Shown here: positions 1-64,000 of the stretch, piece after piece
Layout of the letters: every line of letters begins with the position of its first letter
How positions within the stretch are numbered: the first letter of the stretch is position 1
Assembly (NCBI GenBank): GCA_024402135.1
Contig: JAKSJN010000002.1
Coordinates: 62,001 to 126,000, forward strand
Length of the DNA: 64,000 nt
Reading direction: 5' to 3'
Origin: Bacteroidales bacterium
Lineage (GTDB): Bacteria; Bacteroidota; Bacteroidia; Bacteroidales; UBA932
Position numbers and translations under genes: made by a program
Notes under the pieces: generated by a model
Databases searched by the model: none
Seen by the model: only the letters and a program-made list of their open reading frames with translations
What the model was told of the DNA's origin: nothing

Positions 1-1338
1 AATGGTGTTTTGGCAGCAGCCGGTGTTGAATGTGCAAAGAACGTTGAGTCTACTCAGTGGACAAAATATCGTGCAACGAATGCCCATGGCTTCGCTGCCG
101 AGGATTTCAATGCCCTTATTGACAGGCTTTGTGGCAAGCAGGTCGACAAAGTAGGACTCAACAACGAACTCAACGGTGCTGACCGCATCATCAACGGCGT
201 TAAGATACAGTCTAAATACTGTAGCTCCGCATATGAGTCGGTGAAGAAGGCTTTCGATGCCAACGGCGCCTATAGGTACCCTGGTATGAAGTTAGAAGTG
301 CCAAAGGGACAAGGTGAGGATGCCATACGCTATATGGAGGAGAGGATCCGCAATGGACAGGTCCCTGGCGTATCAGATCCTTCCATGGCTAAGGACATGG
401 TCATCGAGGGCAAGTGTACCTACGAGCAGGCGCTGAAGATTGCCAAGGCCGGCAATCTTGAATCCATCAAGTTTGATGCTCTCAATCAGATGGTCACTTG
501 CGCATGTGTTGCCGGTTTCACTTTTGTCATAGGATATGCCACATCAAGATTGGGCGGTCTTACTAGGGAAGCCGCTCTGCGGCAGTCAGCCAAGCAGGCT
601 CTTAAGACCGGAGCCACTACAATGGCCGCAGGTGTAGCTGTACAGCAGTTGCTCCGAACTCAGGTTGGACGTAATATGGCTGCAGGAGCTACTTATGTCG
701 CAAGGAGAGGAGTTGACACTGTTTGTCGCACTCAGGTTGGCAGAGCAGTAGTTGAGAAGATGATGACGGGCGTACTCGGTAAGGCCGTTACTCAGGGTGC
801 TGCGAGGAATGCTTGCATCAAGATGCTTCGCTCAAACTTCTTCACAAGCGCTGCGGTGACAGTGGCAACCACTGTTCCTGATGTCGTGAAAGCTTGCCGT
901 GGAAAGAAATCCTGGAAGCAGGTTGGCAAAAATGCTGCTGTCAATGTCACCGGCGTTGGAGCTGGCAGCGCTGGGTGGTGGGCCGGAGCCGCTGCAGGTT
1001 CTTGCGTATGCCCTGGCATAGGAACAGTTGTAGGAGGACTTATCGGGGCTATTGGTGGTGGTGTAGCTGGGTCTATTGGAGCCAAAAAAGCATTGGACCA
1101 TTTCGTCGATGATGATTCAAAGGTATGTATGGGATGTATCGAGGATTCTATCCTTAACCTGTGCGACCAATACGGGACTTCAGAGGATGACCTTGAACGC
1201 ATTCTGAGAAAGATCAAGTCATCTAATGTCTTTAATGAGTCTTTCTTCGAGTCAATGTATAGGGCCGGAGGACAGTCACATCTCAAGACGTCGATGACTT
1301 CTTTCGCGACAGGAAAACTACAGGCATATTTTGCCTAA
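1..1338 (+). CDS. Glycine-zipper membrane protein, 5'-truncated, function unknown
   Basis: The reading frame is open from the first base, so the N-terminus lies outside the window and the TTG at position 10 is probably not the start. About 445 residues are visible. The first ~150 are soluble and charged. The rest is rich in Ala/Gly with several hydrophobic stretches, including a classical glycine zipper near residues 330-360 (repeated GxxxG around VVGGLIGAIGGGVAG). Such segments pack membrane helices tightly and occur in pore-forming or membrane-associated proteins. A soluble C-terminal tail of ~80 residues with a CxxC-like pair (VCMGCIED) follows. I do not recognise a named family. It sits 287 bp upstream of a membrane protein with a similar Ala/Gly-rich core, so the two may be functionally linked, but a hairpin separates them. 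Confidence 0.7.
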   Translation, partial: NGVLAAAGVECAKNVESTQWTKYRATNAHGFAAEDFNALIDRLCGKQVDKVGLNNELNGADRIINGVKIQSKYCSSAYESVKKAFDANGAYRYPGMKLEVPKGQGEDAIRYMEERIRNGQVPGVSDPSMAKDMVIEGKCTYEQALKIAKAGNLESIKFDALNQMVTCACVAGFTFVIGYATSRLGGLTREAALRQSAKQALKTGATTMAAGVAVQQLLRTQVGRNMAAGATYVARRGVDTVCRTQVGRAVVEKMMTGVLGKAVTQGAARNACIKMLRSNFFTSAAVTVATTVPDVVKACRGKKSWKQVGKNAAVNVTGVGAGSAGWWAGAAAGSCVCPGIGTVVGGLIGAIGGGVAGSIGAKKALDHFVDDDSKVCMGCIEDSILNLCDQYGTSEDDLERILRKIKSSNVFNESFFESMYRAGGQSHLKTSMTSFATGKLQAYFA

Positions 1339-1439
1339 GTTGATTTTGTTTATTATTTATCTTTTTGCCATATGATTGTTTGCAAACCTTCACCTTTCTA
1401 CATCATTATTCAGGTAATAATGATTGTCGTTTCAATTTG

Positions 1440-1472
1440 GGATATCAGCAGAAATAAAATCTGCTGATATCC
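1440..1472 (+). terminator. 13-bp inverted repeat downstream of the glycine-zipper gene
   Basis: A perfect 12-13 bp stem (arms GATATCAGCAGA and TCTGCTGATATC) with a 7-nt A-rich loop lies about 100 bp after the stop codon. It is stable enough to act as a terminator, although no T-run follows, so it could also be an RNA-stability or protein-binding element. The rest of the 1339-1625 gap is AT-rich, with no other feature seen until the promoter near 1575. Confidence 0.4.
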
Positions 1473-1574
1473 AACTTGCTCCGATGAAAGCTCAGATTCT
1501 CGGATTATGAGTTTATATGTATGATGATTAATGCTAAGAATCTGCTTTTAATGTATACTTTTAATGGAATTCAT

Positions 1575-1617
1575 TTTGCATACAATAAAAATTCATAACT
1601 TTGTCATATATAGGAGG
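1575..1617 (+). promoter_or_regulatory. Predicted Bacteroidota promoter plus strong Shine-Dalgarno for the three-gene operon
   Basis: TAACTTTG at 1596-1603 fits the -7 consensus TAnnTTTG, with TTTG at 1575-1578 as the -33 element (17 bp between them, slightly short). AGGAGG at 1612-1617 stands 8 nt before the ATG at 1626. A full Shine-Dalgarno is uncommon in this phylum, which mostly relies on A-rich leaders. Its presence here supports strong or foreign-type translation initiation. Confidence 0.5.
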
Positions 1618-1625
1618 ATTGTATT

Positions 1626-2459
1626 ATGAGTCTTTTCAATGGCACAGAAAAGAAAGAAGCTATCAAGAGATTCGAGGCTGCCAAGGATCACTATGAAGAA
1701 GCTAGCAAAGTCATCAACCAGGAGGTCGTTGAGTTATATACGACCAGAAAGGAAGGAGCTGAATTAGTTAAACAGACGGAGGACTTACTTAAAAGTGTTT
1801 CAGGCATTAACCCGGATTTCATAATCAGTGTTGCTGACGCTCGTGCTTCCATCAGTTTTTTCCTCGATTCGATGGAAACAGAAGAAGCAGCTTTAGCGAA
1901 CGGATCTTCTGGGAAAGCCGTTGGAGCCGCGGCTCTCGGCACAGCCGCAGGGGCAGCTATTGCAACATTCGGGGCATCTACTGCTATGGCTGTCGTAACA
2001 ACATTTGGTACGGCCGCTACTGGTACTGCGATATCTGCTTTGTCTGGCGCAGCTGCGACTAATGCAGCTTTAGCTGTATTGGGGGGTGGCGCACTTGCTG
2101 CTGGGGGCGGAGGTATCGCTGCTGGAAGTGCAGTGCTCGCCGCTATTCCTGTAATCGGCTGGACTATTGGTGGTGCCGCTGCAGTTGGGGGCGGAATTCT
2201 GGTGGCTAAGAAGAATAAGAAGTGTGCTGACGAAGCGAACCATAAGGCATCTGAATTGGAATCGTCAACAAGTTCAATCAAAGCCGTGACGTACAAAATC
2301 AGTGCTTGTAATTCAAAACTGGCCAAGGCCATAAAGAAACTTGGCAAAAGAGTTGAAAGCGAGGCGAAACCTTCTTTTACTGACATCGAGTTGATTGATA
2401 TCACAAGAACTGTCGATACTATCTGCGAATTGATTAACGAAAAATTCCCTCTTCAATAA
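1626..2459 (+). CDS. Membrane protein: coiled-coil flanks around an Ala/Gly-rich hydrophobic core
   Basis: A 277-residue protein with three parts. Residues ~1-95 are charged and helical with coiled-coil character. Residues ~98-192 are an almost uninterrupted Ala/Gly-rich hydrophobic region long enough for three or four helices. Residues ~195-277 are again charged and helical. It has no signal peptide. The layout resembles helical pore-forming proteins or membrane effectors in which a hydrophobic hairpin is held between amphipathic helices, but no named family is recognised. The start is set by a perfect AGGAGG 8 nt upstream. The GHKL-ATPase gene begins only 3 nt after the stop, so the two are co-transcribed. 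I infer a membrane effector or membrane-anchored partner of the signalling proteins downstream. Confidence 0.75.
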   Translation: MSLFNGTEKKEAIKRFEAAKDHYEEASKVINQEVVELYTTRKEGAELVKQTEDLLKSVSGINPDFIISVADARASISFFLDSMETEEAALANGSSGKAVGAAALGTAAGAAIATFGASTAMAVVTTFGTAATGTAISALSGAAATNAALAVLGGGALAAGGGGIAAGSAVLAAIPVIGWTIGGAAAVGGGILVAKKNKKCADEANHKASELESSTSSIKAVTYKISACNSKLAKAIKKLGKRVESEAKPSFTDIELIDITRTVDTICELINEKFPLQ

Positions 2460-2462
2460 GTC

Positions 2463-4568
2463 ATGGATACTGAGTCTCTCCGAGATATTTCATGGAAGTT
2501 CCTTTATGATTTATACTGCGAGGAAATAAATCGGTATATAACATCTGACATAAGCAGCCGATTAAGAGGGGGCAAATATCTGTCTCAAGTAAAAAGTGCT
2601 GATGACATCATAGATACAATTGCAAGATTGTGTCATAAGCCCAAAGAATACTTCCATTACCATAATCTTCTTGAATACCTTCTAGGAGTCTCTAATTCGG
2701 AGCCCGAGAAGTCTAAAGATAATGGTTATATAACAAAACTCGAGGTTAATTTCATCGGCTATTTCCAAAATGCCATATTGAATAATCGACGTTCCTCAAA
2801 CGTTAGAACAAAACTTTTTAATGTTGAGCCATTGATGGATACATATTGCCTTTGGTTGTCAACGGGAATAGTATGGAAAGATTGGTTCATATTGTCAGAG
2901 TGGGTAATTGCCGACAAGAAAAAGGAGACATTAGAGGACTTTCGGAAAGCATTAGTATCTGCATTTTCATCATGGTCAGGTGTCGGTAGCTGGTTTTATT
3001 CATATAAGACAGAGAAGCATCGAAAGGTTGTATTACATGTCTTATGCCTTTTCCTCATAATGTTAAGATATGAGTATGTATTATCTGAAAACATAGTGCA
3101 ATACCTTGGCCTAATGTATTCAGGTCGATATCCAGTAATGTATTCCGAACGATATCCAGATGGAGCCTCTTTGGGCGGAAGATACTTGACCGCAGAGGTA
3201 TTGAAGGCGAATCCGATAGTTGAAGAAGTTGACAAGAAAATATTCGATGAGCTTGAATTCTTCAAGCGACCATCAAATATGCCAGGCTGCGAATTCCTTC
3301 CATTTATTAAAAGAAAACTAACATCTGTCGAGAGTCTGAATTATTGCATGGAACGATTTTCCGATTCGTATGACAAGGTAAAAGTCGGATCTCATGCAAA
3401 TTATCGCGATATTGAAATCCTTCTAAAACCAGGGAAAAAGCGTTTACTTGTTGACTATGAGTTTCCTTACACTACCGTAAGGTGGCAAGATACATTTCTT
3501 CCTGTAAGAAACGTAAGCCAAGAGGATTCGACAGCCATTAATTTAGTTAACAGATTATATATCAATATACTTTTTGATAATCTGCTGCAACAGAAGATAG
3601 AAGAAGAAAGAATCACAATTGATAATCTGTCAGAAGATAAAAATCAAGAAATTGAGAAAAGGAAACAATCTCTTGAAAACAAGTCAAAGATGTGGAGTGC
3701 TTACGCGAAAAACAGGTTCTTTGAAAAAGTGCCTGACTATATCAAGTACGACTACATACAAGTTCTTCCAAACCCTGTCAATGAGCAGAGTATAGTTCAT
3801 AAGTATAATTCTCATCTTGAGATAGGAGGACAGTTCTTCCCTGTTATTTCTAAAGAAGAAATAATGGCTAACAGGGAAGTTGAACATATGTTCGAGCAGT
3901 TTAGACATGGATTAAAATTCCGAAGCATAATACCTGAAAATGCGGCATTGATCTACGAGAAATTATCTTCTGATAGTGAACTTCGCGAGAAAGCTTTTTC
4001 AATACAGTTCCTATCAACTGTAATAAATTCTCAGATCTCATCGTATGCCAATCCTAATATGAAGGAGAAAAAAGAATTATTTTCTTTATCTGAGGTAATT
4101 GATGCATATGTTAGAAGCGCCAAAACTCTTCACCCTGACATTGTCTTTACTAAGAACGATTCCTCATTGGTGGATTTCCGTTCAAACCTTATGATGAATA
4201 GACCACAGTTAATTGTCCTTATTCATACTTTGGTGGATAATGCTATTGAGCATGGCTTCAAAGATCTGGATATCAAAGATAAAAGAATCCATTTTACGCT
4301 TGACCGGATTCATATAAATAATCCGGAAATTGATGAGGAGGACGATTATTTGCGGATGTCAGTATGCAATAATGGAAAACCTTTTGCCCCGGATTTTACA
4401 CTCGGCAAGTATAAGTCGAATCATGCATTTTCAGGCCCGACAGGGCACACGGGAATAGGAGGTTATCAAGTGAACAGGATAGCGGTTACCAATGGGGGCT
4501 TCGTCAATATCTTGAGCACAGAAGAATGGCCTGTAATTATTGAAATTTATTTTAAACCATATGAGTAG
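2463..4568 (+). CDS. GHKL (histidine-kinase-type) ATPase signalling protein
   Basis: 701 residues. The first ~370 are helical without a recognised domain, with no transmembrane segment or signal peptide. A coiled coil at ~375-412 (KIEEERITIDNLSEDKNQEI) follows. A helical segment with FEQFRHGLKFRS near 475-485 may be the dimerisation region, its His being a possible phosphoacceptor. The C-terminal ~140 residues form a HATPase_c fold, with an N-box (LVDNAIEHGF, ~590) and a glycine-rich lid (GPTGHTGIGGYQVN, ~660). This is a cytosolic sensor-kinase-like protein with a large unknown sensor region, not an ordinary membrane histidine kinase. It starts 3 nt after the membrane protein and overlaps the receiver-like gene by 8 nt. 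The ATPase assignment is secure; kinase activity is inference. Confidence 0.85.
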   Translation: MDTESLRDISWKFLYDLYCEEINRYITSDISSRLRGGKYLSQVKSADDIIDTIARLCHKPKEYFHYHNLLEYLLGVSNSEPEKSKDNGYITKLEVNFIGYFQNAILNNRRSSNVRTKLFNVEPLMDTYCLWLSTGIVWKDWFILSEWVIADKKKETLEDFRKALVSAFSSWSGVGSWFYSYKTEKHRKVVLHVLCLFLIMLRYEYVLSENIVQYLGLMYSGRYPVMYSERYPDGASLGGRYLTAEVLKANPIVEEVDKKIFDELEFFKRPSNMPGCEFLPFIKRKLTSVESLNYCMERFSDSYDKVKVGSHANYRDIEILLKPGKKRLLVDYEFPYTTVRWQDTFLPVRNVSQEDSTAINLVNRLYINILFDNLLQQKIEEERITIDNLSEDKNQEIEKRKQSLENKSKMWSAYAKNRFFEKVPDYIKYDYIQVLPNPVNEQSIVHKYNSHLEIGGQFFPVISKEEIMANREVEHMFEQFRHGLKFRSIIPENAALIYEKLSSDSELREKAFSIQFLSTVINSQISSYANPNMKEKKELFSLSEVIDAYVRSAKTLHPDIVFTKNDSSLVDFRSNLMMNRPQLIVLIHTLVDNAIEHGFKDLDIKDKRIHFTLDRIHINNPEIDEEDDYLRMSVCNNGKPFAPDFTLGKYKSNHAFSGPTGHTGIGGYQVNRIAVTNGGFVNILSTEEWPVIIEIYFKPYE

Positions 4569-5775
4569 TAGAATATATAATATCGCATGGTGCGATGATA
4601 AGGTTGAGCAACTCGTCTCTGATTATCAAGATGCCTTTAGAGAGAATAATTGTCTCATATGCAAAAAAGCTAAGAATGCGGAAGAGCTTATTCATTTTCT
4701 GAGGAATAATCACGATAAGGTTGATGGAGTCATTGTTGATTTTAATGTGAATGAGAGGAAGGATGTCCCCACCAATGATTCTGAAATGTCCGGCTTCAGT
4801 TTGATACGCTCGAAAATTCGTGATTTTCAACCCATACCGTTTTATCTCTATTCTGCTCATTCAGCTAACGAGATTACCAATAAAATGAGTGAGGCTGGTA
4901 ATGATGTAGAAGAAGATTATTTTATGGGTGGTGAGAATTTCCAACGGTATTTTACTGTCGGACAGTTTAATCGACTTCTCGAAAAAATGTGCGAGGAGAT
5001 TGAAAAGAACCACACCCCATATTTTGACCTCCGGCAAAAATTCAGTAAAGCTTTCTATGCATTTGACCATTTCGATCTTGATTCTCATTCCTTGATAAAG
5101 ATTTTATCTTTAGCTGATGATGCTGCCATCGGAGAGGAAGTCGCCAATTCTCTCAATAATATGAGGCGGCAAATCGAAAAGATTTTTCTTACCAACTTCG
5201 TTGATAAAAAAATATTCCCTTCAGATGTACCATTGAATAAGGTGCCGTTTGTATTGACGGGCCAGCATGCTGAATACAGGACTGTTGATAGTTTCATGTC
5301 ATTTATGCCCGAAACTATGAGAAAAGCGTTCTCGTTTTTCTTGGAATTCACCCAAGATGGTTCGCATGAAAGAAGGGAGGGCCTGAGTTATCATGTGAGT
5401 GACTATTTCACAAACAACAATGACGTCCACCTCGCTCTATGCTTAGCTCATATTTGCATGGATATTGCCGTGTGGAGCTTATCATTTGAGAGTGCAGCAG
5501 GGAATAAATGCCCTTTTATTAAAGTTGGTGATTCCGCTCAATCTGTTCAATCTGCCATCGATTATAATAAAACATCTACTGTTATGATTTCTGGTGGAAA
5601 TAAATACGTCCAAATTGATGGCGAAAAATGTTTCCTTCAAGATGATCGAAATACACCACTGAAAGAAGGTGAGACCATAATTGTTAAAAAGGTTGCTCCA
5701 AATACTTCTGCAAACAAACAATTCGCAACCGCGTTCCCGAAATTTATTTCATTTAGCGACTGGGATCGTGCGTAG
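4561..5775 (+). CDS. Receiver-like domain protein with unknown C-terminal domain
   Basis: 404 residues from the ATG at 4561, which overlaps the preceding stop by 8 nt; a TTG 21 nt upstream is possible but weaker. Residues ~1-130 resemble a response-regulator receiver. The acidic pair is in AWCDDK (~9-11), the likely phosphoacceptor Asp in VIVDFNVNE (~60), and a Ser in LYSAHS (~98) replaces the usual Thr/Ser. The conserved Lys is not obvious. The remaining ~270 residues match nothing I know and show no DNA-binding helix-turn-helix, so the output is probably enzymatic or protein-protein rather than transcriptional. Together with the ATPase it forms a phosphorelay-like pair, the gene content seen in two-component-type defence systems such as Detocs. 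Confidence 0.75.
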   Translation: MSSRIYNIAWCDDKVEQLVSDYQDAFRENNCLICKKAKNAEELIHFLRNNHDKVDGVIVDFNVNERKDVPTNDSEMSGFSLIRSKIRDFQPIPFYLYSAHSANEITNKMSEAGNDVEEDYFMGGENFQRYFTVGQFNRLLEKMCEEIEKNHTPYFDLRQKFSKAFYAFDHFDLDSHSLIKILSLADDAAIGEEVANSLNNMRRQIEKIFLTNFVDKKIFPSDVPLNKVPFVLTGQHAEYRTVDSFMSFMPETMRKAFSFFLEFTQDGSHERREGLSYHVSDYFTNNNDVHLALCLAHICMDIAVWSLSFESAAGNKCPFIKVGDSAQSVQSAIDYNKTSTVMISGGNKYVQIDGEKCFLQDDRNTPLKEGETIIVKKVAPNTSANKQFATAFPKFISFSDWDRA

Positions 5776-5816
5776 AATGACAAGAGCCGAGTTTATCCTC
5801 GGCTCTTGTCATTCTA
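5773..5816. terminator. Perfect 19-bp inverted repeat, shared terminator for convergent genes
   Basis: The stop codon of the receiver-like gene is the start of a perfect palindrome: a 19-bp arm (5773-5791), a 6-nt loop TTTATC, and the matching arm (5798-5816). The genes on both sides converge on it, so it can end transcription in both directions. There is no clear T-run on the plus strand. It also marks the edge of the AT-rich segment. Confidence 0.6.
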
Positions 5817-5830
5817 TACGTCACCTGTGC

Positions 5831-6223
5831 CTATGGTTCTTGGCCGGTGTTAAGATTTCGCGCTTCGTCGAACTTGGCCTTCATCGTGGGATTCCCTCGA
5901 GTAAGCTTCTTTATCGTCAGATCCTCTGCCTTGTCGTTGGCGAGCCTGAGGTTATTCTCTGAACCAAGGAGAGCGTCCTTGATCTTCTGGAGATGGTCGA
6001 TGGACTTGTCAATCTCCTCGATGGCCTTCTGGAACTTCTCGCTGGCCAGCCTGTAGTTCCTTCCGAACTTGTCCTTGAAGTCGAGCAGCGCGTTCTCGAA
6101 GTTGGTCACGTCGATTGACTGGCTCTGGGCAATGGCAAGCTGGCGCTGGTACTCGATGCTCTTCTTGGATGCCTGCACGAGCAGGGTGATGAGCGGGACG
6201 AAGAACTGAGGGCGCACGTCACC
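5831..6223 (-). pseudogene. C-terminal fragment of a coiled-coil protein (DUF2130-like)
   Basis: About 130 residues starting at [12 protein letters not shown] and ending in a normal stop. The text is highly helical and charged ([20 protein letters not shown], then [13 protein letters not shown]) and reminds me of the C-terminus of DUF2130-type proteins; I rate that family match as tentative. No sensible N-terminus exists. Upstream in the same strand the frame runs into a different gene's coding sequence at about 6224. The only start codon is a GTG at the junction. This is most simply a 3' remnant left by recombination. Confidence 0.5.
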
Positions 6224-6462
6224 CAGACAGCGATCGCACCCGTCGATTTCATGTCCGAGTAGCTATCCTTGTACAGAGAACCGAGGCTGGGGATTCCATG
6301 TGACGGATAAAAGTTACCGATGCCAAAGCCACCGAAACAGACATCCTCAAGGATCGGCCAGCCTCCCCAATTCACACTCAGGCTGAAACCGGAGTCCTCC
6401 TGAGCCTTCGCCGTGGCACCCATGACCATCACAAGTGCCAGCATTAAAACAAATCTTTTCAT
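6224..6462 (-). pseudogene. N-terminal fragment of an outer-membrane-type protein
   Basis: Starts with a good signal peptide (MKRFVLMLALVMVMGATAKAQ) followed by ~60 residues rich in Gly, aromatic residues and Ser, typical of the start of a Bacteroidota outer-membrane beta-barrel. The sensible sequence ends near ...STGAIAVW. After that the frame becomes Ser/Arg/Pro-rich nonsense, because the DNA is now coding for the coiled-coil fragment in another frame. The gene therefore keeps its start but lost most of its body. The likely cause is insertion or deletion at the island boundary. Confidence 0.6.
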
Positions 6463-6505
6463 AGTTTAAGTAAAAATATAGATAAAAGTTGTCAACAGGC
6501 TAACA

Positions 6506-7045
6506 TTAAGCAAGTGGCATTTCCTTCAACACGGAGCCGTCAAGACGACGAAGCCTTACGATCGTCCCGTCAATTGTTGCGAAGGTCGGCTCGTTTCCAT
6601 TCTTTGGGAAAGTGATGCTGCCCGTATTCAGGACAAGCACGTCACCGGCTCTCTCCAGCTTGTGAAGATGTGTATGGCCCTGGAAGAATGCATCGATACC
6701 TTTTGGCATATTGCTGTCATTGTACTTGTGACCATGAGTCAGGAATACACGCTTTCCGTCGACAACAAGCAGCGCATAGTCGCCCATGCATGGAAAGTCC
6801 AGCAGCATCTGGTCAACCTCGGAATCGCAATTGCCTCGGATTGCAACGATATGGTCCGTATGCATGTTCAGCAGCGCTGCGATACCGGGAGCATCCAATC
6901 CATCCGGAACGCCATTGCGCGGTCCATAATTCAGGATATCGCCGAGAATCACAAGCATATCGTAACCGTTGCTCTCGTAGAAATCCATTACTTCCCTGAG
7001 TCTGGGCAACGATCCGTGAATGTCCGATAGTATGAGATAATTCAT
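6506..7045 (-). CDS. yfcE: Phosphodiesterase, YfcE/MJ0936 family
   Basis: 179 residues, the normal size for this family of small cytosolic metallophosphoesterases that hydrolyse phosphodiesters with Mn2+ or similar metals. All metal-binding blocks are visible: SDIHG (7-11), GDILNYGPR (~36), RGNCD (~72), THGHK (~104) and QGHTH (~122). The physiological substrate is not known for the family. The gene is transcribed away from the Smr-protein gene, with a CAAAGGTA (minus-strand TACCTTTG) promoter element about 20 nt upstream of its start. Confidence 0.9.
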   Translation of the reverse strand: MNYLILSDIHGSLPRLREVMDFYESNGYDMLVILGDILNYGPRNGVPDGLDAPGIAALLNMHTDHIVAIRGNCDSEVDQMLLDFPCMGDYALLVVDGKRVFLTHGHKYNDSNMPKGIDAFFQGHTHLHKLERAGDVLVLNTGSITFPKNGNEPTFATIDGTIVRLRRLDGSVLKEMPLA

Positions 7046-7065
7046 TTTACAAGTTCTTATTCCTT

Positions 7066-7102
7066 CAAAGGTACATCATTCTCCAAAAATAACATATATT
7101 TG
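7066..7102. promoter_or_regulatory. Divergent promoter elements between yfcE and the Smr gene
   Basis: TACCTTTG on the minus strand (7066-7073) and TATATTTG on the plus strand (7095-7102) both match TAnnTTTG. The plus element ends only 4 nt before the ATG at 7107, so that transcript would be leaderless or nearly so. Confidence 0.45.
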
Positions 7103-7106
7103 AATC

Positions 7107-7769
7107 ATGGAAGGATTTAACGATTTCAGCGCACTGAAAGGCCTCAAGAAAGAACTCGAGAAGCAAGAGAAGACTGCTCCGGACAGCGCCAAAGAACAGC
7201 AGAAACGCAGTCACACCGTCGTGCACAAGACCAAGGAGCAGCACGCTGGCGAGCAGAAGGCCCGCGAACTCGGCCTCAGGCCAGGCTGCACAGTGACACT
7301 TATGGACTCCAACGACCGTGGAATCCTCCGCCACGTCCACAAGGATCATGTCGAGATCGAACTTGACGGGCTGATGATCACCGCAGGATTCCGCGACTTC
7401 ATCGTCAACAATCCCGAAGAGGATCGCGAACTCATCCGCCGCTCAGGAACAAGCAAGAAGAAAAAGGACATTGAGCAGGTCCAGGCCCAGGTCGGAGCAC
7501 CAACAGAAGTGACACTGGATCTACACATTGAACGGATTCCCGGCGGCTATGACGCCCCGAAAGGCTTTGAACTGGAGTTCCAGATGGAATACTTCAAGCG
7601 TGTCCTCCGCGACAAGATAAAGCATCGCGGTCTGAGGATCAACGTCGTGCACGGAGTCGGCGACGGAGTTCTCCGCGACGCGATAAGAAAGGAAATAGAT
7701 GAAGTATACGCCCTCCACTGCGCCTGGTCGCCAGGCATTGCCGGCGTCACCGTCATAACAGTAAAATGA
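7107..7769 (+). CDS. Smr-domain protein
   Basis: 220 residues. A charged N-terminal helix (to ~60) and a small beta domain around GLRPGCTVTLMDSNDRG (~68-110) precede a C-terminal Smr domain with the signature LDLHIERIPGG (~136) and HGVGDGVLRDAIRKE (~180). Smr domains bind or nick nucleic acids and occur in MutS2-type proteins; this short form is common in Bacteroidota, where its role is unsettled (RNA processing or DNA repair). It ends 79 bp before the LysE-type gene in the same direction. The domain call is firm and the biological role open. Confidence 0.85.
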   Translation: MEGFNDFSALKGLKKELEKQEKTAPDSAKEQQKRSHTVVHKTKEQHAGEQKARELGLRPGCTVTLMDSNDRGILRHVHKDHVEIELDGLMITAGFRDFIVNNPEEDRELIRRSGTSKKKKDIEQVQAQVGAPTEVTLDLHIERIPGGYDAPKGFELEFQMEYFKRVLRDKIKHRGLRINVVHGVGDGVLRDAIRKEIDEVYALHCAWSPGIAGVTVITVK

Positions 7770-7848
7770 CGAATGGAGCCGACTCCGTGTGTCACCGCGA
7801 AAAAAGACGTGAAGAGGTCGCATCGGTCGTAACAAAAAAAGAAGAGCT

Positions 7849-8436
7849 ATGCCAATACATCTGCTGCCGGAGCTGCTGCTCTATATCGTGATGGTCGGAT
7901 ACACACCCGGCCCAGGCAATCTGTACGCCCTTTCCTGTTCACTGAAATATGGCAGGAAGGCAGCGATGCGCATGTGGTATGGCATGCTATGCGGGTTTCT
8001 TCTCTCCGTGACCATGGTCGCCGTTGCGACACATCTTCTCGGTACCGTCATGGGTGAATATGTGGTATGGCTCAAGTACCTCGGAGCGGCATATATCCTC
8101 TGGCTCAGCTGGAAGATCTTCAAGAGCAAAGGACTCACCGAGAGTGACGCAAAAACCTGTTCCTTCACTTCAGGTATGATAGTCCAACTGACTAATGCAA
8201 AGATGATTCTGTTTGACCTTACAGTCTTCTCGATCTTTGTCCTTCCCTACTCCAACAAGCTCGTCGATCTTCTGGTCGTAAGTTATATTCTGACCATTGC
8301 CGGACCAATGGCCAACCTCGTCTGGCTGCTTGCCGGAGGCTGGATGAGAAAGTGGTTCACCAAGTACAGCAAGACTACTGACACAGTCATGGCGATACTC
8401 CTCGCCCTCTGTGCAATCGCCCTCTGCTTCGCCTGA
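7849..8436 (+). CDS. LysE/RhtB-family amino-acid exporter
   Basis: 195 residues and about six hydrophobic segments, the standard size of LysE/RhtB efflux proteins that export amino acids or related small molecules across the inner membrane. The diagnostic N-terminal motif is present in the first loop (TPGPGNLYALSCSLKYGRK, ~18-37). Substrate specificity cannot be read from the sequence. It follows the Smr gene and converges with a tiny Cys-rich gene on the other strand, 3 bp after its stop. Confidence 0.85.
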   Translation: MPIHLLPELLLYIVMVGYTPGPGNLYALSCSLKYGRKAAMRMWYGMLCGFLLSVTMVAVATHLLGTVMGEYVVWLKYLGAAYILWLSWKIFKSKGLTESDAKTCSFTSGMIVQLTNAKMILFDLTVFSIFVLPYSNKLVDLLVVSYILTIAGPMANLVWLLAGGWMRKWFTKYSKTTDTVMAILLALCAIALCFA

Positions 8437-8439
8437 CCT

Positions 8440-8577
8440 CTACGCCTCGCAATCCAGGTCGTCAGCATCGTTGTTCCAGCCGCAGTGACCGCAGAATGAC
8501 ACGTCTCCTCTCTGGTAGGCGCAGCATGCGCATGATGAACAATCGATCCAAATCGGCATGTAGTAATTCTCTTCCAT
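8440..8577 (-). CDS. 45-residue Cys-rich (zinc-ribbon-like) small protein
   Basis: A short frame with ATG at 8577 and TAG ending at 8440. The product starts MEENYYMPIWIDCSS and contains six Cys in CSSCACC and FCGHCG, plus one near the C-terminus. The CxxC...CxxC spacing, with an aromatic and Gly after the second pair, looks like a small zinc ribbon or rubredoxin knuckle. The run-off of acidic residues at the end is typical of such proteins. It sits convergently against the LysE gene with no overlap. Coding is supported only by composition and motif, so confidence is moderate. Confidence 0.5.
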   Translation of the reverse strand: MEENYYMPIWIDCSSCACCAYQRGDVSFCGHCGWNNDADDLDCEA

Positions 8578-8716
8578 TTTGCTTCTGTTTTTGTTTACAG
8601 TTGCAAAGTAAGAGGCAGATTATGCCGAATTGCTGCAGAGTCTGCGAGAACTGGAGAAAAATTATGTTTATCGATGTTTTCTTCTTATTTTCAATCACAA
8701 ATAAAATCAGATAGAA

Positions 8717-8914
8717 ATGTCAACAACCACCAAAGAGCACAACTGCGCGAACTGCCCTGTCAAGGCAAAGTACGACGCAAATCCAAAGTCATTCATCGGC
8801 CGCTTCTGGCGCTGGCACATCAATTTCTGCCCGGGATGGAAGGCATATTTCACTTCTCTCCCAGAGGAGCAGAAGTCCGAGTTCCGCCAGAAATATAATT
8901 TTATCAAGTACTGA
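8717..8914 (+). CDS. Small conserved-looking Cys-containing protein
   Basis: 65 residues, cytosolic, with a CANCPVKAKYD motif near the N-terminus and an aromatic-rich middle (RFWRWHINFCPGWKAY). Three Cys could hold a metal or a disulfide. No family is recognised. The stop overlaps the ATG of the next gene (TGATG), a strong sign that both are translated and coupled. The 8578-8716 stretch upstream is AT-rich, with no further gene seen. Confidence 0.65.
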   Translation: MSTTTKEHNCANCPVKAKYDANPKSFIGRFWRWHINFCPGWKAYFTSLPEEQKSEFRQKYNFIKY

Positions 8915-9312
8915 TGGGCAAGCGCTGGCTTTACTTTTTGAGTGGATTGCTATGGTCCTTTGCCTCGTACAAGATACTGGGCAAGGGGCTTCCTGCTTTG
9001 ATGTCTTGCCACAGCTGGTGGGTCATCATTCTGTGTATCCTGATCTGTGCAGGTTTCGGGAGGATGTTTCGCATAGTCTCGACAAAATACATAAAACGAA
9101 TCATGGATCTCCCTGGCGAAAAATTCGCTCCATGGCAGTTCATGTCCTTGAAGGGGTATCTCGTGATCGGATTCATGATGACCACCGGAATTGTGTGCGG
9201 ACGCATTCCCGGCATGCCTGACGAGTTCTTTGCATCCTTATATCCAGGACTCGGCACCGGACTGCTCTATGGTGCCCTGAGATTCTTCGGGGCCATGATT
9301 AAAGCTCTTTAA
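8914..9312 (+). CDS. Small integral membrane protein, unknown function
   Basis: 132 residues with about four predicted transmembrane segments (~5-25, 33-50, 85-105, 112-130) and a basic loop (STKYIKRIMDLPGEKF) between the second and third. Its start overlaps the stop of the small Cys protein by one base, so the two form a bicistronic unit. No family is recognised; the arrangement suggests the small protein is a soluble partner or assembly factor for this membrane protein. Confidence 0.65.
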   Translation: MGKRWLYFLSGLLWSFASYKILGKGLPALMSCHSWWVIILCILICAGFGRMFRIVSTKYIKRIMDLPGEKFAPWQFMSLKGYLVIGFMMTTGIVCGRIPGMPDEFFASLYPGLGTGLLYGALRFFGAMIKAL

Positions 9313-9349
9313 ACACAATAACTGAATCTTTGTAAAACAAAGAGGCATA

Positions 9350-9383
9350 TTTGCGGAATCATTATCGTATTTTATTATATTTG
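9350..9383 (+). promoter_or_regulatory. Predicted promoter of the fluoride channel gene
   Basis: TTTG at 9350-9353 and TATATTTG at 9376-9383 are 22 bp apart and match the Bacteroidota -33/-7 pattern. The start codon is 39 nt further on. I looked for a crcB (fluoride) riboswitch in 9313-9422 and saw no convincing pseudoknot core. Confidence 0.45.
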
Positions 9384-9422
9384 TTCGTTGAAACGATAAA
9401 GTACGTCATCACTGAAGTTGAA

Positions 9423-9794
9423 ATGAACCTGGTATATGTTTTCATAGGCGGAGGCGCAGGTGCAGTGCTGCGATATCTGGTTTCCGAAGGATGGAAGCAC
9501 TTTCAGGTCTCATCAATCACGATGTTTCCATGGCCTACTTTGATCGTGAACGTACTGGGTTGTTTCCTTATCGGACTGTTCTATACAAACAGTGCTCAAT
9601 GGGGGATGTCAGCTGAGGTACGTTTATTGCTTACAACTGGATTGTGCGGAGGATTCACGACTTTCTCCACCTTGGGATGGGAATCGCTGAACCTGCTGCG
9701 AAGCGGGATGTACGGCACTTTCGCGCTCTATGTGACATTGAGCATGGTGCTTGGCATATGCGCGGCTTTGATTGCAGTACTGATAAAAAGTTAG
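9423..9794 (+). CDS. crcB: Fluoride ion channel CrcB/FluC
   Basis: 123 residues from the ATG at 9423; the in-frame TTG upstream would place coding sequence over the promoter. It has four transmembrane helices and the family hallmarks: GGGAGAVLRY at the N-terminus, NVLGCFLIG (~41) and the central signature GLCGGFTTFSTLGWE (~76), whose Phe and Asn residues line the fluoride path. FluC forms an antiparallel dimer in the inner membrane and exports toxic fluoride. It stands alone between the small membrane protein and the isomerase gene. Confidence 0.92.
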   Translation: MNLVYVFIGGGAGAVLRYLVSEGWKHFQVSSITMFPWPTLIVNVLGCFLIGLFYTNSAQWGMSAEVRLLLTTGLCGGFTTFSTLGWESLNLLRSGMYGTFALYVTLSMVLGICAALIAVLIKS

Positions 9795-9802
9795 AAGTCA
9801 TC

Positions 9803-9834
9803 ATTGACTTTCTATCTTGGAAATATTATATTTG
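9803..9834 (+). promoter_or_regulatory. Predicted promoter of the isomerase gene
   Basis: TATATTTG at 9827-9834 with ATTGA at 9803-9807 about 19 bp upstream fits the TTTG/TAnnTTTG spacing well. It gives a ~40-nt A-rich leader ending in AACAACAAAA before the ATG at 9882, typical of highly expressed Bacteroidota genes. Confidence 0.5.
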
Positions 9835-9881
9835 AACAGAATATAAGACAACATATTAACTATTTTTTAATAACAACAAAA

Positions 9882-11360
9882 ATGATCAATCAACCAACCG
9901 TAAAGCTGGGAATCGTTGGCGTTAGCCGTGACTGTTTCCCTATTACACTTACCCAGGCTCGTGTCGCTGCTGTTATGGCAGAGGTAAAGAAGGCTGGTCT
10001 TCCTGAGGTTTATGACTGCCCTATCACCATCGAGAACGATGTTGACACCTACAAGGCTCTTGACTGGGCTAAGGAGAATGGCATCAACGCTGTCTGCATG
10101 TTCCTCGGTAACTTCGGTCCAGAGGGTCCTACCACTCTCTTCTGCCAGAAGTTCGATGGTCCTTCAATGGTACTCGCTGCAAAGGAGGAAGGCAAGGCTA
10201 ACCTCGCTAACGATCGTGGTGACGCTCTCTGCGGCGTTCTCAACTTCAGCTACAGCGTAGGTCTCCGTCGTCTTAAGGTATACATCCCTGAGTATCCTAA
10301 CGTAACTCCTGAGGAGGCTGTCAAGGAACTCGCTGACTTCCGCAACATCGCTCGCGTTGTCATCGGCGTAAAGAACCTCAAGGTTATCGGCTTCGGTCCA
10401 CGTCCTTGGGACTTCCTCGCTTGCAACGCTCCTATCCAGCCTATGTATGACCTCGGCATCGAGGTACAGGAGAACTCAGAGCTCGACCTTAAGAAGGCAT
10501 TCGACGAGCATGCTTGCAAGACTGCCGAGATCGATGCAGTTGCAAAGGATATGGAGGCTGAGCTTGGCCCACAGCGCAACACCTACCCTGAGATCATCCG
10601 CAAGATGGCTCAGCTCGAGGTTACCCTCCTTGACTGGTACGAGAACCAGAAGGGTGCTTCAAAGTACGCTGTATTCGCTAACAAGTGCTGGCCAGCATGG
10701 CAGCCAATCTTCGAGTTCGAGCCTTGCTACGTCAACTCACGTCTTACCGGCCGTGGTATTCCTGTAGCTTGTGAGGTTGACCTCTACGGTGCTCTCTCAG
10801 AGTTCATGGCAGAGTGCGCAACCGAGAAGCCAGCTACCCTCCTCGACATCAACAACTCGGTTCCTGCTGACGTTATCCCTGCCGGCTCAAGCCTCGCAGG
10901 CGCAGACCTCAAGGACCTCTACATGGGCTTCCACTGCGGTAACACCTGCTCACAGTGCATGAAGGACTGCAAGATCAAGTACCAGCTCATCCAGGCTCGC
11001 CTCATGAGCCCAGATATCACCAAGGGTACTCTCGAGGGCCAGATCAAGCCAGGCAAGTCTACAATGTTCCGTCTCCAGTCTAACAGCGACAGCAAGCTCG
11101 TTTCTTACATCGCACAGGGTGAATTCCTTGATGTAGATCCTTGCTCATTCGGCGGTATCGGTATCCACGCTATCCCAGGCTTCGCACGCTTCTATCGTCA
11201 CGTCCTCGTTGGCAAGCGCTTCCCACACCACGGAGCTTATGCATTCGAGCACTGCGGTAAGGTTCTCTTCGAGGCTCTCAAGATGCTCGGCGTTGAGGAT
11301 ATCAACACTCCACTCCCTGCAGGTCAGCTTTATCCAGGCGAGAATCCATTCGCAATCTAA
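9882..11360 (+). CDS. L-fucose/L-arabinose isomerase family protein
   Basis: 492 residues starting at ATG 9882, preceded by an A-rich leader. The sequence belongs to the fucose/arabinose isomerase superfamily, which interconverts aldoses and ketoses with a divalent metal: an N-terminal Rossmann-like region (KLGIVGVSRDCFP) and the C-terminal conserved block with acidic and His candidates (FEFEPCYVNSRLTGRG; HAIPGFARFYRH; FPHHGAYAFEHCG). It is shorter than FucI (~590) and nearer the arabinose-isomerase length, so the sugar is uncertain. Strong codon preference suggests high expression. A GC-rich terminator follows. No other sugar-catabolism gene is adjacent. Confidence 0.8.
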   Translation: MINQPTVKLGIVGVSRDCFPITLTQARVAAVMAEVKKAGLPEVYDCPITIENDVDTYKALDWAKENGINAVCMFLGNFGPEGPTTLFCQKFDGPSMVLAAKEEGKANLANDRGDALCGVLNFSYSVGLRRLKVYIPEYPNVTPEEAVKELADFRNIARVVIGVKNLKVIGFGPRPWDFLACNAPIQPMYDLGIEVQENSELDLKKAFDEHACKTAEIDAVAKDMEAELGPQRNTYPEIIRKMAQLEVTLLDWYENQKGASKYAVFANKCWPAWQPIFEFEPCYVNSRLTGRGIPVACEVDLYGALSEFMAECATEKPATLLDINNSVPADVIPAGSSLAGADLKDLYMGFHCGNTCSQCMKDCKIKYQLIQARLMSPDITKGTLEGQIKPGKSTMFRLQSNSDSKLVSYIAQGEFLDVDPCSFGGIGIHAIPGFARFYRHVLVGKRFPHHGAYAFEHCGKVLFEALKMLGVEDINTPLPAGQLYPGENPFAI

Positions 11361-11380
11361 TTTTCCTCTATATAGGAGAA

Positions 11381-11411
11381 GCCGGACTCGAAAGAGCCCG
11401 GCTTTTTTTTG
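11381..11411 (+). terminator. Rho-independent terminator after the isomerase gene
   Basis: AGCCGGACTC / GAGCCCGGCT form a near-perfect hairpin with a GAAA loop, followed by eight T residues. A canonical intrinsic terminator. Confidence 0.85.
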
Positions 11412-11475
11412 TCGTTACCATAACAGGTAATACGGGCAAGCCTGTTGATTAAAGAAAAAACACTATCTTTAACAC

Positions 11476-13485
11476 ATGTATTGGCTGAATATTCCACTTT
11501 CCCTCGTGGCCATCTGGCTCACCTGGACACTCACCGCTGACGAGGATCGCGGCAAGAATAAACGCTTCAGTAGCAGCAGGAGCGACAGACGCTATTTGTT
11601 TGTTGCCCTTCTCATCTTTATCTGTGGCTTCTTCCTGTATTATGTCGGATTCAACTATGAAGGATCCCGTCATAATCTTGTTGCGCTGGTCGGCAGATCA
11701 CTGCTGTCTTCGCTTGAGATGTTCGTATCTCATTCCGACCTGATCGAGGTCAATCCGGAGTACAAGGAGAGCTTCGTCTATATGGCGTGTTTCTCTCTTG
11801 TTCATTTCCTTGCCGTCTTTGTAAATATCAGTCTGCTCTTCAACATCATCGGCTTCCAGTCTTCCGGATTCAGCAAGATAAGAAGCTGGCTTAAAAGCAA
11901 GGAAAAGAGGAACCTTTATGTATTCGTCGGCGAAGGTGACGCGACCCAGTGCATGTCATCGTCCATAAGGGAGAATGATCCCGATGCATGGATTGTTTGG
12001 GTTCAGAACTATGAGAAGGCCGATGTCAGCAGCCATGTCTCGCTGAGTGGAGTGCTCTCCAGACTCTCGTATCGCAGGGGTCTGGTCGACGAAGCCAACA
12101 ATGTCGACGCTGTCCTGTTCCGAAGCCGCAAGTCAGTCGTCAACTCGTCGAAGACTTACGATCTCAAGGAAGTCATGAAGGATCTTGGTCTCAGCAGGCT
12201 CGAGAAACTGCTCCAGAACACTGTGACCGCAAACTTGTTCTTCCTCTCGGAAGACATAGAGAAGAACATGGCTCAGACATACATGTTCACAAGCATCCGC
12301 ACATCAAAGCCTATACACATCTTCTGTCACGCGTGCAGAAATGAAATCAACCTCTCGCTCGAGACAGGACACCTTAAGCAGGATGAGAATGGATTCCCGC
12401 CAAAAGTTACACTCCTGGACAGTGCGAGATTGACCTCCATGAAAATCATGGAGACACCTGCTGACTCCCCTCTCGCTGTTGTAGATTTCGCAAAGGACGG
12501 CAGCGTCAGCAAACCGTTCACCAGTCTCGTTGTCGGATTCGGCAACCATGGACGTGAAGCTGTCAAGCTCCTTCATGAGTATGCCTGTTTTACCGCTCCG
12601 GATGGTTCCCGCGTAAAACATGAATGTACTGTCATAGACTCGAAACTGGACTCCATCTCCGGTCCGTTTTTCACCACCTGCCCCGCTATCCGCAACAATC
12701 ATGATTTCAGATTCGTCCAGTGCAATGCCGGTTCGACACAGTTCTGGGATATGGTCGTGGAGATGGCTGGACGTCTTAATTATGCAATCGTGGCGACAAA
12801 TGACGACATGCTCAACCTTAGGATCGCCACCGAAATCTACAATGCAGTCAGCAAGGCAAGGAAGAATGACATGCATGATTTCATAGTCCTCACCCGCAGC
12901 TACGATCCATCACACCAGCAGCACATCGACAGTGTCGTGGACTTCTACAATTCGACCAATGCTTCGTCAGGCGGCAGAATCATACCATTCGGACGCAAGA
13001 GCGACATCTTCGACTACAATCTCGTCTTTAACAGCATGGTCGCAAAGGGACTGGAGGTGTTCTACAAGACCTGCCTCCAGAGAATAGGCAAGATCGCCGA
13101 GGATTTCGACATGAACCAGAATATGGATCTTGATCTTATCCGCAGGGTCAGACGTACGTATTCACAGCTCGTATCACACTGCCTCCACATCCCGGCAAAT
13201 CTCTATATTGCTGGTATCCGAAGCGAGAACGGCTGGTTCACCAAGGACAGCGAAGAGAAGATTCGGGAGATGATCGAGATGATACAGAACGGCGAAAGCA
13301 AAGACAGCAGACTGATGTACTATCTTGCAAAGACCGAGTATCACCGATGGAGAGCCTTCCTCGACAATTCAGGCTACGAACCATTAAGCGAGCTGGAGAT
13401 GGAAGAATACAAAAATTACTTCTTTGCAGCCGTTGAAGCAGCATTCATCATCGCCGGCAAGGCATGCGCCGAACATGTTGCCTGA
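11476..13485 (+). CDS. Membrane protein with two TrkA/RCK-like NAD-binding regions and a RyR-like C-terminus
   Basis: 669 residues. The N-terminus has three or four transmembrane segments (~3-20, 40-58, 70-85, 103-130). Two Rossmann-type regions follow: LYVFVGEGDATQ (~155) and the clearer SLVVGFGNHGREAVKLL (~350), the latter typical of TrkA_N/RCK domains that gate K+ channels or transporters. Near the C-terminus YYLAKTEYHRWRAF (~617-630) resembles the core of the RyR domain, which in bacteria often accompanies RCK domains. A ligand-regulated ion channel or transporter is the best reading, but the pore selectivity motif is not clear (candidate SLLSSLEMF, ~75). It is monocistronic between a terminator and a convergent gene. 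Confidence 0.65.
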   Translation: MYWLNIPLSLVAIWLTWTLTADEDRGKNKRFSSSRSDRRYLFVALLIFICGFFLYYVGFNYEGSRHNLVALVGRSLLSSLEMFVSHSDLIEVNPEYKESFVYMACFSLVHFLAVFVNISLLFNIIGFQSSGFSKIRSWLKSKEKRNLYVFVGEGDATQCMSSSIRENDPDAWIVWVQNYEKADVSSHVSLSGVLSRLSYRRGLVDEANNVDAVLFRSRKSVVNSSKTYDLKEVMKDLGLSRLEKLLQNTVTANLFFLSEDIEKNMAQTYMFTSIRTSKPIHIFCHACRNEINLSLETGHLKQDENGFPPKVTLLDSARLTSMKIMETPADSPLAVVDFAKDGSVSKPFTSLVVGFGNHGREAVKLLHEYACFTAPDGSRVKHECTVIDSKLDSISGPFFTTCPAIRNNHDFRFVQCNAGSTQFWDMVVEMAGRLNYAIVATNDDMLNLRIATEIYNAVSKARKNDMHDFIVLTRSYDPSHQQHIDSVVDFYNSTNASSGGRIIPFGRKSDIFDYNLVFNSMVAKGLEVFYKTCLQRIGKIAEDFDMNQNMDLDLIRRVRRTYSQLVSHCLHIPANLYIAGIRSENGWFTKDSEEKIREMIEMIQNGESKDSRLMYYLAKTEYHRWRAFLDNSGYEPLSELEMEEYKNYFFAAVEAAFIIAGKACAEHVA

Positions 13486-13494
13486 TTCCGCCGG

Positions 13495-14484
13495 CTATTT
13501 CTTCTTCAATGTAATAATGGTGATCTCCGGTCTTGCCCCGATGCGGAGCGGAGCAGTTCCGCCCAGACCGATATTGACGTATAGCGACTGGTCACCTTCG
13601 GTATAGAGTCCGTCGCATTCCGGGTAGAGCCACATAGACGGGGTCCAGCCGAAAAGACGGAACTGCATCGCATGTGTATGACCGCTCAGCGTCAGCGGAA
13701 TATCTGTTTTGGCAATGACTTCCTTTCGCCACTGTGACGGATCATGGCTGAGGAGTATCGTGAAGATACCTTTGCAGTCCGAAGCAGTTGCCTTGGCAAG
13801 GTCTCCGCGTGCCACGACCGGATGTGCGCCCACGCTCTGATTCTCACAGCCTGCGACCATCAGACTGTCGCTGCCGCGGTGAAGGATGATATTCTCGTTG
13901 AGAAGCAGATTCCATCCTAGCACGTTGCGTTCGAAATCAATGATCTCTGCCACTTCCCTGTCGCGTTCTTCGCGGCTCTTGTTCATTGAATATGGCAGAT
14001 AGTCGTGGTTACCCAGAACCGATACGACTCCATCATTAGCATGAATGAGACTGAGCACATCCTTGTTGGCTGCGGTCTCGCATGAAGACATCGACACAAG
14101 ATCTCCGGTGAAACAGATTAGATCAGGAGCAAGAGCATTGATCTCTTCCATTCGCTTGCGGAGCTGCTTTGTATGTCCATTCCAACTGTCAAGATGGATA
14201 TCGCTTATATGTACAATCCTGTAACCGTCAAACTCGGCTGGAACTTCCTTGTGTGCGAAAGTCAGTTCTCTGACCTGACGGCGGAAGCGCCCGATCTTGT
14301 TGCCATAAAGAATGATGGCGATTACAAGACAGACAAGAATTATCGTTGCTATTCCGAATGGTCTGTACGCGATATGATGGTGCCATGGCAGCGCACAGAG
14401 GCGGCACAGCAGATATGTGATATTTGTCAGGATCGCGACGGTAATGCTCAAAAAAAGCGAGAAAAGAATGAAAATTGCGGTCAT
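13495..14484 (-). CDS. Membrane-anchored metallophosphoesterase
   Basis: 329 residues from the ATG at 14484; the longer frame would run into the divergent nucleotidase gene. Two N-terminal transmembrane helices (~1-25, 40-62) anchor a calcineurin-like phosphoesterase domain with SDIHLDSW (~98), TGDLVS (~130), GNHDYLP (~166) and SGHTHAMQ (~262). It belongs to the YkuE/YaeI-like group, where characterised members hydrolyse phosphate esters such as UDP-diacylglucosamine or lipid-linked substrates; the substrate here is unknown. Divergent from the 5'-nucleotidase-type gene, so two phosphoesterases may share a regulatory region. Confidence 0.85.
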   Translation of the reverse strand: MTAIFILFSLFLSITVAILTNITYLLCRLCALPWHHHIAYRPFGIATIILVCLVIAIILYGNKIGRFRRQVRELTFAHKEVPAEFDGYRIVHISDIHLDSWNGHTKQLRKRMEEINALAPDLICFTGDLVSMSSCETAANKDVLSLIHANDGVVSVLGNHDYLPYSMNKSREERDREVAEIIDFERNVLGWNLLLNENIILHRGSDSLMVAGCENQSVGAHPVVARGDLAKATASDCKGIFTILLSHDPSQWRKEVIAKTDIPLTLSGHTHAMQFRLFGWTPSMWLYPECDGLYTEGDQSLYVNIGLGGTAPLRIGARPEITIITLKKK

Positions 14485-14492
14485 AATGACGA

Positions 14493-14573
14493 CAAATATA
14501 GTCGCATGCAAGAAAAGAACAAGAGAAATGACTTGATTATGATATTGGTATTGGTACTGTTTTGCTAACTTTG
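14493..14573. promoter_or_regulatory. Divergent promoters between two phosphoesterase genes
   Basis: Minus-strand TATATTTG (14493-14500) lies 8 nt before the ATG at 14484. Plus-strand TAACTTTG (14566-14573) lies 5 nt before the ATG at 14579. Both match TAnnTTTG and both would give very short leaders. Confidence 0.45.
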
Positions 14574-14578
14574 GAAAG

Positions 14579-16132
14579 ATGAAAAAGCTATTCTCAATAC
14601 TTATTGCCGTTCTCATCTCAGCTTCTGCTCTGATGGGCAAAGGTAGAATTGAGAATATCACCATCGTTGCGACAGCTGACATGCATGGTCAGTTGAGAAT
14701 CAGAGGAGCGCGTCTGTCTACATTCGTCGCGAGGACCAGAGCCACAGACGGCGACATCATCCTTATAGATCTGGGCGACTATCTCCAGGGAACAATTGCC
14801 TGCCATTATTCGAATCTTGAAAATACCGGTCTTCATGGCTTTTCAAGATTGTTCGGATATCTCCATTACGACGCCCTTATCCCTGGCAACCATGATTTCG
14901 AGATGGGGCGCAAGCCGCTGGAAAGAATTGCTTCAGAGACTGGAATTCCGATAATCTGCGCAAACATCAACGACAAGGCGACAGGAAAGACCCTGCACAA
15001 TCCATACACGATAATCAATCGTGGAGATGCCAAGGTCGCTGTTCTTGGGCTGCTCTCCCCCGAGACCCTCGCGGGCACTCCAAGCGCGTTCAGGAAGTCG
15101 ATTGAGACAACAGGACTTCTCGAATCCGCCAGGTACTGGGTTGAAAAGATCAGGAAGGAAGAGAAACCCGACATGCTGATTCTGGCCGTCCATGATGGTT
15201 TCGAGGGCAGTGAAGACAATGTCGTAAAACAGATACTTGAACAGGTCGACGGAATAGATCTCTGCTTTGCCGCCCATACTCATATCACGGTTAATACTGT
15301 CGTCCACAGCAATTATGGCAAAGACGTTCCAGTGCTTGAGACGGAGCCGCGACTTGTAGAAGTCGCCCTGGTCAAAGCCGCTGTCGGTAATGGAAAGACT
15401 GCCATCAAGAGTCATGAAATAGCGGAAATCTACCGTGAAGAAGGAGAGCAGGCATATCTTGACTACATAAAGGAATACAGCGACAATGTTGACAGATTTG
15501 GAAGTGAACCAATCTGTCATATCGACGGCATGATGGATCCGACCGATGTTCTTCGCGGACCATCCAGATGGGCAACTCTCATGCATGAAGCAATCAACTC
15601 CTGGGCGGCTACTTCAGGTGCGGCAAATTATGGAATCGATGCCTCTCTGGCTACGGTTTTCACTGAAAAGAAGGCTTTTGGCAACGATGTCAAATTCGTT
15701 GACTATCTCCAGATGGTGCCGTATGATGATCAGATATGCCTTGTGGAGCTGTCGGCAGAAGAGCTCGAAATGATCATGACATATAACTACGACAAAGTCA
15801 TGAACACAGACACCCCGAGGTATTACTGCGATGATCTGTATGGTGTCAACTATACCGTTCTGTCAAATAAAGTCAATGACAGGCGCGTTATCATCAATGA
15901 GCCAAAAGACAGAAAATATCATGTGCTCATGTCTTCATTCAGGGCACACGACGGTGGCAATGCCTTCTCAAGTGCGTTGGGATGGACCAGTGAGGATCTG
16001 GAGGAAAGAGTGATCTGGGAAAGCGACATAAGTCTGATCGACATCATCATCAGCTACTGTCACGGCAAGGACAATATAGTGCTGAATCCAAAGCCATACT
16101 GGTCTATCACGGAAGTCAATGGAAGCAATTGA
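14579..16132 (+). CDS. 5'-nucleotidase / UDP-sugar hydrolase family protein, exported
   Basis: 517 residues with a signal peptide (MKKLFSILIAVLISASALMG). The N-terminal metallophosphatase domain carries TADMHGQL (~32), LGDYLQG (~64), GNHDFEMG (~101), VHDG (~202) and AAHTH (~228). The C-terminal 5'-nucleotidase domain (~310-500) provides the nucleotide-binding part. Members dephosphorylate nucleotides or hydrolyse nucleotide sugars in the periplasm. The last 14 nt overlap the start of the ATP-grasp gene in another frame, implying translational coupling and a possible shared pathway, which is unusual for a secreted nucleotidase. Confidence 0.85.
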   Translation: MKKLFSILIAVLISASALMGKGRIENITIVATADMHGQLRIRGARLSTFVARTRATDGDIILIDLGDYLQGTIACHYSNLENTGLHGFSRLFGYLHYDALIPGNHDFEMGRKPLERIASETGIPIICANINDKATGKTLHNPYTIINRGDAKVAVLGLLSPETLAGTPSAFRKSIETTGLLESARYWVEKIRKEEKPDMLILAVHDGFEGSEDNVVKQILEQVDGIDLCFAAHTHITVNTVVHSNYGKDVPVLETEPRLVEVALVKAAVGNGKTAIKSHEIAEIYREEGEQAYLDYIKEYSDNVDRFGSEPICHIDGMMDPTDVLRGPSRWATLMHEAINSWAATSGAANYGIDASLATVFTEKKAFGNDVKFVDYLQMVPYDDQICLVELSAEELEMIMTYNYDKVMNTDTPRYYCDDLYGVNYTVLSNKVNDRRVIINEPKDRKYHVLMSSFRAHDGGNAFSSALGWTSEDLEERVIWESDISLIDIIISYCHGKDNIVLNPKPYWSITEVNGSN

Positions 16133-17036
16133 CATATTGATTCCCGAGCATGGCGGAAAGATCGCTGCAATAGTCGCGGAATCACTTCGCAGCCATGGTC
16201 TCAGGGTTGAAGTTATCGATGACCGGGACGTTCTGAATGACGCACCCGGTTTCTTGCGTCTGCTTAAGTCTTCATTGAACAGGTTCAGTCCAAGGATGAT
16301 CATGCCGATCTTCAGATCAGAAACAATAACATCCTGCCGCGAACTGTTTCCTGACGAGGTTATCATTCCTGTTCCTGATGCCGAGACGCTGCGTGTGCTT
16401 GACGACAAGGTCAGCGCGTCCATGCTTTGCATCGACTTGGGGATACCGCAGCCTCGGTGCTATGCTGACAACGATTTTGACAGTATCGCGGACTACCCTG
16501 TCGTTTTCAAGAGAAACCAGGGCTTGAGTGGATCAGGTGTCTATTTTCCAAAGAACCGGTCAGCGCTGGACAACCTTGTCGCGTCTGCAAAGGGGAAGCC
16601 GCACCTGGTCATGGATTACATCGAAGGGGACGATTTCAGCGTCGATGCAATAAGATGGGACGGCTACTTCCATGCCGAGTGCTATAAGGTTCTTCTACCA
16701 AAAGGCAAAGGCATCTCATATAAAAGACAGAGCGTACACTTCCCTGCCCTTGTAAACCACGTAAAGACCATCATGGACGCTTTGGATTACAATGGAGTAT
16801 GTGGTGTCGATTTCCGTATCAGGAACGACAATGTGAATGGTTCCATGGAAGAAAAAAGCTTTGGCGAAGTGTTCTTCCTCGAATGCAATCCTCGTTTCAG
16901 CGGTGGAATCAAGACACAGATTGCCGCCGGATTCGACATACCATTCATTCTCTGGCAGCTCGCCAACGGCCAGTCCCCTGCTCCCATCACCTTCATTCCC
17001 AACCTGATCGACTCCGATCTGGATCAGGAGGTCTGA
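16119..17036 (+). CDS. ATP-grasp enzyme, substrate unknown
   Basis: 305 residues with the ATP-grasp layout of carbamoyl-phosphate-synthase-like and D-Ala-D-Ala-ligase-like enzymes. An N-terminal preATP-grasp region is followed by PVVFKRNQGLSGSGV (~125, ATP-binding Lys and glycine loop), LVMDYIEGDDFSVDA (~163-177) and the metal/ATP site FFLECNPRFSGGI (~250-262), where Glu and Asn bind Mg. Such enzymes activate a carboxylate and join it to an amine or thiol. It overlaps the upstream nucleotidase gene by 14 nt. The acceptor and donor cannot be told from sequence. Confidence 0.75.
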   Translation: MEAIDILIPEHGGKIAAIVAESLRSHGLRVEVIDDRDVLNDAPGFLRLLKSSLNRFSPRMIMPIFRSETITSCRELFPDEVIIPVPDAETLRVLDDKVSASMLCIDLGIPQPRCYADNDFDSIADYPVVFKRNQGLSGSGVYFPKNRSALDNLVASAKGKPHLVMDYIEGDDFSVDAIRWDGYFHAECYKVLLPKGKGISYKRQSVHFPALVNHVKTIMDALDYNGVCGVDFRIRNDNVNGSMEEKSFGEVFFLECNPRFSGGIKTQIAAGFDIPFILWQLANGQSPAPITFIPNLIDSDLDQEV

Positions 17037-17089
17037 CTCGCTGCTTCACCTGGCGCATACGGCCTGAACTCACGCATCAGGTACAAATA

Positions 17090-17113
17090 AAGGTCGGTAA
17101 TGAAGCCGACCTT
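17090..17113. terminator. Hairpin between convergent ATP-grasp and rubrerythrin genes
   Basis: AAGGTCGG and CCGACCTT form a perfect 8-bp stem with an 8-nt loop. A second small GC hairpin (GGGG...CCCC) lies near 17130-17145, closer to the rubrerythrin stop. Together they probably end transcription from both sides. Confidence 0.5.
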
Positions 17114-17150
17114 ATCGTTGTGATAATGCCCGGGGCATAGCCCCTGATCA

Positions 17151-17690
17151 TTAAAAGTTGTTAGCGCTGATCTCGAAGTAAGCCTGTGGATGAGCGCATG
17201 TAGGGCATACCTCTGGAGCCTTGGTACCAACTACGATATGACCGCAGTTGCGGCACTCCCAAACCTTGACCTCGCTCTTCTTGAATACCTCCTGAGCCTC
17301 GATGTTGCTGAGGAGAGCGCGATAACGCTCCTCGTGACGCTTCTCGATAGCGGCTACAAGGCGGAACTTAGCTGCGAGTCCTGGGAATCCCTCAGCCTCA
17401 GCAGTCTTTGCGAAACCCTCATACATGTCAGTCCACTCGTAGTTCTCTCCGGATGCAGCAGCTGCGAGGTTTTCTGCGGTTGAACCGATGCCCTCGAGTT
17501 CCTTGAACCACATCTTTGCATGTTCCTTCTCGTTCTCGGCGGTGTGGAGGAAAATGTCAGCGATCTGTTCGAATCCTTCCTTCTTTGCCTTAGATGCGAA
17601 GTAGGTGTACTTGTTACGAGCCTGTGACTCGCCTGCGAAAGCAGCCTCGAGATTCTTCTCGGTCTGTGTTCCTGCGTATTTGTTTGCCAT
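17151..17690 (-). CDS. rbr: Rubrerythrin
   Basis: 179 residues with both rubrerythrin modules. The N-terminal four-helix diiron domain has its Glu/His ligands in [12 protein letters not shown] (~17), [10 protein letters not shown] (~53-62) and [11 protein letters not shown] (~113-123). The C-terminal rubredoxin-like domain carries two CxxC knuckles, WECRNCGH and EVCPTCAHP. It reduces peroxide in the cytosol of anaerobes using NADH-derived electrons, so it protects the cell from oxygen. The gene is 30 bp downstream of the GH3 lipoprotein gene on the same strand; the pairing is probably incidental. Codon use is strongly biased, consistent with high expression. Confidence 0.95.
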
Positions 17691-17720
17691 AATCTATAGT
17701 ATTTAAGTTGGTTTATATTA

Positions 17721-20318
17721 TTACTCTACCACAAAATCAAGTGCCTTAAGGTCACAGTCACGTGATGAGTTACCATAGAGGATCTTGTATGATCCAGGGA
17801 ATACCTTGAGACCATCGACATCCTCGCTGTAATATGCGAATGAGTTAGGCTCGAGCTCGAGCTTTACGTTGATGGTCTGGCCTGCCTTGACGTCAACGCG
17901 CTTGTAAGCCTTGAGGGCCTTGATAGGTGCGTCAGGGTTGGAAAGGCTCTTTACGTAAACCTGAACAACCTCGCCTGCGTCCATCTTGCCGGCATTGGTA
18001 AGAGGAACGTTGATGCTTACGCTCTCGCCTGCCTTGATGCTGTTCTTGCTGAGCTTTGCATCGCCGAACTGGAAGTCAACATAGCTGAGACCGTAACCGA
18101 ATGCATAGAGTGGCTCACCGGTGAAATAGCGGTAGGTACGCTCAGTCATGTCATAGTCAAGGAAGTCTGGAAGCTGGTCGGTAGAAGCGTAGAAGGTGAC
18201 AGGAAGCTTACCTGATGGAGAGTAGTCGCCGAAGAGTACGTCTGCCACTGCGGTACCACCTTCCTGGCCTGAATACCATGCCTGGAGAAGTGCGTCGTAG
18301 TAGGTCTCAACCTCGCCGAATGCGATACAGCTGCCTGAGCAGTTTACGTAAACGACTGGCTTGCCGGTCTCACGCATTGCCTTGAGGAAGCGTGCCTGTA
18401 CTGCAGGGAGCTCGATGCGGCTGCGCTCGTGGCCTTCACCCTCCTCGGTAGGAGAGATACCGCCGACGTAGATGATAGCGTCACAGTCAGCAACCTTAGC
18501 CTTGAGGTCGTCGAACTCAGCGAGCTTGCGCTGATAAACGTCAACATTGATGAAGTTCATGCGACCCTCACCCTGTGCCTTGTAGTCAACCTGGATATCA
18601 TAGGTCTTGCCCTCTACAACCTCTACAGGCATTACGTTAGCGGTTCTGAAGCTCATCATACCCTGAGGAGCAGTGTCTGAACCACCGATCTTCTTGCCAT
18701 TTACGGTTACAGTATACTCGTTACCACGTACTGCAACGCAGAGGGTACCGGTGAAGTCAGGAGTAAGCTGACCCTTGAAACGAGCTGAGAAGTCGTTTGC
18801 AGGAATGCCCTCGCCGAAGCCGTAGCCACCCTCGGTACGGAGGTTGATGGTTTCGAGAACCTCAGACTTGATAGGAGCACCGCTGAACTTGGTGTTTCCA
18901 TAGTAGTCAACCTTGAAGCCGGTCTTGTCACCGCTCTTCACGTTAGCCATCTTAGGGAAGATAAGGTACTCATTCTCGCGCTCTGAACCGCGCTCGACAA
19001 CGAGTTCAGCGTTAGGCATCTTGGCCTTGATACCATCGAGGATGGTAACATAGTGGGTAGCCTCACCGCTGTAGTTTCCACGCATAACCTCCTTGTCGTC
19101 AATGTTAGGACCTACGACTGCGATCTTCTTGAGATCCTTGCTGAGAGGGAGAACGCCGTTGTTCTTGAGAAGAACCTGTGACTCACGTGCAGTAAGGAGT
19201 GCATGGTCACGGTGTGCCTGGCAGTCAACCACGCCCATGTCGATCTTTGACCAAGGAATCATCTCGTCTGGATCGAACATACCGAGGGTGAAGCGGCCGC
19301 GGAGGATACGGCGGAGGGATACGTCGAGATCAGCCTCGGTGATGAGACCCTTCTCGAGAGACTCACCGAGCTTCTGGTAGCTCTTGCCGCACTCGAGGTC
19401 GGTACCTGCGAGCACTGCAGCTGCGTCAGCCTCTGCAGGACCCTCGCTGTAACCGTGGTTGCCTGGGGTGTAGAAGTCATTGATAGCGTCGCAGTCTGAT
19501 ACCACGAGGCCCTGGTAGTTCCAGCGGTTGCGGAGAATGTCAACGAGGAGACGGTCGCTACCGCAGCAAGGAACTCCTTCGTAAGCGCTGTATGCGCACA
19601 TTACTTCCTGAACGTTACCCTCTACGACGAGTTTCTCGAATGCAGGCATGTAGGTCTCCCACATGTCACGCATTGAAACGACAGCGTTGAACTTATGACG
19701 GAGTGGCTCAGGACCGCTGTGAACGCCGTAATGCTTTGCACAAGCGTGGGTCTTGAAGTACTTGTCGTCATTGCCCTGCATACCGAGGACAACATTGAGA
19801 CCCATGTTACCCATGAGGTAAGGGTCCTCACCGTAAGTCTCCTGACCACGGCCCCATCTTGGGTCACGGAAGATGTTGATGTTAGGTGCCCAGAAAGAGA
19901 GGTTTGGACGGCGAGATACATATGGGCCGATCTCCATATCCTTCCATTCAGGGTTGTTGTAACGTGCACGTGCCTCGTCTGATACCATGGTGAAGGTGGT
20001 CAGCTGTGAAGCGTCGTCAAAGGTAGCGGCAAGTGCGATAGACTGAGGGAAGACAGTGATGTCGCTGCAACCCATAAGTCCGTGGCAAGCCTCGCCCCAC
20101 CAGTTGTAATCAGGAATTCCGAGACGCTCGACAGCCTGTGAGCGGTTCATCATCATTCCGATCTTCTCATCCACGGTAAGAAGCGAGATGAGGTTGTCGA
20201 TTCTCTTCTCGACGGAGAGTTTCGGATTCTGGAAAGGATACTCGTACTTGTTGTTGTTGCATGAAGATGCCATAACAAGACCAAGTACACCTGCCAGAAG
20301 CAAATAGATCTTCTTCAT
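17721..20318 (-). CDS. GH3 glycosidase lipoprotein with PA14-type insert
   Basis: 865 residues. The signal peptide ends in a lipobox (GLVMASSC, Cys20), so the enzyme is a lipoprotein of the periplasm or outer membrane. The GH3 N-domain includes FWAPNINIFRDPRWGRGQET and the nucleophile Asp in GLVVSDCDAI (~275). The GH3 C-domain is interrupted around ~440-600 by a beta-rich region of PA14 type (ARFKGQLTPDFTGTLCVAVR). A fibronectin-III-like C-terminal domain ends the protein. The pattern matches beta-xylosidase/beta-glucosidase members that trim xylo- or gluco-oligosaccharides; the exact sugar is not determined. It is a paralogue of the GH3 at 58248-60542, which lacks the PA14-type insert. A good promoter lies upstream. 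Confidence 0.9.
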   Translation of the reverse strand: MKKIYLLLAGVLGLVMASSCNNNKYEYPFQNPKLSVEKRIDNLISLLTVDEKIGMMMNRSQAVERLGIPDYNWWGEACHGLMGCSDITVFPQSIALAATFDDASQLTTFTMVSDEARARYNNPEWKDMEIGPYVSRRPNLSFWAPNINIFRDPRWGRGQETYGEDPYLMGNMGLNVVLGMQGNDDKYFKTHACAKHYGVHSGPEPLRHKFNAVVSMRDMWETYMPAFEKLVVEGNVQEVMCAYSAYEGVPCCGSDRLLVDILRNRWNYQGLVVSDCDAINDFYTPGNHGYSEGPAEADAAAVLAGTDLECGKSYQKLGESLEKGLITEADLDVSLRRILRGRFTLGMFDPDEMIPWSKIDMGVVDCQAHRDHALLTARESQVLLKNNGVLPLSKDLKKIAVVGPNIDDKEVMRGNYSGEATHYVTILDGIKAKMPNAELVVERGSERENEYLIFPKMANVKSGDKTGFKVDYYGNTKFSGAPIKSEVLETINLRTEGGYGFGEGIPANDFSARFKGQLTPDFTGTLCVAVRGNEYTVTVNGKKIGGSDTAPQGMMSFRTANVMPVEVVEGKTYDIQVDYKAQGEGRMNFINVDVYQRKLAEFDDLKAKVADCDAIIYVGGISPTEEGEGHERSRIELPAVQARFLKAMRETGKPVVYVNCSGSCIAFGEVETYYDALLQAWYSGQEGGTAVADVLFGDYSPSGKLPVTFYASTDQLPDFLDYDMTERTYRYFTGEPLYAFGYGLSYVDFQFGDAKLSKNSIKAGESVSINVPLTNAGKMDAGEVVQVYVKSLSNPDAPIKALKAYKRVDVKAGQTINVKLELEPNSFAYYSEDVDGLKVFPGSYKILYGNSSRDCDLKALDFVVE

Positions 20319-20394
20319 AAGATGTATTGATTAGTTAAAATGTATCTTTCCGCATTTCCAGGCACCAGGCGGCAACGAGAAATGCTATAAAAAA

Positions 20395-20425
20395 CAAATA
20401 TAGACATATGGAGACCCTTATCAAA
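20395..20425 (-). promoter_or_regulatory. Predicted promoter of the GH3 lipoprotein gene
   Basis: On the minus strand, TTTG (20422-20425) and TATATTTG (20395-20402) are separated by exactly 19 bp, the ideal Bacteroidota spacing. The leader would be about 70-75 nt. Confidence 0.6.
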
Positions 20426-20475
20426 ATAAAAAAGAGATAATCATCATCCAAAGGATGATAAATGCATAATAAGAT

Positions 20476-20642
20476 TAAGAAGCTGTTTTGAAACAATCCA
20501 ACTTCATTTCTTATGCATCTTTTTGGTTTAGATTCCTTCTTTCATCAGTCACATAGCTGCTGCTATGCTCCTTCTTCACGAAGAAATCTAACCTCAAAAA
20601 ACTGTTATAATCAATTTCGTGAATCATTTCAAAACAACTTCT
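20476..20642. repeat. MITE-like palindromic repeat element with ~16-bp terminal inverted repeats
   Basis: The ends AGAAGCTGTTTTGAAA (20478-20493) and TTTCAAAACAACTTCT (20627-20642) are inverted repeats with one mismatch; a weaker match continues to ~22 bp. Inside, a second long imperfect palindrome (about 20521-20600) is centred on CATAGC-TGCT-GCTATG. The first ~36 nt recur with two differences at 47568-47604, so this is a dispersed family. There is no coding capacity. The 338-bp gap between the divergent genes at 20318 and 20657 is otherwise only the GH3 promoter and AT-rich sequence. Confidence 0.65.
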
Positions 20643-20649
20643 AACTTTG
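20642..20649 (+). promoter_or_regulatory. TAACTTTG promoter element directly at the edge of the repeat
   Basis: A perfect TAnnTTTG element begins at the last base of the right terminal repeat and lies 7 nt before the ATG at 20657, again predicting a very short leader. Any -33 element would fall inside the repeat. Confidence 0.4.
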
Positions 20650-20656
20650 CAGGACA

Positions 20657-21691
20657 ATGAATACAATCAGCCGACTTGCCATTTCAGCCGTCTTGGCCGC
20701 AGCGATGCTTCCCCTCCCGCTTCACGGAGCCGGGAAAGAAAAGCAACGTCGCGGTTTGAACGTCATGGAATTTGCGACGGAGAAAAAACCGGCATACGGA
20801 CTGTATATCGACAAGATAAACAGGCAGAGAAGTTTTTCGAAGACGCTGCCGGGAGGCAATTACAGCGGAATGACACATCTGTCCAGAGACCTGTACGCGC
20901 TGGTCGACGATAAATCAGAGGCTGACGGTTTCCGCATGGTCAGGGTACGATTCAACCGCCACAGCGGCAACATCACCAGAATGGACGACCTCGGATTCAG
21001 GAGTTCAGGACTTACGAACAGCGACGGAGAAGGAATTGCACTGAACTCCACCACCGGCACGATCTTCATGTCCCGCGAGGCAGACAACAGCATTCTTGAG
21101 TATGACCTGGGAGCAAAGCCGACAGGACGTGCCGTACCAACAGACGATATCTTTCCGTATAACGGCAACCTGGGACTGGAATCGCTGTGCTGTGACAAAC
21201 AAGGAAATATCTGGACTACGACCGAGTCTCCCCTCTCCGGAGATGTGCACCGTATCCAGAGGTTCAACCCAGAGCTGGAGATCGACGGATACTGGCAGTA
21301 TCGCATGGACAATCCTCTGGGAGCGTCAGGGAGCGGCATCTATGTATACGGTATCAGCGAACTTCTTATGCTTGACAATGGCAGACTGCTCGTGCTTGAA
21401 CGCGAAGCAAACGTCCCCGAAGGAGGCCTCGGAGCCTACGTCGTCAACAAGATATACGTCACAATGCCATCTTCAGCGGCTGAAGGTGAATTGCTTGAAA
21501 AACAACTCCTTGTTTCTTTCAGGACAGGAATAGACCTCATTGACCGCTCCTTTGCGAATTACGAAGGCCTGTGCCTCGGACCTGAACTGTCAGACGGCTC
21601 GTACCCTTTGATTCTGGTCGCCGATTCCCAGAACCAGTATCTTGGAATTCTCAACGACTGGTTCATGTGTATAAGGCTGGGCGGCATGTAG
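20657..21691 (+). CDS. Secreted phytase-like esterase (esterase-like activity of phytase family)
   Basis: 344 residues with a signal peptide (to ~25, AMLPLPLHGAG). The rest resembles the 'esterase-like activity of phytase' beta-propeller family: LYALVDDKSEADGFRMVRVRF (~78), a GIALNSTTGTIFMSREADNSIL block (~125) and LLMLDNGRLLVLEREAN (~235), with conserved Asp/Glu that could bind Ca2+ or metal. Members are periplasmic and poorly characterised, with phosphate-ester or lactone substrates suggested. Next is a carboxylesterase gene 74 bp downstream in the same direction. The family assignment is moderate and the substrate unknown. Confidence 0.7.
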   Translation: MNTISRLAISAVLAAAMLPLPLHGAGKEKQRRGLNVMEFATEKKPAYGLYIDKINRQRSFSKTLPGGNYSGMTHLSRDLYALVDDKSEADGFRMVRVRFNRHSGNITRMDDLGFRSSGLTNSDGEGIALNSTTGTIFMSREADNSILEYDLGAKPTGRAVPTDDIFPYNGNLGLESLCCDKQGNIWTTTESPLSGDVHRIQRFNPELEIDGYWQYRMDNPLGASGSGIYVYGISELLMLDNGRLLVLEREANVPEGGLGAYVVNKIYVTMPSSAAEGELLEKQLLVSFRTGIDLIDRSFANYEGLCLGPELSDGSYPLILVADSQNQYLGILNDWFMCIRLGGM

Positions 21692-21765
21692 CTGTTCCCC
21701 GGCGATTTTTACTATATTTACAGTCATAAGAATACTAATACGCACAACTAAAACGCACAATTGAT

Positions 21766-23202
21766 ATGAGAAAAATGCTGGTATCGCTGGCTGCATTCCT
21801 TTTGGGAGCGTCAGCAGTATTCGCCCAGGGTCCCGTCATTTCCGACGAGAGCACAGTCGTGAATACAGTCTATGGCAAGGTCCAGGGATATCTGGACGGC
21901 AACGTCTACACTTTCAAAGGCATTCCTTACGCAGAAGCCGAGCGATTCATGCCACCTACCGCACCAAAGATCCATGAAGGCACGTTGATGTGCCGCAGAT
22001 ATGGTCCTGTAGCACCACAGAACCTTTCGTTATCATACAACAGCAATTGGCAGAGCGACTATGACTTCGGTTTCCAGTTCAAGATCGAGCCGATGAGCGA
22101 GGAGCACTGCCTCGTGCTCAACGTATGGACCAAAGGCATCAATGACGGCAAGAAGCGTCCCGTATTCGTGTGGTTCCATGGCGGCGGATTCGTAAATGGA
22201 TCAGCTGTCAACCTTCCTACCTATGAGGGTCGTGCACTTGCAGAGAAGGGCGACATCGTAGTCGTCTCGGTCAACCACAGACTCAACGTACTCGGCTACT
22301 TTGACATGTCAGGTCTCGGCGGACGTTTCTCGGAGTCTGTCAACCTCGGCCAGCAGGACCTCGTAAAGTCACTCGAGTGGATCAACAAGAACATAGAGAA
22401 GTTCGGCGGAGACCCGAACAGCGTGACTATCGCCGGTCAGAGCGGTGGCGGCGGCAAGGTATCCACAGTCATGATGATGCCTTCTGCAAAGGGTCTTTTC
22501 CATCGCGCAATCGTCCAGAGCGGTTCATATGTACGCTACCAGACCAACGAGGATTCCAAGCTGTACGCGAACGCCCTTCTCAACGAACTCGGCATCAAGG
22601 CCGATGACAAGGCAGCATTGGACGCTGTTCCATACGATCAGCTTGTCGAGGCTGCAAACAAGGCTGTCAGGATGGTAAATGCGACCCTCGAGGCAAAGGG
22701 CCTAGCAGCCCCTGGAGGCAACAATTCACCAGTCATCGACGGCAAGTACGTTGTAGGTCCCGGCTTCGACCAGAAGGCTCCGGAGATCAGTGCTGACGTT
22801 CCAATGATCATCGGCTGGAACTTCAATGAGTTTGACTACGAGACAGGCAAGGAAGACATCCGTTTCCGCGACGGAGCCATCAACCAGGCTAACGTGAAGT
22901 CTCGCCAGGGCAAGGCTCCAGTATATCTATACATGTTCAACTGGAAGCCTGCGGGCAACGTCCTCGGATCATGCCACGGCATGGAACTGGCATTCATGTT
23001 CAACAACATCGCTCTCCAAACAGAGATGAACGGTGGAACGAAGGAGGCTTACGAACTCAGCGACAAGATGAGTTCGGCATGGATCAGCTTCATCAAGACA
23101 GGCGATCCAAACGTGAAGGGACTTCCAAACTGGCAGCCTTACACCGAGAAGAAAGGCACTACGATGATCTTCGACAACAAGTGCACAATCCGCAAGAAGT
23201 AA
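21766..23202 (+). CDS. Type-B carboxylesterase, exported
   Basis: 478 residues with a signal peptide ending ...SAVFAQ (~21). Alpha/beta-hydrolase of the carboxylesterase/cholinesterase family: oxyanion hole FHGGGFVNG (~145), nucleophile Ser in TIAGQSGGGGK (~227), acidic residue in GWNFNEFDYE (~350) and His in SCHGMEL (~405). The family hydrolyses carboxylic esters; in Bacteroidota, exported members often de-esterify plant cell-wall side chains. It is slightly shorter than typical (~500). Two GC-rich hairpins end the transcript. Confidence 0.88.
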   Translation: MRKMLVSLAAFLLGASAVFAQGPVISDESTVVNTVYGKVQGYLDGNVYTFKGIPYAEAERFMPPTAPKIHEGTLMCRRYGPVAPQNLSLSYNSNWQSDYDFGFQFKIEPMSEEHCLVLNVWTKGINDGKKRPVFVWFHGGGFVNGSAVNLPTYEGRALAEKGDIVVVSVNHRLNVLGYFDMSGLGGRFSESVNLGQQDLVKSLEWINKNIEKFGGDPNSVTIAGQSGGGGKVSTVMMMPSAKGLFHRAIVQSGSYVRYQTNEDSKLYANALLNELGIKADDKAALDAVPYDQLVEAANKAVRMVNATLEAKGLAAPGGNNSPVIDGKYVVGPGFDQKAPEISADVPMIIGWNFNEFDYETGKEDIRFRDGAINQANVKSRQGKAPVYLYMFNWKPAGNVLGSCHGMELAFMFNNIALQTEMNGGTKEAYELSDKMSSAWISFIKTGDPNVKGLPNWQPYTEKKGTTMIFDNKCTIRKK

Positions 23203-23207
23203 AAAAG

Positions 23208-23236
23208 TGATGCGTGGGGTCTCTCCCCACGCATCA
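23208..23236 (+). terminator. 12-bp hairpin terminator after the carboxylesterase
   Basis: TGATGCGTGGGG / CCCCACGCATCA is a perfect 12-bp stem with a 5-nt loop, 6 nt after the stop codon. It is followed by another hairpin rather than a T-run. Confidence 0.6.
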
Positions 23237-23251
23237 TCATAATTCCTACTG

Positions 23252-23283
23252 GAGCGACGGGGCTAACCCCTCGCTCTTTTTTT
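23252..23283 (+). terminator. Second intrinsic terminator, with T-run
   Basis: GAGCGACGGGG / CCCCTCGCTC forms a hairpin with one bulged C and a CTAA-type loop, followed by seven T. It ends next to the stop of the convergent YccF gene and can serve both directions. Confidence 0.75.
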
Positions 23284-23650
23284 ATTTAAACTTTGCTCCG
23301 AAAGGGAACAATGAAAGTTTTGCCATCTTGAAGTGCTGCATTCCGAATGGAATTCCGATAACCGTGATACAGCATATCAGGCCGAAAACAAGGTGAACTA
23401 GCGCAATTTCCCACCATCCAAAGATAATCCAGAGGATGTTCAGAACGAGATTGAAGCAGCCATCGGTACTTTTCGACTGGTCGATCTCACGTCCGAACGG
23501 ATGCAAGGCAAAGCCGGCGAACTTGATGAGCTGGGCACCGAAAGGGATGCCGATAATAGTGATGCAGCAGACGATGCCGCAGACAAGGTATCCAAGTGAT
23601 ACTAGCAGGCCTCCAAGTATCAGCCATAAAAGATTTCCAATGAATGACAT
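23282..23650 (-). CDS. yccF: YccF-family inner-membrane protein (DUF307)
   Basis: 122 residues composed of two homologous halves, each with a hydrophobic helix pair and the repeated motif CCITIIGIPFGAQ (~28) and CCITVIGIPFGMQ (~93), followed by LHPFG/LFPFG. This internal duplication is diagnostic of YccF. Function is unknown; in E. coli it neighbours a K+/envelope gene. The start lies 10 bp after the DUF1294 stop, so the two small membrane proteins are co-transcribed. Confidence 0.88.
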   Translation of the reverse strand: MSFIGNLLWLILGGLLVSLGYLVCGIVCCITIIGIPFGAQLIKFAGFALHPFGREIDQSKSTDGCFNLVLNILWIIFGWWEIALVHLVFGLICCITVIGIPFGMQHFKMAKLSLFPFGAKFK

Positions 23651-23660
23651 GATGATAGTC

Positions 23661-23930
23661 TTATGATTTGATTCTGAAATATACCAGCCCTGCCACCCAT
23701 ATCATCGTAAGCAGCGGAACCAGTATGGTGAATTTCTTGTGTCTTGTCTTATGGTGGAAGGCTTTCATGCCGGCCCATGCGCCAAGTCCCCCGCCTGCAG
23801 CAGCGAGCCACAGCAAAGTTGCTTCCGGGATTCTCCATCTGCTCTTCTTTGCTTTCCGCTTGTCTATGCCGTAGGCTGCGAACGCGGCAAGGTTTATCAA
23901 TACCAGATATGTCAGTACAAGCTGTTCCAT
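23661..23930 (-). CDS. DUF1294-family small membrane protein
   Basis: 89 residues from the ATG at 23930; an upstream in-frame start would extend it by 32 residues across the promoter and is unlikely. Three hydrophobic segments and the family motif NLAAFAAYGIDKRKAKKSRWRIPE followed by GGGLGAWAGMKAFHHKTRHKKF identify DUF1294, a group of small inner-membrane proteins of unknown function sometimes fused to cold-shock domains. A CAAAGATA (minus TATCTTTG) promoter element stands about 16 nt upstream. Confidence 0.85.
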   Translation of the reverse strand: MEQLVLTYLVLINLAAFAAYGIDKRKAKKSRWRIPEATLLWLAAAGGGLGAWAGMKAFHHKTRHKKFTILVPLLTMIWVAGLVYFRIKS

Positions 23931-23945
23931 GATTCCAATTCCGGA

Positions 23946-23986
23946 CAAAGATAACAAGTTGTTTAAACAAAAAAAGCATATATTTG
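23946..23986. promoter_or_regulatory. Divergent promoters between DUF1294 and GH97 genes
   Basis: Minus-strand TATCTTTG (23946-23953) and plus-strand TATATTTG (23979-23986) both fit TAnnTTTG. The GH97 leader would be about 35 nt and A-rich (AAACATAACACATG). Confidence 0.5.
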
Positions 23987-24026
23987 TATGTACATCCAAC
24001 CAGATAATCACAAATAAACATAACAC

Positions 24027-25982
24027 ATGAAACTAATCAACACCATGCTGTTCCTTCTGGCCGGCACCGCGCTCCAGGCCCAGGTCATCACCAGTCCGAA
24101 CGGCCAGCTGAAGGTCAATGTCAGCTGCGACAACGGAGTCGCAAACTACAGCGTCGTACTGGACAGCGACACCCTTATTTGCAAGTCTCCTCTCGGTCTC
24201 AGGACCACAATCGGCGACTATACCAAAGGACTGAAACTCACCGGAATGAGTGAGATCAAAAGTGTAAGCGAAAACTACAGTCTGCCACAGAGCAAGATCG
24301 CAGACATCAGCTATACGGCAAATGAGGCTACATACAGCTTCGCAACAGATGCCGAAAGATCGGTACCGGCGTTCGATGTCACCATGCACGTTGATAATTC
24401 GAACGTAGCTTTCAAGTACACCATCCACTCAGTAAGGGCACGTGGTGGCGAGCGTCTCTCTTGCATCGTCGAGGAGGAGAACACCATCTATACCTTCCCG
24501 GAGGGAACCACATCGTTCAACTGTCCTCAGATGCTTCCACAGGGTGGTTTCGCACGTACCACCCCTAGTTACGAGACTTTCTATGAGTATGACGCGCCTC
24601 TTGGAAAGAACGGAAGCGGCCTTGGCTATGTCTTCCCTGCCCTCTTCAAGATCGGCGACAAGGGTTGGGTGATGCTCAACGAGACAAACGTCGGCGGCAA
24701 CTACTGCGGCTCACGCATCGACTGTGCCGGCGACCGTGCATATACAATCGCTTATCCTGACGAAAGAGAATTCGGTGGAGTAGGTCAGGCTAACCCTGGT
24801 CTTTCGCTTCCTGGTGATACTCCTTGGCGTACCATCACCGTCGGCCGTACCATGGCTCCTCTTGCGGAGACCACCATCCAGTGGGACCTTGTCAAGCCAC
24901 AGTACGAAGCATCGATCGACTATAAATATGGCCGTTCTGCATGGAGCTGGATCATCCGCATGGATGACAGCTGTAACTATGACGAGCAGAAGGAATACAT
25001 CGATTTCGCATCTGAAATGGGCTGGGAATACCTTCTCATCGACGCCTGGTGGGACAGGAACATCGGCTACGAGAAGATCGAGGAGCTCTCGAAGTACGCA
25101 CAGAGCAAGGGCGTAGGCCTCTTCCTCTGGTACAACTCCAACGGTTACTGGAATGACGCGCCTCAGGGTCCTCGTGGCAAGCTTCATCGCCTCATGGACC
25201 GTCGCAGAGAGATGGCATGGCTCCAGAAGGCAGGCATCAAGGGTCTCAAGATCGACTTCATCGGCGGCGACAAGCAGCAGTGCATGCAGATGTACGAGGA
25301 TATCCTCTTCGACGCAAACGAGTTCGGTCTCATGGTCATCTTCCATGGATGTACCCTTCCTCGCGGCTGGGAGAGAATGTATCCTAACTTCGCTGCAGCC
25401 GAGGCTGTACGTGCCAGCGAGAACCTTTCTTTCGGTCAGAACGACAACGACCTCGAAGCAAAGGCAGGAACCATTCATCCTGTACTCCGCAATGCTGTTG
25501 CAAACATGGATTTCGGTGGCTCCGCACTTAACAAGCGTTACTCGAAGGGCAATGACCGTGGAACATACCGCCGCACCAGCGACGTCTATGCACTCGCCAC
25601 AGCAGTTCTCTTCCAGTCTCCTATCCAGAATTTCGCACTTGCACCAAACAACCTTACCGATGCTCCAGATTGGGCTATCGATTTCATGAAGAAGGTTCCT
25701 ACCACCTGGGAGGATATGAAGTACATCGACGGCTACCCTGGCAAGTACCTCATCATGGCCCGCAAGCACGCCGGAAAGTGGATTCTTGCAGCCATCAACG
25801 CCGAGGAGAAACCTCTTGAGCTTCAGTACAATGTCAACGAGCTTTTCAGCGGAAGCGAGCCTGTAACCGTATACAGCGACACTCCTGAGCTCGTAGGCGG
25901 CGTCAAGACCGTCAAGGCCAACAAGAAGGGTATCATCAAGCTCTCAGTCCCTTGCAACGGCGGCCTGGTCGTAATGCAGTAA
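24027..25982 (+). CDS. GH97 alpha-glycosidase, exported
   Basis: 651 residues with a signal peptide ending ALQAQ (~19). The N-terminal GH97 beta-super-sandwich (~20-285) precedes a (beta/alpha)8 barrel (YLLIDAWWDRNIGY, ~335; GLFLWYNSNGYWND, ~360; GLKIDFIGGDKQ, ~405) and a C-terminal beta domain. GH97 contains inverting alpha-glucosidases (SusB type) and retaining alpha-galactosidases. The Asp in KIDF sits where the retaining group has its nucleophile, favouring the retaining, alpha-galactosidase-like branch, but this needs an alignment. Acts in the periplasm. Monocistronic, with a strong terminator after it. Confidence 0.9.
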   Translation: MKLINTMLFLLAGTALQAQVITSPNGQLKVNVSCDNGVANYSVVLDSDTLICKSPLGLRTTIGDYTKGLKLTGMSEIKSVSENYSLPQSKIADISYTANEATYSFATDAERSVPAFDVTMHVDNSNVAFKYTIHSVRARGGERLSCIVEEENTIYTFPEGTTSFNCPQMLPQGGFARTTPSYETFYEYDAPLGKNGSGLGYVFPALFKIGDKGWVMLNETNVGGNYCGSRIDCAGDRAYTIAYPDEREFGGVGQANPGLSLPGDTPWRTITVGRTMAPLAETTIQWDLVKPQYEASIDYKYGRSAWSWIIRMDDSCNYDEQKEYIDFASEMGWEYLLIDAWWDRNIGYEKIEELSKYAQSKGVGLFLWYNSNGYWNDAPQGPRGKLHRLMDRRREMAWLQKAGIKGLKIDFIGGDKQQCMQMYEDILFDANEFGLMVIFHGCTLPRGWERMYPNFAAAEAVRASENLSFGQNDNDLEAKAGTIHPVLRNAVANMDFGGSALNKRYSKGNDRGTYRRTSDVYALATAVLFQSPIQNFALAPNNLTDAPDWAIDFMKKVPTTWEDMKYIDGYPGKYLIMARKHAGKWILAAINAEEKPLELQYNVNELFSGSEPVTVYSDTPELVGGVKTVKANKKGIIKLSVPCNGGLVVMQ

Positions 25983-25998
25983 TAAACTTTATCATACC

Positions 25999-26032
25999 AA
26001 AAAAGAGTCATCCTTTCGGATGGCTCTTTTTG
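25999..26032 (+). terminator. Intrinsic terminator after GH97
   Basis: AAAAGAGTCATCC and GGATGGCTCTTTTT form a ~13-bp stem with a TTTC loop and T-tail. The A-rich left side also makes it work for the convergent DJ-1 gene. Confidence 0.85.
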
Positions 26033-26063
26033 TGTTGGAATGGGTCAGATCCTCTACGTTTTC

Positions 26064-26624
26064 TTACTCTCCCATAAGATGCTTGAAGCGCATGCCCTCA
26101 GCTATCTTGGAAGCTATTTCAGGAGAGGCCACTAAAGATGCAAGTTCATATCCGAACGGGAATGCTGCCGCAGGCCCTTCAGCTGTGGTGATGTTGCCAT
26201 CAGTCTCGACAAGTTCACGGGTGTATTCTGCACCCTCGAGCATCTCCTCGAAACCAGGATAGCAGGCAACACGCTTACCCTTTATGATACCAAGCTGTCC
26301 AAGAACGACTGCCGGTGCCGCACAGATAGCTGCGATACGTTCACCCTTGCGGTTACGCTCGACAAGAATATCAGCCAAAGGCTCACAATCATAAAGATTT
26401 GCAGCGCCAGGCATGCCGCCAGGGAGGACGACAAGTTCAGCTCCATCATAATCGTTCTCATCGAAAAGGGTGTCAGCCATGACGGTGACCCCATGAGAGG
26501 AAATGACAGCCTTGCTGTCGCTGATGCTTACTGTCACAACATCCTTGCCTGCGCGACGCAGGATGTCGATAGGGATGATGGCCTCGCTTTCTTCGAAGCC
26601 TTCTGCGAGAAATACGTAAATCAT
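26064..26624 (-). CDS. DJ-1/PfpI-family protein (YajL-like)
   Basis: 186 residues, the standard length. Conserved elements: FLAEGFEESEAIIPIDILRRAG (~5-26, with the Glu that tunes the Cys), LVVLPGGMPGA (~65) and the nucleophile elbow AAICAAPAVVLGQ (~98-106) with the reactive Cys. Family members act as glyoxalase III/deglycase-type or redox-protective proteins in the cytosol. The next gene upstream on the same strand ends only 1 bp before its start, so it is translated from the kinase mRNA. Confidence 0.9.
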   Translation of the reverse strand: MIYVFLAEGFEESEAIIPIDILRRAGKDVVTVSISDSKAVISSHGVTVMADTLFDENDYDGAELVVLPGGMPGAANLYDCEPLADILVERNRKGERIAAICAAPAVVLGQLGIIKGKRVACYPGFEEMLEGAEYTRELVETDGNITTAEGPAAAFPFGYELASLVASPEIASKIAEGMRFKHLMGE

Positions 26625-26625
26625 A

Positions 26626-27567
26626 TTATCGTTGGTTTTTGTTTTTCATCTGTTCCGCAAACGAATGGCTGACAACATTGTCGATGCTCATGCAGCACTC
26701 GCGGGAAAAGCTCTGAGCCGTATCGAGTATGGATACCCAACTATCACTGCTCAATCCTGACGTCAGATCCAATCTGGTGATGCCGTCTCTCACGAGCGAA
26801 TAGATCACACCTGCATTATAATTGTCACCGGCCCCGATGGTACTGACAGTCTCGACAGGCATGATAGCCTGTTCAAGCGAGACACCTCCGTTTGCATTCA
26901 GAATCGTTGGCTTGGAGCCACATGTATATATAAGATTCTTTCCTTTCAATGACGGAATCTCGAGCACCTTGTCATGATCAGTCAGCCCGTATACATGGAA
27001 GAAATCCTCGTTGCTGCCACGGATTATGTCCGCGAAAGAGCAGTTTTCCTCAATCGCCTGCATCAGCAGAGGGAGCTCAGCCTTGTGCGAGGGTCTGAAA
27101 TTGATATCGTAATAGATGATAGCTCCTCGGTTCCTTGCATGTTCCAGCAATGACTTCACCTTCACTCGGATTACCGGATTGACGGCGTAGTATGAACCGA
27201 ACAGGACAATGTCCTCCTGGTTGATCTCAGGGATGCGCATTTCTGCCCTGTCATGCGGATGGTCCTTGTAAAAAACGTAATTTGCGTCGTTGGCTTCGTC
27301 CAGGAACGCCAGAGAAAGATGGCTCTTGCCTCCTCTGTCGACGTCGGCGGAAGAGACTCCGTTCTCTTCCAGATATGAACATACAAGGTCGCCGATATGG
27401 TCATCTCCCGTCTCGGAAAGGAAAGTGGCATTGAGTCCGCAGCGGCCGATGGATATCATCGAATTGAATGTACTGCCTCCCGGGACAGCGCTGACAGGCC
27501 TGTCGTTCTTGAAGATGATGTCGAATACGGTCTCGCCTATTCCTATGACTTTCCTTTTCGGTTTCAT
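26626..27567 (-). CDS. PfkB-family carbohydrate kinase (fructokinase-like)
   Basis: 313 residues. It has the two PfkB signatures: the N-terminal glycine motif VPGGSTFNSMISIGRCG (~29-45) and the C-terminal anion-hole/catalytic-base motif TIGAGDNYNAGVIY (~242-255). Cytosolic ATP-dependent kinase of a sugar such as fructose, or of a related nucleoside; the lid residues do not settle the substrate. Forms a two-gene unit with the DJ-1 gene, plausible since DJ-1 proteins detoxify sugar-derived glyoxals. Its -7 element (27583-27590) overlaps that of the divergent gene. Confidence 0.85.
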   Translation of the reverse strand: MKPKRKVIGIGETVFDIIFKNDRPVSAVPGGSTFNSMISIGRCGLNATFLSETGDDHIGDLVCSYLEENGVSSADVDRGGKSHLSLAFLDEANDANYVFYKDHPHDRAEMRIPEINQEDIVLFGSYYAVNPVIRVKVKSLLEHARNRGAIIYYDINFRPSHKAELPLLMQAIEENCSFADIIRGSNEDFFHVYGLTDHDKVLEIPSLKGKNLIYTCGSKPTILNANGGVSLEQAIMPVETVSTIGAGDNYNAGVIYSLVRDGITRLDLTSGLSSDSWVSILDTAQSFSRECCMSIDNVVSHSFAEQMKNKNQR

Positions 27568-27582
27568 GTTCGCTTGTTTTCA

Positions 27583-27600
27583 CAAAAATACTTATTTTTG
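27583..27600. promoter_or_regulatory. Back-to-back promoter elements of the kinase and the TapB-like gene
   Basis: Minus-strand TATTTTTG (27583-27590) and plus-strand TATTTTTG (27593-27600) are separated by 2 bp, so the two divergent promoters must compete for or share polymerase access. Confidence 0.45.
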
Positions 27601-27633
27601 AGAAATAGAAGCACAACCAAAATCATCCCGAAG

Positions 27634-28308
27634 GTGAAACGATTCATCACTATAGCATTAACGATATTTTTATCGATAAGCGCATCGGCACAGAACGACG
27701 CCTATTTCTGCACACGTCAAGGAGCAGTCCTACGCTACGAGAGGACCGAAGCCGGCAAGAACAAGCTGGAGTACGTCAGAATCCAGGAGAACAAGAGTTA
27801 TGATGCAGCCAGCGGCAAGGTCAGTTTCACCAACGACATGCTCAAGCCAAACGGAGAGTCATACTTCAAGGCTCCCCTCTCGATGGACGCAACGGTATCC
27901 AAGGACAATACTGTAACCATGGATGTAGGACAGTCGGCAGCATCAATTGTCAAAAGTCTCATGCCTGACGCCGATATCAAGGCGACCGGAGGCAAGTCGG
28001 TACTCAGAAGCGACATGAAACCAGGTGACGTTCTTCCTGACGTGAACATAGTAATAAGCGCAATGGGCCTGGAGTTCAAGAGCACGGTAACCGATCGCAA
28101 GGTCGTACGCTTCGAGAAACTCAGGACAAAAGCCGGAGAATTCGACTGTGTGGTAGTGCGTGAACACAAGACAGAGAAAGGACTTGGCATGAACAAGGTC
28201 AAGATCAACGACACCTGGTACGCCAAGGGCGTCGGAATGGTCCGCCACGACACCTATGACAAGAAAATGAAACTCCAGACAACAGAACTGTTGACCTCGA
28301 TTAAATAG
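27634..28308 (+). CDS. Exported protein, TapB/DUF3108-like
   Basis: 224 residues from a GTG start at 27634, which begins a good signal peptide (KRFITIALTIFLSISASAQ); longer frames read into the kinase gene on the opposite strand. The mature protein is beta-rich, with YFCTRQGAVLRYERTE (~25) and EFDCVVVREHKTEKGLGMNKVKINDTWYAKGVGMVRHD-type repeats near the end, resembling the TapB/DUF3108 group of periplasmic proteins thought to bind lipid or hydrophobic ligands. The stop is 6 bp before the lytic transglycosylase gene, so it may be an envelope partner of that enzyme. Confidence 0.6.
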   Translation: MKRFITIALTIFLSISASAQNDAYFCTRQGAVLRYERTEAGKNKLEYVRIQENKSYDAASGKVSFTNDMLKPNGESYFKAPLSMDATVSKDNTVTMDVGQSAASIVKSLMPDADIKATGGKSVLRSDMKPGDVLPDVNIVISAMGLEFKSTVTDRKVVRFEKLRTKAGEFDCVVVREHKTEKGLGMNKVKINDTWYAKGVGMVRHDTYDKKMKLQTTELLTSIK

Positions 28309-28314
28309 CACCCG

Positions 28315-29223
28315 ATGAAAAAAGCATATATTACTCTCGCAGCATTGCTGCTCAGCATATCAGCCTGTGCCCAGAACCAGAACACACAGCAGGAGGCTTT
28401 CAATCCTTATCCACAGGGCCAGCTGCAGATGATATACACAGCGCCTAAGGTTCCTTCGAAGGTTGATTTTGCCGGTACCGTTGTTGACCTGAAGAAGACA
28501 GACCACAGGGAGCGCATGGACCGCGAGATGCTGGCTTTCACCTATTCACACCAGAATACGATATTGATGCTGAAGCGCACCAAGAGGATATTCCCGCAGA
28601 TTGAACCGATCCTCAAGGAGTGCGGTGTGCCTGACGACCTGAAATATCTCATGGCGATCGAGAGCAACCTGCTCCCTACCGCTGTATCATCAGCAGGGGC
28701 AGCCGGTCTTTGGCAGTTCATGGCAGCAACCGGAAGACAGTTCGGACTGGAGGTCAACGAGAACATCGATGAACGCTACAACATAGAGAAGGCTACACGC
28801 GCAGCATGCAAGTACCTTCTTGACGCTTACAAGAAATATGGCGACTGGATGACCGTTGCGGCCAGCTACAATGCCGGCCAGGGACGTATCTCCAGCGAGC
28901 TCAGCAAGCAGAAAGTCGATTCTGCGATGGATCTCCTTCTCGTGGAGGAAACCAGCCGATACATGTTCCGTATCCTTGCCGCAAAGCTGTTCCTCGAGAA
29001 TCCTGCCGACTACGGTTTCAGGCTTGAAGAGGATGACTACTATCAGTATGAAGAACCGGAGAAGGTCATCAAGGTCACCAGTACAATCGCGGATCTTGCC
29101 ACCTTCGCGAAGCAGAACGGCACCACCTACCGTCAGATCAGGCTGGCAAATCCTTGGCTGCGGCAGTCTTCCCTGCAGGACAAGTCCGGCAAGGTCTATG
29201 AGGTGATCATTCCTAAAGATTAA
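28315..29223 (+). CDS. Lytic transglycosylase (SLT/MltD-like), lipoprotein or exported
   Basis: 302 residues. Signal peptide with a possible lipobox at SISAC (Cys18). The SLT domain (~95-225) holds the catalytic Glu in MAIESNLLPTAVSSAGAAGLWQFM (~118) and the GASYNAG-type motif VAASYNAGQGRI (~180). A degenerate LysM-like region (ATFAKQNGTTYRQIRLANPW, ~262-282) follows. Such enzymes cleave the beta-1,4 bond between MurNAc and GlcNAc with 1,6-anhydro product, for wall remodelling. The stop overlaps the convergent gene's stop by 3 bp. Confidence 0.88.
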   Translation: MKKAYITLAALLLSISACAQNQNTQQEAFNPYPQGQLQMIYTAPKVPSKVDFAGTVVDLKKTDHRERMDREMLAFTYSHQNTILMLKRTKRIFPQIEPILKECGVPDDLKYLMAIESNLLPTAVSSAGAAGLWQFMAATGRQFGLEVNENIDERYNIEKATRAACKYLLDAYKKYGDWMTVAASYNAGQGRISSELSKQKVDSAMDLLLVEETSRYMFRILAAKLFLENPADYGFRLEEDDYYQYEEPEKVIKVTSTIADLATFAKQNGTTYRQIRLANPWLRQSSLQDKSGKVYEVIIPKD

Positions 29224-30347
29224 AGAGTCTTTCCGTAGATTCTTCTGCGACGGTGCAGTCTTGCATCGTAGCCGCTCCAGAGATTCTGGACCGCATGGTT
29301 GGTCTCGAGTTCAGGATTGGTCTCGGCGTACTTGAAACCGGCCTTGAGCAGACGTGGGAATATGTCAGCGATGACCAGAGCCGGAACGCCCTTTGACTGG
29401 AGGTCGGGATGTACGGCAATCAGCATCATGTCGACTGTATCCGTACCCTTTGCGTTGAGGGCGCGCAGCATGTGGAACCATCCGAACGGGAAGAGCTTTC
29501 CGTCACATTTCTGGAGAGCCTTGGTCATCGATGGCACCATGAGTCCGAATGCGACAAGCTCTCCGGCTTCGTTCTCGATGAACGACACAAAGTCCAGATT
29601 GACCATGGACAGATATGCATCCACATACTGTTTCATCTGCTTCCGGGATAGCTGAGAGTAGCCGAAAAGGACGCAGTATGTCTTGTTGACAAGGTCAAAG
29701 AGCTTGTATCCGACGCCTTTCGACATGATGTCCCGCTTGGTATAGCGGACTGCATGAAGTCCGCATCGCTCCATCACGACCTTTGAGAAACGGGATATTT
29801 TCTCTGGCATGGCGTCCGGAAGTGTGATCCTTCTCTCGACCCAGTCGGTCACCTTGGCATAACCCAGATTCTCCATATGGGCCATGTAATACGGATGATT
29901 GTAGAAAGTGATCATTGTTCCGAGTTCGTCGAAACCATCGACCAGCATACCTTCCGTATCGAAATCGGTGAATCCCAAAGGGCCTTCAATCTCGTCCTGA
30001 CCACGTTCCCTTGCCCATTTCTCGACAGTTTCCATCAGCGCTGCCGATACTTCCTCGTCATCGATGAAGTCGATCCAGCCGAATCTGGCAGCTTTCTTGT
30101 TCCAGGCTTCGTTGGAGCGGGGGTTGAGGATTGCTGCAACTCTGCCGACAATCTTTCCGTCCCTGTACGCAAGGAAGAAATCAGCGTCGCAGAATTCGAA
30201 TGCTGCATTGTAGGACTTGTCAAAGGTCTTGACGTCGTCCGCCGCCATTGTCGGTACGTAGTATGGATTGCCCTTATACAGTCTGTTTGGATATTCAGCG
30301 AAGAGTCTGAGCTGCTTGCGGGTGGTTGCTTTGACTATGTCTACCAT
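29220..30347 (-). CDS. GNAT-like acetyltransferase family protein
   Basis: 375 residues, about twice a simple GNAT domain. The N-terminal half contains the FFLAYRDGKIVGRVAAILN strand-loop (~56-75), typical of acetyl-CoA-binding folds, and an acceptor-side region GPLGFTDFDTEGMLVDGFDE (~122-141). The C-terminal half (~240-375) has MMLIAVHPDLQSKGVPALVI, which matches the GNAT acetyl-CoA loop (R/Q-x-x-G-x-G/A). This long form is common and uncharacterised in Bacteroidota. It is 10 bp downstream of the D-cysteine-desulfhydrase gene. Substrate unknown. Confidence 0.7.
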   Translation of the reverse strand: MVDIVKATTRKQLRLFAEYPNRLYKGNPYYVPTMAADDVKTFDKSYNAAFEFCDADFFLAYRDGKIVGRVAAILNPRSNEAWNKKAARFGWIDFIDDEEVSAALMETVEKWARERGQDEIEGPLGFTDFDTEGMLVDGFDELGTMITFYNHPYYMAHMENLGYAKVTDWVERRITLPDAMPEKISRFSKVVMERCGLHAVRYTKRDIMSKGVGYKLFDLVNKTYCVLFGYSQLSRKQMKQYVDAYLSMVNLDFVSFIENEAGELVAFGLMVPSMTKALQKCDGKLFPFGWFHMLRALNAKGTDTVDMMLIAVHPDLQSKGVPALVIADIFPRLLKAGFKYAETNPELETNHAVQNLWSGYDARLHRRRRIYGKTL

Positions 30348-30357
30348 GGGTCAGGTC

Positions 30358-31374
30358 TTAGAGATTGAATGATTTCGATACAGGGAAGAGGCCGAAGAGA
30401 CCTCCTGTATGAATGAAGAGCACGTTCTTCGAGTCACGAAGACTGCCTCCTTTCTGGAGCTCGTTCCACAGGCCATAAGTTGCCTTTCCTGTATAGACAG
30501 GATCGAATACGATTCCCTCCATGCGGGCAATGTTCTTGATATGTTCAAGTTCTTCCGGTCTGCTCAGAGCGTAACCGATGCCGACATATCCGTCATTGAT
30601 CTCGAAATCTTCCGGTTTCATCGTTGCCGCGCACGCGTCAGCCTTTTCCTGACTGATCTCACCCTGCTCAACGAGATAAGGCAGAGCCTCGAGCGAAATC
30701 TTGTGACAGTAGTTCTGGAAATACTTTACATCATCGCAGACCGCCATTGCCACGATACGTCGGCCATAGCCGCCAAGGATGTTTGCCAGGTTCAAGCCAG
30801 CAGCGGTGCCACCTGAACCTGTTGCAATCACGATAGTGTCGAACTTGATGCCGAGTTCCTTCTCCTGTTCAAGGATTTCATGGAATGCATTGTAGTAGCC
30901 AAGTGTTCCGACTCCGTTTGATGCTCCTTCGGGAATGATGTATGGATGATATCCCTGTCTGCGGTATTCTTCCGCCATTTCCGCCATTATCTCGTTGCGG
31001 CTGTTGCTGTACTCTTCTCTTGTACAGAATCTTACGTCCGCTCCCATGAGCAGGTCGAGAAAATAGTTGCCTTCTACAGGAGGCTGCTCGCTTATGCGCA
31101 GCAGGACTGCCGATTTCATTCCATGATAGGTTGCGACTGCGACCGTGGCGCGGCAGTGGTTGCTCTGGATGCCGCCAGTCGTGATAAGGAGGTCTGCTCC
31201 TTGCTGAATAGCTTCCTGAACGGAGAATTCAAGCTTTCTGATCTTGTTGCCGGACCATTCACTTCCAGTCTGGTCGTCGCGCTTTATGTATATGTTACTG
31301 TCCAGTTCCTTCGACAGCCGTTCGAGTTTCTGAATCTTGGTCGGCAGATTTGCCAACGACAGTTTTTTCATCAA
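30358..31374 (-). CDS. dcyD: D-cysteine desulfhydrase / ACC deaminase family PLP enzyme
   Basis: 338 residues. Fold type II PLP enzyme: the PLP-binding Lys is in SGNKIRKLEF (~43-52), the Ser and glycine-rich phosphate region in GGIQSNHCRATVAVA (~72) and IVIATGSGGTAAGLNLA (~185). The conserved N-terminal block NIYIKRDDQTGSEWSGN is typical of DcyD, which breaks D-cysteine to pyruvate, H2S and ammonia, and of ACC deaminase. D-cysteine or a related beta-substituted amino acid is most likely. The two Met at the start leave a one-codon uncertainty. Co-transcribed with the GNAT gene downstream. Confidence 0.85.
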   Translation of the reverse strand: MMKKLSLANLPTKIQKLERLSKELDSNIYIKRDDQTGSEWSGNKIRKLEFSVQEAIQQGADLLITTGGIQSNHCRATVAVATYHGMKSAVLLRISEQPPVEGNYFLDLLMGADVRFCTREEYSNSRNEIMAEMAEEYRRQGYHPYIIPEGASNGVGTLGYYNAFHEILEQEKELGIKFDTIVIATGSGGTAAGLNLANILGGYGRRIVAMAVCDDVKYFQNYCHKISLEALPYLVEQGEISQEKADACAATMKPEDFEINDGYVGIGYALSRPEELEHIKNIARMEGIVFDPVYTGKATYGLWNELQKGGSLRDSKNVLFIHTGGLFGLFPVSKSFNL

Positions 31375-31455
31375 TGTGTACTTATTATGCGGTTCAGATG
31401 GATGGTCCCATCAAGGTTCATTGACCAAAAGTAACAAAAAAAACCGGATACAAAG

Positions 31456-32001
31456 CTATCTGCGGCGATTTATGACGTTTCCATCCACGACAAGAATATC
31501 CATCGGCAAATCCCATTCATCGACAGGCACAGCATCGACAATCTGCCAACCGAAGGCAACACCGACTTTTGTACAATCAAGAGTTTTCAATGTCCTGTCG
31601 TAATAACCTTTTCCCCGTCCAAGACGACGGCCGCATCGATCAAAGGCTACACCAGGGACGAGAATCAGGTCAATTTCATCGGAAGCAACGTCAGGAGCAT
31701 TGGACGACGGCTCCATGATACCTGCGAAACCAGGGACAAGATAGCCTGGGACATATTCTTTAAGGAGGAGATCATTTCCGGAAACAAGAGGGAGAACTAT
31801 CCTCTTGCCGCCAACACCTAGAAGCGGAGTCAGGTCAACCTCACCCGGAAGTGCACAGTACATCATCACAGTAGAGGCATCCTGCCACTCCGGCAGATCG
31901 AGCACCGCCTGGACGACGAGTGATGAATCCGGACAGGGATTCTCCTCTCTAAGTGCCTTTATGCGCCTCCTTATTTCTCTTTTTGCATCGATTGCCGACA
32001 T
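31456..32001 (-). CDS. 5-formyltetrahydrofolate cyclo-ligase
   Basis: 181 residues, as expected. It holds the ATP-binding KREIRRRIKAL N-terminus, the EVDLTPLL folate-side motif (~54) and the C-terminal signature GVAFDRCGRRLGRGKGYYDR (~131-150). It converts 5-formyl-THF to 5,10-methenyl-THF with ATP in one-carbon metabolism. It may be read through into the D-cysteine-desulfhydrase gene across the 81-bp gap, where a short A-rich run but no hairpin is seen. Divergent from the thioredoxin gene. Confidence 0.93.
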   Translation of the reverse strand: MSAIDAKREIRRRIKALREENPCPDSSLVVQAVLDLPEWQDASTVMMYCALPGEVDLTPLLGVGGKRIVLPLVSGNDLLLKEYVPGYLVPGFAGIMEPSSNAPDVASDEIDLILVPGVAFDRCGRRLGRGKGYYDRTLKTLDCTKVGVAFGWQIVDAVPVDEWDLPMDILVVDGNVINRRR

Positions 32002-32021
32002 GTTTGGGAAATGTTCTTTTA

Positions 32022-32047
32022 CAAATATACAAAAGAGATTATATTTG
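32022..32047. promoter_or_regulatory. Divergent promoters between the folate and thioredoxin-like genes
   Basis: Minus-strand TATATTTG (32022-32029) and plus-strand TATATTTG (32040-32047) are both perfect TAnnTTTG elements, 10 bp apart. Leaders would be about 14 and 15-20 nt. Confidence 0.5.
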
Positions 32048-32069
32048 TATTTAACCCAAAAGAAACCTT

Positions 32070-32546
32070 ATGAAAAGATTCTTGATCGTGCTGATGGTGG
32101 CAGTGCTCTCCATCGGACAGGCACAGGCCCAGAAGGCAAAGATCTATGACGAGACCATTGACCCTATCGCCCAGATCAACAGTGCGGTGTCAAAGGCAAA
32201 AGCTTCAAACAAGTACGTCATCTGCCAGGTCGGCGGCAACTGGTGCGTATGGTGTCTCCGCTTCGCGGATTTCATCACAAAGGATTCCGAAATCAAATCA
32301 GTGATCGACAAGAACTACGTCTACATTCATGTAAACTATCCTCGCAAGGACGCCGACAGGAAACTCACGGACAAGATCTCAAACGCAGGCCGTTTCGGCT
32401 ACCCTGCCCTGGTTGTAATGAATGACAAGGGCGAGGTGATCCACATACAGGACAGCAGTTTCCTCGAGGCAGGCGAAGGCTACGACAAGGACAAGGTCCT
32501 CCGTTTCCTCAATGGCTGGACTCCCAAGGCAGTAGCGGGCAAGTAA
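32070..32546 (+). CDS. Exported thioredoxin-fold protein
   Basis: 158 residues with a signal peptide ending AQAQ (~21). A thioredoxin-like fold with redox motif GGNWCVWCLRFADF (Cys at ~58 and ~61) and the cis-Pro region GRFGYPALVVMN (~107). Acts in the periplasm, reducing or isomerising disulfides of exported proteins; the WCVWC motif is like thioredoxin_7/DsbD-gamma-type proteins. The stop is followed after one base by the ATG of the FNT gene, so they are one transcript. Confidence 0.85.
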   Translation: MKRFLIVLMVAVLSIGQAQAQKAKIYDETIDPIAQINSAVSKAKASNKYVICQVGGNWCVWCLRFADFITKDSEIKSVIDKNYVYIHVNYPRKDADRKLTDKISNAGRFGYPALVVMNDKGEVIHIQDSSFLEAGEGYDKDKVLRFLNGWTPKAVAGK

Positions 32547-32547
32547 G

Positions 32548-33144
32548 ATGGGCAAGGTCATAAAACCGGCAATCTTTGCCGGAATCGCCATCGCTGTCGG
32601 AGGCACCGTATTCCTCAATGTTGGAGGGCTTGCCGGTGCCGTCCTGTTCAGTTTCGGTCTCATCACGGTAATCCATTACAAGCTGAAGCTTTATACCGGA
32701 ACCGCCGGTTTCGTGACAAAGGACAGCTGGGGTCAGCTTGGCATCATTCTTCTGGCAAACATCATCGGATGTCTGGTCTCTGCCCTGATTGTCCGTACCG
32801 GAGCGCCACAGCTCGTTGATGCAGCTGACGCCATCGTTGCGAAACGTCTTGCAGCCGGACCTCTGCGCTGCGGTCTCATGGGCATAGGCTGCGGTCTGAT
32901 CATGACTACAGCAGTACAGTTCGGCAGAAAGCAGCAGTGGCTGCCGCTCCTTTTCGGTGTGCCTGTATTCATTCTCTGCGGTTTCACTCACTGCATCGCG
33001 GACGCATTCTATTATTGCATGGCATCGCCATCCCTGCTGCTCGGCAATGCAGGAATGATAATTCTGACTTATGTTCTTGTCGTCATCGGCAACCTCGCAG
33101 GCTGTAACCTGTACAGACTGTTTGTCGACAAGGAAGATTTGTAA
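32548..33144 (+). CDS. Formate/nitrite transporter (FNT) family protein, short form
   Basis: 198 residues with six hydrophobic segments, compared with ~270-280 for FocA/NirC, so this is the compact version found in Bacteroidota. FNT-like residues are PAIFAGIAIAVGGTVFLN (~7-24), KLYTGTAGF, LRCGLMGIGCGL (~106) and VPVFILCGFTHCIADAFYY (~140-156), where the His of the central pore sits in FTHCIAD. FNT pentamers pass formate, nitrite or hydrosulfide. Since the D-cysteine desulfhydrase is nearby, hydrosulfide is a possibility but only an inference. Confidence 0.8.
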   Translation: MGKVIKPAIFAGIAIAVGGTVFLNVGGLAGAVLFSFGLITVIHYKLKLYTGTAGFVTKDSWGQLGIILLANIIGCLVSALIVRTGAPQLVDAADAIVAKRLAAGPLRCGLMGIGCGLIMTTAVQFGRKQQWLPLLFGVPVFILCGFTHCIADAFYYCMASPSLLLGNAGMIILTYVLVVIGNLAGCNLYRLFVDKEDL

Positions 33145-33167
33145 ACGATCTATAAAACAACAATCAT

Positions 33168-34019
33168 ATGAAAAAGACACTTCTCCTCGCATGCGCAGCA
33201 GTCATCAGCATGATTTGCGCAGCAAACGCTTTCGCTCAGCCACGTTTTTCAAGGAACGAGGTGATCGAGATCTGGCCAGATGGTGCTCCTAACTCAAACG
33301 GAGACACCTCGGCAGATGCTCCTGTAGCAAAGCTCACCATCTATCCTGCAATGAAGCCTAACGGCCAGGCCATCCTCTGTCTCCCTGGCGGTGGCTACGC
33401 AATGCTTTCAAAGACCCATGAAGGCGGAGACATGGCTACCTGGTTCAACTCGATGGGTGTAACTTTCGCTCTCCTCGAGTACCGTCTCCCTAAGGGTCAC
33501 AAGGAGATTCCGCTCAGCGATGCGCAGCAGGCAATGCGTCTTCTCCGCGAGCGTTCAGAGAAGCTCGGCATCACCAAGCTCGGTGTCCTTGGCTGTTCAG
33601 CAGGCGGCCACCTTACTTCTACCGTTGCAACCCACTACGTTGACGCCGCAACCAAGCCTGACTTCCAGATCCTCTTCTATCCAGTGATCACCATGGACAA
33701 GGCTTACACCCATATGAGCTCACACGACCTTCTTCTCGGCGAGAATGCAAGCGAGGCTGATGAGATCCTCTTCAGCAACGAGAAGCAGGTAACCCCAGAC
33801 ACCTGCCCTGCATTCATCATGCACAGCACTGACGATACCCTCGTTCCTGTAAAGAACAGCCTTCTCTATTATGAGGCTCTCGTGAAGAACAAGGTGTCTG
33901 CAACCATGCATATCTACCCTGTGGGCGGACACGGCTGGGGTATCGGCGACCGCTTCCCATACAAGAGTGACTGGCAGGCAGACCTTGAGCGCTGGCTCAG
34001 AATTGAAATCGGATACTAA
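33168..34019 (+). CDS. Exported alpha/beta hydrolase, acetyl(xylan) esterase-like
   Basis: 283 residues with a signal peptide ending ANAFAQ (~23). Alpha/beta-hydrolase of the BD-FAE/dienelactone-hydrolase-like type: oxyanion CLPGGGYAML (~67), nucleophile Ser in GVLGCSAGGHLT (~143-150), acid in HSTDDTLVPV (~223) and catalytic His in PVGGHGWG (~250). Homologues deacetylate or feruloyl-deesterify xylan oligosaccharides in the periplasm, fitting the GH3/GH10 enzymes elsewhere in the window. It lies 23 bp after the FNT gene and 12 bp before xpt. Confidence 0.85.
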   Translation: MKKTLLLACAAVISMICAANAFAQPRFSRNEVIEIWPDGAPNSNGDTSADAPVAKLTIYPAMKPNGQAILCLPGGGYAMLSKTHEGGDMATWFNSMGVTFALLEYRLPKGHKEIPLSDAQQAMRLLRERSEKLGITKLGVLGCSAGGHLTSTVATHYVDAATKPDFQILFYPVITMDKAYTHMSSHDLLLGENASEADEILFSNEKQVTPDTCPAFIMHSTDDTLVPVKNSLLYYEALVKNKVSATMHIYPVGGHGWGIGDRFPYKSDWQADLERWLRIEIGY

Positions 34020-34031
34020 TAGAAATGCAAT

Positions 34032-34610
34032 ATGAACTTCCTGGAAGAAAAAATTCTTGAAGATGGAAAGATCTATGAAGGTAACGTCCTCAAGGTAGAC
34101 AACTTTCTCAACCACCAGATCGACATTGACATCATGCGCCAGATCGCGTATGAGTTCAAGCGCAGATTCAAGGGAGAGCCGGTTACAAAGGTGCTCACAA
34201 TCGAGGCCAGCGGCATCGCCATCGCGACCATGCTTGCAGACCTGTATGACGTTCCTGTAGTATTCGCAAAGAAGGGCATTACCGTGAACAGCACTGACGA
34301 CAAGTATATGTCACAGGCCTATTCATTCACCCACAAGCACATGAACAACGTGTTCGTATCAAAGCCATACCTTTCATCCGGAGACAAGGTCCTGATCGTG
34401 GATGACTTCCTTGCCGACGGTGAGGCTGCAAAGGCTCTCATCGACATCGTGAACCAGGCTGGCGGAACCGTTACAGGAATCGGTGTCGCAATCGAAAAGG
34501 GTGTGCAGAACGGTGGCAAGAATCTCCGCGCTGCCGGATATCATCTTGAATCCATCGCCATCATAGACGAGATGGACTACAATACCCAGACAATCAAGTT
34601 CAGACAATAA
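34032..34610 (+). CDS. xpt: Xanthine phosphoribosyltransferase
   Basis: 192 residues, typical for Gram-positive-type Xpt. It makes XMP from xanthine and PRPP. Conserved: VLTIEASGIAIATMLAD (~57), the PRPP-binding motif KVLIVDDFLADGEAAKAL (~120-137) and the N-terminal NHQIDIDIMRQIAYEF. Adjacent to an NCS2 permease gene 14 bp downstream, the classic xpt-pbuX pair for xanthine salvage. No purine riboswitch is seen upstream, where the acetylesterase gene ends 12 bp before the start. Confidence 0.93.
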   Translation: MNFLEEKILEDGKIYEGNVLKVDNFLNHQIDIDIMRQIAYEFKRRFKGEPVTKVLTIEASGIAIATMLADLYDVPVVFAKKGITVNSTDDKYMSQAYSFTHKHMNNVFVSKPYLSSGDKVLIVDDFLADGEAAKALIDIVNQAGGTVTGIGVAIEKGVQNGGKNLRAAGYHLESIAIIDEMDYNTQTIKFRQ

Positions 34611-34624
34611 TCAATCCCAATATT

Positions 34625-35926
34625 ATGAGTACAAAGAGCAATCTCTATCAGCTGGACGGCAGGGTTCCTGTTGCACAGGCCATTCCGTTCGGACTCCAGC
34701 ATGTGCTTGCGATGTTTGTAAGCAACATCACTCCTATCATCATCCTTGCCGGAATCGTAGGACTTGACCAGGGCATGAGCGGAGCATTGGTCCAGAACTG
34801 TATGGTCATCGCAGGTATCGGTACCCTTGTGCAGCTCTTCCCTATCTGGAAGATCGGTTCAAGACTTCCTATCGTCATGGGTATCAGCTTCACCTTCCTT
34901 TCTCTTGCGATCGGTATCGCTACAACCCAGGGCATGGGTGTCCTGATGGGCGCCGTCATCATCGGCGGTCTCGTCGAGGGTCTTCTCGGTCTCTTCGCAA
35001 AGTACTGGGTCAAGATCATCTCCCCTGTTGTTGCAGCTACCGTGGTAATCGCAATCGGATTCTCACTCCTCCCTATCGGCGCAAACTCATTTGCAGGCGG
35101 TCAGGATGCTGCTGATTTCGGCGCAGCTCACAACTGGATCGTAGGAACCGTAACCCTTCTCGTCTGCATGGGCTGCCAGGTATTCGCAAAGGGTTTCCTC
35201 CGTTCACTTTCAGTGCTCATCGGCCTTATCGTAGGTTATATCCTTTCAGTATGCATGGGCATGGTTGACTTCTCAGGTCTTTCTGGCTGTGGTTTCCTTT
35301 CATTGCCAAAGTTCCTTCCTTTCAAGCCTGAATTCAACCTTGGCGCCATACTCTCGATCGTAGCTATCTTCCTCGTATCAGCAACCGAGACCATCGGTGA
35401 CACCACCGCTCTTGCTTCAAGTGCTCTCGGACGCGACATCAAGGAAAAGGAGATCTCCGGCTCAATCGCATGTGACGGTTTCGTCAGCACCATCGCCGGT
35501 CTCTTCGGCTGTACCCCTATCACCTCTTTCAGCCAGAACGTAGGTCTTGCTGCCATGTCAAAGGTTGTCAACCGTTTTGCAATCGCTACCGGTGCTATCA
35601 TCATGGTCATCGGAGGTATCTTCCCAGCAGTAGGAGTAGTACTCACTACCATTCCTCAGGCCGTTCTCGGTGGATGTACCATCATGATGTTCGGTTCAAT
35701 CCTTTTCGCAGGTTTCGGAATGATGGCAAAGTGCGGCTTCAGCCAGCGTAACATGATCATCGTTTCAACCGCGCTCAGCGTAGGTCTCGGCTTCACCGCT
35801 GCATCAGAGATGTTCAACATCTTCCCTGATATCATCCGCACCGTCTTCGCTGACAACTGCGTTGCAGTGGTATTCCTTATCGCTGTTATCCTGAACCTTG
35901 CTCTTCCAAAGGATCTGGAAGCATAG
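34625..35926 (+). CDS. pbuX: NCS2 nucleobase (xanthine/uric acid) permease
   Basis: 433 residues with about 12-14 transmembrane segments. Typical NCS2 N-terminus GLQHVLAMFVSNITPIIILAG (~22-42), and the signature region SATETIGDTTALASSALGRDI (~246-266) followed by CTPITSFSQNVGLAAMSKVVNR (~295-316), where the Gln and the polar residues bind the purine ring. Proton- or sodium-coupled import of xanthine or urate across the inner membrane. It forms an operon with xpt. Confidence 0.9.
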   Translation: MSTKSNLYQLDGRVPVAQAIPFGLQHVLAMFVSNITPIIILAGIVGLDQGMSGALVQNCMVIAGIGTLVQLFPIWKIGSRLPIVMGISFTFLSLAIGIATTQGMGVLMGAVIIGGLVEGLLGLFAKYWVKIISPVVAATVVIAIGFSLLPIGANSFAGGQDAADFGAAHNWIVGTVTLLVCMGCQVFAKGFLRSLSVLIGLIVGYILSVCMGMVDFSGLSGCGFLSLPKFLPFKPEFNLGAILSIVAIFLVSATETIGDTTALASSALGRDIKEKEISGSIACDGFVSTIAGLFGCTPITSFSQNVGLAAMSKVVNRFAIATGAIIMVIGGIFPAVGVVLTTIPQAVLGGCTIMMFGSILFAGFGMMAKCGFSQRNMIIVSTALSVGLGFTAASEMFNIFPDIIRTVFADNCVAVVFLIAVILNLALPKDLEA

Positions 35927-35958
35927 TTCATACATAGAATAGTCGCGTACCCGAAGCG

Positions 35959-38418
35959 CTACTTCTTCCTGACGCCTCTCACTGCTTCTGCTTCGAGAGG
36001 ATTGTCTGGCCAGGAGTGCTTCGGGTACCGTCTTTTCAATTCCTTCCTGACTTCGAAGTATGTATTTGTCCAGAAGCTCCTCAGGTCGCGGGTAAGCTGG
36101 ACAGGCTTGAATCCGGGTGATAGAAGTTCCATAAGGACAGGAAGCCTGCCCCCATCAACGCATGGAGTATCAAGCAATCCGAAGCATTCCTGCAGGCGGA
36201 CACGAAGGACAGGCGCCTCGGCTCCGAGCCTGTATTCGATACGGATCCTGCTGCCTGTCGGAACTTCAATATGAGACGGAGCCATTCTTTCGACCTCCTT
36301 CTGCTGATCATAGTCCAGAAGGCTCCACAGCGCCTCGGCAACATTGATCTTCTTCAGTTCAGCAGTTGTCCTTACCTTGCCGATGAACATTGGCAGCCAT
36401 TCCTCCACGCGGTCCAGGACAGCTGATGTCGAGAGATCCGGCAGATCCATTTCGGGATGCCATCCTGCGACACAAGCGACTCTGCGCTGGAGGTTTCCGA
36501 CTTCATCGGAGAAATCAAGAATTGCTGAACCGTCCTTTCTGCAGGCCTCACAGATAACCTCGGCAAGTCTGTCCCGACTGCATTCGACAGGTGCAGAGTC
36601 AAGCAAGAGTCTACCTATCCTTAATTCCTTCTGTGCCACAACGCTACCCTTTCTCGAATCCCAGGAAACGTTTTCATATGGCTTTGCCATGGATCTGATA
36701 TCTGATTCATTCAAAGGAGCTGCGAGAAAGACTCTGCCGTCCGATCCAGGGCGTGAGTTAAGACTGGCGACAGCAAGCCACGTGTACGAACTCATGATGT
36801 CAGACTGCTCAAGTCGCACATTCTCACCACTGGACATCATGTAACGGCAGGATTCATTCATTTCCTTTGCCACCCTTTCGGGATATGCCAGTGCAACGAT
36901 CTTTCCTATCAAACAAGGATCCGGATCAGTATTATCCTCGGCTGCATGGACAAGATCACGATACTGCTGGGCAACCTTTGCAATACGGGACCAGCGGCCA
37001 GCAGATCCGTTTCTACGCGCCTGTCTGAGCCTTGAGACCCTGAGGTCAAGTGACGTTCCACAGTCCTCTGTCGCAAGCGGATCCTTCTCCTCTAGGATAG
37101 CTGCCACATCAGCGGCAAGCGAGCGCATCGAAGTATCCTCGAAAGAGATGAGCATCTGCGCGATGCGTGGATGGCATGGCAAGGAAGCCAGGCGACGTCC
37201 ATGACAGGTTATATGACCTTCATTGTCCAGCGCACCCAGAGAGGCAAGCAAAGAACGGGCTGAAGCGACATTTGAAGCGGGAGGTGCGGCAAGCCAAGGC
37301 AAAGCGTTCGGATCCGGTTCTCCCCAGGTAGCAATATCCAGACAAAGAGAGCTGAGGTCAGCCTCCAATATCTCTGGGACGCGGGTATCGGACATCGAGC
37401 GATCGGTTGCAGCTGACCACAACCTGTGGCATGTTCCAGATGAGACACGTCCTGCTCTGCCGCTTCTCTGGGTAGCCATGTCTTTGCTTATACGGACTGT
37501 TGTCAGCACATCCAGTCCTGTACGGCTGTCATGAATCAGCTTGCGGCATAGCCCAGAGTCAATCACGATACGCACGCCTTCTATGGTCAGAGACGTTTCT
37601 GCAATAGGTGTTGCCAGTACTATCTTCCTACGACCAGTGGCACTTGGTGCAATTGCCTTCCTCTGTTCACTCTGAGGAAGATTTCCGAACAACGGACATA
37701 CATCGGTGGATTCTTCGAAAGAGTCACCTAGCAGATCCTGACAACGACGTATATCCCCTTCTCCGGGAAGAAAAGCAAGTATATCACCGTCTTCTTCCCG
37801 ATATGCGCGGCTTATGGCCCGCGCAACCACCTCCGCTGCGTTCTCCGGGGTAGCCTCCTCATTTCCGTACCTGATACTTACAGGGAACATGCGACCGGCA
37901 CTCTCGGCAAGAGGAGCATCCAATGCCCTGCAGATTGAATCGGCATCTATGGTTGCCGACATGATAAGGATCTTCAGGTCTGGACGAAGAAGATTCCGGC
38001 ATTCAAGAGCAAGCGCCAGAGAAAGCTCACTGGCAAGGCTACGCTCATGGAACTCGTCAAAGATAATCACCGACACTCCTTCAAGTCCAGGATCATCCAC
38101 AAGCATCCTGGTAAGGATACCCTCGGTCAGGACCTCTATCCTTGTCCTGGAAGAAACCTTTGTCTCGAAGCGGATGCGGTATCCGACCTTTCCCCCGACT
38201 TTATCGTCAGAGAGGAATGACATGCGTTCAGCCACCTGTCTTGCCGCAATGCGTCTGGGCTCAAGCATGAGAATCTTTCCCCCATCGTCCAAGGAATCCA
38301 GGACGGCAAGAGGAAGGACTGTCGACTTTCCGGCACCAGGTGGAGCTGTAACGACAGCAATCCCCTTTTCTTTGAGAAGCCGGCAAACCTGAGCGCTTAT
38401 TTCCTCGACTGGCAGCAT
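35959..38418 (-). CDS. hrpB: ATP-dependent helicase HrpB (DEAH family)
   Basis: 819 residues from the ATG at 38418, whose TGATG overlap with the exonuclease stop decides the start. Helicase motifs: APPGAGKST (~24), DEFHERSLAS (~117), MSATI (~148), ATPIAETSLTIEGVR (~286) and QRSGRAGR (~325). The long C-terminal part is HrpB-specific. The protein is a DEAH-box NTPase of unclear physiological target, possibly RNA or ribosome-related. It is the last gene of the minus-strand run. Confidence 0.93.
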   Translation of the reverse strand: MLPVEEISAQVCRLLKEKGIAVVTAPPGAGKSTVLPLAVLDSLDDGGKILMLEPRRIAARQVAERMSFLSDDKVGGKVGYRIRFETKVSSRTRIEVLTEGILTRMLVDDPGLEGVSVIIFDEFHERSLASELSLALALECRNLLRPDLKILIMSATIDADSICRALDAPLAESAGRMFPVSIRYGNEEATPENAAEVVARAISRAYREEDGDILAFLPGEGDIRRCQDLLGDSFEESTDVCPLFGNLPQSEQRKAIAPSATGRRKIVLATPIAETSLTIEGVRIVIDSGLCRKLIHDSRTGLDVLTTVRISKDMATQRSGRAGRVSSGTCHRLWSAATDRSMSDTRVPEILEADLSSLCLDIATWGEPDPNALPWLAAPPASNVASARSLLASLGALDNEGHITCHGRRLASLPCHPRIAQMLISFEDTSMRSLAADVAAILEEKDPLATEDCGTSLDLRVSRLRQARRNGSAGRWSRIAKVAQQYRDLVHAAEDNTDPDPCLIGKIVALAYPERVAKEMNESCRYMMSSGENVRLEQSDIMSSYTWLAVASLNSRPGSDGRVFLAAPLNESDIRSMAKPYENVSWDSRKGSVVAQKELRIGRLLLDSAPVECSRDRLAEVICEACRKDGSAILDFSDEVGNLQRRVACVAGWHPEMDLPDLSTSAVLDRVEEWLPMFIGKVRTTAELKKINVAEALWSLLDYDQQKEVERMAPSHIEVPTGSRIRIEYRLGAEAPVLRVRLQECFGLLDTPCVDGGRLPVLMELLSPGFKPVQLTRDLRSFWTNTYFEVRKELKRRYPKHSWPDNPLEAEAVRGVRKK

Positions 38419-38912
38419 CAGAGAATTTCCAGTGCAATTGCTGCACATGCCTCTGCATCGGCAAGCGCATGATGATGATTTGTCAGATCATAACCGCACG
38501 CGGCAGCGACTGTATGAAGCTGATGGTTTGGCAGACAACGTCCGAAATGGCGCCTTGAAGCTGCCAGGGTATCGTAGAACACATAGTCGGGATAATCCAT
38601 CTGATAGACACGGAAAGCGGCCTTGAGGCAACTCTCATCGAAGCGTGCGTTGTGTGCGACCAAAGGAAGTCCCTCGACGAGCGGAGCAATCTCTTCCCAG
38701 ACCTGCGAGAACACGGGAGCATCCATGGTATCAGCCTCGGTGAGCCCATGGACCTGGACACAGAACCACTTGTAATAGCATGGTTCAGGATTGATGAGGC
38801 TGTAGTAGCGGTCAACGATCTCACCGTCACGGACAATGACGATACCTACGCTGCATACGCTGCTTGCGCACTCATTCGCTGTCTCGAAGTCTATCGCTGC
38901 AAAATCCCTCAT
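38418..38912 (-). CDS. DnaQ-type 3'-5' exonuclease
   Basis: 164 residues, a free-standing DEDDh exonuclease. ExoI motif AAIDFETANEC (5-15), ExoII LVAHNARFDESCLKAAF (~84-100) and ExoIII HHHALADAEACA (~147-158) supply the acidic metal ligands and the catalytic His. It is not fused to a polymerase, so it probably degrades or trims DNA or RNA ends in repair. It is 3 bp after the esterase and overlaps hrpB by one base; together these encode nucleic-acid processing at the end of a metabolic operon. Confidence 0.9.
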   Translation of the reverse strand: MRDFAAIDFETANECASSVCSVGIVIVRDGEIVDRYYSLINPEPCYYKWFCVQVHGLTEADTMDAPVFSQVWEEIAPLVEGLPLVAHNARFDESCLKAAFRVYQMDYPDYVFYDTLAASRRHFGRCLPNHQLHTVAAACGYDLTNHHHALADAEACAAIALEIL

Positions 38913-38915
38913 GAA

Positions 38916-39653
38916 TTAAAGCGGGTCAATGTTACACATGACGTGGTAGATCTGCTTCTGCCACCAAGGCCAGTCATGATCGGAGTCATGTCCCCAATAG
39001 TCAAACCATGCCGGAACGTGCTTCTGGCAGAGTATTGTATCGAGTTCCCTTGTAGAATCCAGAGTGATGTCCTCCCAGCGTCCCTGGCCGATAGTGACCA
39101 CAATCCTGCGATGACGGTACATATCCATCCACGGATGGTCCTCAGGCATGTTGCGGAGGAAATCCTGTGGTGAATTGGCGTATGTAAGGTCATCCGAGTA
39201 GTATGGGAAGCTGTCGCGTGTATGGTAAAGGCCTGACATCGCTATCAGGGTGTCAAAGATGTCCGGACGGCGGAAGAAGAAGTTCGCTGCATGAAGTGCG
39301 CCAAGAGAACATCCTGTCACCATGAAGGTCTCGTCCTCCCAATAGCGGATGTTTGGCATCAGTTCATCTATGATGTAATGGAACCAGCGCTCATGCTGTT
39401 CAATGCGCCAGCGGCAGTCTCCACCCATGTTTGACCAGGTCTCCCAGTCAATACCGTCAACACAGATGACACGAAGCTTTCCAGCCTCGATCCATGGAGT
39501 AAGCTGATGAATCATGCCACGCTCTGCGTAGTCGAAGAAACGTCCATCCTGAGATGGAAAGGCAATCATGCCATGACCGCGGTCACCATAGACCTTGTAT
39601 TCCATGTCACGGTTCAGGTTGTGGCTGTACCACTTGTGATACTGTACGTCCAT
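38916..39653 (-). CDS. Cytosolic alpha/beta-hydrolase, esterase family
   Basis: 245 residues, no signal peptide. Esterase-D-like: the nucleophile Ser is in TGCSLGALHAANF (~117-124), and the His is in YWGHDSDHDWPWW (~220-232). The block MIAFPSQDGRFFDYAERGM (~29-47) is characteristic of a Bacteroidota group related to the family that includes feruloyl esterases and S-formylglutathione hydrolases. It starts 3 bp after the ATP-grasp gene and is part of the ATP-grasp/peptidase cluster, so it may process a product of the ligase. Substrate unknown. Confidence 0.75.
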   Translation of the reverse strand: MDVQYHKWYSHNLNRDMEYKVYGDRGHGMIAFPSQDGRFFDYAERGMIHQLTPWIEAGKLRVICVDGIDWETWSNMGGDCRWRIEQHERWFHYIIDELMPNIRYWEDETFMVTGCSLGALHAANFFFRRPDIFDTLIAMSGLYHTRDSFPYYSDDLTYANSPQDFLRNMPEDHPWMDMYRHRRIVVTIGQGRWEDITLDSTRELDTILCQKHVPAWFDYWGHDSDHDWPWWQKQIYHVMCNIDPL

Positions 39654-39656
39654 GTC

Positions 39657-40853
39657 TTAGATTCTGTCGTAGATATCGTCGAGGAATGCATTCATCTCCG
39701 CCTCTGTCTTGAAACGCGCGATGTATGACTGGTTGCCCATTGCTGCAGAAAGAGCATCAGGCACGCGGTCCCACTGCATGAGATTGGCAGCATATTTGGA
39801 CATCATCGCTGCGTGGTCCAGGCGGTACTGGACACCGTCTCTACGACCCGCAAATGCACAGTAATAATCCTCATGCTTCTCCGGGAGCTCAGTCTTGTCA
39901 AAGGCAATCATGTCCGCCCAGATCTTGTAAACATCAAGAGAGTGAGCATAATTGAGCATGTCCGGGGTAAATCCACCACCAGGGCGCATGTTGACTTCCA
40001 GCGCCACGAAGTCGCCGACATTGCCAAGTCCACGGTGGGCACGGTCCAGGCGGAAGAACTCAAGATGAACGAAGCGGCTCCTCACGTCAAAAGCCTTGAT
40101 GGTCTGACGGCCCCAGTAACGGAGATTCTCGTTCATTTCCTTCTCGACGTTATATACTGAATCGAGATTGTTCTTAACGATGTCTGCGATAGACGGCGGG
40201 CAGACGCTCATCGACTCAAAGAGAGGCTTACCCTTGGAATCGATGATGGCATCATAGTCACAGATATCTCCAGTGACGTATTCCTCGATGACGTACTGGT
40301 CAGCATGCATGTTCTCTGCGTAGAAAGCCTCAAGCTGTTCCTTGTTCTCGAGCTTGTATGTGCCATTCGCACCTACACCGACATCCGGCTTCGCAAAGAG
40401 AGGATAGCCTGCATCCTCGGAGAATCGCTTGACAGCGTCAAGTCCTTCTGCGGCTTTTATCTGTCGGGCGGTACGGATGTGTCCGAGTGCATAGTATTTC
40501 TTCATCTCGGACTTTTCCTTGATAGCGTCGATCTTGTCCGACTTGAGACCGGTGTTGATGTTGAAATCGGTTCTCAGCTTAGCGTCCTGTTCAAGCCAGT
40601 ATTCGTTGTTGGATTCAAGCCAGTCGATACGGCCATGTTTCCATGCAAAATGCGCTACGCCACGGTAGACCTCGTCATAGTTCTCGAGGTTTGATACCTT
40701 GTAGTACTCACCAAGTGCAGCCTTGAGCTCCGGTTTCAGCTCATCGTAAGGTTGGTCGCCGATACCGAGTACATTGACACCATTACGCTTTAACGCAGCA
40801 CAGAACTTCCATGCCGCATCGGGGAAATTTGGGGAAATGTATACGAAGTTCAT
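39657..40853 (-). CDS. ATP-grasp carboxylate-amine ligase-like protein
   Basis: 398 residues. The preATP-grasp domain (FVYISPNFPDAAWKFC, ~2-17) is followed by the ATP-grasp core: YPLFAKPDVGVGANGTYKL (~150-168, ATP-binding Lys and flexible loop), QYVIEEYVTGDICDYD (~185-200) and VALEVNMRPGGGFTPD (~296-311, metal site). The architecture fits ligases joining amino acids or peptides (BtrJ/L-amino-acid-ligase-like). It sits with an S51-type peptidase gene upstream (12 bp) and an esterase downstream (3 bp); making and cutting of a small peptide-like compound is a reasonable inference. Confidence 0.78.
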   Translation of the reverse strand: MNFVYISPNFPDAAWKFCAALKRNGVNVLGIGDQPYDELKPELKAALGEYYKVSNLENYDEVYRGVAHFAWKHGRIDWLESNNEYWLEQDAKLRTDFNINTGLKSDKIDAIKEKSEMKKYYALGHIRTARQIKAAEGLDAVKRFSEDAGYPLFAKPDVGVGANGTYKLENKEQLEAFYAENMHADQYVIEEYVTGDICDYDAIIDSKGKPLFESMSVCPPSIADIVKNNLDSVYNVEKEMNENLRYWGRQTIKAFDVRSRFVHLEFFRLDRAHRGLGNVGDFVALEVNMRPGGGFTPDMLNYAHSLDVYKIWADMIAFDKTELPEKHEDYYCAFAGRRDGVQYRLDHAAMMSKYAANLMQWDRVPDALSAAMGNQSYIARFKTEAEMNAFLDDIYDRI

Positions 40854-40865
40854 TTTATATGTGTA

Positions 40866-41615
40866 TTATTGGTCCTGTTTAATCAGTTTTCCATTCGGAA
40901 GAAGCAGTTTTCTCTCGTTGTCGTGACAGACGAGCCTGAGTTTGCCATCTTTCATCCTGTAAGCCTTGCCTCTGAGTTCTGTCCTTTCTCCTTCGATAAG
41001 GAAATACGAACCGTCAGGAAGACACCACACCGGATGCTGCCAGCTGTGTCCGGCAACAATGTCGTCAACGAGTTTCCTTCCATCCAGAGTTGCTTTCTTC
41101 AAATTCTGGAAATGAGGCAGGATGTTGACATCTGTAAGACCAAGACCTTCCAGATGAATCCTGTAGTTTGGATCAAGCGACTCCCCTTCCAGTTCTGGAG
41201 AAGAATATACAGTTCCTGCACAGTTCATCGATCCGGCACTGATAGTCAGCATGACACCATCGAATGAGCTTAGTCTCCACTTGAGATGAAGATCGTTGAA
41301 GAAACTGTTCTCAGTAGGGACATGTCCACCGCAGAGAATGATGAAGTTCGCGCGGCGAAGCATGCGTCCTACACTGTTCTGGGTTCTTCTGTCAAGTACC
41401 TTGAATTCTTTGAAAGGAAGTTCGGCACGATCGAAGCACTCACGGATTTCCCAGGCCATCCTGTCCGTGATCTCCACATCGTCAGGATAGGACGAGACCA
41501 TGACACATCTTATGGGCACGTCAAGAGACTCCTTGAGTTCTTCAAGAAGACCGTTGGCAGGATTCAGGTCTCCCGCCCAACCAAGAGTATGACTGCTTGT
41601 AAGGAGGATCTTCAT
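40866..41615 (-). CDS. S51-type (PepE/cyanophycinase-like) peptidase
   Basis: 249 residues. A class-I glutamine-amidotransferase-like fold with CGGHVPTENSFFNDL (~94-108), the nucleophile-elbow Ser in MLTISAGSMNCAG (~125-134) and NILPHFQNL (~165) providing the His, as in aspartyl dipeptidase PepE and cyanophycinase. Such enzymes hydrolyse Asp-X dipeptides or isoaspartyl bonds. Its C-terminus (~200-249) is an extra beta-rich piece. The start abuts the cyclophilin stop with no gap, and the ATP-grasp ligase follows after 12 bp, suggesting a ligase/peptidase pair. Confidence 0.75.
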   Translation of the reverse strand: MKILLTSSHTLGWAGDLNPANGLLEELKESLDVPIRCVMVSSYPDDVEITDRMAWEIRECFDRAELPFKEFKVLDRRTQNSVGRMLRRANFIILCGGHVPTENSFFNDLHLKWRLSSFDGVMLTISAGSMNCAGTVYSSPELEGESLDPNYRIHLEGLGLTDVNILPHFQNLKKATLDGRKLVDDIVAGHSWQHPVWCLPDGSYFLIEGERTELRGKAYRMKDGKLRLVCHDNERKLLLPNGKLIKQDQ

Positions 41616-42338
41616 TTACTTGACCTCCTTGTAGTTCTGTACAAGGGTAGCCTTGATGATATGTATGTCCTCGAGAGGACGGTCAAGAGAGTCGGTAGCA
41701 ACCTTGGTGATTGCATCGACTACCTCCATTCCCTCAAGCACCTGTCCGAATACGGTGTATGAATAGTCAAGATGAGCTGCACCACCTTCGGTCTTGTATA
41801 CCTCACGCATTTCCGGGGTGAGTACACCCTGGCCGTTGGTCCACTCGGTGATGCGGGCCTGGGCACGGTCAAGCTCCTCGTCAGTGTAAACCTTGCCGGT
41901 GATGATGGTCCACTGATGCATCGAGCTCTTCTTCTCAGGATTGAAGTCGTCACCCTGACGTGCAGCATTGAGCATACCGCGACGGTGGAAGAATTGTGGT
42001 GCACGGAACTCGGCAGGAATCCAGTTTTCCTCCATCTGATCCTCGACAGGACCTTCACCAAGAGCCGCACCAGGGACTGCACGACGGCTGGTAGAGTCAC
42101 CGGTCTGAGCGAGGAAACCATCAATCACACGATGCCAGAGGATACCGTCGAAGGTTCCGTTCTCTACCTGTTCGATGAAGTTGTCGCGGTGAAGAGGTGT
42201 CTCGTTAAGAAGTTCCACGAGAATATCACCCTTGTCAGTCTCGATCTTGACCTGGGCGCGCTGCTCAACAGCGTTGTTGCAGGCTGCAGCAAGCATTGCA
42301 GCAGCAATGATAATCATGATTCTTTTCTTTACATCCAT
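41616..42338 (-). CDS. Cyclophilin-type peptidyl-prolyl isomerase, lipoprotein
   Basis: 240 residues. Signal peptide with lipobox AMLAAAC (Cys20), then a cyclophilin domain: DNFIEQVENGTFDGILWHRVIDGFLAQTGD carries the substrate-binding Arg/Phe/Gln, and VFGQVLEGMEVVDAI the C-terminal signature. An insertion around 108-180 (NAARQGDDFNPEKKSS...) is typical of Bacteroidota versions. It catalyses proline isomerisation of folding exported proteins. It overlaps the symporter stop by one base (TAATG) and abuts the S51 gene. Confidence 0.9.
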   Translation of the reverse strand: MDVKKRIMIIIAAAMLAAACNNAVEQRAQVKIETDKGDILVELLNETPLHRDNFIEQVENGTFDGILWHRVIDGFLAQTGDSTSRRAVPGAALGEGPVEDQMEENWIPAEFRAPQFFHRRGMLNAARQGDDFNPEKKSSMHQWTIITGKVYTDEELDRAQARITEWTNGQGVLTPEMREVYKTEGGAAHLDYSYTVFGQVLEGMEVVDAITKVATDSLDRPLEDIHIIKATLVQNYKEVK

Positions 42339-43510
42339 TATTTTTGAGTATTTGACAATCTGTTCATTATAAGTGCGATAGCGCCGTCACCCGTGACGTT
42401 GCAGGCTGTTCCGAAGCTGTCCATCGCAATATAGAGGGTTATCATCATCGCCTGTTCAGCAGGATCGAATCCGAGCATGCTCTCAAGAACACCCAGAGCC
42501 GCCATGATAGCACCGCCAGGTACTCCTGGAGCGGCCACCATTGTCACACCGAGCATCATGATGAAGCCGAGCATCATAGGGAAATCGAACGAGTGGCCGG
42601 TCATGATCATCAGGGCAATCGCACAGGAAGTGATCTTGAGCGTACTGCCGGACAGATGGATTGTTGCACAGAGAGGTACTACGAAACCGGCGATGCGCTC
42701 GTCAACCCCATTGGCAACAGTCTGACGGAGCGTCACCGGGATTGTCGCAGCTGATGACGAAGTTCCAAGTGCCGTGAAATAGGCAGGGAGCATACGGGAC
42801 AGCGACCTGAATGGATTCCGTCCGGCAATAAGTCCTGCGATGCAATACTGGAGGACAAGAAGGACAAGGGTCATGCTGAAGATAATCACTATGACCTTCA
42901 TGAAAGCAAGCAACACGGTTCCGACCTTGCCTACAGCAGCCATGTCAAGGAAGAGTCCGAAGATATAGATTGGCAGAAGAGGAAGGATGACAGATGAAAT
43001 GGTACTTTCCACTATAACCCTGAACTCTCCGAATGCCTTCCTTATCGCTTTTGCATCGAAAGCCGCGATTCCCAGTCCAACCATGAACGAAAGGACAAGA
43101 GAAGTCATTACCTCCATGAGAGGTGGGATCTGGATAGAGAAAAAGGCAGGGAACGACACCCCCGTATCCTCGAGCGCAGTCATGGCTGTGCCGGTCAGGA
43201 TCTTTGGGAACCATGCAGCACTGAAGAGATATGCAAAGGAACCGGAGAGAACGGTAAATCCATATGCAAGTGCCGCAGTCGCTACCAGCATTCGTCCAGC
43301 CTGTCGGCCGATGTCCGAGATGGCTGGCACGACCATTCCGATAATGATCAGTGGGATGATAAACTTCAGCAACTGGTCGAAGATGCCGTTGAAGGTGTTC
43401 AGCGTGCGTACCAGCCAGCCTGGAGCTGCCAGACCGACCAGGACGCCGAGAATGATCGCTATGACGACCTTGACCAGAAGTGGAATTTTGCTGTAACTTG
43501 GAATCTTCAT
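42338..43510 (-). CDS. Dicarboxylate/amino-acid:cation symporter (DAACS)
   Basis: 390 residues with about eight transmembrane helices plus re-entrant loops. Family marks: the serine-rich loop ALGTSSSAATIPVTLR (~248-263), GFVVPLCATIHLSGSTLKI (~277-295) and DSFGTACNVTGDGAIALI (~362-379). It imports glutamate, aspartate, serine or C4-dicarboxylates with Na+ or H+. Located in a run with peptide transporter and peptidase genes, so amino-acid uptake is the likely role. Stop overlaps the cyclophilin start. Confidence 0.9.
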   Translation of the reverse strand: MKIPSYSKIPLLVKVVIAIILGVLVGLAAPGWLVRTLNTFNGIFDQLLKFIIPLIIIGMVVPAISDIGRQAGRMLVATAALAYGFTVLSGSFAYLFSAAWFPKILTGTAMTALEDTGVSFPAFFSIQIPPLMEVMTSLVLSFMVGLGIAAFDAKAIRKAFGEFRVIVESTISSVILPLLPIYIFGLFLDMAAVGKVGTVLLAFMKVIVIIFSMTLVLLVLQYCIAGLIAGRNPFRSLSRMLPAYFTALGTSSSAATIPVTLRQTVANGVDERIAGFVVPLCATIHLSGSTLKITSCAIALMIMTGHSFDFPMMLGFIMMLGVTMVAAPGVPGGAIMAALGVLESMLGFDPAEQAMMITLYIAMDSFGTACNVTGDGAIALIMNRLSNTQK

Positions 43511-43551
43511 TTCATGAGTACAGCCCCGGCATGGCAGTCGAGGCTGATAAT

Positions 43552-45096
43552 TTAGTCTATTGGAAGGAATGGGATATGGTTGTCATCCTGGGCGGCACTG
43601 AGTGCAATGATGGCAGTGATTGCCGCATCGATTGTCAGGTCATCCAGGCTGAGTCGCTCCCAGGTATCCATGATGGTGTGGTATGTACGGTTGTACTCTA
43701 TCTCATCCTGAATGAACTGGTAAGCAGGAAGACCGATTCTGGTGAACATCACATGATCGGTACTGCCGGTGCTGCGGAGAGTAAGGTAGTTGAAGCCGAG
43801 AGACTCCACAGGTTCCATCCATGCCTTCCAGAATGGAATAGCCATGTCATTATGCTCGAGATATACTCCGCGGAATCGGCCGCTTCCATTATCCATGTTA
43901 AGGTAGAGGGCGAACTTGTCATAGCCGTTCTTCTTCTTTTGCTTCTCCGAGTCGTAGAGATAGTTGGCAGCATAGCCACGTGAGCCATAGAGTCCCTGTT
44001 CCTCACCGCCCCAGAGTGCAAGGCGGATTGTTCTGCGAGGCTTGATTCCACTCTCCTTGATGATGCGGAGTGCCTCGGTCATGGTGATGCAGCCTGAAGC
44101 ATTGTCAGCTGCACCTGTGCTGCCATGCCAAGAATCGAAGTGAGCTCCGATAAGAACGATCTCATCCTTGAGCTTAGGGTCAGTGCCTGGGATCTCCGCT
44201 ATGACGTTGTTGATCTGCTGATTGTCAGTGAAGACGTTGCGTATCTCCATTTCCATCTCGACTGTCTCACCCATGCGGGCAAGACGGCACATACGGCCAT
44301 GGTCCTCGATAGGAAGATACATCTGGGTGGTTGGATATGGATCACCTACCTTGTAAGAAACACCGGACGCGCCAGGCACGTTGAATGAGCCGCTGCCCCT
44401 TACGATTGCCATGACACCCTCCTGAGCCAGAAGAGATGGTAGATTGCGGCGGAACATATATGTTTCATAAACTATCACTGAGCTGCTTCTGCCAGATGCT
44501 GGATGTTCCCACTCTACACCTGGACGAGGATCACGGGCAATCTCCTGAAGTTCCTCCTCTGTATAGCGATGTGCCAATGGCTCGTATGAAACCTCGTATT
44601 CCTGGGTCTCAGGAATCAGAGCGATCTTGCCCTGGAGCTTTCCCTTGAACTTCTCATTATACTCAGCCATGTTCTCGGCATCGACAAGCACGCACTCCCC
44701 TTTCACGAGTCCATCTGTGCCTGCTGTCCATCCGAGAGGATTCGCTGTGAATGCGCAATAGTATGGCTTGGTCATGGCAACGTAGGTCTTCTCGTTGTCC
44801 CAACCACCCTTTGCAAAATCAACAGCCTTCTCTACGTGAACATTGGAGAATCCGAGTTCCTTGAGTTTGGTAACCATGAGCTGCTCTGAGCGGAGCTTCT
44901 GCTGCGACGCAGCAAGACGTGAGCCCATAAGGTCAGTCATGTACAATGAGAGTGGCTTGATCTGGGAGTTATCGAAAGCCTCGGTTTTGAGCTTATAGAC
45001 AGCTTCTCCCGGAAGGGCCTGCTGGGCGCCTGCCTGGATTCCGGCAAGAGGAAGGACCAGAGCAGCTGCGCTGAGGCATCTAGCGATTCTTTTCAT
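43552..45096 (-). CDS. M28 family zinc aminopeptidase/carboxypeptidase, exported
   Basis: 514 residues from the ATG at 45096, which begins a signal peptide (MKRIARCLSAAALVLPLAG); a longer frame overlaps the transporter. The N-terminal region includes a PA-type insert (~130-300). The M28 zinc-binding set is complete: GAHFDSWHGSTGAADNASG (~333-351, His and Asp), WGGEEQGLYGSRGY (~375, Glu), NMDNG (Asp) and RTYHTIMDTW (~480, His). It removes terminal residues from peptides in the periplasm. With the POT transporter 16 bp upstream, the products can be imported. Confidence 0.9.
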   Translation of the reverse strand: MKRIARCLSAAALVLPLAGIQAGAQQALPGEAVYKLKTEAFDNSQIKPLSLYMTDLMGSRLAASQQKLRSEQLMVTKLKELGFSNVHVEKAVDFAKGGWDNEKTYVAMTKPYYCAFTANPLGWTAGTDGLVKGECVLVDAENMAEYNEKFKGKLQGKIALIPETQEYEVSYEPLAHRYTEEELQEIARDPRPGVEWEHPASGRSSSVIVYETYMFRRNLPSLLAQEGVMAIVRGSGSFNVPGASGVSYKVGDPYPTTQMYLPIEDHGRMCRLARMGETVEMEMEIRNVFTDNQQINNVIAEIPGTDPKLKDEIVLIGAHFDSWHGSTGAADNASGCITMTEALRIIKESGIKPRRTIRLALWGGEEQGLYGSRGYAANYLYDSEKQKKKNGYDKFALYLNMDNGSGRFRGVYLEHNDMAIPFWKAWMEPVESLGFNYLTLRSTGSTDHVMFTRIGLPAYQFIQDEIEYNRTYHTIMDTWERLSLDDLTIDAAITAIIALSAAQDDNHIPFLPID

Positions 45097-45112
45097 GATA
45101 TATACGGTTGTT

Positions 45113-46558
45113 TTATTTTGTTCTGGTGATTGCCTTGTCATAGATGAACAGCGCGACAACGGCAGCGAGGCCGATGCCGAAGATGACCATCCACATGTTC
45201 GAAGGGCTGTATGTATCCCAGAGTACCTGGGTGAAGTCTGAAACATTCATGCCTGAAGCGGAAGCCGCCTGCTCGATATAGGCATTGCTGCTGAGTCCGT
45301 CAGGAATGCTGAGTCCGTTATCGGCTACGTATCTGTGAGCAAGCTCGACCTTGTCCGCGATTTTCTGATAGACGCCACCGGAAATGACACCGGCAAGTAT
45401 GTTTCCGATGAAGACAGGAATGAAAGAATAACCCATGTAGAGGGCTTTCTTGTCATGTGGCGCAATGAGTCCGATGTACTCTGTAATCTTCGGTGAGCCT
45501 GCCATCTCTCCTACTGAGAAAACGAAGATGACGGCGATAAGGAAGAACACGTTCCTCGTAAAGAGAGTGAGTGCCATTCCCAAAGCACAGAGAAGGAAAC
45601 CGCCCATCATCGATCTGAGAGGCTTGAACTTCATCACGATCGATGACACGAGCACCTGGAAGATGATGATGTAAAGGGCATCGACATTGGTGATGAACTC
45701 GGCGTCCATCACACCTGGTTCAGGACTGTAGTTGTTGCTGAAGAAAGGAGCGTGCTGTACGAAGAAGTTATAGAGCGATGAAGTGTCAACCCACTGCGAT
45801 ACGAATACCGGGAGCGTGAAGAACAACTGGTTGTACATTGTCCAGAATCCGGCGATGATGAGCAGGAAGATCACGAACTTGAAGTCCTTGAAGATTGTGG
45901 CCATGTTGACGAAGATGGCCTTGAGTGAATCTGCAAGAGGGGTCTTCTCTATTTTTCCATCTTCTCGTCCTGGCTCCTTGTAGAAAAGAAGGAGAATGTA
46001 GTTCAACAGGATGGTGCCGGCCGAGATGTAGAAGATCATCTCCGAACGGTCCTTGAACAGGAGAGCGACCATCGGACCGATGAAGGCTCCGATATTGACT
46101 ATCATGTAGAACACACCGAAACCGATGGACGAGTTGCTGTCGTTCGTCGTCTTTGCTACAGTTGCAGAAACGATAGGCTTGAAGAGAGCTGCGCCGAGGG
46201 CCAGATAGATGTACATCAGGAAGACACCTGTGAAGCTGTGGAATTGCGGCAGCAGCACGAAAGCCGACGCATAGACAGCGAAGGCAACAGCAAGAACCTT
46301 CTTGTAGCCGAAGCGGTCGGCAATTGCTCCGGTCACGACCGGAAGGAAGTACAGGATACCAGTACCGACGCCCATGATGGTTCCTTTCTGGGCCTGGGTG
46401 AATTCAAGACCGCCCAGATCGGATGAACTGGTCAGATAGTTTGCAAAGAGCATGAAGAAGCCGTACCAGGCCCAACGCTCAAGTAGTTCAATGAAATTGG
46501 CGACCCAGAATGTTCGTGGAAACTGGCCGATCTTAGATCGAGAGGACTGCGAGGACAT
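45113..46558 (-). CDS. POT/PTR-family peptide transporter (MFS)
   Basis: 481 residues with 12 or more transmembrane helices. The N-terminal helix shows [17 protein letters not shown] (~20-36), where the ExxER-type motif couples protons. The POT signature [17 protein letters not shown] (~147-163) is also present. It imports di- and tripeptides with H+. Its start overlaps the end of pfkA by 26 nt in another frame; no better downstream start exists before the conserved helix, so the overlap is real. The M28 peptidase follows. Confidence 0.88.
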
Positions 46559-47519
46559 CTATAAGTTCTTTTGCTACAGGTTTTGCGTACTTGATTGCTC
46601 TGCTGAACGGGATATACACAATTTCATCCCTTGATATACCGACCATGACATTGCGCTGTCCTTCCTTGAGGGCAGTGATGCTGGCGGCACCCATTCTGGA
46701 TGCGATGATACGGTCGAAAGCGCTTGGCTTGCCGCCACGCTGGAGATGGCCGAGAATGGTTACGCGGACATCATATTGTGGATACTCCTTGCGTACACGC
46801 TCGGCATAATACATTGCTCCGCCATTGCCGACCTTCGGGCTTTCGGAAACAAGGACGATGCTGGAGTTCTTGCTCTTGCGGATACCGCGGCCGATGAAAT
46901 TGGCAAGCTGGTCGATGTTGGACATATCCTCTGGGATGATTGCTGCCTCGGCACCGGAAGCGATAGCGCTGTTCTGGGTCAGGAAACCTGCATCACGTCC
47001 CATAACCTCGACAAAGAAGATACGGTCATGTGAGGTCGCGGTATCGCGGATCTTGTCGACACATTCCACGATCGTGTTGAGGGCCGTATCGTATCCGATG
47101 GTATAGTCAGTGCCGTATAGGTCATTGTCGATTGTTCCCGGCAGGCCGATACAAGGAATGTCATACTCCTGAGCGAGAATCTGAGCGCCAGCGAGAGAGC
47201 CGTTGCCTCCGATCACGATAAGAGCGTCAATTCCATGCTTCTTGATATTCTCGTAAGCCTTTGCTCTACCCTCTTCGGTCATGAACTCCTTTGAACGGGC
47301 TGTCTTGAGAATGGTTCCACCGCGCTGGATTGTATTGCTGACGCTTGCGCTCGTGAATTCGATGATATCGTCATTGATGAGGCCTTCATATCCACGGTAG
47401 ATGCCCATGACCTTCCAGCCTTCATATATTGCTGCTCGTGTCACCGCACGGATCGCAGCGTTCATTCCAGGTGCATCACCTCCTGAGGTGAGAACGCCGA
47501 TAGTACTGATCTTTGCCAT
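46533..47519 (-). CDS. pfkA: ATP-dependent 6-phosphofructokinase
   Basis: 328 residues, normal for bacterial PfkA. It phosphorylates fructose 6-phosphate to fructose 1,6-bisphosphate in glycolysis. Motifs: [15 protein letters not shown] (~10-24), the ATP/Mg loop [11 protein letters not shown] (~101-111), [19 protein letters not shown] (~125-143, catalytic Asp) and [11 protein letters not shown]. The TIDND site follows Gly, not Lys, so the donor should be ATP rather than PPi. The loop has Asn where E. coli has Asp103 (GGDGS), a conservative but notable change. A TAAATTTG promoter element lies ~25 nt upstream. It leads the long minus-strand run. Confidence 0.92.
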
Positions 47520-47544
47520 AATTAGTCAAGTTTCGTTAATCCTA

Positions 47545-47552
47545 CAAATTTA
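47545..47552 (-). promoter_or_regulatory. -7 element of the pfkA operon promoter
   Basis: Minus-strand TAAATTTG is a perfect TAnnTTTG, 25 nt before the ATG at 47519. A clear -33 TTTG is not seen; the palindromic repeat at 47568-47616 occupies that side. Confidence 0.45.
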
Positions 47553-47567
47553 ATAAAAGTTTGACTC

Positions 47568-47616
47568 TAAGAAGCTGTTTAGAAATAATCCAACTTCATT
47601 TCTAAACAACTTTTAA
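47568..47616. repeat. Short palindromic repeat, same family as 20476-20642
   Basis: TAAGAAGCTGTTTAGAAAT and its inverted partner ATTTCTAAACAACTTTTAA pair over 16 of 19 positions (11 contiguous), with AATCCAACTTC as the loop. The left arm and loop are nearly identical to the left end of the larger element near 20476. Placed between the garR terminator and the pfkA promoter. Confidence 0.65.
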
Positions 47617-47619
47617 TGG

Positions 47620-47656
47620 AAAAAGCCGCCCATGAATTGTTCAAGGGCGGCTTTAA
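47620..47656 (-). terminator. Intrinsic terminator after garR
   Basis: On the minus strand AAGCCGCCC / GGGCGGCTTTTT form a 9-10 bp GC-rich stem with a 13-nt loop and a T-run, 19 nt after the garR stop. It ends the long minus-strand operon. The plus strand also has T residues, so it can be bidirectional. Confidence 0.8.
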
Positions 47657-47674
47657 AAATAATATAGCGTATGT

Positions 47675-48580
47675 TTATGATCTTCTCTTGACGGTAACGT
47701 TCGCGAGCTTCTCCCAGTACTGGATGATACCGCAATGGTCATCGTTTACATGGCCGTCGCACTTGCATGCCTTGAAGGCCTCGAGAACCATGGTTGAAAG
47801 AGGAATAGGTGCATCACATGCGAGAGCAGCGTCACGGACGTTGAGCATGTCCTTTGTGTGCATCCAGATAGGGCCGCCTGGCTTGAAGTTGCGATCAAGG
47901 ATACGGTCCATCTTTGCATCGAGAACGGTTGAACCCGCAAGACCGCCACGGATTGCCTGATATACCTTCTCAGGATCAGCACCAGCCTTCTCGGCGAATA
48001 CCATAGCCTCACCTACTGCTGCAAGGTGAAGGGCAACCATGATCTGGTTGGCGAGCTTGCAGACGTTACCGCTGCCGATCTCACCTACGAGAGTCACGTC
48101 ACGGCCCATTGCGTGGAATACGTCATCCATGGCATCGAATACTTCCTTCTTTCCACCGACCATGATCGACATGGTTCCGTCGATAGCCTTTGGCTCGCCA
48201 CCGCTTACAGGAGCATCGAGCATCTCGACACCCTTTGCTGCTACCATCTCGCAGAGTTCCTTTGAGACGATTGGTGATACAGAGCTCATGTCGATATATA
48301 CTGAACCTGGCTTGATGCCCTCGAGGATACCGTTCTCGCCTGCTACCACTGCCTTTACGTGCGGCGAGTTAGGGAGCATGGTGATGATGATGTCAGCATC
48401 TGCAGCAAGTGCTGCAGGAGTATCGCGCTTCTCTGCGCCGAGGTCAACGAGTTCCTGTACAGGCTCAGGCTTGATATCGAATACGAGGAGTGAGAAACCA
48501 TTCTTGATGAGGTTCTTTGCCATAGGCTTGCCCATGACGCCGAGACCTACGATTCCAATCTTTTTTGACTTGTTGTCCAT
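47675..48580 (-). CDS. garR: 2-hydroxy-3-oxopropionate (tartronate semialdehyde) reductase
   Basis: 301 residues from the ATG at 48580; the longer frame extends into the preceding gene. It matches E. coli GarR closely in remembered sequence: Rossmann GIVGLGVMGKPMAKNL (~9-24), LPNSPHVKAVV (~69-79), LDAPVSGGEPKAIDGTMS (~121-138), the catalytic Lys175 in GNVCKLANQ, and AIRGGLAGSTVLDAK. It reduces tartronate semialdehyde to D-glycerate with NAD(P)H in glycolate, galactarate and glucarate catabolism. Here it is the last gene of a set with a GntP permease and a two-subunit kinase, so it may work on a related C3/C4 aldehyde acid. Confidence 0.88.
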   Translation of the reverse strand: MDNKSKKIGIVGLGVMGKPMAKNLIKNGFSLLVFDIKPEPVQELVDLGAEKRDTPAALAADADIIITMLPNSPHVKAVVAGENGILEGIKPGSVYIDMSSVSPIVSKELCEMVAAKGVEMLDAPVSGGEPKAIDGTMSIMVGGKKEVFDAMDDVFHAMGRDVTLVGEIGSGNVCKLANQIMVALHLAAVGEAMVFAEKAGADPEKVYQAIRGGLAGSTVLDAKMDRILDRNFKPGGPIWMHTKDMLNVRDAALACDAPIPLSTMVLEAFKACKCDGHVNDDHCGIIQYWEKLANVTVKRRS

Positions 48581-48596
48581 TTTATTTTCTATGTTA

Positions 48597-49595
48597 TTAT
48601 TTGCTGTAAAGGGTAACTTCCTTCTTGAGCTGGTTTGCACTGAGGATGTAGTCTGTTCCATCGAAGTTGAAGACCTGGGTCTGGGTTGGACCGCATTCCT
48701 CTTCAAGAATTACCTTCTCTACGATGCCTTCAGCAACGTTCTTGGGGCTGTACTTCACGAGAGTGAGAGGACCACGGCGGTTTCCGACAACGAAGATAGG
48801 CTCTCCGTTGAAAATGCCGCAGCTGAGACCATGACCGAAGGAAAGTTCATCAGTGAACTTGAGCTCCCATGCATCGCCATTGCGCTTGTAGAGGTTGAGC
48901 ATGTGGCCATGGAATGGCTCGATTGCAACGAGTTCCTCTACACCGTCGCCATCCATGTCGAGGAGACCGAACTCGCTGACCTCCTTGTCGAAGATCTGGA
49001 CAGGCTTGCAACCGTCATTCATGTCGAAATAGAAGATTCCCTGCTCACCTGATACGAAGATCATGTCCTCGCCGTTAACCTTGGCCTTGAGCATGCCGTG
49101 GTTGCGTCCGAGGGTGAAGATTACCTTTGGCTCCTCTGCAAGGCCATTCTCGTCAACGCGTGCAACGAGCACCTCGCCCTGCTTGCTCCAGTCAGCCGGA
49201 TCAGCCTTGTACTTGCTGCAAGATGCTGCGAAGAGATAGCATACACCATCCTTCTCGATAACGTCGCAACGATGAGCGAAAGGCAGTTCGATCACCTTTT
49301 CGGTCTTCCATGCGCCATCAATCTTCGCATGTCTGTAGATACCTGCCTCGAAGCCGATGAATCCTGGGAAGAGTCCCTGTACTGAATAATACTGATCCTT
49401 GATGCCAGGTACAGGCACGAAACTCATGACACCGCCAGGACAGTCAGCGACAAGCTCCGATGTGCCGGCAGCAAGGTCATGAAGATAGACTGCCGGTGTG
49501 GTCTCGGAACCACCAGCAACGAAGGTCTTGCCACAGGCAGCGAACTCGTTGGCGGTATAGACAGTCTCGATATTAAGAATTGTTTTCTTTTGCAT
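48597..49595 (-). CDS. Cytosolic beta-propeller protein of unknown function
   Basis: 332 residues and no signal peptide, unlike most propellers in this phylum. The sequence is a run of ~45-residue beta repeats. An FG-GAP/VCBS-like segment FGLLDMDGDGVEELVAIE (~187-204) could bind Ca2+. His residues recur at similar places: ELPFAHRCDVI, TLGRNHGMLKAK, EPFHGHMLNLY, ELSFGHGLSCGI. If these point to the central tunnel they would make a metal site, as in propeller lactonases, isomerases or lyases. It is the fifth gene of the rpiB-dhaK-dhaL-gntP-propeller-garR set, so an enzyme acting on the imported compound is likely. No named family recognised. Confidence 0.6.
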   Translation of the reverse strand: MQKKTILNIETVYTANEFAACGKTFVAGGSETTPAVYLHDLAAGTSELVADCPGGVMSFVPVPGIKDQYYSVQGLFPGFIGFEAGIYRHAKIDGAWKTEKVIELPFAHRCDVIEKDGVCYLFAASCSKYKADPADWSKQGEVLVARVDENGLAEEPKVIFTLGRNHGMLKAKVNGEDMIFVSGEQGIFYFDMNDGCKPVQIFDKEVSEFGLLDMDGDGVEELVAIEPFHGHMLNLYKRNGDAWELKFTDELSFGHGLSCGIFNGEPIFVVGNRRGPLTLVKYSPKNVAEGIVEKVILEEECGPTQTQVFNFDGTDYILSANQLKKEVTLYSK

Positions 49596-49608
49596 TTCTA
49601 TGTTTCTA

Positions 49609-50943
49609 TTAACAGAATACAGTGTAAACGAACCAAACTGTGATCATCGAAGTTAGACCGCAGATAAGGGTTCCAAGAGTATGGAGCTTGTAGCCGGTCT
49701 TGATGGTCATGTCGGACATCTGGGTCTCAACCCAGAAGAAACTGTCATTGACATGGGACACTACCATTGCACCGGAACACAGAGCCGACACGGCCAGAGC
49801 CTTCTCCATAGGAGATACGAAGCCAAGCACATCCATCATCGGCGAGATGATCGCCGCGGTTGTGATGATGGCGACGGTGGAAGAGCCCTGGGCGGTCTTG
49901 AGGGATGCTGCAATGATGAATGGCAGCCAGATGCCAAGATTGAAGTCCTTGAGGGCGTCACCGAGCACGTTGGCGATACCGGCATCGCGGAGAATCATTC
50001 CGAAAGCACCACCTGCAGCAGTGATCATGATGATCTTGGCTGCCTCGCCGAGAGCCTTGCCTACCCATCCGGTAGTCGAAAGCATCTCTGTGTCGAATTT
50101 CTTTGGAAGAGTGAACGCGATGAACATTCCGAGGAGGAGTGCGACAACAGGTTCACCGATGAATCCGATCACTGTTGCAAAGGCTCCGTCACCGAACGGT
50201 GCTGTAGGGAAAGCCGAAACCGACTTGAGCACGATCAGCACGAGAGGAACGATGACAGGGATGAATGACTTGGCTGCCGATGGAGCGGAAGCCATCTTTG
50301 CATTGATGGCAGCCTCATCTTCCTGTGGATTAGGATCGATGTGGATTCGTGAAGCCCAGCGGGTCACGAAAAGCCAAGCCACGAGGATTGCCGGGATGCT
50401 GGCCATCACGCCGGTAAGGATCACAAGACCGAGGTCTGCGCCCATCTCACCCGCGGCTGCAATAGGGCCTGGGGTAGGAGGAACGAGACAGTGGGTCAGG
50501 GTCAGACCGATACCGAGCGCACAGGCAGTGCTGGCAAGGGACAGTCCGGCCTTCTTGGTCAGTGCCCTGTTCAGCGGGGTGAGGATAACGAATCCGGAGT
50601 CAGCATAGACAGGAATCGAGATGAAGTAGCCGAGAATGAGCATGGCAAAAGGCACATGCTTCTCGCCTGTTACGCGAAGAAGGCTTCTTGCCATGACGTA
50701 AGCACCGCCAGATTCTTCCAGGAAGGCTCCGATGATACATCCGATGACGATGACGATTCCGACAGAACCTACGGTGTTGCCGAAGCCGTTGTTGACTGAC
50801 TTGATGATGGCATCAAGCTTCACTCCTGAGCAGAGACCGAACGCGATAGCCGCGATGATCAGTGCCAGGAATGGATGCAGCTTGAGTTTCGTCGTTGATA
50901 CGACGATGAAAGCGATCGCAAGGAGTAGCAGTATGATCAGCAT
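49609..50943 (-). CDS. gntP: GntP-family gluconate/sugar-acid:H+ symporter
   Basis: 444 residues with 12-14 transmembrane segments, the family's usual length (~440). Marks include LLLLAIAFIVVSTTKLKLHPFLALI at the start (~4-28), GCIIGAFLEESGGAYVMARSLL (~68-89), THCLVPPTPGPIAAAGEMGADLG (~150-172) and KTAQGSSTVAIITTAAIISPM (~353-373). Members import gluconate, glycerate, threonate and related acids. Its place between kinase subunits and propeller/GarR points to a small sugar acid or hydroxy acid as substrate. Spacing to neighbours is 13-18 bp. Confidence 0.9.
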   Translation of the reverse strand: MLIILLLLAIAFIVVSTTKLKLHPFLALIIAAIAFGLCSGVKLDAIIKSVNNGFGNTVGSVGIVIVIGCIIGAFLEESGGAYVMARSLLRVTGEKHVPFAMLILGYFISIPVYADSGFVILTPLNRALTKKAGLSLASTACALGIGLTLTHCLVPPTPGPIAAAGEMGADLGLVILTGVMASIPAILVAWLFVTRWASRIHIDPNPQEDEAAINAKMASAPSAAKSFIPVIVPLVLIVLKSVSAFPTAPFGDGAFATVIGFIGEPVVALLLGMFIAFTLPKKFDTEMLSTTGWVGKALGEAAKIIMITAAGGAFGMILRDAGIANVLGDALKDFNLGIWLPFIIAASLKTAQGSSTVAIITTAAIISPMMDVLGFVSPMEKALAVSALCSGAMVVSHVNDSFFWVETQMSDMTIKTGYKLHTLGTLICGLTSMITVWFVYTVFC

Positions 50944-50961
50944 GACAGCTTGCGATTAGGT

Positions 50962-51606
50962 TTATGCTCCGATGAGTGTCTTGGCAGTCTTTGCCATGGT
51001 GCAGAGGATGAGGCAGCATGAAGCTGAACCGGCATCCATTACACCACGAGACCTCTCGCCGAGACGGCTTGAACGTCCGAGCTTTGCAACCATGTCGATG
51101 GTGCTGTCACGACCTGCTTCAGCAGCAGCACAGAGATCATCGAGGCACTCCTCGAATGACTTGCCGGCAGCAACAGACTTCTCGAATGTCTCGACTGAAG
51201 GGATAAGTACATCCATGAGAGTCTTGTCGCCTACCTGGGCAGGAGAGATTGCACGGATACCAGCGAGAGCTGCCTGAAGGCCTTCGAGGTACTCCTCCTT
51301 GCCAATTTCCTCCTTAGGCTCGATAGCCTTGGCGAAAGATGTGAAGAGCTTTCCGTAGAGCGGGCCCATAGAGCCGCCGATCTTGACCATGAGGATGCGG
51401 CCAAGGGTCTTGATGCTGTAAGCGAGGTTTCCTGGTTCCTTGTCGAGGGCTTCGCGGCAAAGGGTGAATCCCTTGTTCATGTTGATGCCGTGGTCGCCGT
51501 CACCGATAGCGCCATCAATGTCGCTGAGGTACTGCTTGTTCTCCTGGATTGCAAGGATAAGATTATCTACGATGACGCTGCCTGCGTCCTGTGTGAACTT
51601 TTTCAT
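50962..51606 (-). CDS. dhaL: Dihydroxyacetone-kinase-type L subunit (DhaL)
   Basis: 214 residues. ADP/ATP-binding subunit with the Mg-coordinating motif DIDGAIGDGDHGINMNKG (~29-46), the IGGSMGPLYGKLF loop (~76) and the C-terminal RSSRLGERSRGVMDAGSASC (~180-199). It transfers phosphate to the substrate held by DhaK. No DhaM (PTS-type) gene lies in the operon, so ATP rather than PEP is probably the donor, as in the ketotetrose kinases. Separated from dhaK by 11 bp. Confidence 0.9.
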   Translation of the reverse strand: MKKFTQDAGSVIVDNLILAIQENKQYLSDIDGAIGDGDHGINMNKGFTLCREALDKEPGNLAYSIKTLGRILMVKIGGSMGPLYGKLFTSFAKAIEPKEEIGKEEYLEGLQAALAGIRAISPAQVGDKTLMDVLIPSVETFEKSVAAGKSFEECLDDLCAAAEAGRDSTIDMVAKLGRSSRLGERSRGVMDAGSASCCLILCTMAKTAKTLIGA

Positions 51607-51617
51607 CTTTACGGGAA

Positions 51618-52619
51618 TTACTTGGTTACGGTAAGAGCGGTTGATTCAGCCTCGTAGTCGATGCAGGCCTTGAGCTCGTCGTCTACCTTCATGACTGAAA
51701 GGGTTGCACCGGCCATCTCGAGAGATGTGAAGTAGTTGCCGACGAATGAGCGGTATACCTTGATGCCTTTCTCTGCCATGATCTTCTCAACCTCATTGTA
51801 GAGGATGTAGAGCTCGAGGAGTGGGGTTGAACCGAGACCTGAGATGAGTACAACGACCTCGTCACCTGCCTCGAACGGCTTGTCCGGAAGGATCACGTTG
51901 CACATACGCTCGGCGATCTGCTGTGCAGTCTCGAGCGGAGCAACCTCGATACCTGGCTCACCGTGATGACCGATACCTACCTCCATCATACCTGGCTCGA
52001 TGGTAAAGTTAGGGTGACCTACTGCAGGGAGGGTGCAAGGGCTGAGGCCGACACCCATACTGCGGGTGTTGTCGATAGCCTTCTGGGCAACTGCAAGTAC
52101 TTCCTCGAGGCTGCCGCCCATAGAAGCCTTTGCGCCACCGCACTTCCACATGAGAATCTCTCCTGCCACGCCGCGTCTCTTGGCGAGGTCGGTATTTGGA
52201 GCTGAAGGAACGTCGTCGTTAGCGACAACCTTGCCGACCTTGATGCCGTCTTCCTCTGCGAGCTCCATTGCCATGGCAACGTTCATGTTGTCGCCGGCAT
52301 AGTTGCCATAAAGGACAGCTACACCCTTTCCGGCATCAGCCTCGCGGATAGCGTCATAGAACATTGCTGCAGATGGAGATGAGAAGAGCTCACCTACTGC
52401 GACAGCGTCAACCATGTTCTTGCCGATGTATCCGATGAATGCTGGCTTGTGACCTGAACCACCACCGGTAACGACACCTACCTTGCCCTCTACTGGGGCG
52501 TTCTTATATTTGAGTACTCTTTCGTTCTCAGTTGGAGCGATTAGATTCTTGTGAGCCTTGACGAAGCCCTCGAGCATCTCGTCAACTACGAAATCCGGGT
52601 TGTTGATGATTTTCTGCAT
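51618..52619 (-). CDS. dhaK: Dihydroxyacetone/ketotetrose-kinase K subunit (DhaK)
   Basis: 333 residues. The substrate-binding domain carries GGGSGHKPAF (~52-61) and the covalent His in EVGIGHHGEPGIEV (His218/219), which binds the ketose carbonyl as a hemiaminal. The family includes dihydroxyacetone kinases and the erythrulose kinases of threitol/erythritol and apiose catabolism, which also work with an RpiB-type isomerase. Given rpiB directly upstream (23 bp) and no glycerol dehydrogenase, a ketotetrose-type substrate is plausible but not shown. Confidence 0.9.
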   Translation of the reverse strand: MQKIINNPDFVVDEMLEGFVKAHKNLIAPTENERVLKYKNAPVEGKVGVVTGGGSGHKPAFIGYIGKNMVDAVAVGELFSSPSAAMFYDAIREADAGKGVAVLYGNYAGDNMNVAMAMELAEEDGIKVGKVVANDDVPSAPNTDLAKRRGVAGEILMWKCGGAKASMGGSLEEVLAVAQKAIDNTRSMGVGLSPCTLPAVGHPNFTIEPGMMEVGIGHHGEPGIEVAPLETAQQIAERMCNVILPDKPFEAGDEVVVLISGLGSTPLLELYILYNEVEKIMAEKGIKVYRSFVGNYFTSLEMAGATLSVMKVDDELKACIDYEAESTALTVTK

Positions 52620-52642
52620 GGTTATCTGGTTGTTTTAGTTGT

Positions 52643-53107
52643 TTACTTGGTTTCTGGATGGAAAGACTGCTTCTCGAGCTGACGCATCTGGTCAACCTTT
52701 GGCTGTGAACCGCCGCCCTGGAACTCTGATACGAGCCATGCGTCAACGATTGTCTTTGCTAGTTCAGGTCCGATGACACGCTCACCCATGGTAAGGATCT
52801 GGGCATCATTGCTCTTGCGGAGACGCTCAGCCGAGAATACGTCATGGCATACACCAGCGTATACACCCTCGACCTTGTTTGCGATCATTGCCATACCGAG
52901 ACCGGTACCGCAGATAAGGATTCCTCTTTCGAATGAGCCGTCCTGGATCTTGAGAGCGAGGTTGTATCCGATTTCAGGATAATATGCTCCCGGATGAGAT
53001 CCATAATAGTCAAGATCGGTGACTTCGATACCCTTCTTCTCGAGGTGGGCAACAATGACTTTCTTCAGGTTTACTGCAGCGTCGTCGCAGTCGATTACTA
53101 CTTTCAT
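52643..53107 (-). CDS. RpiB/LacAB-family sugar-phosphate isomerase
   Basis: 154 residues from the ATG at 53107; the extended frame would run into the HTCS gene. The catalytic Cys is in GILICGTGLGMAMIANK (~63-79), and YYPEIG and CHDVFSAERLRKSNDAQILTMGERVIG complete the fold. In most RpiB proteins the N-terminal motif is DHAG; here it reads DCDDAAV, a His-to-Asp change seen in branches acting on other phosphosugars. Ribose-5-P isomerase is possible, but next to a DhaK/DhaL pair an isomerase for a phosphorylated ketotetrose (erythrulose 4-P to erythrose 4-P) is more likely. It starts 25 bp after the HTCS stop. Confidence 0.85.
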   Translation of the reverse strand: MKVVIDCDDAAVNLKKVIVAHLEKKGIEVTDLDYYGSHPGAYYPEIGYNLALKIQDGSFERGILICGTGLGMAMIANKVEGVYAGVCHDVFSAERLRKSNDAQILTMGERVIGPELAKTIVDAWLVSEFQGGGSQPKVDQMRQLEKQSFHPETK

Positions 53108-53132
53108 TTTTATTAGGTTTATATTGTTAATA

Positions 53133-56100
53133 CTAATTCTTGATAAAGTCAGAAGGCAGCTTGTTGAACTGTTTCTGGAAACATTGTGCAAAATACGAAG
53201 GAGAAGAATATCCTACAAGATATGCGACCTCATTTATTCTGTACTTGTTCTCTGCAAGCATCTCTGCAGCCAGTTTGAGACGGCAGAGTCTGACATATTC
53301 GTTCATGGTGAGACCGGTAGCGGCCTTTATTTTTCTCGCAAGTGTAGGCTTTGACACATTCATCACATCAGCAAGTACTCCGATCGTCAGCTCTGTCTCG
53401 GAGATGTGTTCGATGATGTAGTCATGAAGCTTGTTGATGAAATCCTGTTCAACCTTGCTGACTGTCGAGCATGACAGATGAGACAACGGCGAGGTCGAGA
53501 ACTGACGGTTGCGGATATCCCTGTTGCGGAACAGCGCATTGATGTTCTCCTTGAGGACGTCCATCTTGAACGGCTTTTCAATGTATGCATCTGCTCCGGA
53601 CTTGAGCGAGCGTATATGAGTTTCGATTCCTACTGCAGCCGTCAGCAGCAGGACTGGGATATGACTCAGCTCGATATCTTCCTTGATCGCATTGCAAAGC
53701 TGACAGCCATCCATGCCAGGCATCATGATGTCACTGACAACAAGGTCGATCTTCTGTGTCTTGACAATCTGAAGTGCCTCCAGACCGTCTGCAGCGGCCA
53801 CAGTATTATAATCCTTGGAGAGTTCGTCCCGGATAAGTTCCCTCATCGGCTTGTTGTCTTCGACGACAAGTATGGTAGTATCCGGATTATCTTCAATCGA
53901 CTTTACCTCGACGTCCACCGTTGACATGGATTCCTCACTGACAGCCTGGGCTGGAACCTTGTTGTATGACTTGCTCTTTGGGATTTCGAACACAAAGGAG
54001 GTCATATCCTTGACATCAGTATCAAGATAGAGCTTCCCAGAATGCATCTCAGCAATCTTTCTGGAATATGTAAGGCCGAGACCGCTGCCTGTTCCCTTGT
54101 TGCTGTCAAGCTGGTAGAAGGCATTGAAGATATTTTCCTTTTCTATCTCGGAGATACGGTCACCATCATTCTCGACACGGAGGACGACCATTTCGGCATC
54201 ATCTGTAACCTTGAGGATTATGCTGGACTTGCAATACTTGACAGCATTTCCTATAAGATTGCAAAGGACACTCTCGATTGCCGAGTCATCACAATGAACC
54301 ATTATCGGAGTATCCGGAATGGATGCCTGCAGGCTGATGCCTTTGTTTTTAGCAGCCGTTGCGAAAGAATCGACGACCTTGAGGCACACAGGCTGGATAT
54401 CTTCATCTGCGAAAACAAGCATCGACTGGCCACTCTCAAGCTTTCGGAAGTCGAGAAGATCATTACAGAGTTTCTTCAGGTTATCGATGTTGAGTCTCAT
54501 CGAATCAAACTCTCCGGAAACGTTTGCAGGGAGTTTTCCGACAGAACTTATCTTGTCCATAAGAATCTGGATCACCGATACAGGAGTCCTGATCTCGTGG
54601 GCGATATTGGTAAGAAGTTCCATCTTCTCGTGGACGATGTCTTTTTCTTTCTTTGCCTCGAGAAGTTCATTCTTGCGGGCAGTCTCCTCCTGGTCACGGC
54701 GCTTCCTGGACCTGTAGATCAGCCAGAGAGCCGAGCAGATGAGGGAAAGATAGATGAGCTTGGCGACGATGGAATAGTACCAGTTTGCCTTGATGACAAT
54801 ATCGATGCCGGCCTCTGTGGCAGGGTCGTCACTTCCAAGATAATTCACAGTGAAGGTATATGCGCCAGGACGAAGGTTCGTGAAGGCCATGCTTCCTTCA
54901 TTGGTTGTGAATTCATTGTTGAATCCGGTAGCGGAAAGCCTGCACAGATAGTTCGATGAGTTTGGATCGCCATACGTCATCGGAGAGAATGAGACTTTCA
55001 CGTATGCAGCATCCTTCTTCCTGACGGTAAAGGTGTCTTCGGTGATTACAAAATGGCCATCCGGGTTCTGGAGATGGTTGTTCCCGAGGTCGGACAGGAT
55101 GCTGACAGCCGTAATCTTCAAAGGGACGTTCCTGAATATCTCACGCAGATACTCGGGGTCGAAACCAAGAAGTCCATTGTAGGTACCGAAATAGAAGTTG
55201 CCGTCCGAGGATTCGTAGCCCTTGCAGTACGAGAACTGGCTTCCGATGACATTGTCTTTCTGGAGATATGTCTTCTTTATGGTGAATGATCGGGCATCCA
55301 TCTCGACCAGACCGTCACTGGTAGTGATCCACAGCATCTTTTCGTCATCCTCGAGCATGTTTCTGACCGTATTCGAAGGCATTCCCTGAGCTGTCGTGCT
55401 GTATGCAATGTCAGTGACCTTGCTGCCCTCTTTGAGGGATGAAAGCTTGATCCTGTAGAGACCGGCACCTGATGTTGCCATCCAGATGGCGCCAAAAGAG
55501 TCTTTGAAGAGACTGGATATGATGTAGTCCTTTGTGAATACGTTTTCTGTCCTGAATGACTTGTTCTCAAGGTCAAGGACTCCGAATCCCGTACCATACA
55601 GACCAAGAACAAGACGGCCCGGGGTATCCTCGATCAGGCAATGAACGAAGCGGTGGCCGACTGCATCGACAATGTCGAACCTGTCGTGGACACTGTCGTA
55701 TTCAAACAGACCTTCACCGGTCGACACATACAAGGTTCCTGATGGAGTGCGGTACATCGAGAGACAATCATTGCATTCAAGAGCATAGTTCTTGACAAGA
55801 GTCTCGGTCCTCGCGTCCATGGCAAAGACACCCTCTCCATATGTGGCGATGAAGATGGTATTGCCGACACGGATCATATCGGTTATGGCTGTACCGTAAG
55901 GAATATGTGAACGATTCGTATAGTCGGTGAAAACTTCAGCGACGGGATCGTATCTGTTTAAATAGCCTTCCTCCGTTCCAAGATAAAGCTCTCCATGCAA
56001 TCCTTCGCAGATCGCACGGACTGAATTTCCAACAAGGCTTCCAGGGCCCTCGTCAGAAACGAAACGTTCGAAGCCATCTTCGTATGAAGCCCATCCTCGA

Positions 56101-57047
56101 AGGCCGCCATTATAGGTACCGGCCCATACGCTGCCGGTGTTATCTGTGAAAAGGCATCTGATGCTCTCGCCTCCGATGAGGTTTTCATCGAGGACATCAG
56201 GGAACTGCCTTTCTATGTTTCCATTTGAAGTATCATAAATGACAAGGCCATACGCAGTGCCGATCCAGCAGAGTCCGGAGCGGTACATGAGTGAATAGAT
56301 TTCCGCCTTGTTTTCGAGAATGTCAGAACCGACTATTTCCTGTTCCGTACCGTGTGAAATGTCGATCCTGCAGACTTTCTTTATGCCGTCAGACACCATG
56401 ACGTCTGAGCCGCCCATGTATTCAATGTAGCCGAACTGACGGTTCTCCCCTTCCATCCTGATGACGCGGATATTGTCAAGGGCAGTATTGTATACATAGA
56501 GGAAACTGTTGTTAGCTGTAAAGACGAGGTTATCGTTTTCGATGACACAGGTCTTGTTCGGAGAAAGAGATCCGGTGTCCTTGATCTTCTCCAGCCTGTC
56601 TCCGGATTTGATGTATTTCCAGAGACCGTCGTTGCAGGTGATCCAAACCGTGCCGTCCTCGGTCACGTCTATGTCACTCACCTGTGACTTTCCAAGGGCA
56701 TCGATGCCATGAAAAGTCTGATTGATTACATCGTAATAACCGGTGCCGGATGTGGAACCGATCCACACACAGTTATCCTTGTCAGTGATGACGGTTACGA
56801 TGTTCGGAGCACAGGCAGCAAGATAGTCCTCGTTGAGAAACTGAATGAAGCCGTCTCCGGAATAGAAATAGACTCCTTCCCTGGTACCGACCCAGAGACG
56901 GTTGAAATCGTCCTGGCAGCACGAGGTGATGTTTGTGGCCGGCAGGCCCTCCGTGTGGGAATAATGCATGTAGAAATGATGCTTATTCTCACCGGAGGCC
57001 GCCAAAGCCGCAAAAAGTAATATTGCTATAGACAGGAGTCTTTTCAT
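53133..57047 (-). CDS. Hybrid two-component system regulator (HTCS) with AraC output
   Basis: 1304 residues. Order: signal anchor (1-19), periplasmic reg_prop beta-propellers (~25-690), Y_Y_Y domain (~690-755), transmembrane helix (~757-778), HisKA with phosphoacceptor His in NIAHEIRTPVSV (~818), HATPase (~930-1035; GTGSGLGLTYS), receiver (VVEDNK at ~1056; phosphoacceptor Asp in VVSDIMMPGMDG, ~1100) and an AraC-type HTH (~1200-1304). HTCSs sense oligosaccharides in the periplasm and activate the neighbouring polysaccharide locus. It sits between the GH10 gene (27 bp) and rpiB (25 bp). An own promoter is predicted, so it probably heads the rpiB-garR transcript. Confidence 0.95.
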   Translation of the reverse strand: MKRLLSIAILLFAALAASGENKHHFYMHYSHTEGLPATNITSCCQDDFNRLWVGTREGVYFYSGDGFIQFLNEDYLAACAPNIVTVITDKDNCVWIGSTSGTGYYDVINQTFHGIDALGKSQVSDIDVTEDGTVWITCNDGLWKYIKSGDRLEKIKDTGSLSPNKTCVIENDNLVFTANNSFLYVYNTALDNIRVIRMEGENRQFGYIEYMGGSDVMVSDGIKKVCRIDISHGTEQEIVGSDILENKAEIYSLMYRSGLCWIGTAYGLVIYDTSNGNIERQFPDVLDENLIGGESIRCLFTDNTGSVWAGTYNGGLRGWASYEDGFERFVSDEGPGSLVGNSVRAICEGLHGELYLGTEEGYLNRYDPVAEVFTDYTNRSHIPYGTAITDMIRVGNTIFIATYGEGVFAMDARTETLVKNYALECNDCLSMYRTPSGTLYVSTGEGLFEYDSVHDRFDIVDAVGHRFVHCLIEDTPGRLVLGLYGTGFGVLDLENKSFRTENVFTKDYIISSLFKDSFGAIWMATSGAGLYRIKLSSLKEGSKVTDIAYSTTAQGMPSNTVRNMLEDDEKMLWITTSDGLVEMDARSFTIKKTYLQKDNVIGSQFSYCKGYESSDGNFYFGTYNGLLGFDPEYLREIFRNVPLKITAVSILSDLGNNHLQNPDGHFVITEDTFTVRKKDAAYVKVSFSPMTYGDPNSSNYLCRLSATGFNNEFTTNEGSMAFTNLRPGAYTFTVNYLGSDDPATEAGIDIVIKANWYYSIVAKLIYLSLICSALWLIYRSRKRRDQEETARKNELLEAKKEKDIVHEKMELLTNIAHEIRTPVSVIQILMDKISSVGKLPANVSGEFDSMRLNIDNLKKLCNDLLDFRKLESGQSMLVFADEDIQPVCLKVVDSFATAAKNKGISLQASIPDTPIMVHCDDSAIESVLCNLIGNAVKYCKSSIILKVTDDAEMVVLRVENDGDRISEIEKENIFNAFYQLDSNKGTGSGLGLTYSRKIAEMHSGKLYLDTDVKDMTSFVFEIPKSKSYNKVPAQAVSEESMSTVDVEVKSIEDNPDTTILVVEDNKPMRELIRDELSKDYNTVAAADGLEALQIVKTQKIDLVVSDIMMPGMDGCQLCNAIKEDIELSHIPVLLLTAAVGIETHIRSLKSGADAYIEKPFKMDVLKENINALFRNRDIRNRQFSTSPLSHLSCSTVSKVEQDFINKLHDYIIEHISETELTIGVLADVMNVSKPTLARKIKAATGLTMNEYVRLCRLKLAAEMLAENKYRINEVAYLVGYSSPSYFAQCFQKQFNKLPSDFIKN

Positions 57048-57066
57048 TTTATTCTATTGCAATATG

Positions 57067-57094
57067 CAAAGATACTACTTTCCTGGGATAGCAA
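57067..57094 (-). promoter_or_regulatory. Predicted internal promoter for the HTCS gene
   Basis: Minus-strand TATCTTTG (57067-57074) matches TAnnTTTG, with a partial -33 TTG at 57092-57094, 17 bp away. It lies between the GH10 stop and the HTCS start, giving a ~15-nt leader. It would allow regulator expression without induction of the hydrolase genes. Confidence 0.45.
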
Positions 57095-58226
57095 GCACGT
57101 TATAGTATGCCTGGTGTGGAGTGTAGTCACGGTTCCAGAGAAGAGGATAGTTTGTTCTGCGTGGAATCGGATATCCATTCTTCCATGATGTGCCGTCATG
57201 AGTTCCCCAGAAGGTTACTCGGTCGATCACATCCCTATGGCTGTAGAAGATGCGGAAAAGTTCAGCATAACGCTCAGCAAGCTGCTGTTCAACTTCTGCA
57301 GGAAGTCCGTCGCGATATGGATCGAAGAACTCCTTGAACTCCTCAAGCTGGAACTGAGCCTCTTCCATTGCATGGCCGATGATCTGGCCTTCCTTTGTGA
57401 GAGGAAGAACGTCGACATCGATTTCGGTGATCAGAACCTTGACGCCAAGAGCAGCAAGCTTGTTGATTGCATCCTCTATGTATTCGGTCTTTGGATAGTT
57501 GAGTCCCCAGTGTGCCTGGATGCCTACACCGTCGATACGAAGGCCTTCTGCCTTGAGCATCTTGACCATCTTGATGATACCCTCGAGATGAGCAGGTCTC
57601 CATACATTGAAGTCATTGTAATAGAGTTCAACCTCCTTAGGGCAGTACATGTCAGCATACTTGAAAGCAAGCTTCACGACTTCCTCACCATTGCCGAGAG
57701 CCTTAACCCAGCCTTTCTCACGGTACTCACCGTACTCGCCGATGATCTCATTCACTACATCCCATGCATTCACCTTGTTACCGAAATGGGTGCAGACAGT
57801 CTCGATATAGCTGCGGAGGGTCTCCACGAGCTCATCATGGCTCTTGTACTCACCATTCTCCTTGAAGAAGAAGTGGTCAGGAGTCTGGTTATGCCAGCAG
57901 AGAGTGTGACCGAGAGTCCAGAGGTGGTTCTTCTGACCGAACTCGACATAAGCATCGGCCCTGTCCCACGCCCATACATCTGCCTTTGGATGCAGTGATT
58001 CAGGTTTCAGCTCGTTGCCAGGAGAGATTGCATTGAACTGACTGGTGATGAGCTCGATAGACTTAGGGTTTCTGCTGCTGATGTCGAAGCTGCTGATTGC
58101 AGCGCCGATCTTGAATGCATCCTTGTATGCATCCTTCAGTGAAGCAGCTTTCTTCTGTGCATCTGCGCTGCCGAGAGAAAGGACCAGAAGTCCAAGTGCA
58201 GCACATGAAAATGACTTGAGATTCAT
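57075..58226 (-). CDS. GH10 endo-beta-1,4-xylanase, exported
   Basis: 383 residues with a signal peptide (to ~23, GSADAQ). Single GH10 catalytic barrel with no carbohydrate-binding module. The general acid/base is Glu160 in NAWDVVNEI, and the nucleophile is Glu268 in VLITEIDVDV. Substrate-side residues GHTLCWHNQTP (~106-116) and IDGVGIQAHWG are also present. A retaining xylanase cleaving the beta-1,4-xylan backbone. Short, 21 bp downstream of the GH3 gene and directly before the HTCS. This gives the locus a xylan or arabinoxylan character. Confidence 0.95.
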   Translation of the reverse strand: MNLKSFSCAALGLLVLSLGSADAQKKAASLKDAYKDAFKIGAAISSFDISSRNPKSIELITSQFNAISPGNELKPESLHPKADVWAWDRADAYVEFGQKNHLWTLGHTLCWHNQTPDHFFFKENGEYKSHDELVETLRSYIETVCTHFGNKVNAWDVVNEIIGEYGEYREKGWVKALGNGEEVVKLAFKYADMYCPKEVELYYNDFNVWRPAHLEGIIKMVKMLKAEGLRIDGVGIQAHWGLNYPKTEYIEDAINKLAALGVKVLITEIDVDVLPLTKEGQIIGHAMEEAQFQLEEFKEFFDPYRDGLPAEVEQQLAERYAELFRIFYSHRDVIDRVTFWGTHDGTSWKNGYPIPRRTNYPLLWNRDYTPHQAYYNVLAIPGK

Positions 58227-58247
58227 TTGTAGGTTATTTTGGTTGTG

Positions 58248-60542
58248 TTACTTGATTCTGAGTGGAAGAGGCCTGCCGGTATCAGCGGATGATGTGCCGA
58301 CAAGAATCTGATAATCACCGCTCTTGACAGCAAGGCCATCGGAAGCCACATCGTAGTACTCGAAGGCATCGGAAGGGAGGGTGATCTTGAGTTTTACGGA
58401 CTTCCCGGCAGCAAGACGCGCTTTCTGGAAGCCCTTGAGTGACATGACTGGAGCAGCAGCGTCATTAAGACGCTTGACATAGACCTGTACGGTCTCAGCT
58501 CCATCGATTGCGCCGACATTGCTTACCTTTACCTTGACGGTAACAGGCTTGCCACGCTTGATCTTCTTTGATGAAAGGCGGGCCTTGCCGAGCTTGAAGG
58601 ATGTATAGCTCATACCATAGCCGAAAGCGTACAGAGGAGCCTCGGTCATGTACCGGTAGGTTCTGCCGTTCATGTCATAGTTTGTGAAATCAGGAAGCTG
58701 TGCTGTTGACTTATAGAAAGTGACAGGCAATTTTCCTGATGGGTTGTAGTCTCCAGTAAGTACATCGCCAAGAGCATTACCACCTTCCTGGCCACCGTAC
58801 CATGCGACAACAAGAGCGTCATAGTCAGCCTCGTTCTGGGCAAGCGCGATTGCTGAACCTGTGCAGAGGACGAATACAACCGGTTTTCCGGTAGAATGAA
58901 GTGCCTTGAGGACCTTGCCCTGGATTGCAGGGAGCTCGATTCTGGAGCGGTCGCCACCTGCGAAGCCATCAAGATGGACACCAAGTTCCTCGCCCTCCAG
59001 AGCTGGTGTGATACCACCGGCGAACACGATTACATCAGCCTCGGCTGCACGTGCTGCAAGAGCCGCGATAGCCTCGTCTGTATAGCACTCTGGCCCCATT
59101 GGAGGCAACTTCTGGGCAACCTTCCTGCTTCCAGACTCACCTGCTGCAGGAACGCCCTCCCACTCGCCGGCCATGTTCATGCCGGCTCTTGGAGCCTTGG
59201 GAACAGGAGTGAAGCCCTCAAGATGGTCGCAGCCTCGCTCGTAAGTAACCTCTGCATCTGGATAAGCATTCCTGATACCCTGAAGGACAGTTATCACATG
59301 AGTGGGATCTCCATTATAATTGCCAAGCATCAATGTGCTGTCGGCAGCATTGGGACCTATGACAGCAATCTTACTTACGCTGCCGCGTCTGATAGGAAGA
59401 ACGTCATTGTTCTTGAGAAGAACCATAGACTGTCTTGCTACCTTGCGGGCTTGTGCATTGTGCTCATCGCAAGCAACTACTGAATAAGGGATGTCAGCCC
59501 AAGGAAGCATCTCGACAGGATCGAACATTCCGAGTTCGAAGCGTCCTTTGAGCACTCGTCGTACGGCAACATCGATATCGGTCTCGCTGATGATGCCCCG
59601 TTCTACTGCTTCAACCAAGGTCTTGTAGTTGCTGCCGCACTCGATGTCGGTGCCGGCCTTGACTGCATCGGCAGAAGCCGAAGCAGCGTCAGTATGAGTG
59701 CCATGTGCTCCCGGTTTGAAGAAGTCGGTGATGGCACCACAATCGGAAACAACAAGTCCCTGGTAGTTCCAGCGGTTGCGAAGAATATCCATGAGAAGGA
59801 GATCACTGCCACAGCAAGGGACCCCTTCGTAGCGGTTATAAGCACCCATGACCTCCTGGACATCAGCTTCGGTCACAAGAGCCTTGAAAGCAGGAAGATA
59901 GGTTTCCCACAGATCTCTCTGAGAAACTACTGCATCGAACGAATGGCGAAGGCTTTCCGGTCCACTGTGGACTGCAAAGTGCTTCGCGCATGCGTGAAGT
60001 TTATAGTAATTATCGTCATTTCCCTGGAGACCTCTGACTGCCGCCTTGCCTATCACTGATGTAAGGTATGGATCTTCGCCATATGTTTCCTGGCCACGTC
60101 CCCATCTAGGATCACGGAAAATGTTAATGTTCGGAGTCCAGAATGACAGTCCAAGATATTGGAGATGCTGTCCGCGACGGATAGCCTCGTTGTACTTGGC
60201 TCTGGCCTCGTCCGAGATGATGGAGAACGTTTTCTCATGCTCCTCAGGGTCGAACATGGCTGCCATGGCGATAGCCTGCGGAAACACCGTAGCGACACCG
60301 GCACGGGCAACACCATGAAGTGCCTCGTTCCACCAGTTGTATTCAGGGATTCCGAGACGCTCGATACCTTCAGATCCGTTCATGAGGAAAGCCACCTTCT
60401 CTTCGAGAGTCATGCGGCCGATGAGATCATCGATACGCTGCTGGCGAGGAAGTTCAGGATTCTGGAAAGGATATGAAAAGGTCTGGGCGACCGATATGAT
60501 ACCGATCGCCAAGGCCAGAAAAGTGACAATAACTTTTTTCAT
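58248..60542 (-). CDS. GH3 glycosidase (beta-xylosidase/beta-glucosidase-like), exported
   Basis: 764 residues from the ATG at 60542; the longer frame is antisense-like nonsense upstream. Signal peptide ends SVAQ (~19). The (beta/alpha)8 N-domain includes FWTPNINIFRDPRWGRGQET and the nucleophile Asp in GLVVSDCGAI (~264). The alpha/beta C-domain (MVLLKNNDVLPI onward) and a fibronectin-III-like tail follow. It is close to the other GH3 in the window but lacks the PA14-type insert and the lipobox, so it should be soluble periplasmic. Next to a GH10 xylanase, xylo-oligosaccharide trimming is the likely task. Confidence 0.93.
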   Translation of the reverse strand: MKKVIVTFLALAIGIISVAQTFSYPFQNPELPRQQRIDDLIGRMTLEEKVAFLMNGSEGIERLGIPEYNWWNEALHGVARAGVATVFPQAIAMAAMFDPEEHEKTFSIISDEARAKYNEAIRRGQHLQYLGLSFWTPNINIFRDPRWGRGQETYGEDPYLTSVIGKAAVRGLQGNDDNYYKLHACAKHFAVHSGPESLRHSFDAVVSQRDLWETYLPAFKALVTEADVQEVMGAYNRYEGVPCCGSDLLLMDILRNRWNYQGLVVSDCGAITDFFKPGAHGTHTDAASASADAVKAGTDIECGSNYKTLVEAVERGIISETDIDVAVRRVLKGRFELGMFDPVEMLPWADIPYSVVACDEHNAQARKVARQSMVLLKNNDVLPIRRGSVSKIAVIGPNAADSTLMLGNYNGDPTHVITVLQGIRNAYPDAEVTYERGCDHLEGFTPVPKAPRAGMNMAGEWEGVPAAGESGSRKVAQKLPPMGPECYTDEAIAALAARAAEADVIVFAGGITPALEGEELGVHLDGFAGGDRSRIELPAIQGKVLKALHSTGKPVVFVLCTGSAIALAQNEADYDALVVAWYGGQEGGNALGDVLTGDYNPSGKLPVTFYKSTAQLPDFTNYDMNGRTYRYMTEAPLYAFGYGMSYTSFKLGKARLSSKKIKRGKPVTVKVKVSNVGAIDGAETVQVYVKRLNDAAAPVMSLKGFQKARLAAGKSVKLKITLPSDAFEYYDVASDGLAVKSGDYQILVGTSSADTGRPLPLRIK

Positions 60543-60549
60543 CGATTGA

Positions 60550-62019
60550 TTACTTGATCTGAGTGAAGCACTTGAATGCCCACTTGCAGTTATCGTTGTT
60601 GAAATCGAATGGGGCAAGTGTAGGCTTGCAGTCGCCGAGAGAAACGAGAGCGAGTTTCTCGCTGGTACCAGGGATAGCCTTTGGCATGATTCTGAAGGTA
60701 CCGTCAGTACACTGCTCGATTCTCCAGAGCTGCTCGTCAGCACCGGTATACTCAGCAACAGCCTCTACCTCGCATGCTGCGGTTGCAGCAAGTGCACGGT
60801 TGGTGCCCTCGATGAGGATCTTGTAATACTGACCACCAACATATCCGCCGGCCTCGTCAACAGGGATGATGCTCCAGCGCTGGTTAGGACGGCCCATGTA
60901 GTAGCCATTGCGAACCTCTGCATTGCCGGTTGGCCAGGTATCGATGACCTCAGAGAGCTTCTGCTGCTCGACCTTGACAACAGGTTGGTCGGTGTTGCCA
61001 CGTCCGAACATGCCCATGCCGCTGTTCATACGAACGAAGTCGGTAGCGAGCTCGAGAGCGTATCCGCTTCTCTCTGACTGGATCTCATAAGTACCGCTCT
61101 GGAAAGCCTCGCCTGCTACAGGCCAGCCGTTCTTCCAGAGAAGAGGACGGATAGCGAGTACACTGCGGCCGCTCTGGTCCATATCAGCCTCCCAGTGGAA
61201 AGACATCTTCTCGATACCTTCGTCCTCGATGTAGCGTCCGAAATGTCCAGGACCGATGAGACGGTTCTCTGCGTTGATGACCATCTTGCCACCACCTTCG
61301 ATCATTGAACGGCCTACGTTATCGATAAATGGTCCGTGTGGATTGCGTGAACGGCCAACAACAATGTTGTAAGTAGAGTTTACACCGTCGCAGCAGGTAC
61401 CATGAGTTCCGAGGAGATAATACCAGCCATCACGATACATCATGGTAGATGCCTCCATGTTGCGGCCGATGTCGATAGCCTCGTTCCCTTCCTTGCGGAA
61501 ACCGGTCTCAGGGTCGAGTTCGACCTGTCTGATGTGTCCGAAATAGGTACCGTAGGTACACCAGAGACGTCCGTCAGGTCCCATGAGAAGACCAGCGTCA
61601 ATGGCGTTGCAGTCCTCGTCAACAAGTGATGAAGCAACCTCTACCGCCTCGGTATAACCAAAGTCAGGAGAGTTTGGATCAAGATCCTTGTTCCACATGG
61701 TCATGATGGCGCTTGCGTGTCCACCACCCATTCCGCCACCCGTTGTCGAGTAAGCGATAAGATAGCGGTCACCGATCTTGATGGCATCAGGAGCCGCACC
61801 GCCGCCAGGACGTACTGCACCACTCTCCCAGTGCCAGCCGTCAGGTGAGATAAGACCGCCGCCGCCTGTTCCGAAGGTATAGTACTTGCCATTGCATTCT
61901 ACGATGCAGGAAGGGTCATGGATGAAAGGTTTTCCGCCCTGCGCAAAAGCAGAACCGGCAGAAAGCATGCAGAGAGCTGCACCCAATATGATATTCTTGT
62001 TTGTCATAGCTGTAATCAT
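60550..62019 (-). CDS. GH43 (arabinanase-like) glycosidase with C-terminal beta-trefoil-like region
   Basis: About 489 residues; starts at 62019 or 62007 are both possible, and the A-rich leader favours 62019. Signal peptide to ~27 (GSAFAQ). GH43 catalytic triad candidates: base Asp in FIHDPSCIV, pKa-modulating Asp in NAIDAGLLMG, acid Glu in MEASTMMYRDGWYYL. CCDGVNSTYNIVVGRSRNPHGPF and GPGHFGRY are typical of the arabinan-degrading GH43 group, with the Ca-binding His in GPGHFG. The C-terminal ~170 residues are beta-rich (ricin-like or GH43 C-terminal domain). Probably acts on alpha-L-arabinan or arabinoxylan side chains. Paralogue of the partial gene at 62862. Confidence 0.88.
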   Translation of the reverse strand: MITAMTNKNIILGAALCMLSAGSAFAQGGKPFIHDPSCIVECNGKYYTFGTGGGGLISPDGWHWESGAVRPGGGAAPDAIKIGDRYLIAYSTTGGGMGGGHASAIMTMWNKDLDPNSPDFGYTEAVEVASSLVDEDCNAIDAGLLMGPDGRLWCTYGTYFGHIRQVELDPETGFRKEGNEAIDIGRNMEASTMMYRDGWYYLLGTHGTCCDGVNSTYNIVVGRSRNPHGPFIDNVGRSMIEGGGKMVINAENRLIGPGHFGRYIEDEGIEKMSFHWEADMDQSGRSVLAIRPLLWKNGWPVAGEAFQSGTYEIQSERSGYALELATDFVRMNSGMGMFGRGNTDQPVVKVEQQKLSEVIDTWPTGNAEVRNGYYMGRPNQRWSIIPVDEAGGYVGGQYYKILIEGTNRALAATAACEVEAVAEYTGADEQLWRIEQCTDGTFRIMPKAIPGTSEKLALVSLGDCKPTLAPFDFNNDNCKWAFKCFTQIK

Positions 62020-62021
62020 TT

Positions 62022-62819
62022 TTAGTTGCAACTTACTGTATAGTTGGTTACTGGCTTGCCAGTATCACCATCGATGAAACGGACGCAGATCTCACTCATA
62101 CCAGGGCCGTTCATGGTTGCACCACGGAGAACGTTCTTGCCCTTCTTGAGAGTGACACGGTCAGAAACCGCACTGTCAACACCCATATGACGGTCACCGG
62201 CAACGAGGAGTACTTCCTCACCATTGAGCCACCACATACCGGCCTTGTTTGAGCCGAGCGAGAGACGGACATTCTCGATGTCCTCCTCACAGTTGATGAC
62301 AGTAACTGTCCAGAAGATAACTCCGTATCTGTCCTTGTTGAGACCGGTGGCAAAACGGAACAGCTTGACAAAGAAATGGTCGCTGTCAAGAGCGTGCCAG
62401 GTAAGCTTCGCCTTTACCCACTTTGGCTCCTGAGGACCCTGGCCCTGTGGAGTTCTTGGTCTGTTTGAAGTAAGGTCAACCGGTGCCTGATACTCCATGT
62501 TGACAGTAACCTGATCTCCATCCTTCGGCATCATGGTTAGCTGTCCTGGGAAATACTCCTTGCTGAGCTCGGTTCTGGTGTAAGTCTCAGTGAATACACG
62601 GTTGGTAGGATTTGGCTTGCTGATAGGCTCAAGAATCATCCATCTGCGGATGAAACCGTCACCATCAGGTCTCACTGCACCGTTGTCTGCCGGAGTGAAA
62701 TAGCCCTTGAGTGCCTCGCTTACGTCAACCTTTGCCTTCTTCTTCTGAGCATCTGCATTGATGCACGGAACAAGTGTCAAGGCTGCGAGAAGCAGAAGAG
62801 AATTTATAGTTTTTCTCAT
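62022..62819 (-). CDS. Exported beta-sandwich protein, unknown function
   Basis: 265 residues with a signal peptide ending NADAQ (~25). The body is beta-rich: a first half with DGFIRRWMILEPISKP (~53-68) and EYFPGQLTMMPKDGDQVTVNME, then a second half resembling sugar-binding jelly rolls (VRLSLGSNKAGMWWLNGEEVLL ~197, LKKGKNVLRGATMNGPGMSEICVRF). Similar modules occur as accessory domains of Bacteroidota esterases and hydrolases, so it may be a carbohydrate-binding or helper protein. It sits between two GH43 paralogues, 2 bp before the second and 42 bp after the first, and lacks visible catalytic motifs. Confidence 0.65.
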   Translation of the reverse strand: MRKTINSLLLLAALTLVPCINADAQKKKAKVDVSEALKGYFTPADNGAVRPDGDGFIRRWMILEPISKPNPTNRVFTETYTRTELSKEYFPGQLTMMPKDGDQVTVNMEYQAPVDLTSNRPRTPQGQGPQEPKWVKAKLTWHALDSDHFFVKLFRFATGLNKDRYGVIFWTVTVINCEEDIENVRLSLGSNKAGMWWLNGEEVLLVAGDRHMGVDSAVSDRVTLKKGKNVLRGATMNGPGMSEICVRFIDGDTGKPVTNYTVSCN

Positions 62820-62861
62820 ACTTGGGTTTTTTGTTGTTTATGGTTTGATATTAATGTATAA

Positions 62862-64000
62862 TCAGTGCTTCTTGAGGTTCCACTTCGAGTTGTCGTCATT
62901 GAAGTTGAATGCACCAAGGGTAGGAGTGCTGTCGGCGACAGTCATGAGCACGAGTTCCTCGCTGGTTCCAGGAACAGCCTTCGGCATGATTCTGTAGGTT
63001 CCATCGATAAGCTGGTCGATACGCCAGAGCTGAGAGTCTGCACCTGTGAATGAAGGAGCCGCCTTGACATCCTTGTCGGCGGTTGCCTCAAGGACTCTGT
63101 CTGTTCCTTCGATTGCAATCTTGTAATAAGCGCCACCAAGGTAGCCACCTGCATCAGGAACTGATGTGATGGTCCATGTCTGATGAGGGCGGATGATGTC
63201 AGCACCAAGTCTTACTTCCATATCGCCAGAAGGCCAGTTTGCATTGATATCTTCAAGTTTCTGGCCTGCCACCTTCTCGATTGGAGCGTCAGCTGCACGA
63301 CGCCAGCCGCCGCCATTGTTCATACGGACGAAGTCGCATGCGAGCTCGAGGACATATCCTCTGCGCTCTGACTGGATTCCGTAGATACAGGTCTCGTCGA
63401 TGAGCTCGCCGGCTACAGGCCAGCCATTCTTCCACATGAGAGGACGTATTGCGAGAGTGCTCTTGCCGCTGAGGTCGAGATCAGCCTCGAAATGGAAGGA
63501 CATCTTCTGGATGCCTTCAGCTATATCGAATCGTCCGAAGTGGCCTGCTCCGATACGGCGTGGTTCGGAAGAGAGTACATACTTGCCACCGCCCTGCATC
63601 ATATCACGGCCAAGGTTGTCAACGAAAGGTCCCTGAGGGCTCTTTGAACGGCCAGCAATGATGGTGTAGGTCGAATTGGCGCCGGCACAGCATGTTCCAT
63701 GTGTTGCAAGAAGATAGTACCATCCATCATGATAGGTCATCTCGGCAGCCTCGCATGAGAGAGCGACATCCTTAGGTTCACCCTTTGCCTTTGCAGTTGC
63801 AGGATCGAGTTCTACCACGCGGATATAGCCATAATAGGTACCATAGACAAGCCAGAGACGACCGTCAGGACCCATGAGGAGACCTGGATCGATACCGTCA
63901 CAGTCATCGTAACCGGTAGAGCCGGCAATATCAATCGGGTCGGTAATCTTGAAATCAGGAGCGTTTGGATCGAGGGTATTGTACCACAGGGCATATACGC
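62862..64000 (-). CDS. GH43 (arabinanase-like) glycosidase, 5' end outside window
   Basis: The frame is open to the window edge: upstream of the internal Met, the codons read VYALWYNTLDPNAPDFKI..., aligned with the neighbouring GH43, so the true start lies beyond 64000. About 379 residues are visible. Shared motifs: modulating Asp in DGIDPGLLMGPDGRLW, acid Glu in CEAAEMTYHDGWYYLLATHGTCC, NSTYTIIAGRSKSPQGPF and GAGHFGRFD. The C-terminal beta-rich region ends in NFNDDNSKWNLKKH. It is clearly a duplicate of the gene at 60550. The family places it with alpha-L-arabinan-active enzymes; different loops suggest a different fine specificity. Confidence 0.88.
   Translation of the reverse strand, partial: VYALWYNTLDPNAPDFKITDPIDIAGSTGYDDCDGIDPGLLMGPDGRLWLVYGTYYGYIRVVELDPATAKAKGEPKDVALSCEAAEMTYHDGWYYLLATHGTCCAGANSTYTIIAGRSKSPQGPFVDNLGRDMMQGGGKYVLSSEPRRIGAGHFGRFDIAEGIQKMSFHFEADLDLSGKSTLAIRPLMWKNGWPVAGELIDETCIYGIQSERRGYVLELACDFVRMNNGGGWRRAADAPIEKVAGQKLEDINANWPSGDMEVRLGADIIRPHQTWTITSVPDAGGYLGGAYYKIAIEGTDRVLEATADKDVKAAPSFTGADSQLWRIDQLIDGTYRIMPKAVPGTSEELVLMTVADSTPTLGAFNFNDDNSKWNLKKH

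What the first reader, a model, noticed from the sequence alone, without database searches (positions are those of the whole stretch)
1626..5775. Three-gene operon pairing a membrane-core protein with a GHKL ATPase and a receiver-like protein: candidate undescribed (defence-type) system
Seen: tight spacing (3-nt gap, then 8-nt overlap), a coiled-coil/hydrophobic-core protein, a cytosolic ATPase with N- and G-box and a large unknown sensor part, and a receiver-like protein with no DNA-binding output. Known: two-component-type defence systems (for example Detocs) use a cytosolic sensor kinase, a receiver and a cell-killing effector, and membrane-disrupting effectors are common. Inference: a phosphorelay-like sensor releases a membrane effector, possibly with the glycine-zipper gene upstream as a second one. 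The AT-rich context and the insertion scar at its edge fit an accessory island.
Basis: partly seen in the sequence, partly recalled or inferred. Interest (0 to 1): 0.75.

Follow-up and report, generated by a model that had tools for sequence, protein, structure and literature searches.

The report
Kinase-receiver pair embedded in defence loci
A bacterium carries a two-protein signalling switch whose relatives often sit inside anti-virus gene clusters, here next to a membrane-protein gene already listed as a possible phage-defence gene; the pair looks like a reusable defence alarm, not part of a fixed three-gene system.

Summary
The three genes are real and tightly packed: A 1626-2459, B 2463-4568, C 4561-5775, ending at a strong hairpin. 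The trio is not a recurrent unit. A belongs to PADLOC's phage-defence candidate family PDC-M09A (E 8e-68). B and C form the true unit: a histidine kinase (His482, GHKL domain) and a receiver protein (Asp60) whose remaining helical domain carries an invariant Arg202 and His269 and no recognised DNA-binding family.

The B-C pair lies side by side in 27 other fetched loci: 22 have a WYL regulator, 12 type I restriction-modification genes, one type III CRISPR genes. In 10 of 13 relatives scanned the kinase's sensor half is an N6-methyltransferase; in the window it has no detectable match. A is in none of those 27 loci, and neither B nor C is in six loci of other A homologues. The closest published kind, HEF_HK/Response_reg_2, is not homologous at profile level.

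Best reading: a defence-embedded phosphorelay with exchangeable sensors, sharing an island with a PDC-M09-like cassette. Defence function and output are inferred. Warning sign: the receiver's usual lysine is valine here.

The parts
1..1338 (+). Upstream glycine-zipper protein (3' part; its ATG lies 21 bases before the window). Weak, partial match to PDC-M09B; by eye an N-terminal nuclease-like stretch (ADRI...QSKY) and a Gly-rich core
1440..1472 (.). Perfect 13-bp hairpin (dG -21.5) between the upstream gene and A
1596..1603 (+). TAACTTTG, matching the Bacteroides -7 box TANNTTTG (consensus recalled); possible own promoter of A-B-C
1626..2459 (+). Gene A: Gly/Ala-rich core protein, PDC-M09A family
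   Evidence: (E 8.1e-68)
2463..4568 (+). Gene B: histidine kinase, apparently soluble; residues 1-470 unidentified (no match to the methyltransferase half of relatives), candidate phospho-His482 (codon 3906-3908), GHKL domain 581-687
4561..5775 (+). Gene C: receiver domain (residues 1-150; Asp12, Asp13, Asp60), helical domain (153-312) with invariant Arg202 and His269, beta-rich tail (319-404); no recognised DNA-binding family
5774..5815 (.). 18-bp stem, 6-nt loop hairpin (dG -32.2) at the end of C; terminator-like
5831..6217 (-). DUF2130 C-terminal fragment at the island's right edge; a longer paralogue (72% identity, 453-aa open frame) exists elsewhere in the genome

Best explanation
B and C are a two-component pair of a family that often lives inside defence loci. 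B's N-terminal half senses an infection cue or the state of the neighbouring defence system. B then autophosphorylates His482 through its GHKL domain and passes the phosphate to Asp60 of C. C has no recognised DNA-binding domain; its helical domain with invariant Arg202 and His269 is the likely output, probably enzymatic or toxic (HEPN-like nuclease suspected, not shown). In the window this pair is probably transcribed with A, a PDC-M09A protein from a separate cassette that may serve as an extra effector. Shown: gene order, domains, conserved residues, recurrence and neighbourhoods of B-C. Inferred: phosphotransfer, the cue, the output, and any functional link between A and B-C.
For: Adjacency: of 16 loci found by B alone, 14 have C next to the kinase, one is cut by the contig end (L027) and one is an unrelated kinase without C (L045). 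All 8 fetched loci found by the C profile alone have the kinase next to C; in the short loci of the 3 remaining weak hits neither profile matches. All 5 named-genome loci have the pair. A kinase-only profile confirms the kinase in all 27 (E 7.7e-12 or better). Context of the 27: WYL gene in the fetched stretch in 22, type I R-M genes in 12, type III CRISPR genes in 1. Asp13, Asp60, Arg202 and His269 are invariant in the 26 C proteins aligned in A1, A6 and A8, window included; the truncated L023 and split L030 copies were not aligned. His482 lies 111 residues before the N-box, as the SHxLG-type His does in five close relatives (109-114). B and C overlap by 8 nt.
Against: The receiver Lys is Val133 in the window copy, where its aligned relatives have Lys (that this Lys matters is recalled). 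His269 lies in a loop modelled with pLDDT under 50 (266-279). The HEPN idea has no database support: no Pfam family covers the helical domain in 18 members at E <= 2 (isolated chance-like hits aside). B's sensor half is unidentified and its model poor (mean pLDDT 39.8). In more distant relatives the candidate His lies 126-156 residues before the N-box, so its equivalence with His482 is not certain. PADLOC has no model matching B. In 14 of 27 loci neither type I R-M nor CRISPR genes were tagged, so the defence link there rests on the WYL gene or on nothing.
Confidence: 0.5

Rival explanations
1. Dedicated three-gene system: B and C release A, a membrane-disrupting effector, on infection.
For: 3-nt gap A-B, 8-nt overlap B-C, one possible promoter box and one terminator-like hairpin around all three; A is in a defence-candidate family. 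In another species of the same genus (L047) other genes, one SPFH-like by eye, occupy the place upstream of B, so a variable partner gene is thinkable.
Against: A profile of A matches nothing in the 27 other B-C loci; kinase and C profiles match nothing in six loci of other M09A homologues. A's base composition differs from B and C.
Confidence: 0.25
2. Regulator only: C acts on RNA or protein to control expression of the neighbouring defence genes, without killing.
For: WYL regulators accompany 22 of 27 pairs; by eye, several C proteins end in a G-x-G-T-F tail resembling OB-fold RNA-binding domains; EutV bound to RNA is among the fold hits, probably through the receiver.
Against: No RNA-binding family was matched at E <= 2. 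The invariant Arg/His pair is outside the tail and present where the tail is missing.
Confidence: 0.2
3. A belongs with the upstream protein as a PDC-M09 pair and only abuts an unrelated B-C pair.
For: Upstream gene has a weak PDC-M09B match; another genome (L086) has an A homologue beside a homologue of the upstream gene (E 5.6e-5); A resembles the upstream cassette, not B-C, in GC.
Against: A is separated from the upstream gene by 287 bp, a hairpin and its own promoter-like box, yet only 3 nt from B. The island's shared promoter block is not in front of A. Five of the six other M09A loci show no upstream-gene homologue.
Confidence: 0.4
4. Decaying module: the window copy has lost receiver switching and is no longer functional.
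For: Val133 in place of the usual Lys; gene fragments at both island edges.
Against: All three frames are intact, and Asp12/13/60, Arg202, His269, His482 and the GHKL glycines are kept.
Confidence: 0.1

Closest known systems
HEF_HK (PF19191) / Response_reg_2 (PF19192) two-component-like pair linked to R-M systems (PMC8011034)
   Same: Kinase-like and receiver-like neighbours located beside restriction-modification genes; function unproven.
   Different: Different families: no PF19191 hit in 14 B proteins at E <= 0.01, no PF19192 hit in 18 C proteins at E <= 2; my profiles do not hit two such loci at E <= 10. There a long kinase-like protein beginning like a MORC-type ATPase lies beside a C5-methylase-like gene (by eye); here the kinase carries an N6-methyltransferase or other sensor and the receiver an Arg/His helical domain.
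PDC-M09 (PADLOC phage-defence candidate)
   Same: Gene A is a strong M09A match; the upstream gene a weak, partial M09B match.
   Different: Only a candidate system. B and C match no M09 model.
Detocs (DtcABC; recalled, not read)
   Same: Kinase, receiver and a separate possible effector.
   Different: No TPR and no nucleosidase found among the proteins scanned; the receiver here carries its own extra domain.
Type I R-M methyltransferase and specificity subunits
   Same: Sensor half of 10 of 13 B relatives matches N6_Mtase; 8 of 14 B proteins match PADLOC specificity-subunit models; the A7 profile matches solved HsdM proteins.
   Different: Window B's N-terminal 470 residues have no detectable match to it (hhalign probability 0.2%).

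Membership tests
PDC-M09 | M09A protein | tested here: met
   E 8.1e-68 over residues 3-254
PDC-M09 | M09B protein nearby | tested here: inconclusive
   Upstream gene matches only profile positions 65-152 of 480, E 6.5e-5
PDC-M09 | Anti-phage activity | not testable with these tools
   Candidate only; no paper in the library names PDC-M09
HEF_HK / Response_reg_2 | PF19192 receiver | tested here: not met
   Not among the 14 families matched by 18 C members at E <= 2; no PF19192 match in G000
HEF_HK / Response_reg_2 | PF19191 kinase | tested here: not met
   Not among the 9 families matched by 14 B members at E <= 0.01; no profile hit to two PF19192 loci
Detocs | TPR-containing kinase DtcA | tested here: not met
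   No TPR family at E <= 1 in B; that DtcA has TPRs is recalled
Detocs | Nucleosidase-type effector | tested here: not met
   No such family among the neighbours scanned; other Detocs effector types are recalled to exist
Two-component system | GHKL domain and candidate phospho-His in one protein, Asp receiver in the partner | tested here: met
   His482 and N593/G-box; Asp12/13/60; receiver fold
Two-component system | Conserved receiver Lys | tested here: not met
   Val133 in the window copy
Two-component system | Phosphotransfer | not testable with these tools
   Needs bench assay
HEPN RNase | HEPN fold with R/H catalytic motif | tested here: inconclusive
   Invariant Arg202 and His269 lie 67 residues apart in a helical domain, unlike the short R-x4-6-H motif recalled for HEPN; no HEPN family matched and none in the 50 fold hits shown

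The most novel reading that the evidence does not exclude
A previously unnamed plug-in alarm of Bacteroidota: a phosphorelay whose sensor half is exchanged to fit the defence system it sits in (type I R-M, type III CRISPR, PDC-M09-like islands) and whose receiver protein carries its own killing or arresting domain, so that phosphorylation directly fires an effector instead of transcription.
Probability: 0.3. Interest if true: 0.78.

Novelty: new variant of a known kind. Interest (0 to 1): 0.55.

Why it matters
Two-component signalling is usually read as transcriptional control. A kinase-receiver pair that recurs inside unrelated defence systems, with its sensor half swapped and with a conserved domain of unknown kind on the receiver, would link phosphorelays to immunity more broadly than the pairs I know of. 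It gives concrete residues (H482, D60, R202, H269) and concrete homologues (for example in Alistipes sp. An66 and Phocaeicola faecicola) for testing whether such pairs guard restriction systems.

Tried and rejected
Three-gene unit: rejected as a recurrent unit after searching A, B and C separately. Window B as a degenerate methyltransferase: phmmer and hhalign found nothing. Membership in HEF_HK/Response_reg_2: rejected. Plasmid searches with window A, B and C: no match; with C relatives L052 and L067: three Myroides plasmid records of equal length. First genome scan with B alone: 41 candidate stretches, none confirmed. Viral-contig scan with the C alignment A4: none of 169 candidates confirmed. 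Structure of B: poor except parts of the C-terminal domain. Fold search with C: the hits shown are mostly receivers and response regulators, matched through the receiver; PorX, ranked first, covers the whole only poorly. Literature: nine searches found no description of this pair; one figure legend in PMC13092281 names HATPase and REC domains among predicted systems, which I could not resolve further.

Rows left out before counts: L053 is the same contig as L024 and is counted once. L027 (contig end) and L045 (unrelated kinase) are not among the 27. A1 omits C of L023 (truncated) and L030 (split); A2 omits L023, L027 and L045; A7 has 4 of the 5 named-genome kinases, L051's being left out (ambiguous bases); A8 has 17 of the 27 relatives. 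In one search the kinase profile also tags methyltransferase and specificity genes because full-length members built it; those tags were not counted, and the kinase-only profile replaces them. R-M tags rest on single-sequence models from these loci; L089's R-M genes rest on its public annotation. L033-L037, loci of weaker M09A matches, were fetched but only searched by phmmer. M09A's controls: 1 of 14 named control genomes rings. One genome, G701, holds both a B-C pair (L074) and an M09A homologue (L086), on different contigs.

Full report
Observation. A strong hairpin closes the unit at 5774-5815, and a TANNTTTG box ends 22 bases before A. The window starts inside the upstream glycine-rich gene, whose ATG lies 21 bases outside; I read the missing part from the same genome, where the window is G000:C12:62001-126000.

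Gene A. PADLOC's PDC-M09A model matches A at E 8.1e-68; the upstream gene matches PDC-M09B weakly and in part (E 6.5e-5). PDC families are putative candidates from a guilt-by-embedding approach, as passages of PMC12988326 say; I did not see the preprint it cites. M09A is rare: 8 of 393 genomes of the order sample and 10 of 392 of the phylum sample match at E <= 0.001, the window's own included. I fetched the six strongest other loci (L031, L032, L085-L088). None has a kinase or C homologue; one (L086) has a homologue of the upstream gene.

Genes B and C. B has a GHKL domain at residues 581-687 and a candidate phospho-His, His482, 111 residues before the N-box. In five close relatives the matching His lies 109-114 residues before it; in more distant ones 126-156. 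No transmembrane predictor was run; no obvious membrane segment is seen in B. C is a receiver followed by a helical domain and a beta-rich tail. In the 26 C proteins aligned in A1, A6 and A8, D13, D60, R202 and H269 are invariant. R202 and H269 lie outside the receiver; the loop with H269 is modelled poorly. No DNA-binding output family is matched. The window copy has Val133 where its relatives carry Lys (L044 is shifted there in A8 but has the Lys in A1).

Recurrence. Searching with B alone matched 11 of 393 genomes in the order sample and 7 of 249 in the family sample, the window's own included in both. Of the 16 other loci, 14 have a C homologue next to the kinase, one is cut by the contig end and one is a kinase outside the family. 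Searching with a C profile alone matched 12 of 392 genomes in the phylum sample, own included; I fetched the 8 best others and all 8 have the kinase next to C. In the short loci of the 3 weak hits, neither profile matches. A scan of named genomes gave five loci, all with the pair: a Bacteroidaceae MAG, a Bacteroidales MAG, Alistipes sp. An66, a Bacteroidia MAG (the contig of L024) and Phocaeicola faecicola. A Myroides odoratimimus plasmid carries it too, in the order WYL, 'N-6 DNA methylase', 'hypothetical protein', then type I R-M genes; the kinase and C profiles match there. That makes 27 distinct loci besides the window. A WYL gene lies in the fetched stretch in 22, separate type I R-M genes in 12; in L074 the pair lies between RAMP/Csm genes and a CARF-like gene (below Pfam's cut-off) and a Cas6 gene. 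In the other 14 neither was tagged; one of them (L030) has type III-like restriction genes by eye.

Exchangeable sensor. Ten of 14 B proteins match N6_Mtase, and ten match a PADLOC type I methyltransferase model. Others differ: one has an HNH match (L029 by its sequence), L074 matches only HATPase_c, and the window's N-terminal part nothing. The kinase and receiver parts are therefore the constant core.

Island. In the full genome a WYL gene, a small zinc-ribbon-like gene, an M48 peptidase and a gene with a proteasome-like N-terminus (by eye) lie upstream of the glycine-zipper gene. WYL, B and C are AT-rich (41, 37 and 39% GC); the five genes between WYL and B are at 47-51%. This fits a cassette placed between a WYL gene and its B-C pair (inference); in many relatives WYL and the kinase are direct neighbours. 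L047, from the same genus, also has other genes between them. None of the upstream genes between WYL and A was found in the 27 other loci. A promoter-like block, TGCACGGT then TANNTTTG, occurs three times in the island and nowhere else in the held 2.6-Mb genome (backward-read control: 1); the pattern was drawn from these sites, so only its restriction to the island is informative. It is not in front of A-B-C.

Published relatives. PMC8011034 (abstract, introduction and two results sections read) describes soluble kinase-like and receiver-like neighbours beside R-M systems, HEF_HK and Response_reg_2. That is the closest kind, but not the same families: no such Pfam hit in 14 B proteins (E <= 0.01) or 18 C proteins (E <= 2), and no match of my profiles to two such loci. 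Detocs is recalled only. A passage of PMC12839542 mentions Schlafen RNases fused to a minimal histidine kinase near BREX, another sign of kinases in defence contexts. My nine searches found no description of this pair; the library lacks preprints and most subscription journals.

Mechanism. Shown: the pair, its conserved residues, its exchangeable sensor and its frequent defence neighbourhoods. Inferred: B senses infection or the state of its host system, phosphorylates C, and C's Arg/His domain or the co-transcribed A stops growth. The missing lysine in C and the unidentified sensor are the main reasons for caution. I put about even odds on this reading and a quarter on a dedicated three-gene system.

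Noticed in passing
L002:8549-9757 (upstream of the window, window -1451 to -243): 402-aa protein starting Met-Thr with a proteasome/HslV-like beginning (TAIVGVLNKRAVAIAADSAMTV); the only Pfam match at E <= 0.1 is a chance-like one, so the likeness is by eye. Possibly a proteasome-type peptidase in a defence island.
   Followed up: partly
L002:6472-6505, 6564-6597, 9823-9856: Promoter-like block found three times and only in this island, two copies preceded by a GTGCAG..CTGCAC palindrome; a candidate operator of the WYL regulator.
   Followed up: partly
L074:2089-10688: A kinase-receiver pair of the same family embedded in a type III CRISPR locus, with a different sensor half.
   Followed up: partly
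L047:3500-9733: In another species of the window's genus, the pair is preceded by an SPFH-looking protein, a small membrane-type protein and a zinc-ribbon-type protein (by eye) instead of A.
   Followed up: no
L088:1816-9508: An M09A-like protein (in two overlapping frames) in a cluster with TerB-like, AAA ATPase and MotA/OmpA-like (Zorya-like by eye) genes.
   Followed up: no
L002:3767-5288: DnaB-like gene without its N-terminal part and an integrase fragment overlapping in opposite directions at the island's left edge.
   Followed up: no
window 6106-6462: Signal-peptide-bearing ORF that overlaps the DUF2130 fragment at the right edge and looks truncated.
   Followed up: no
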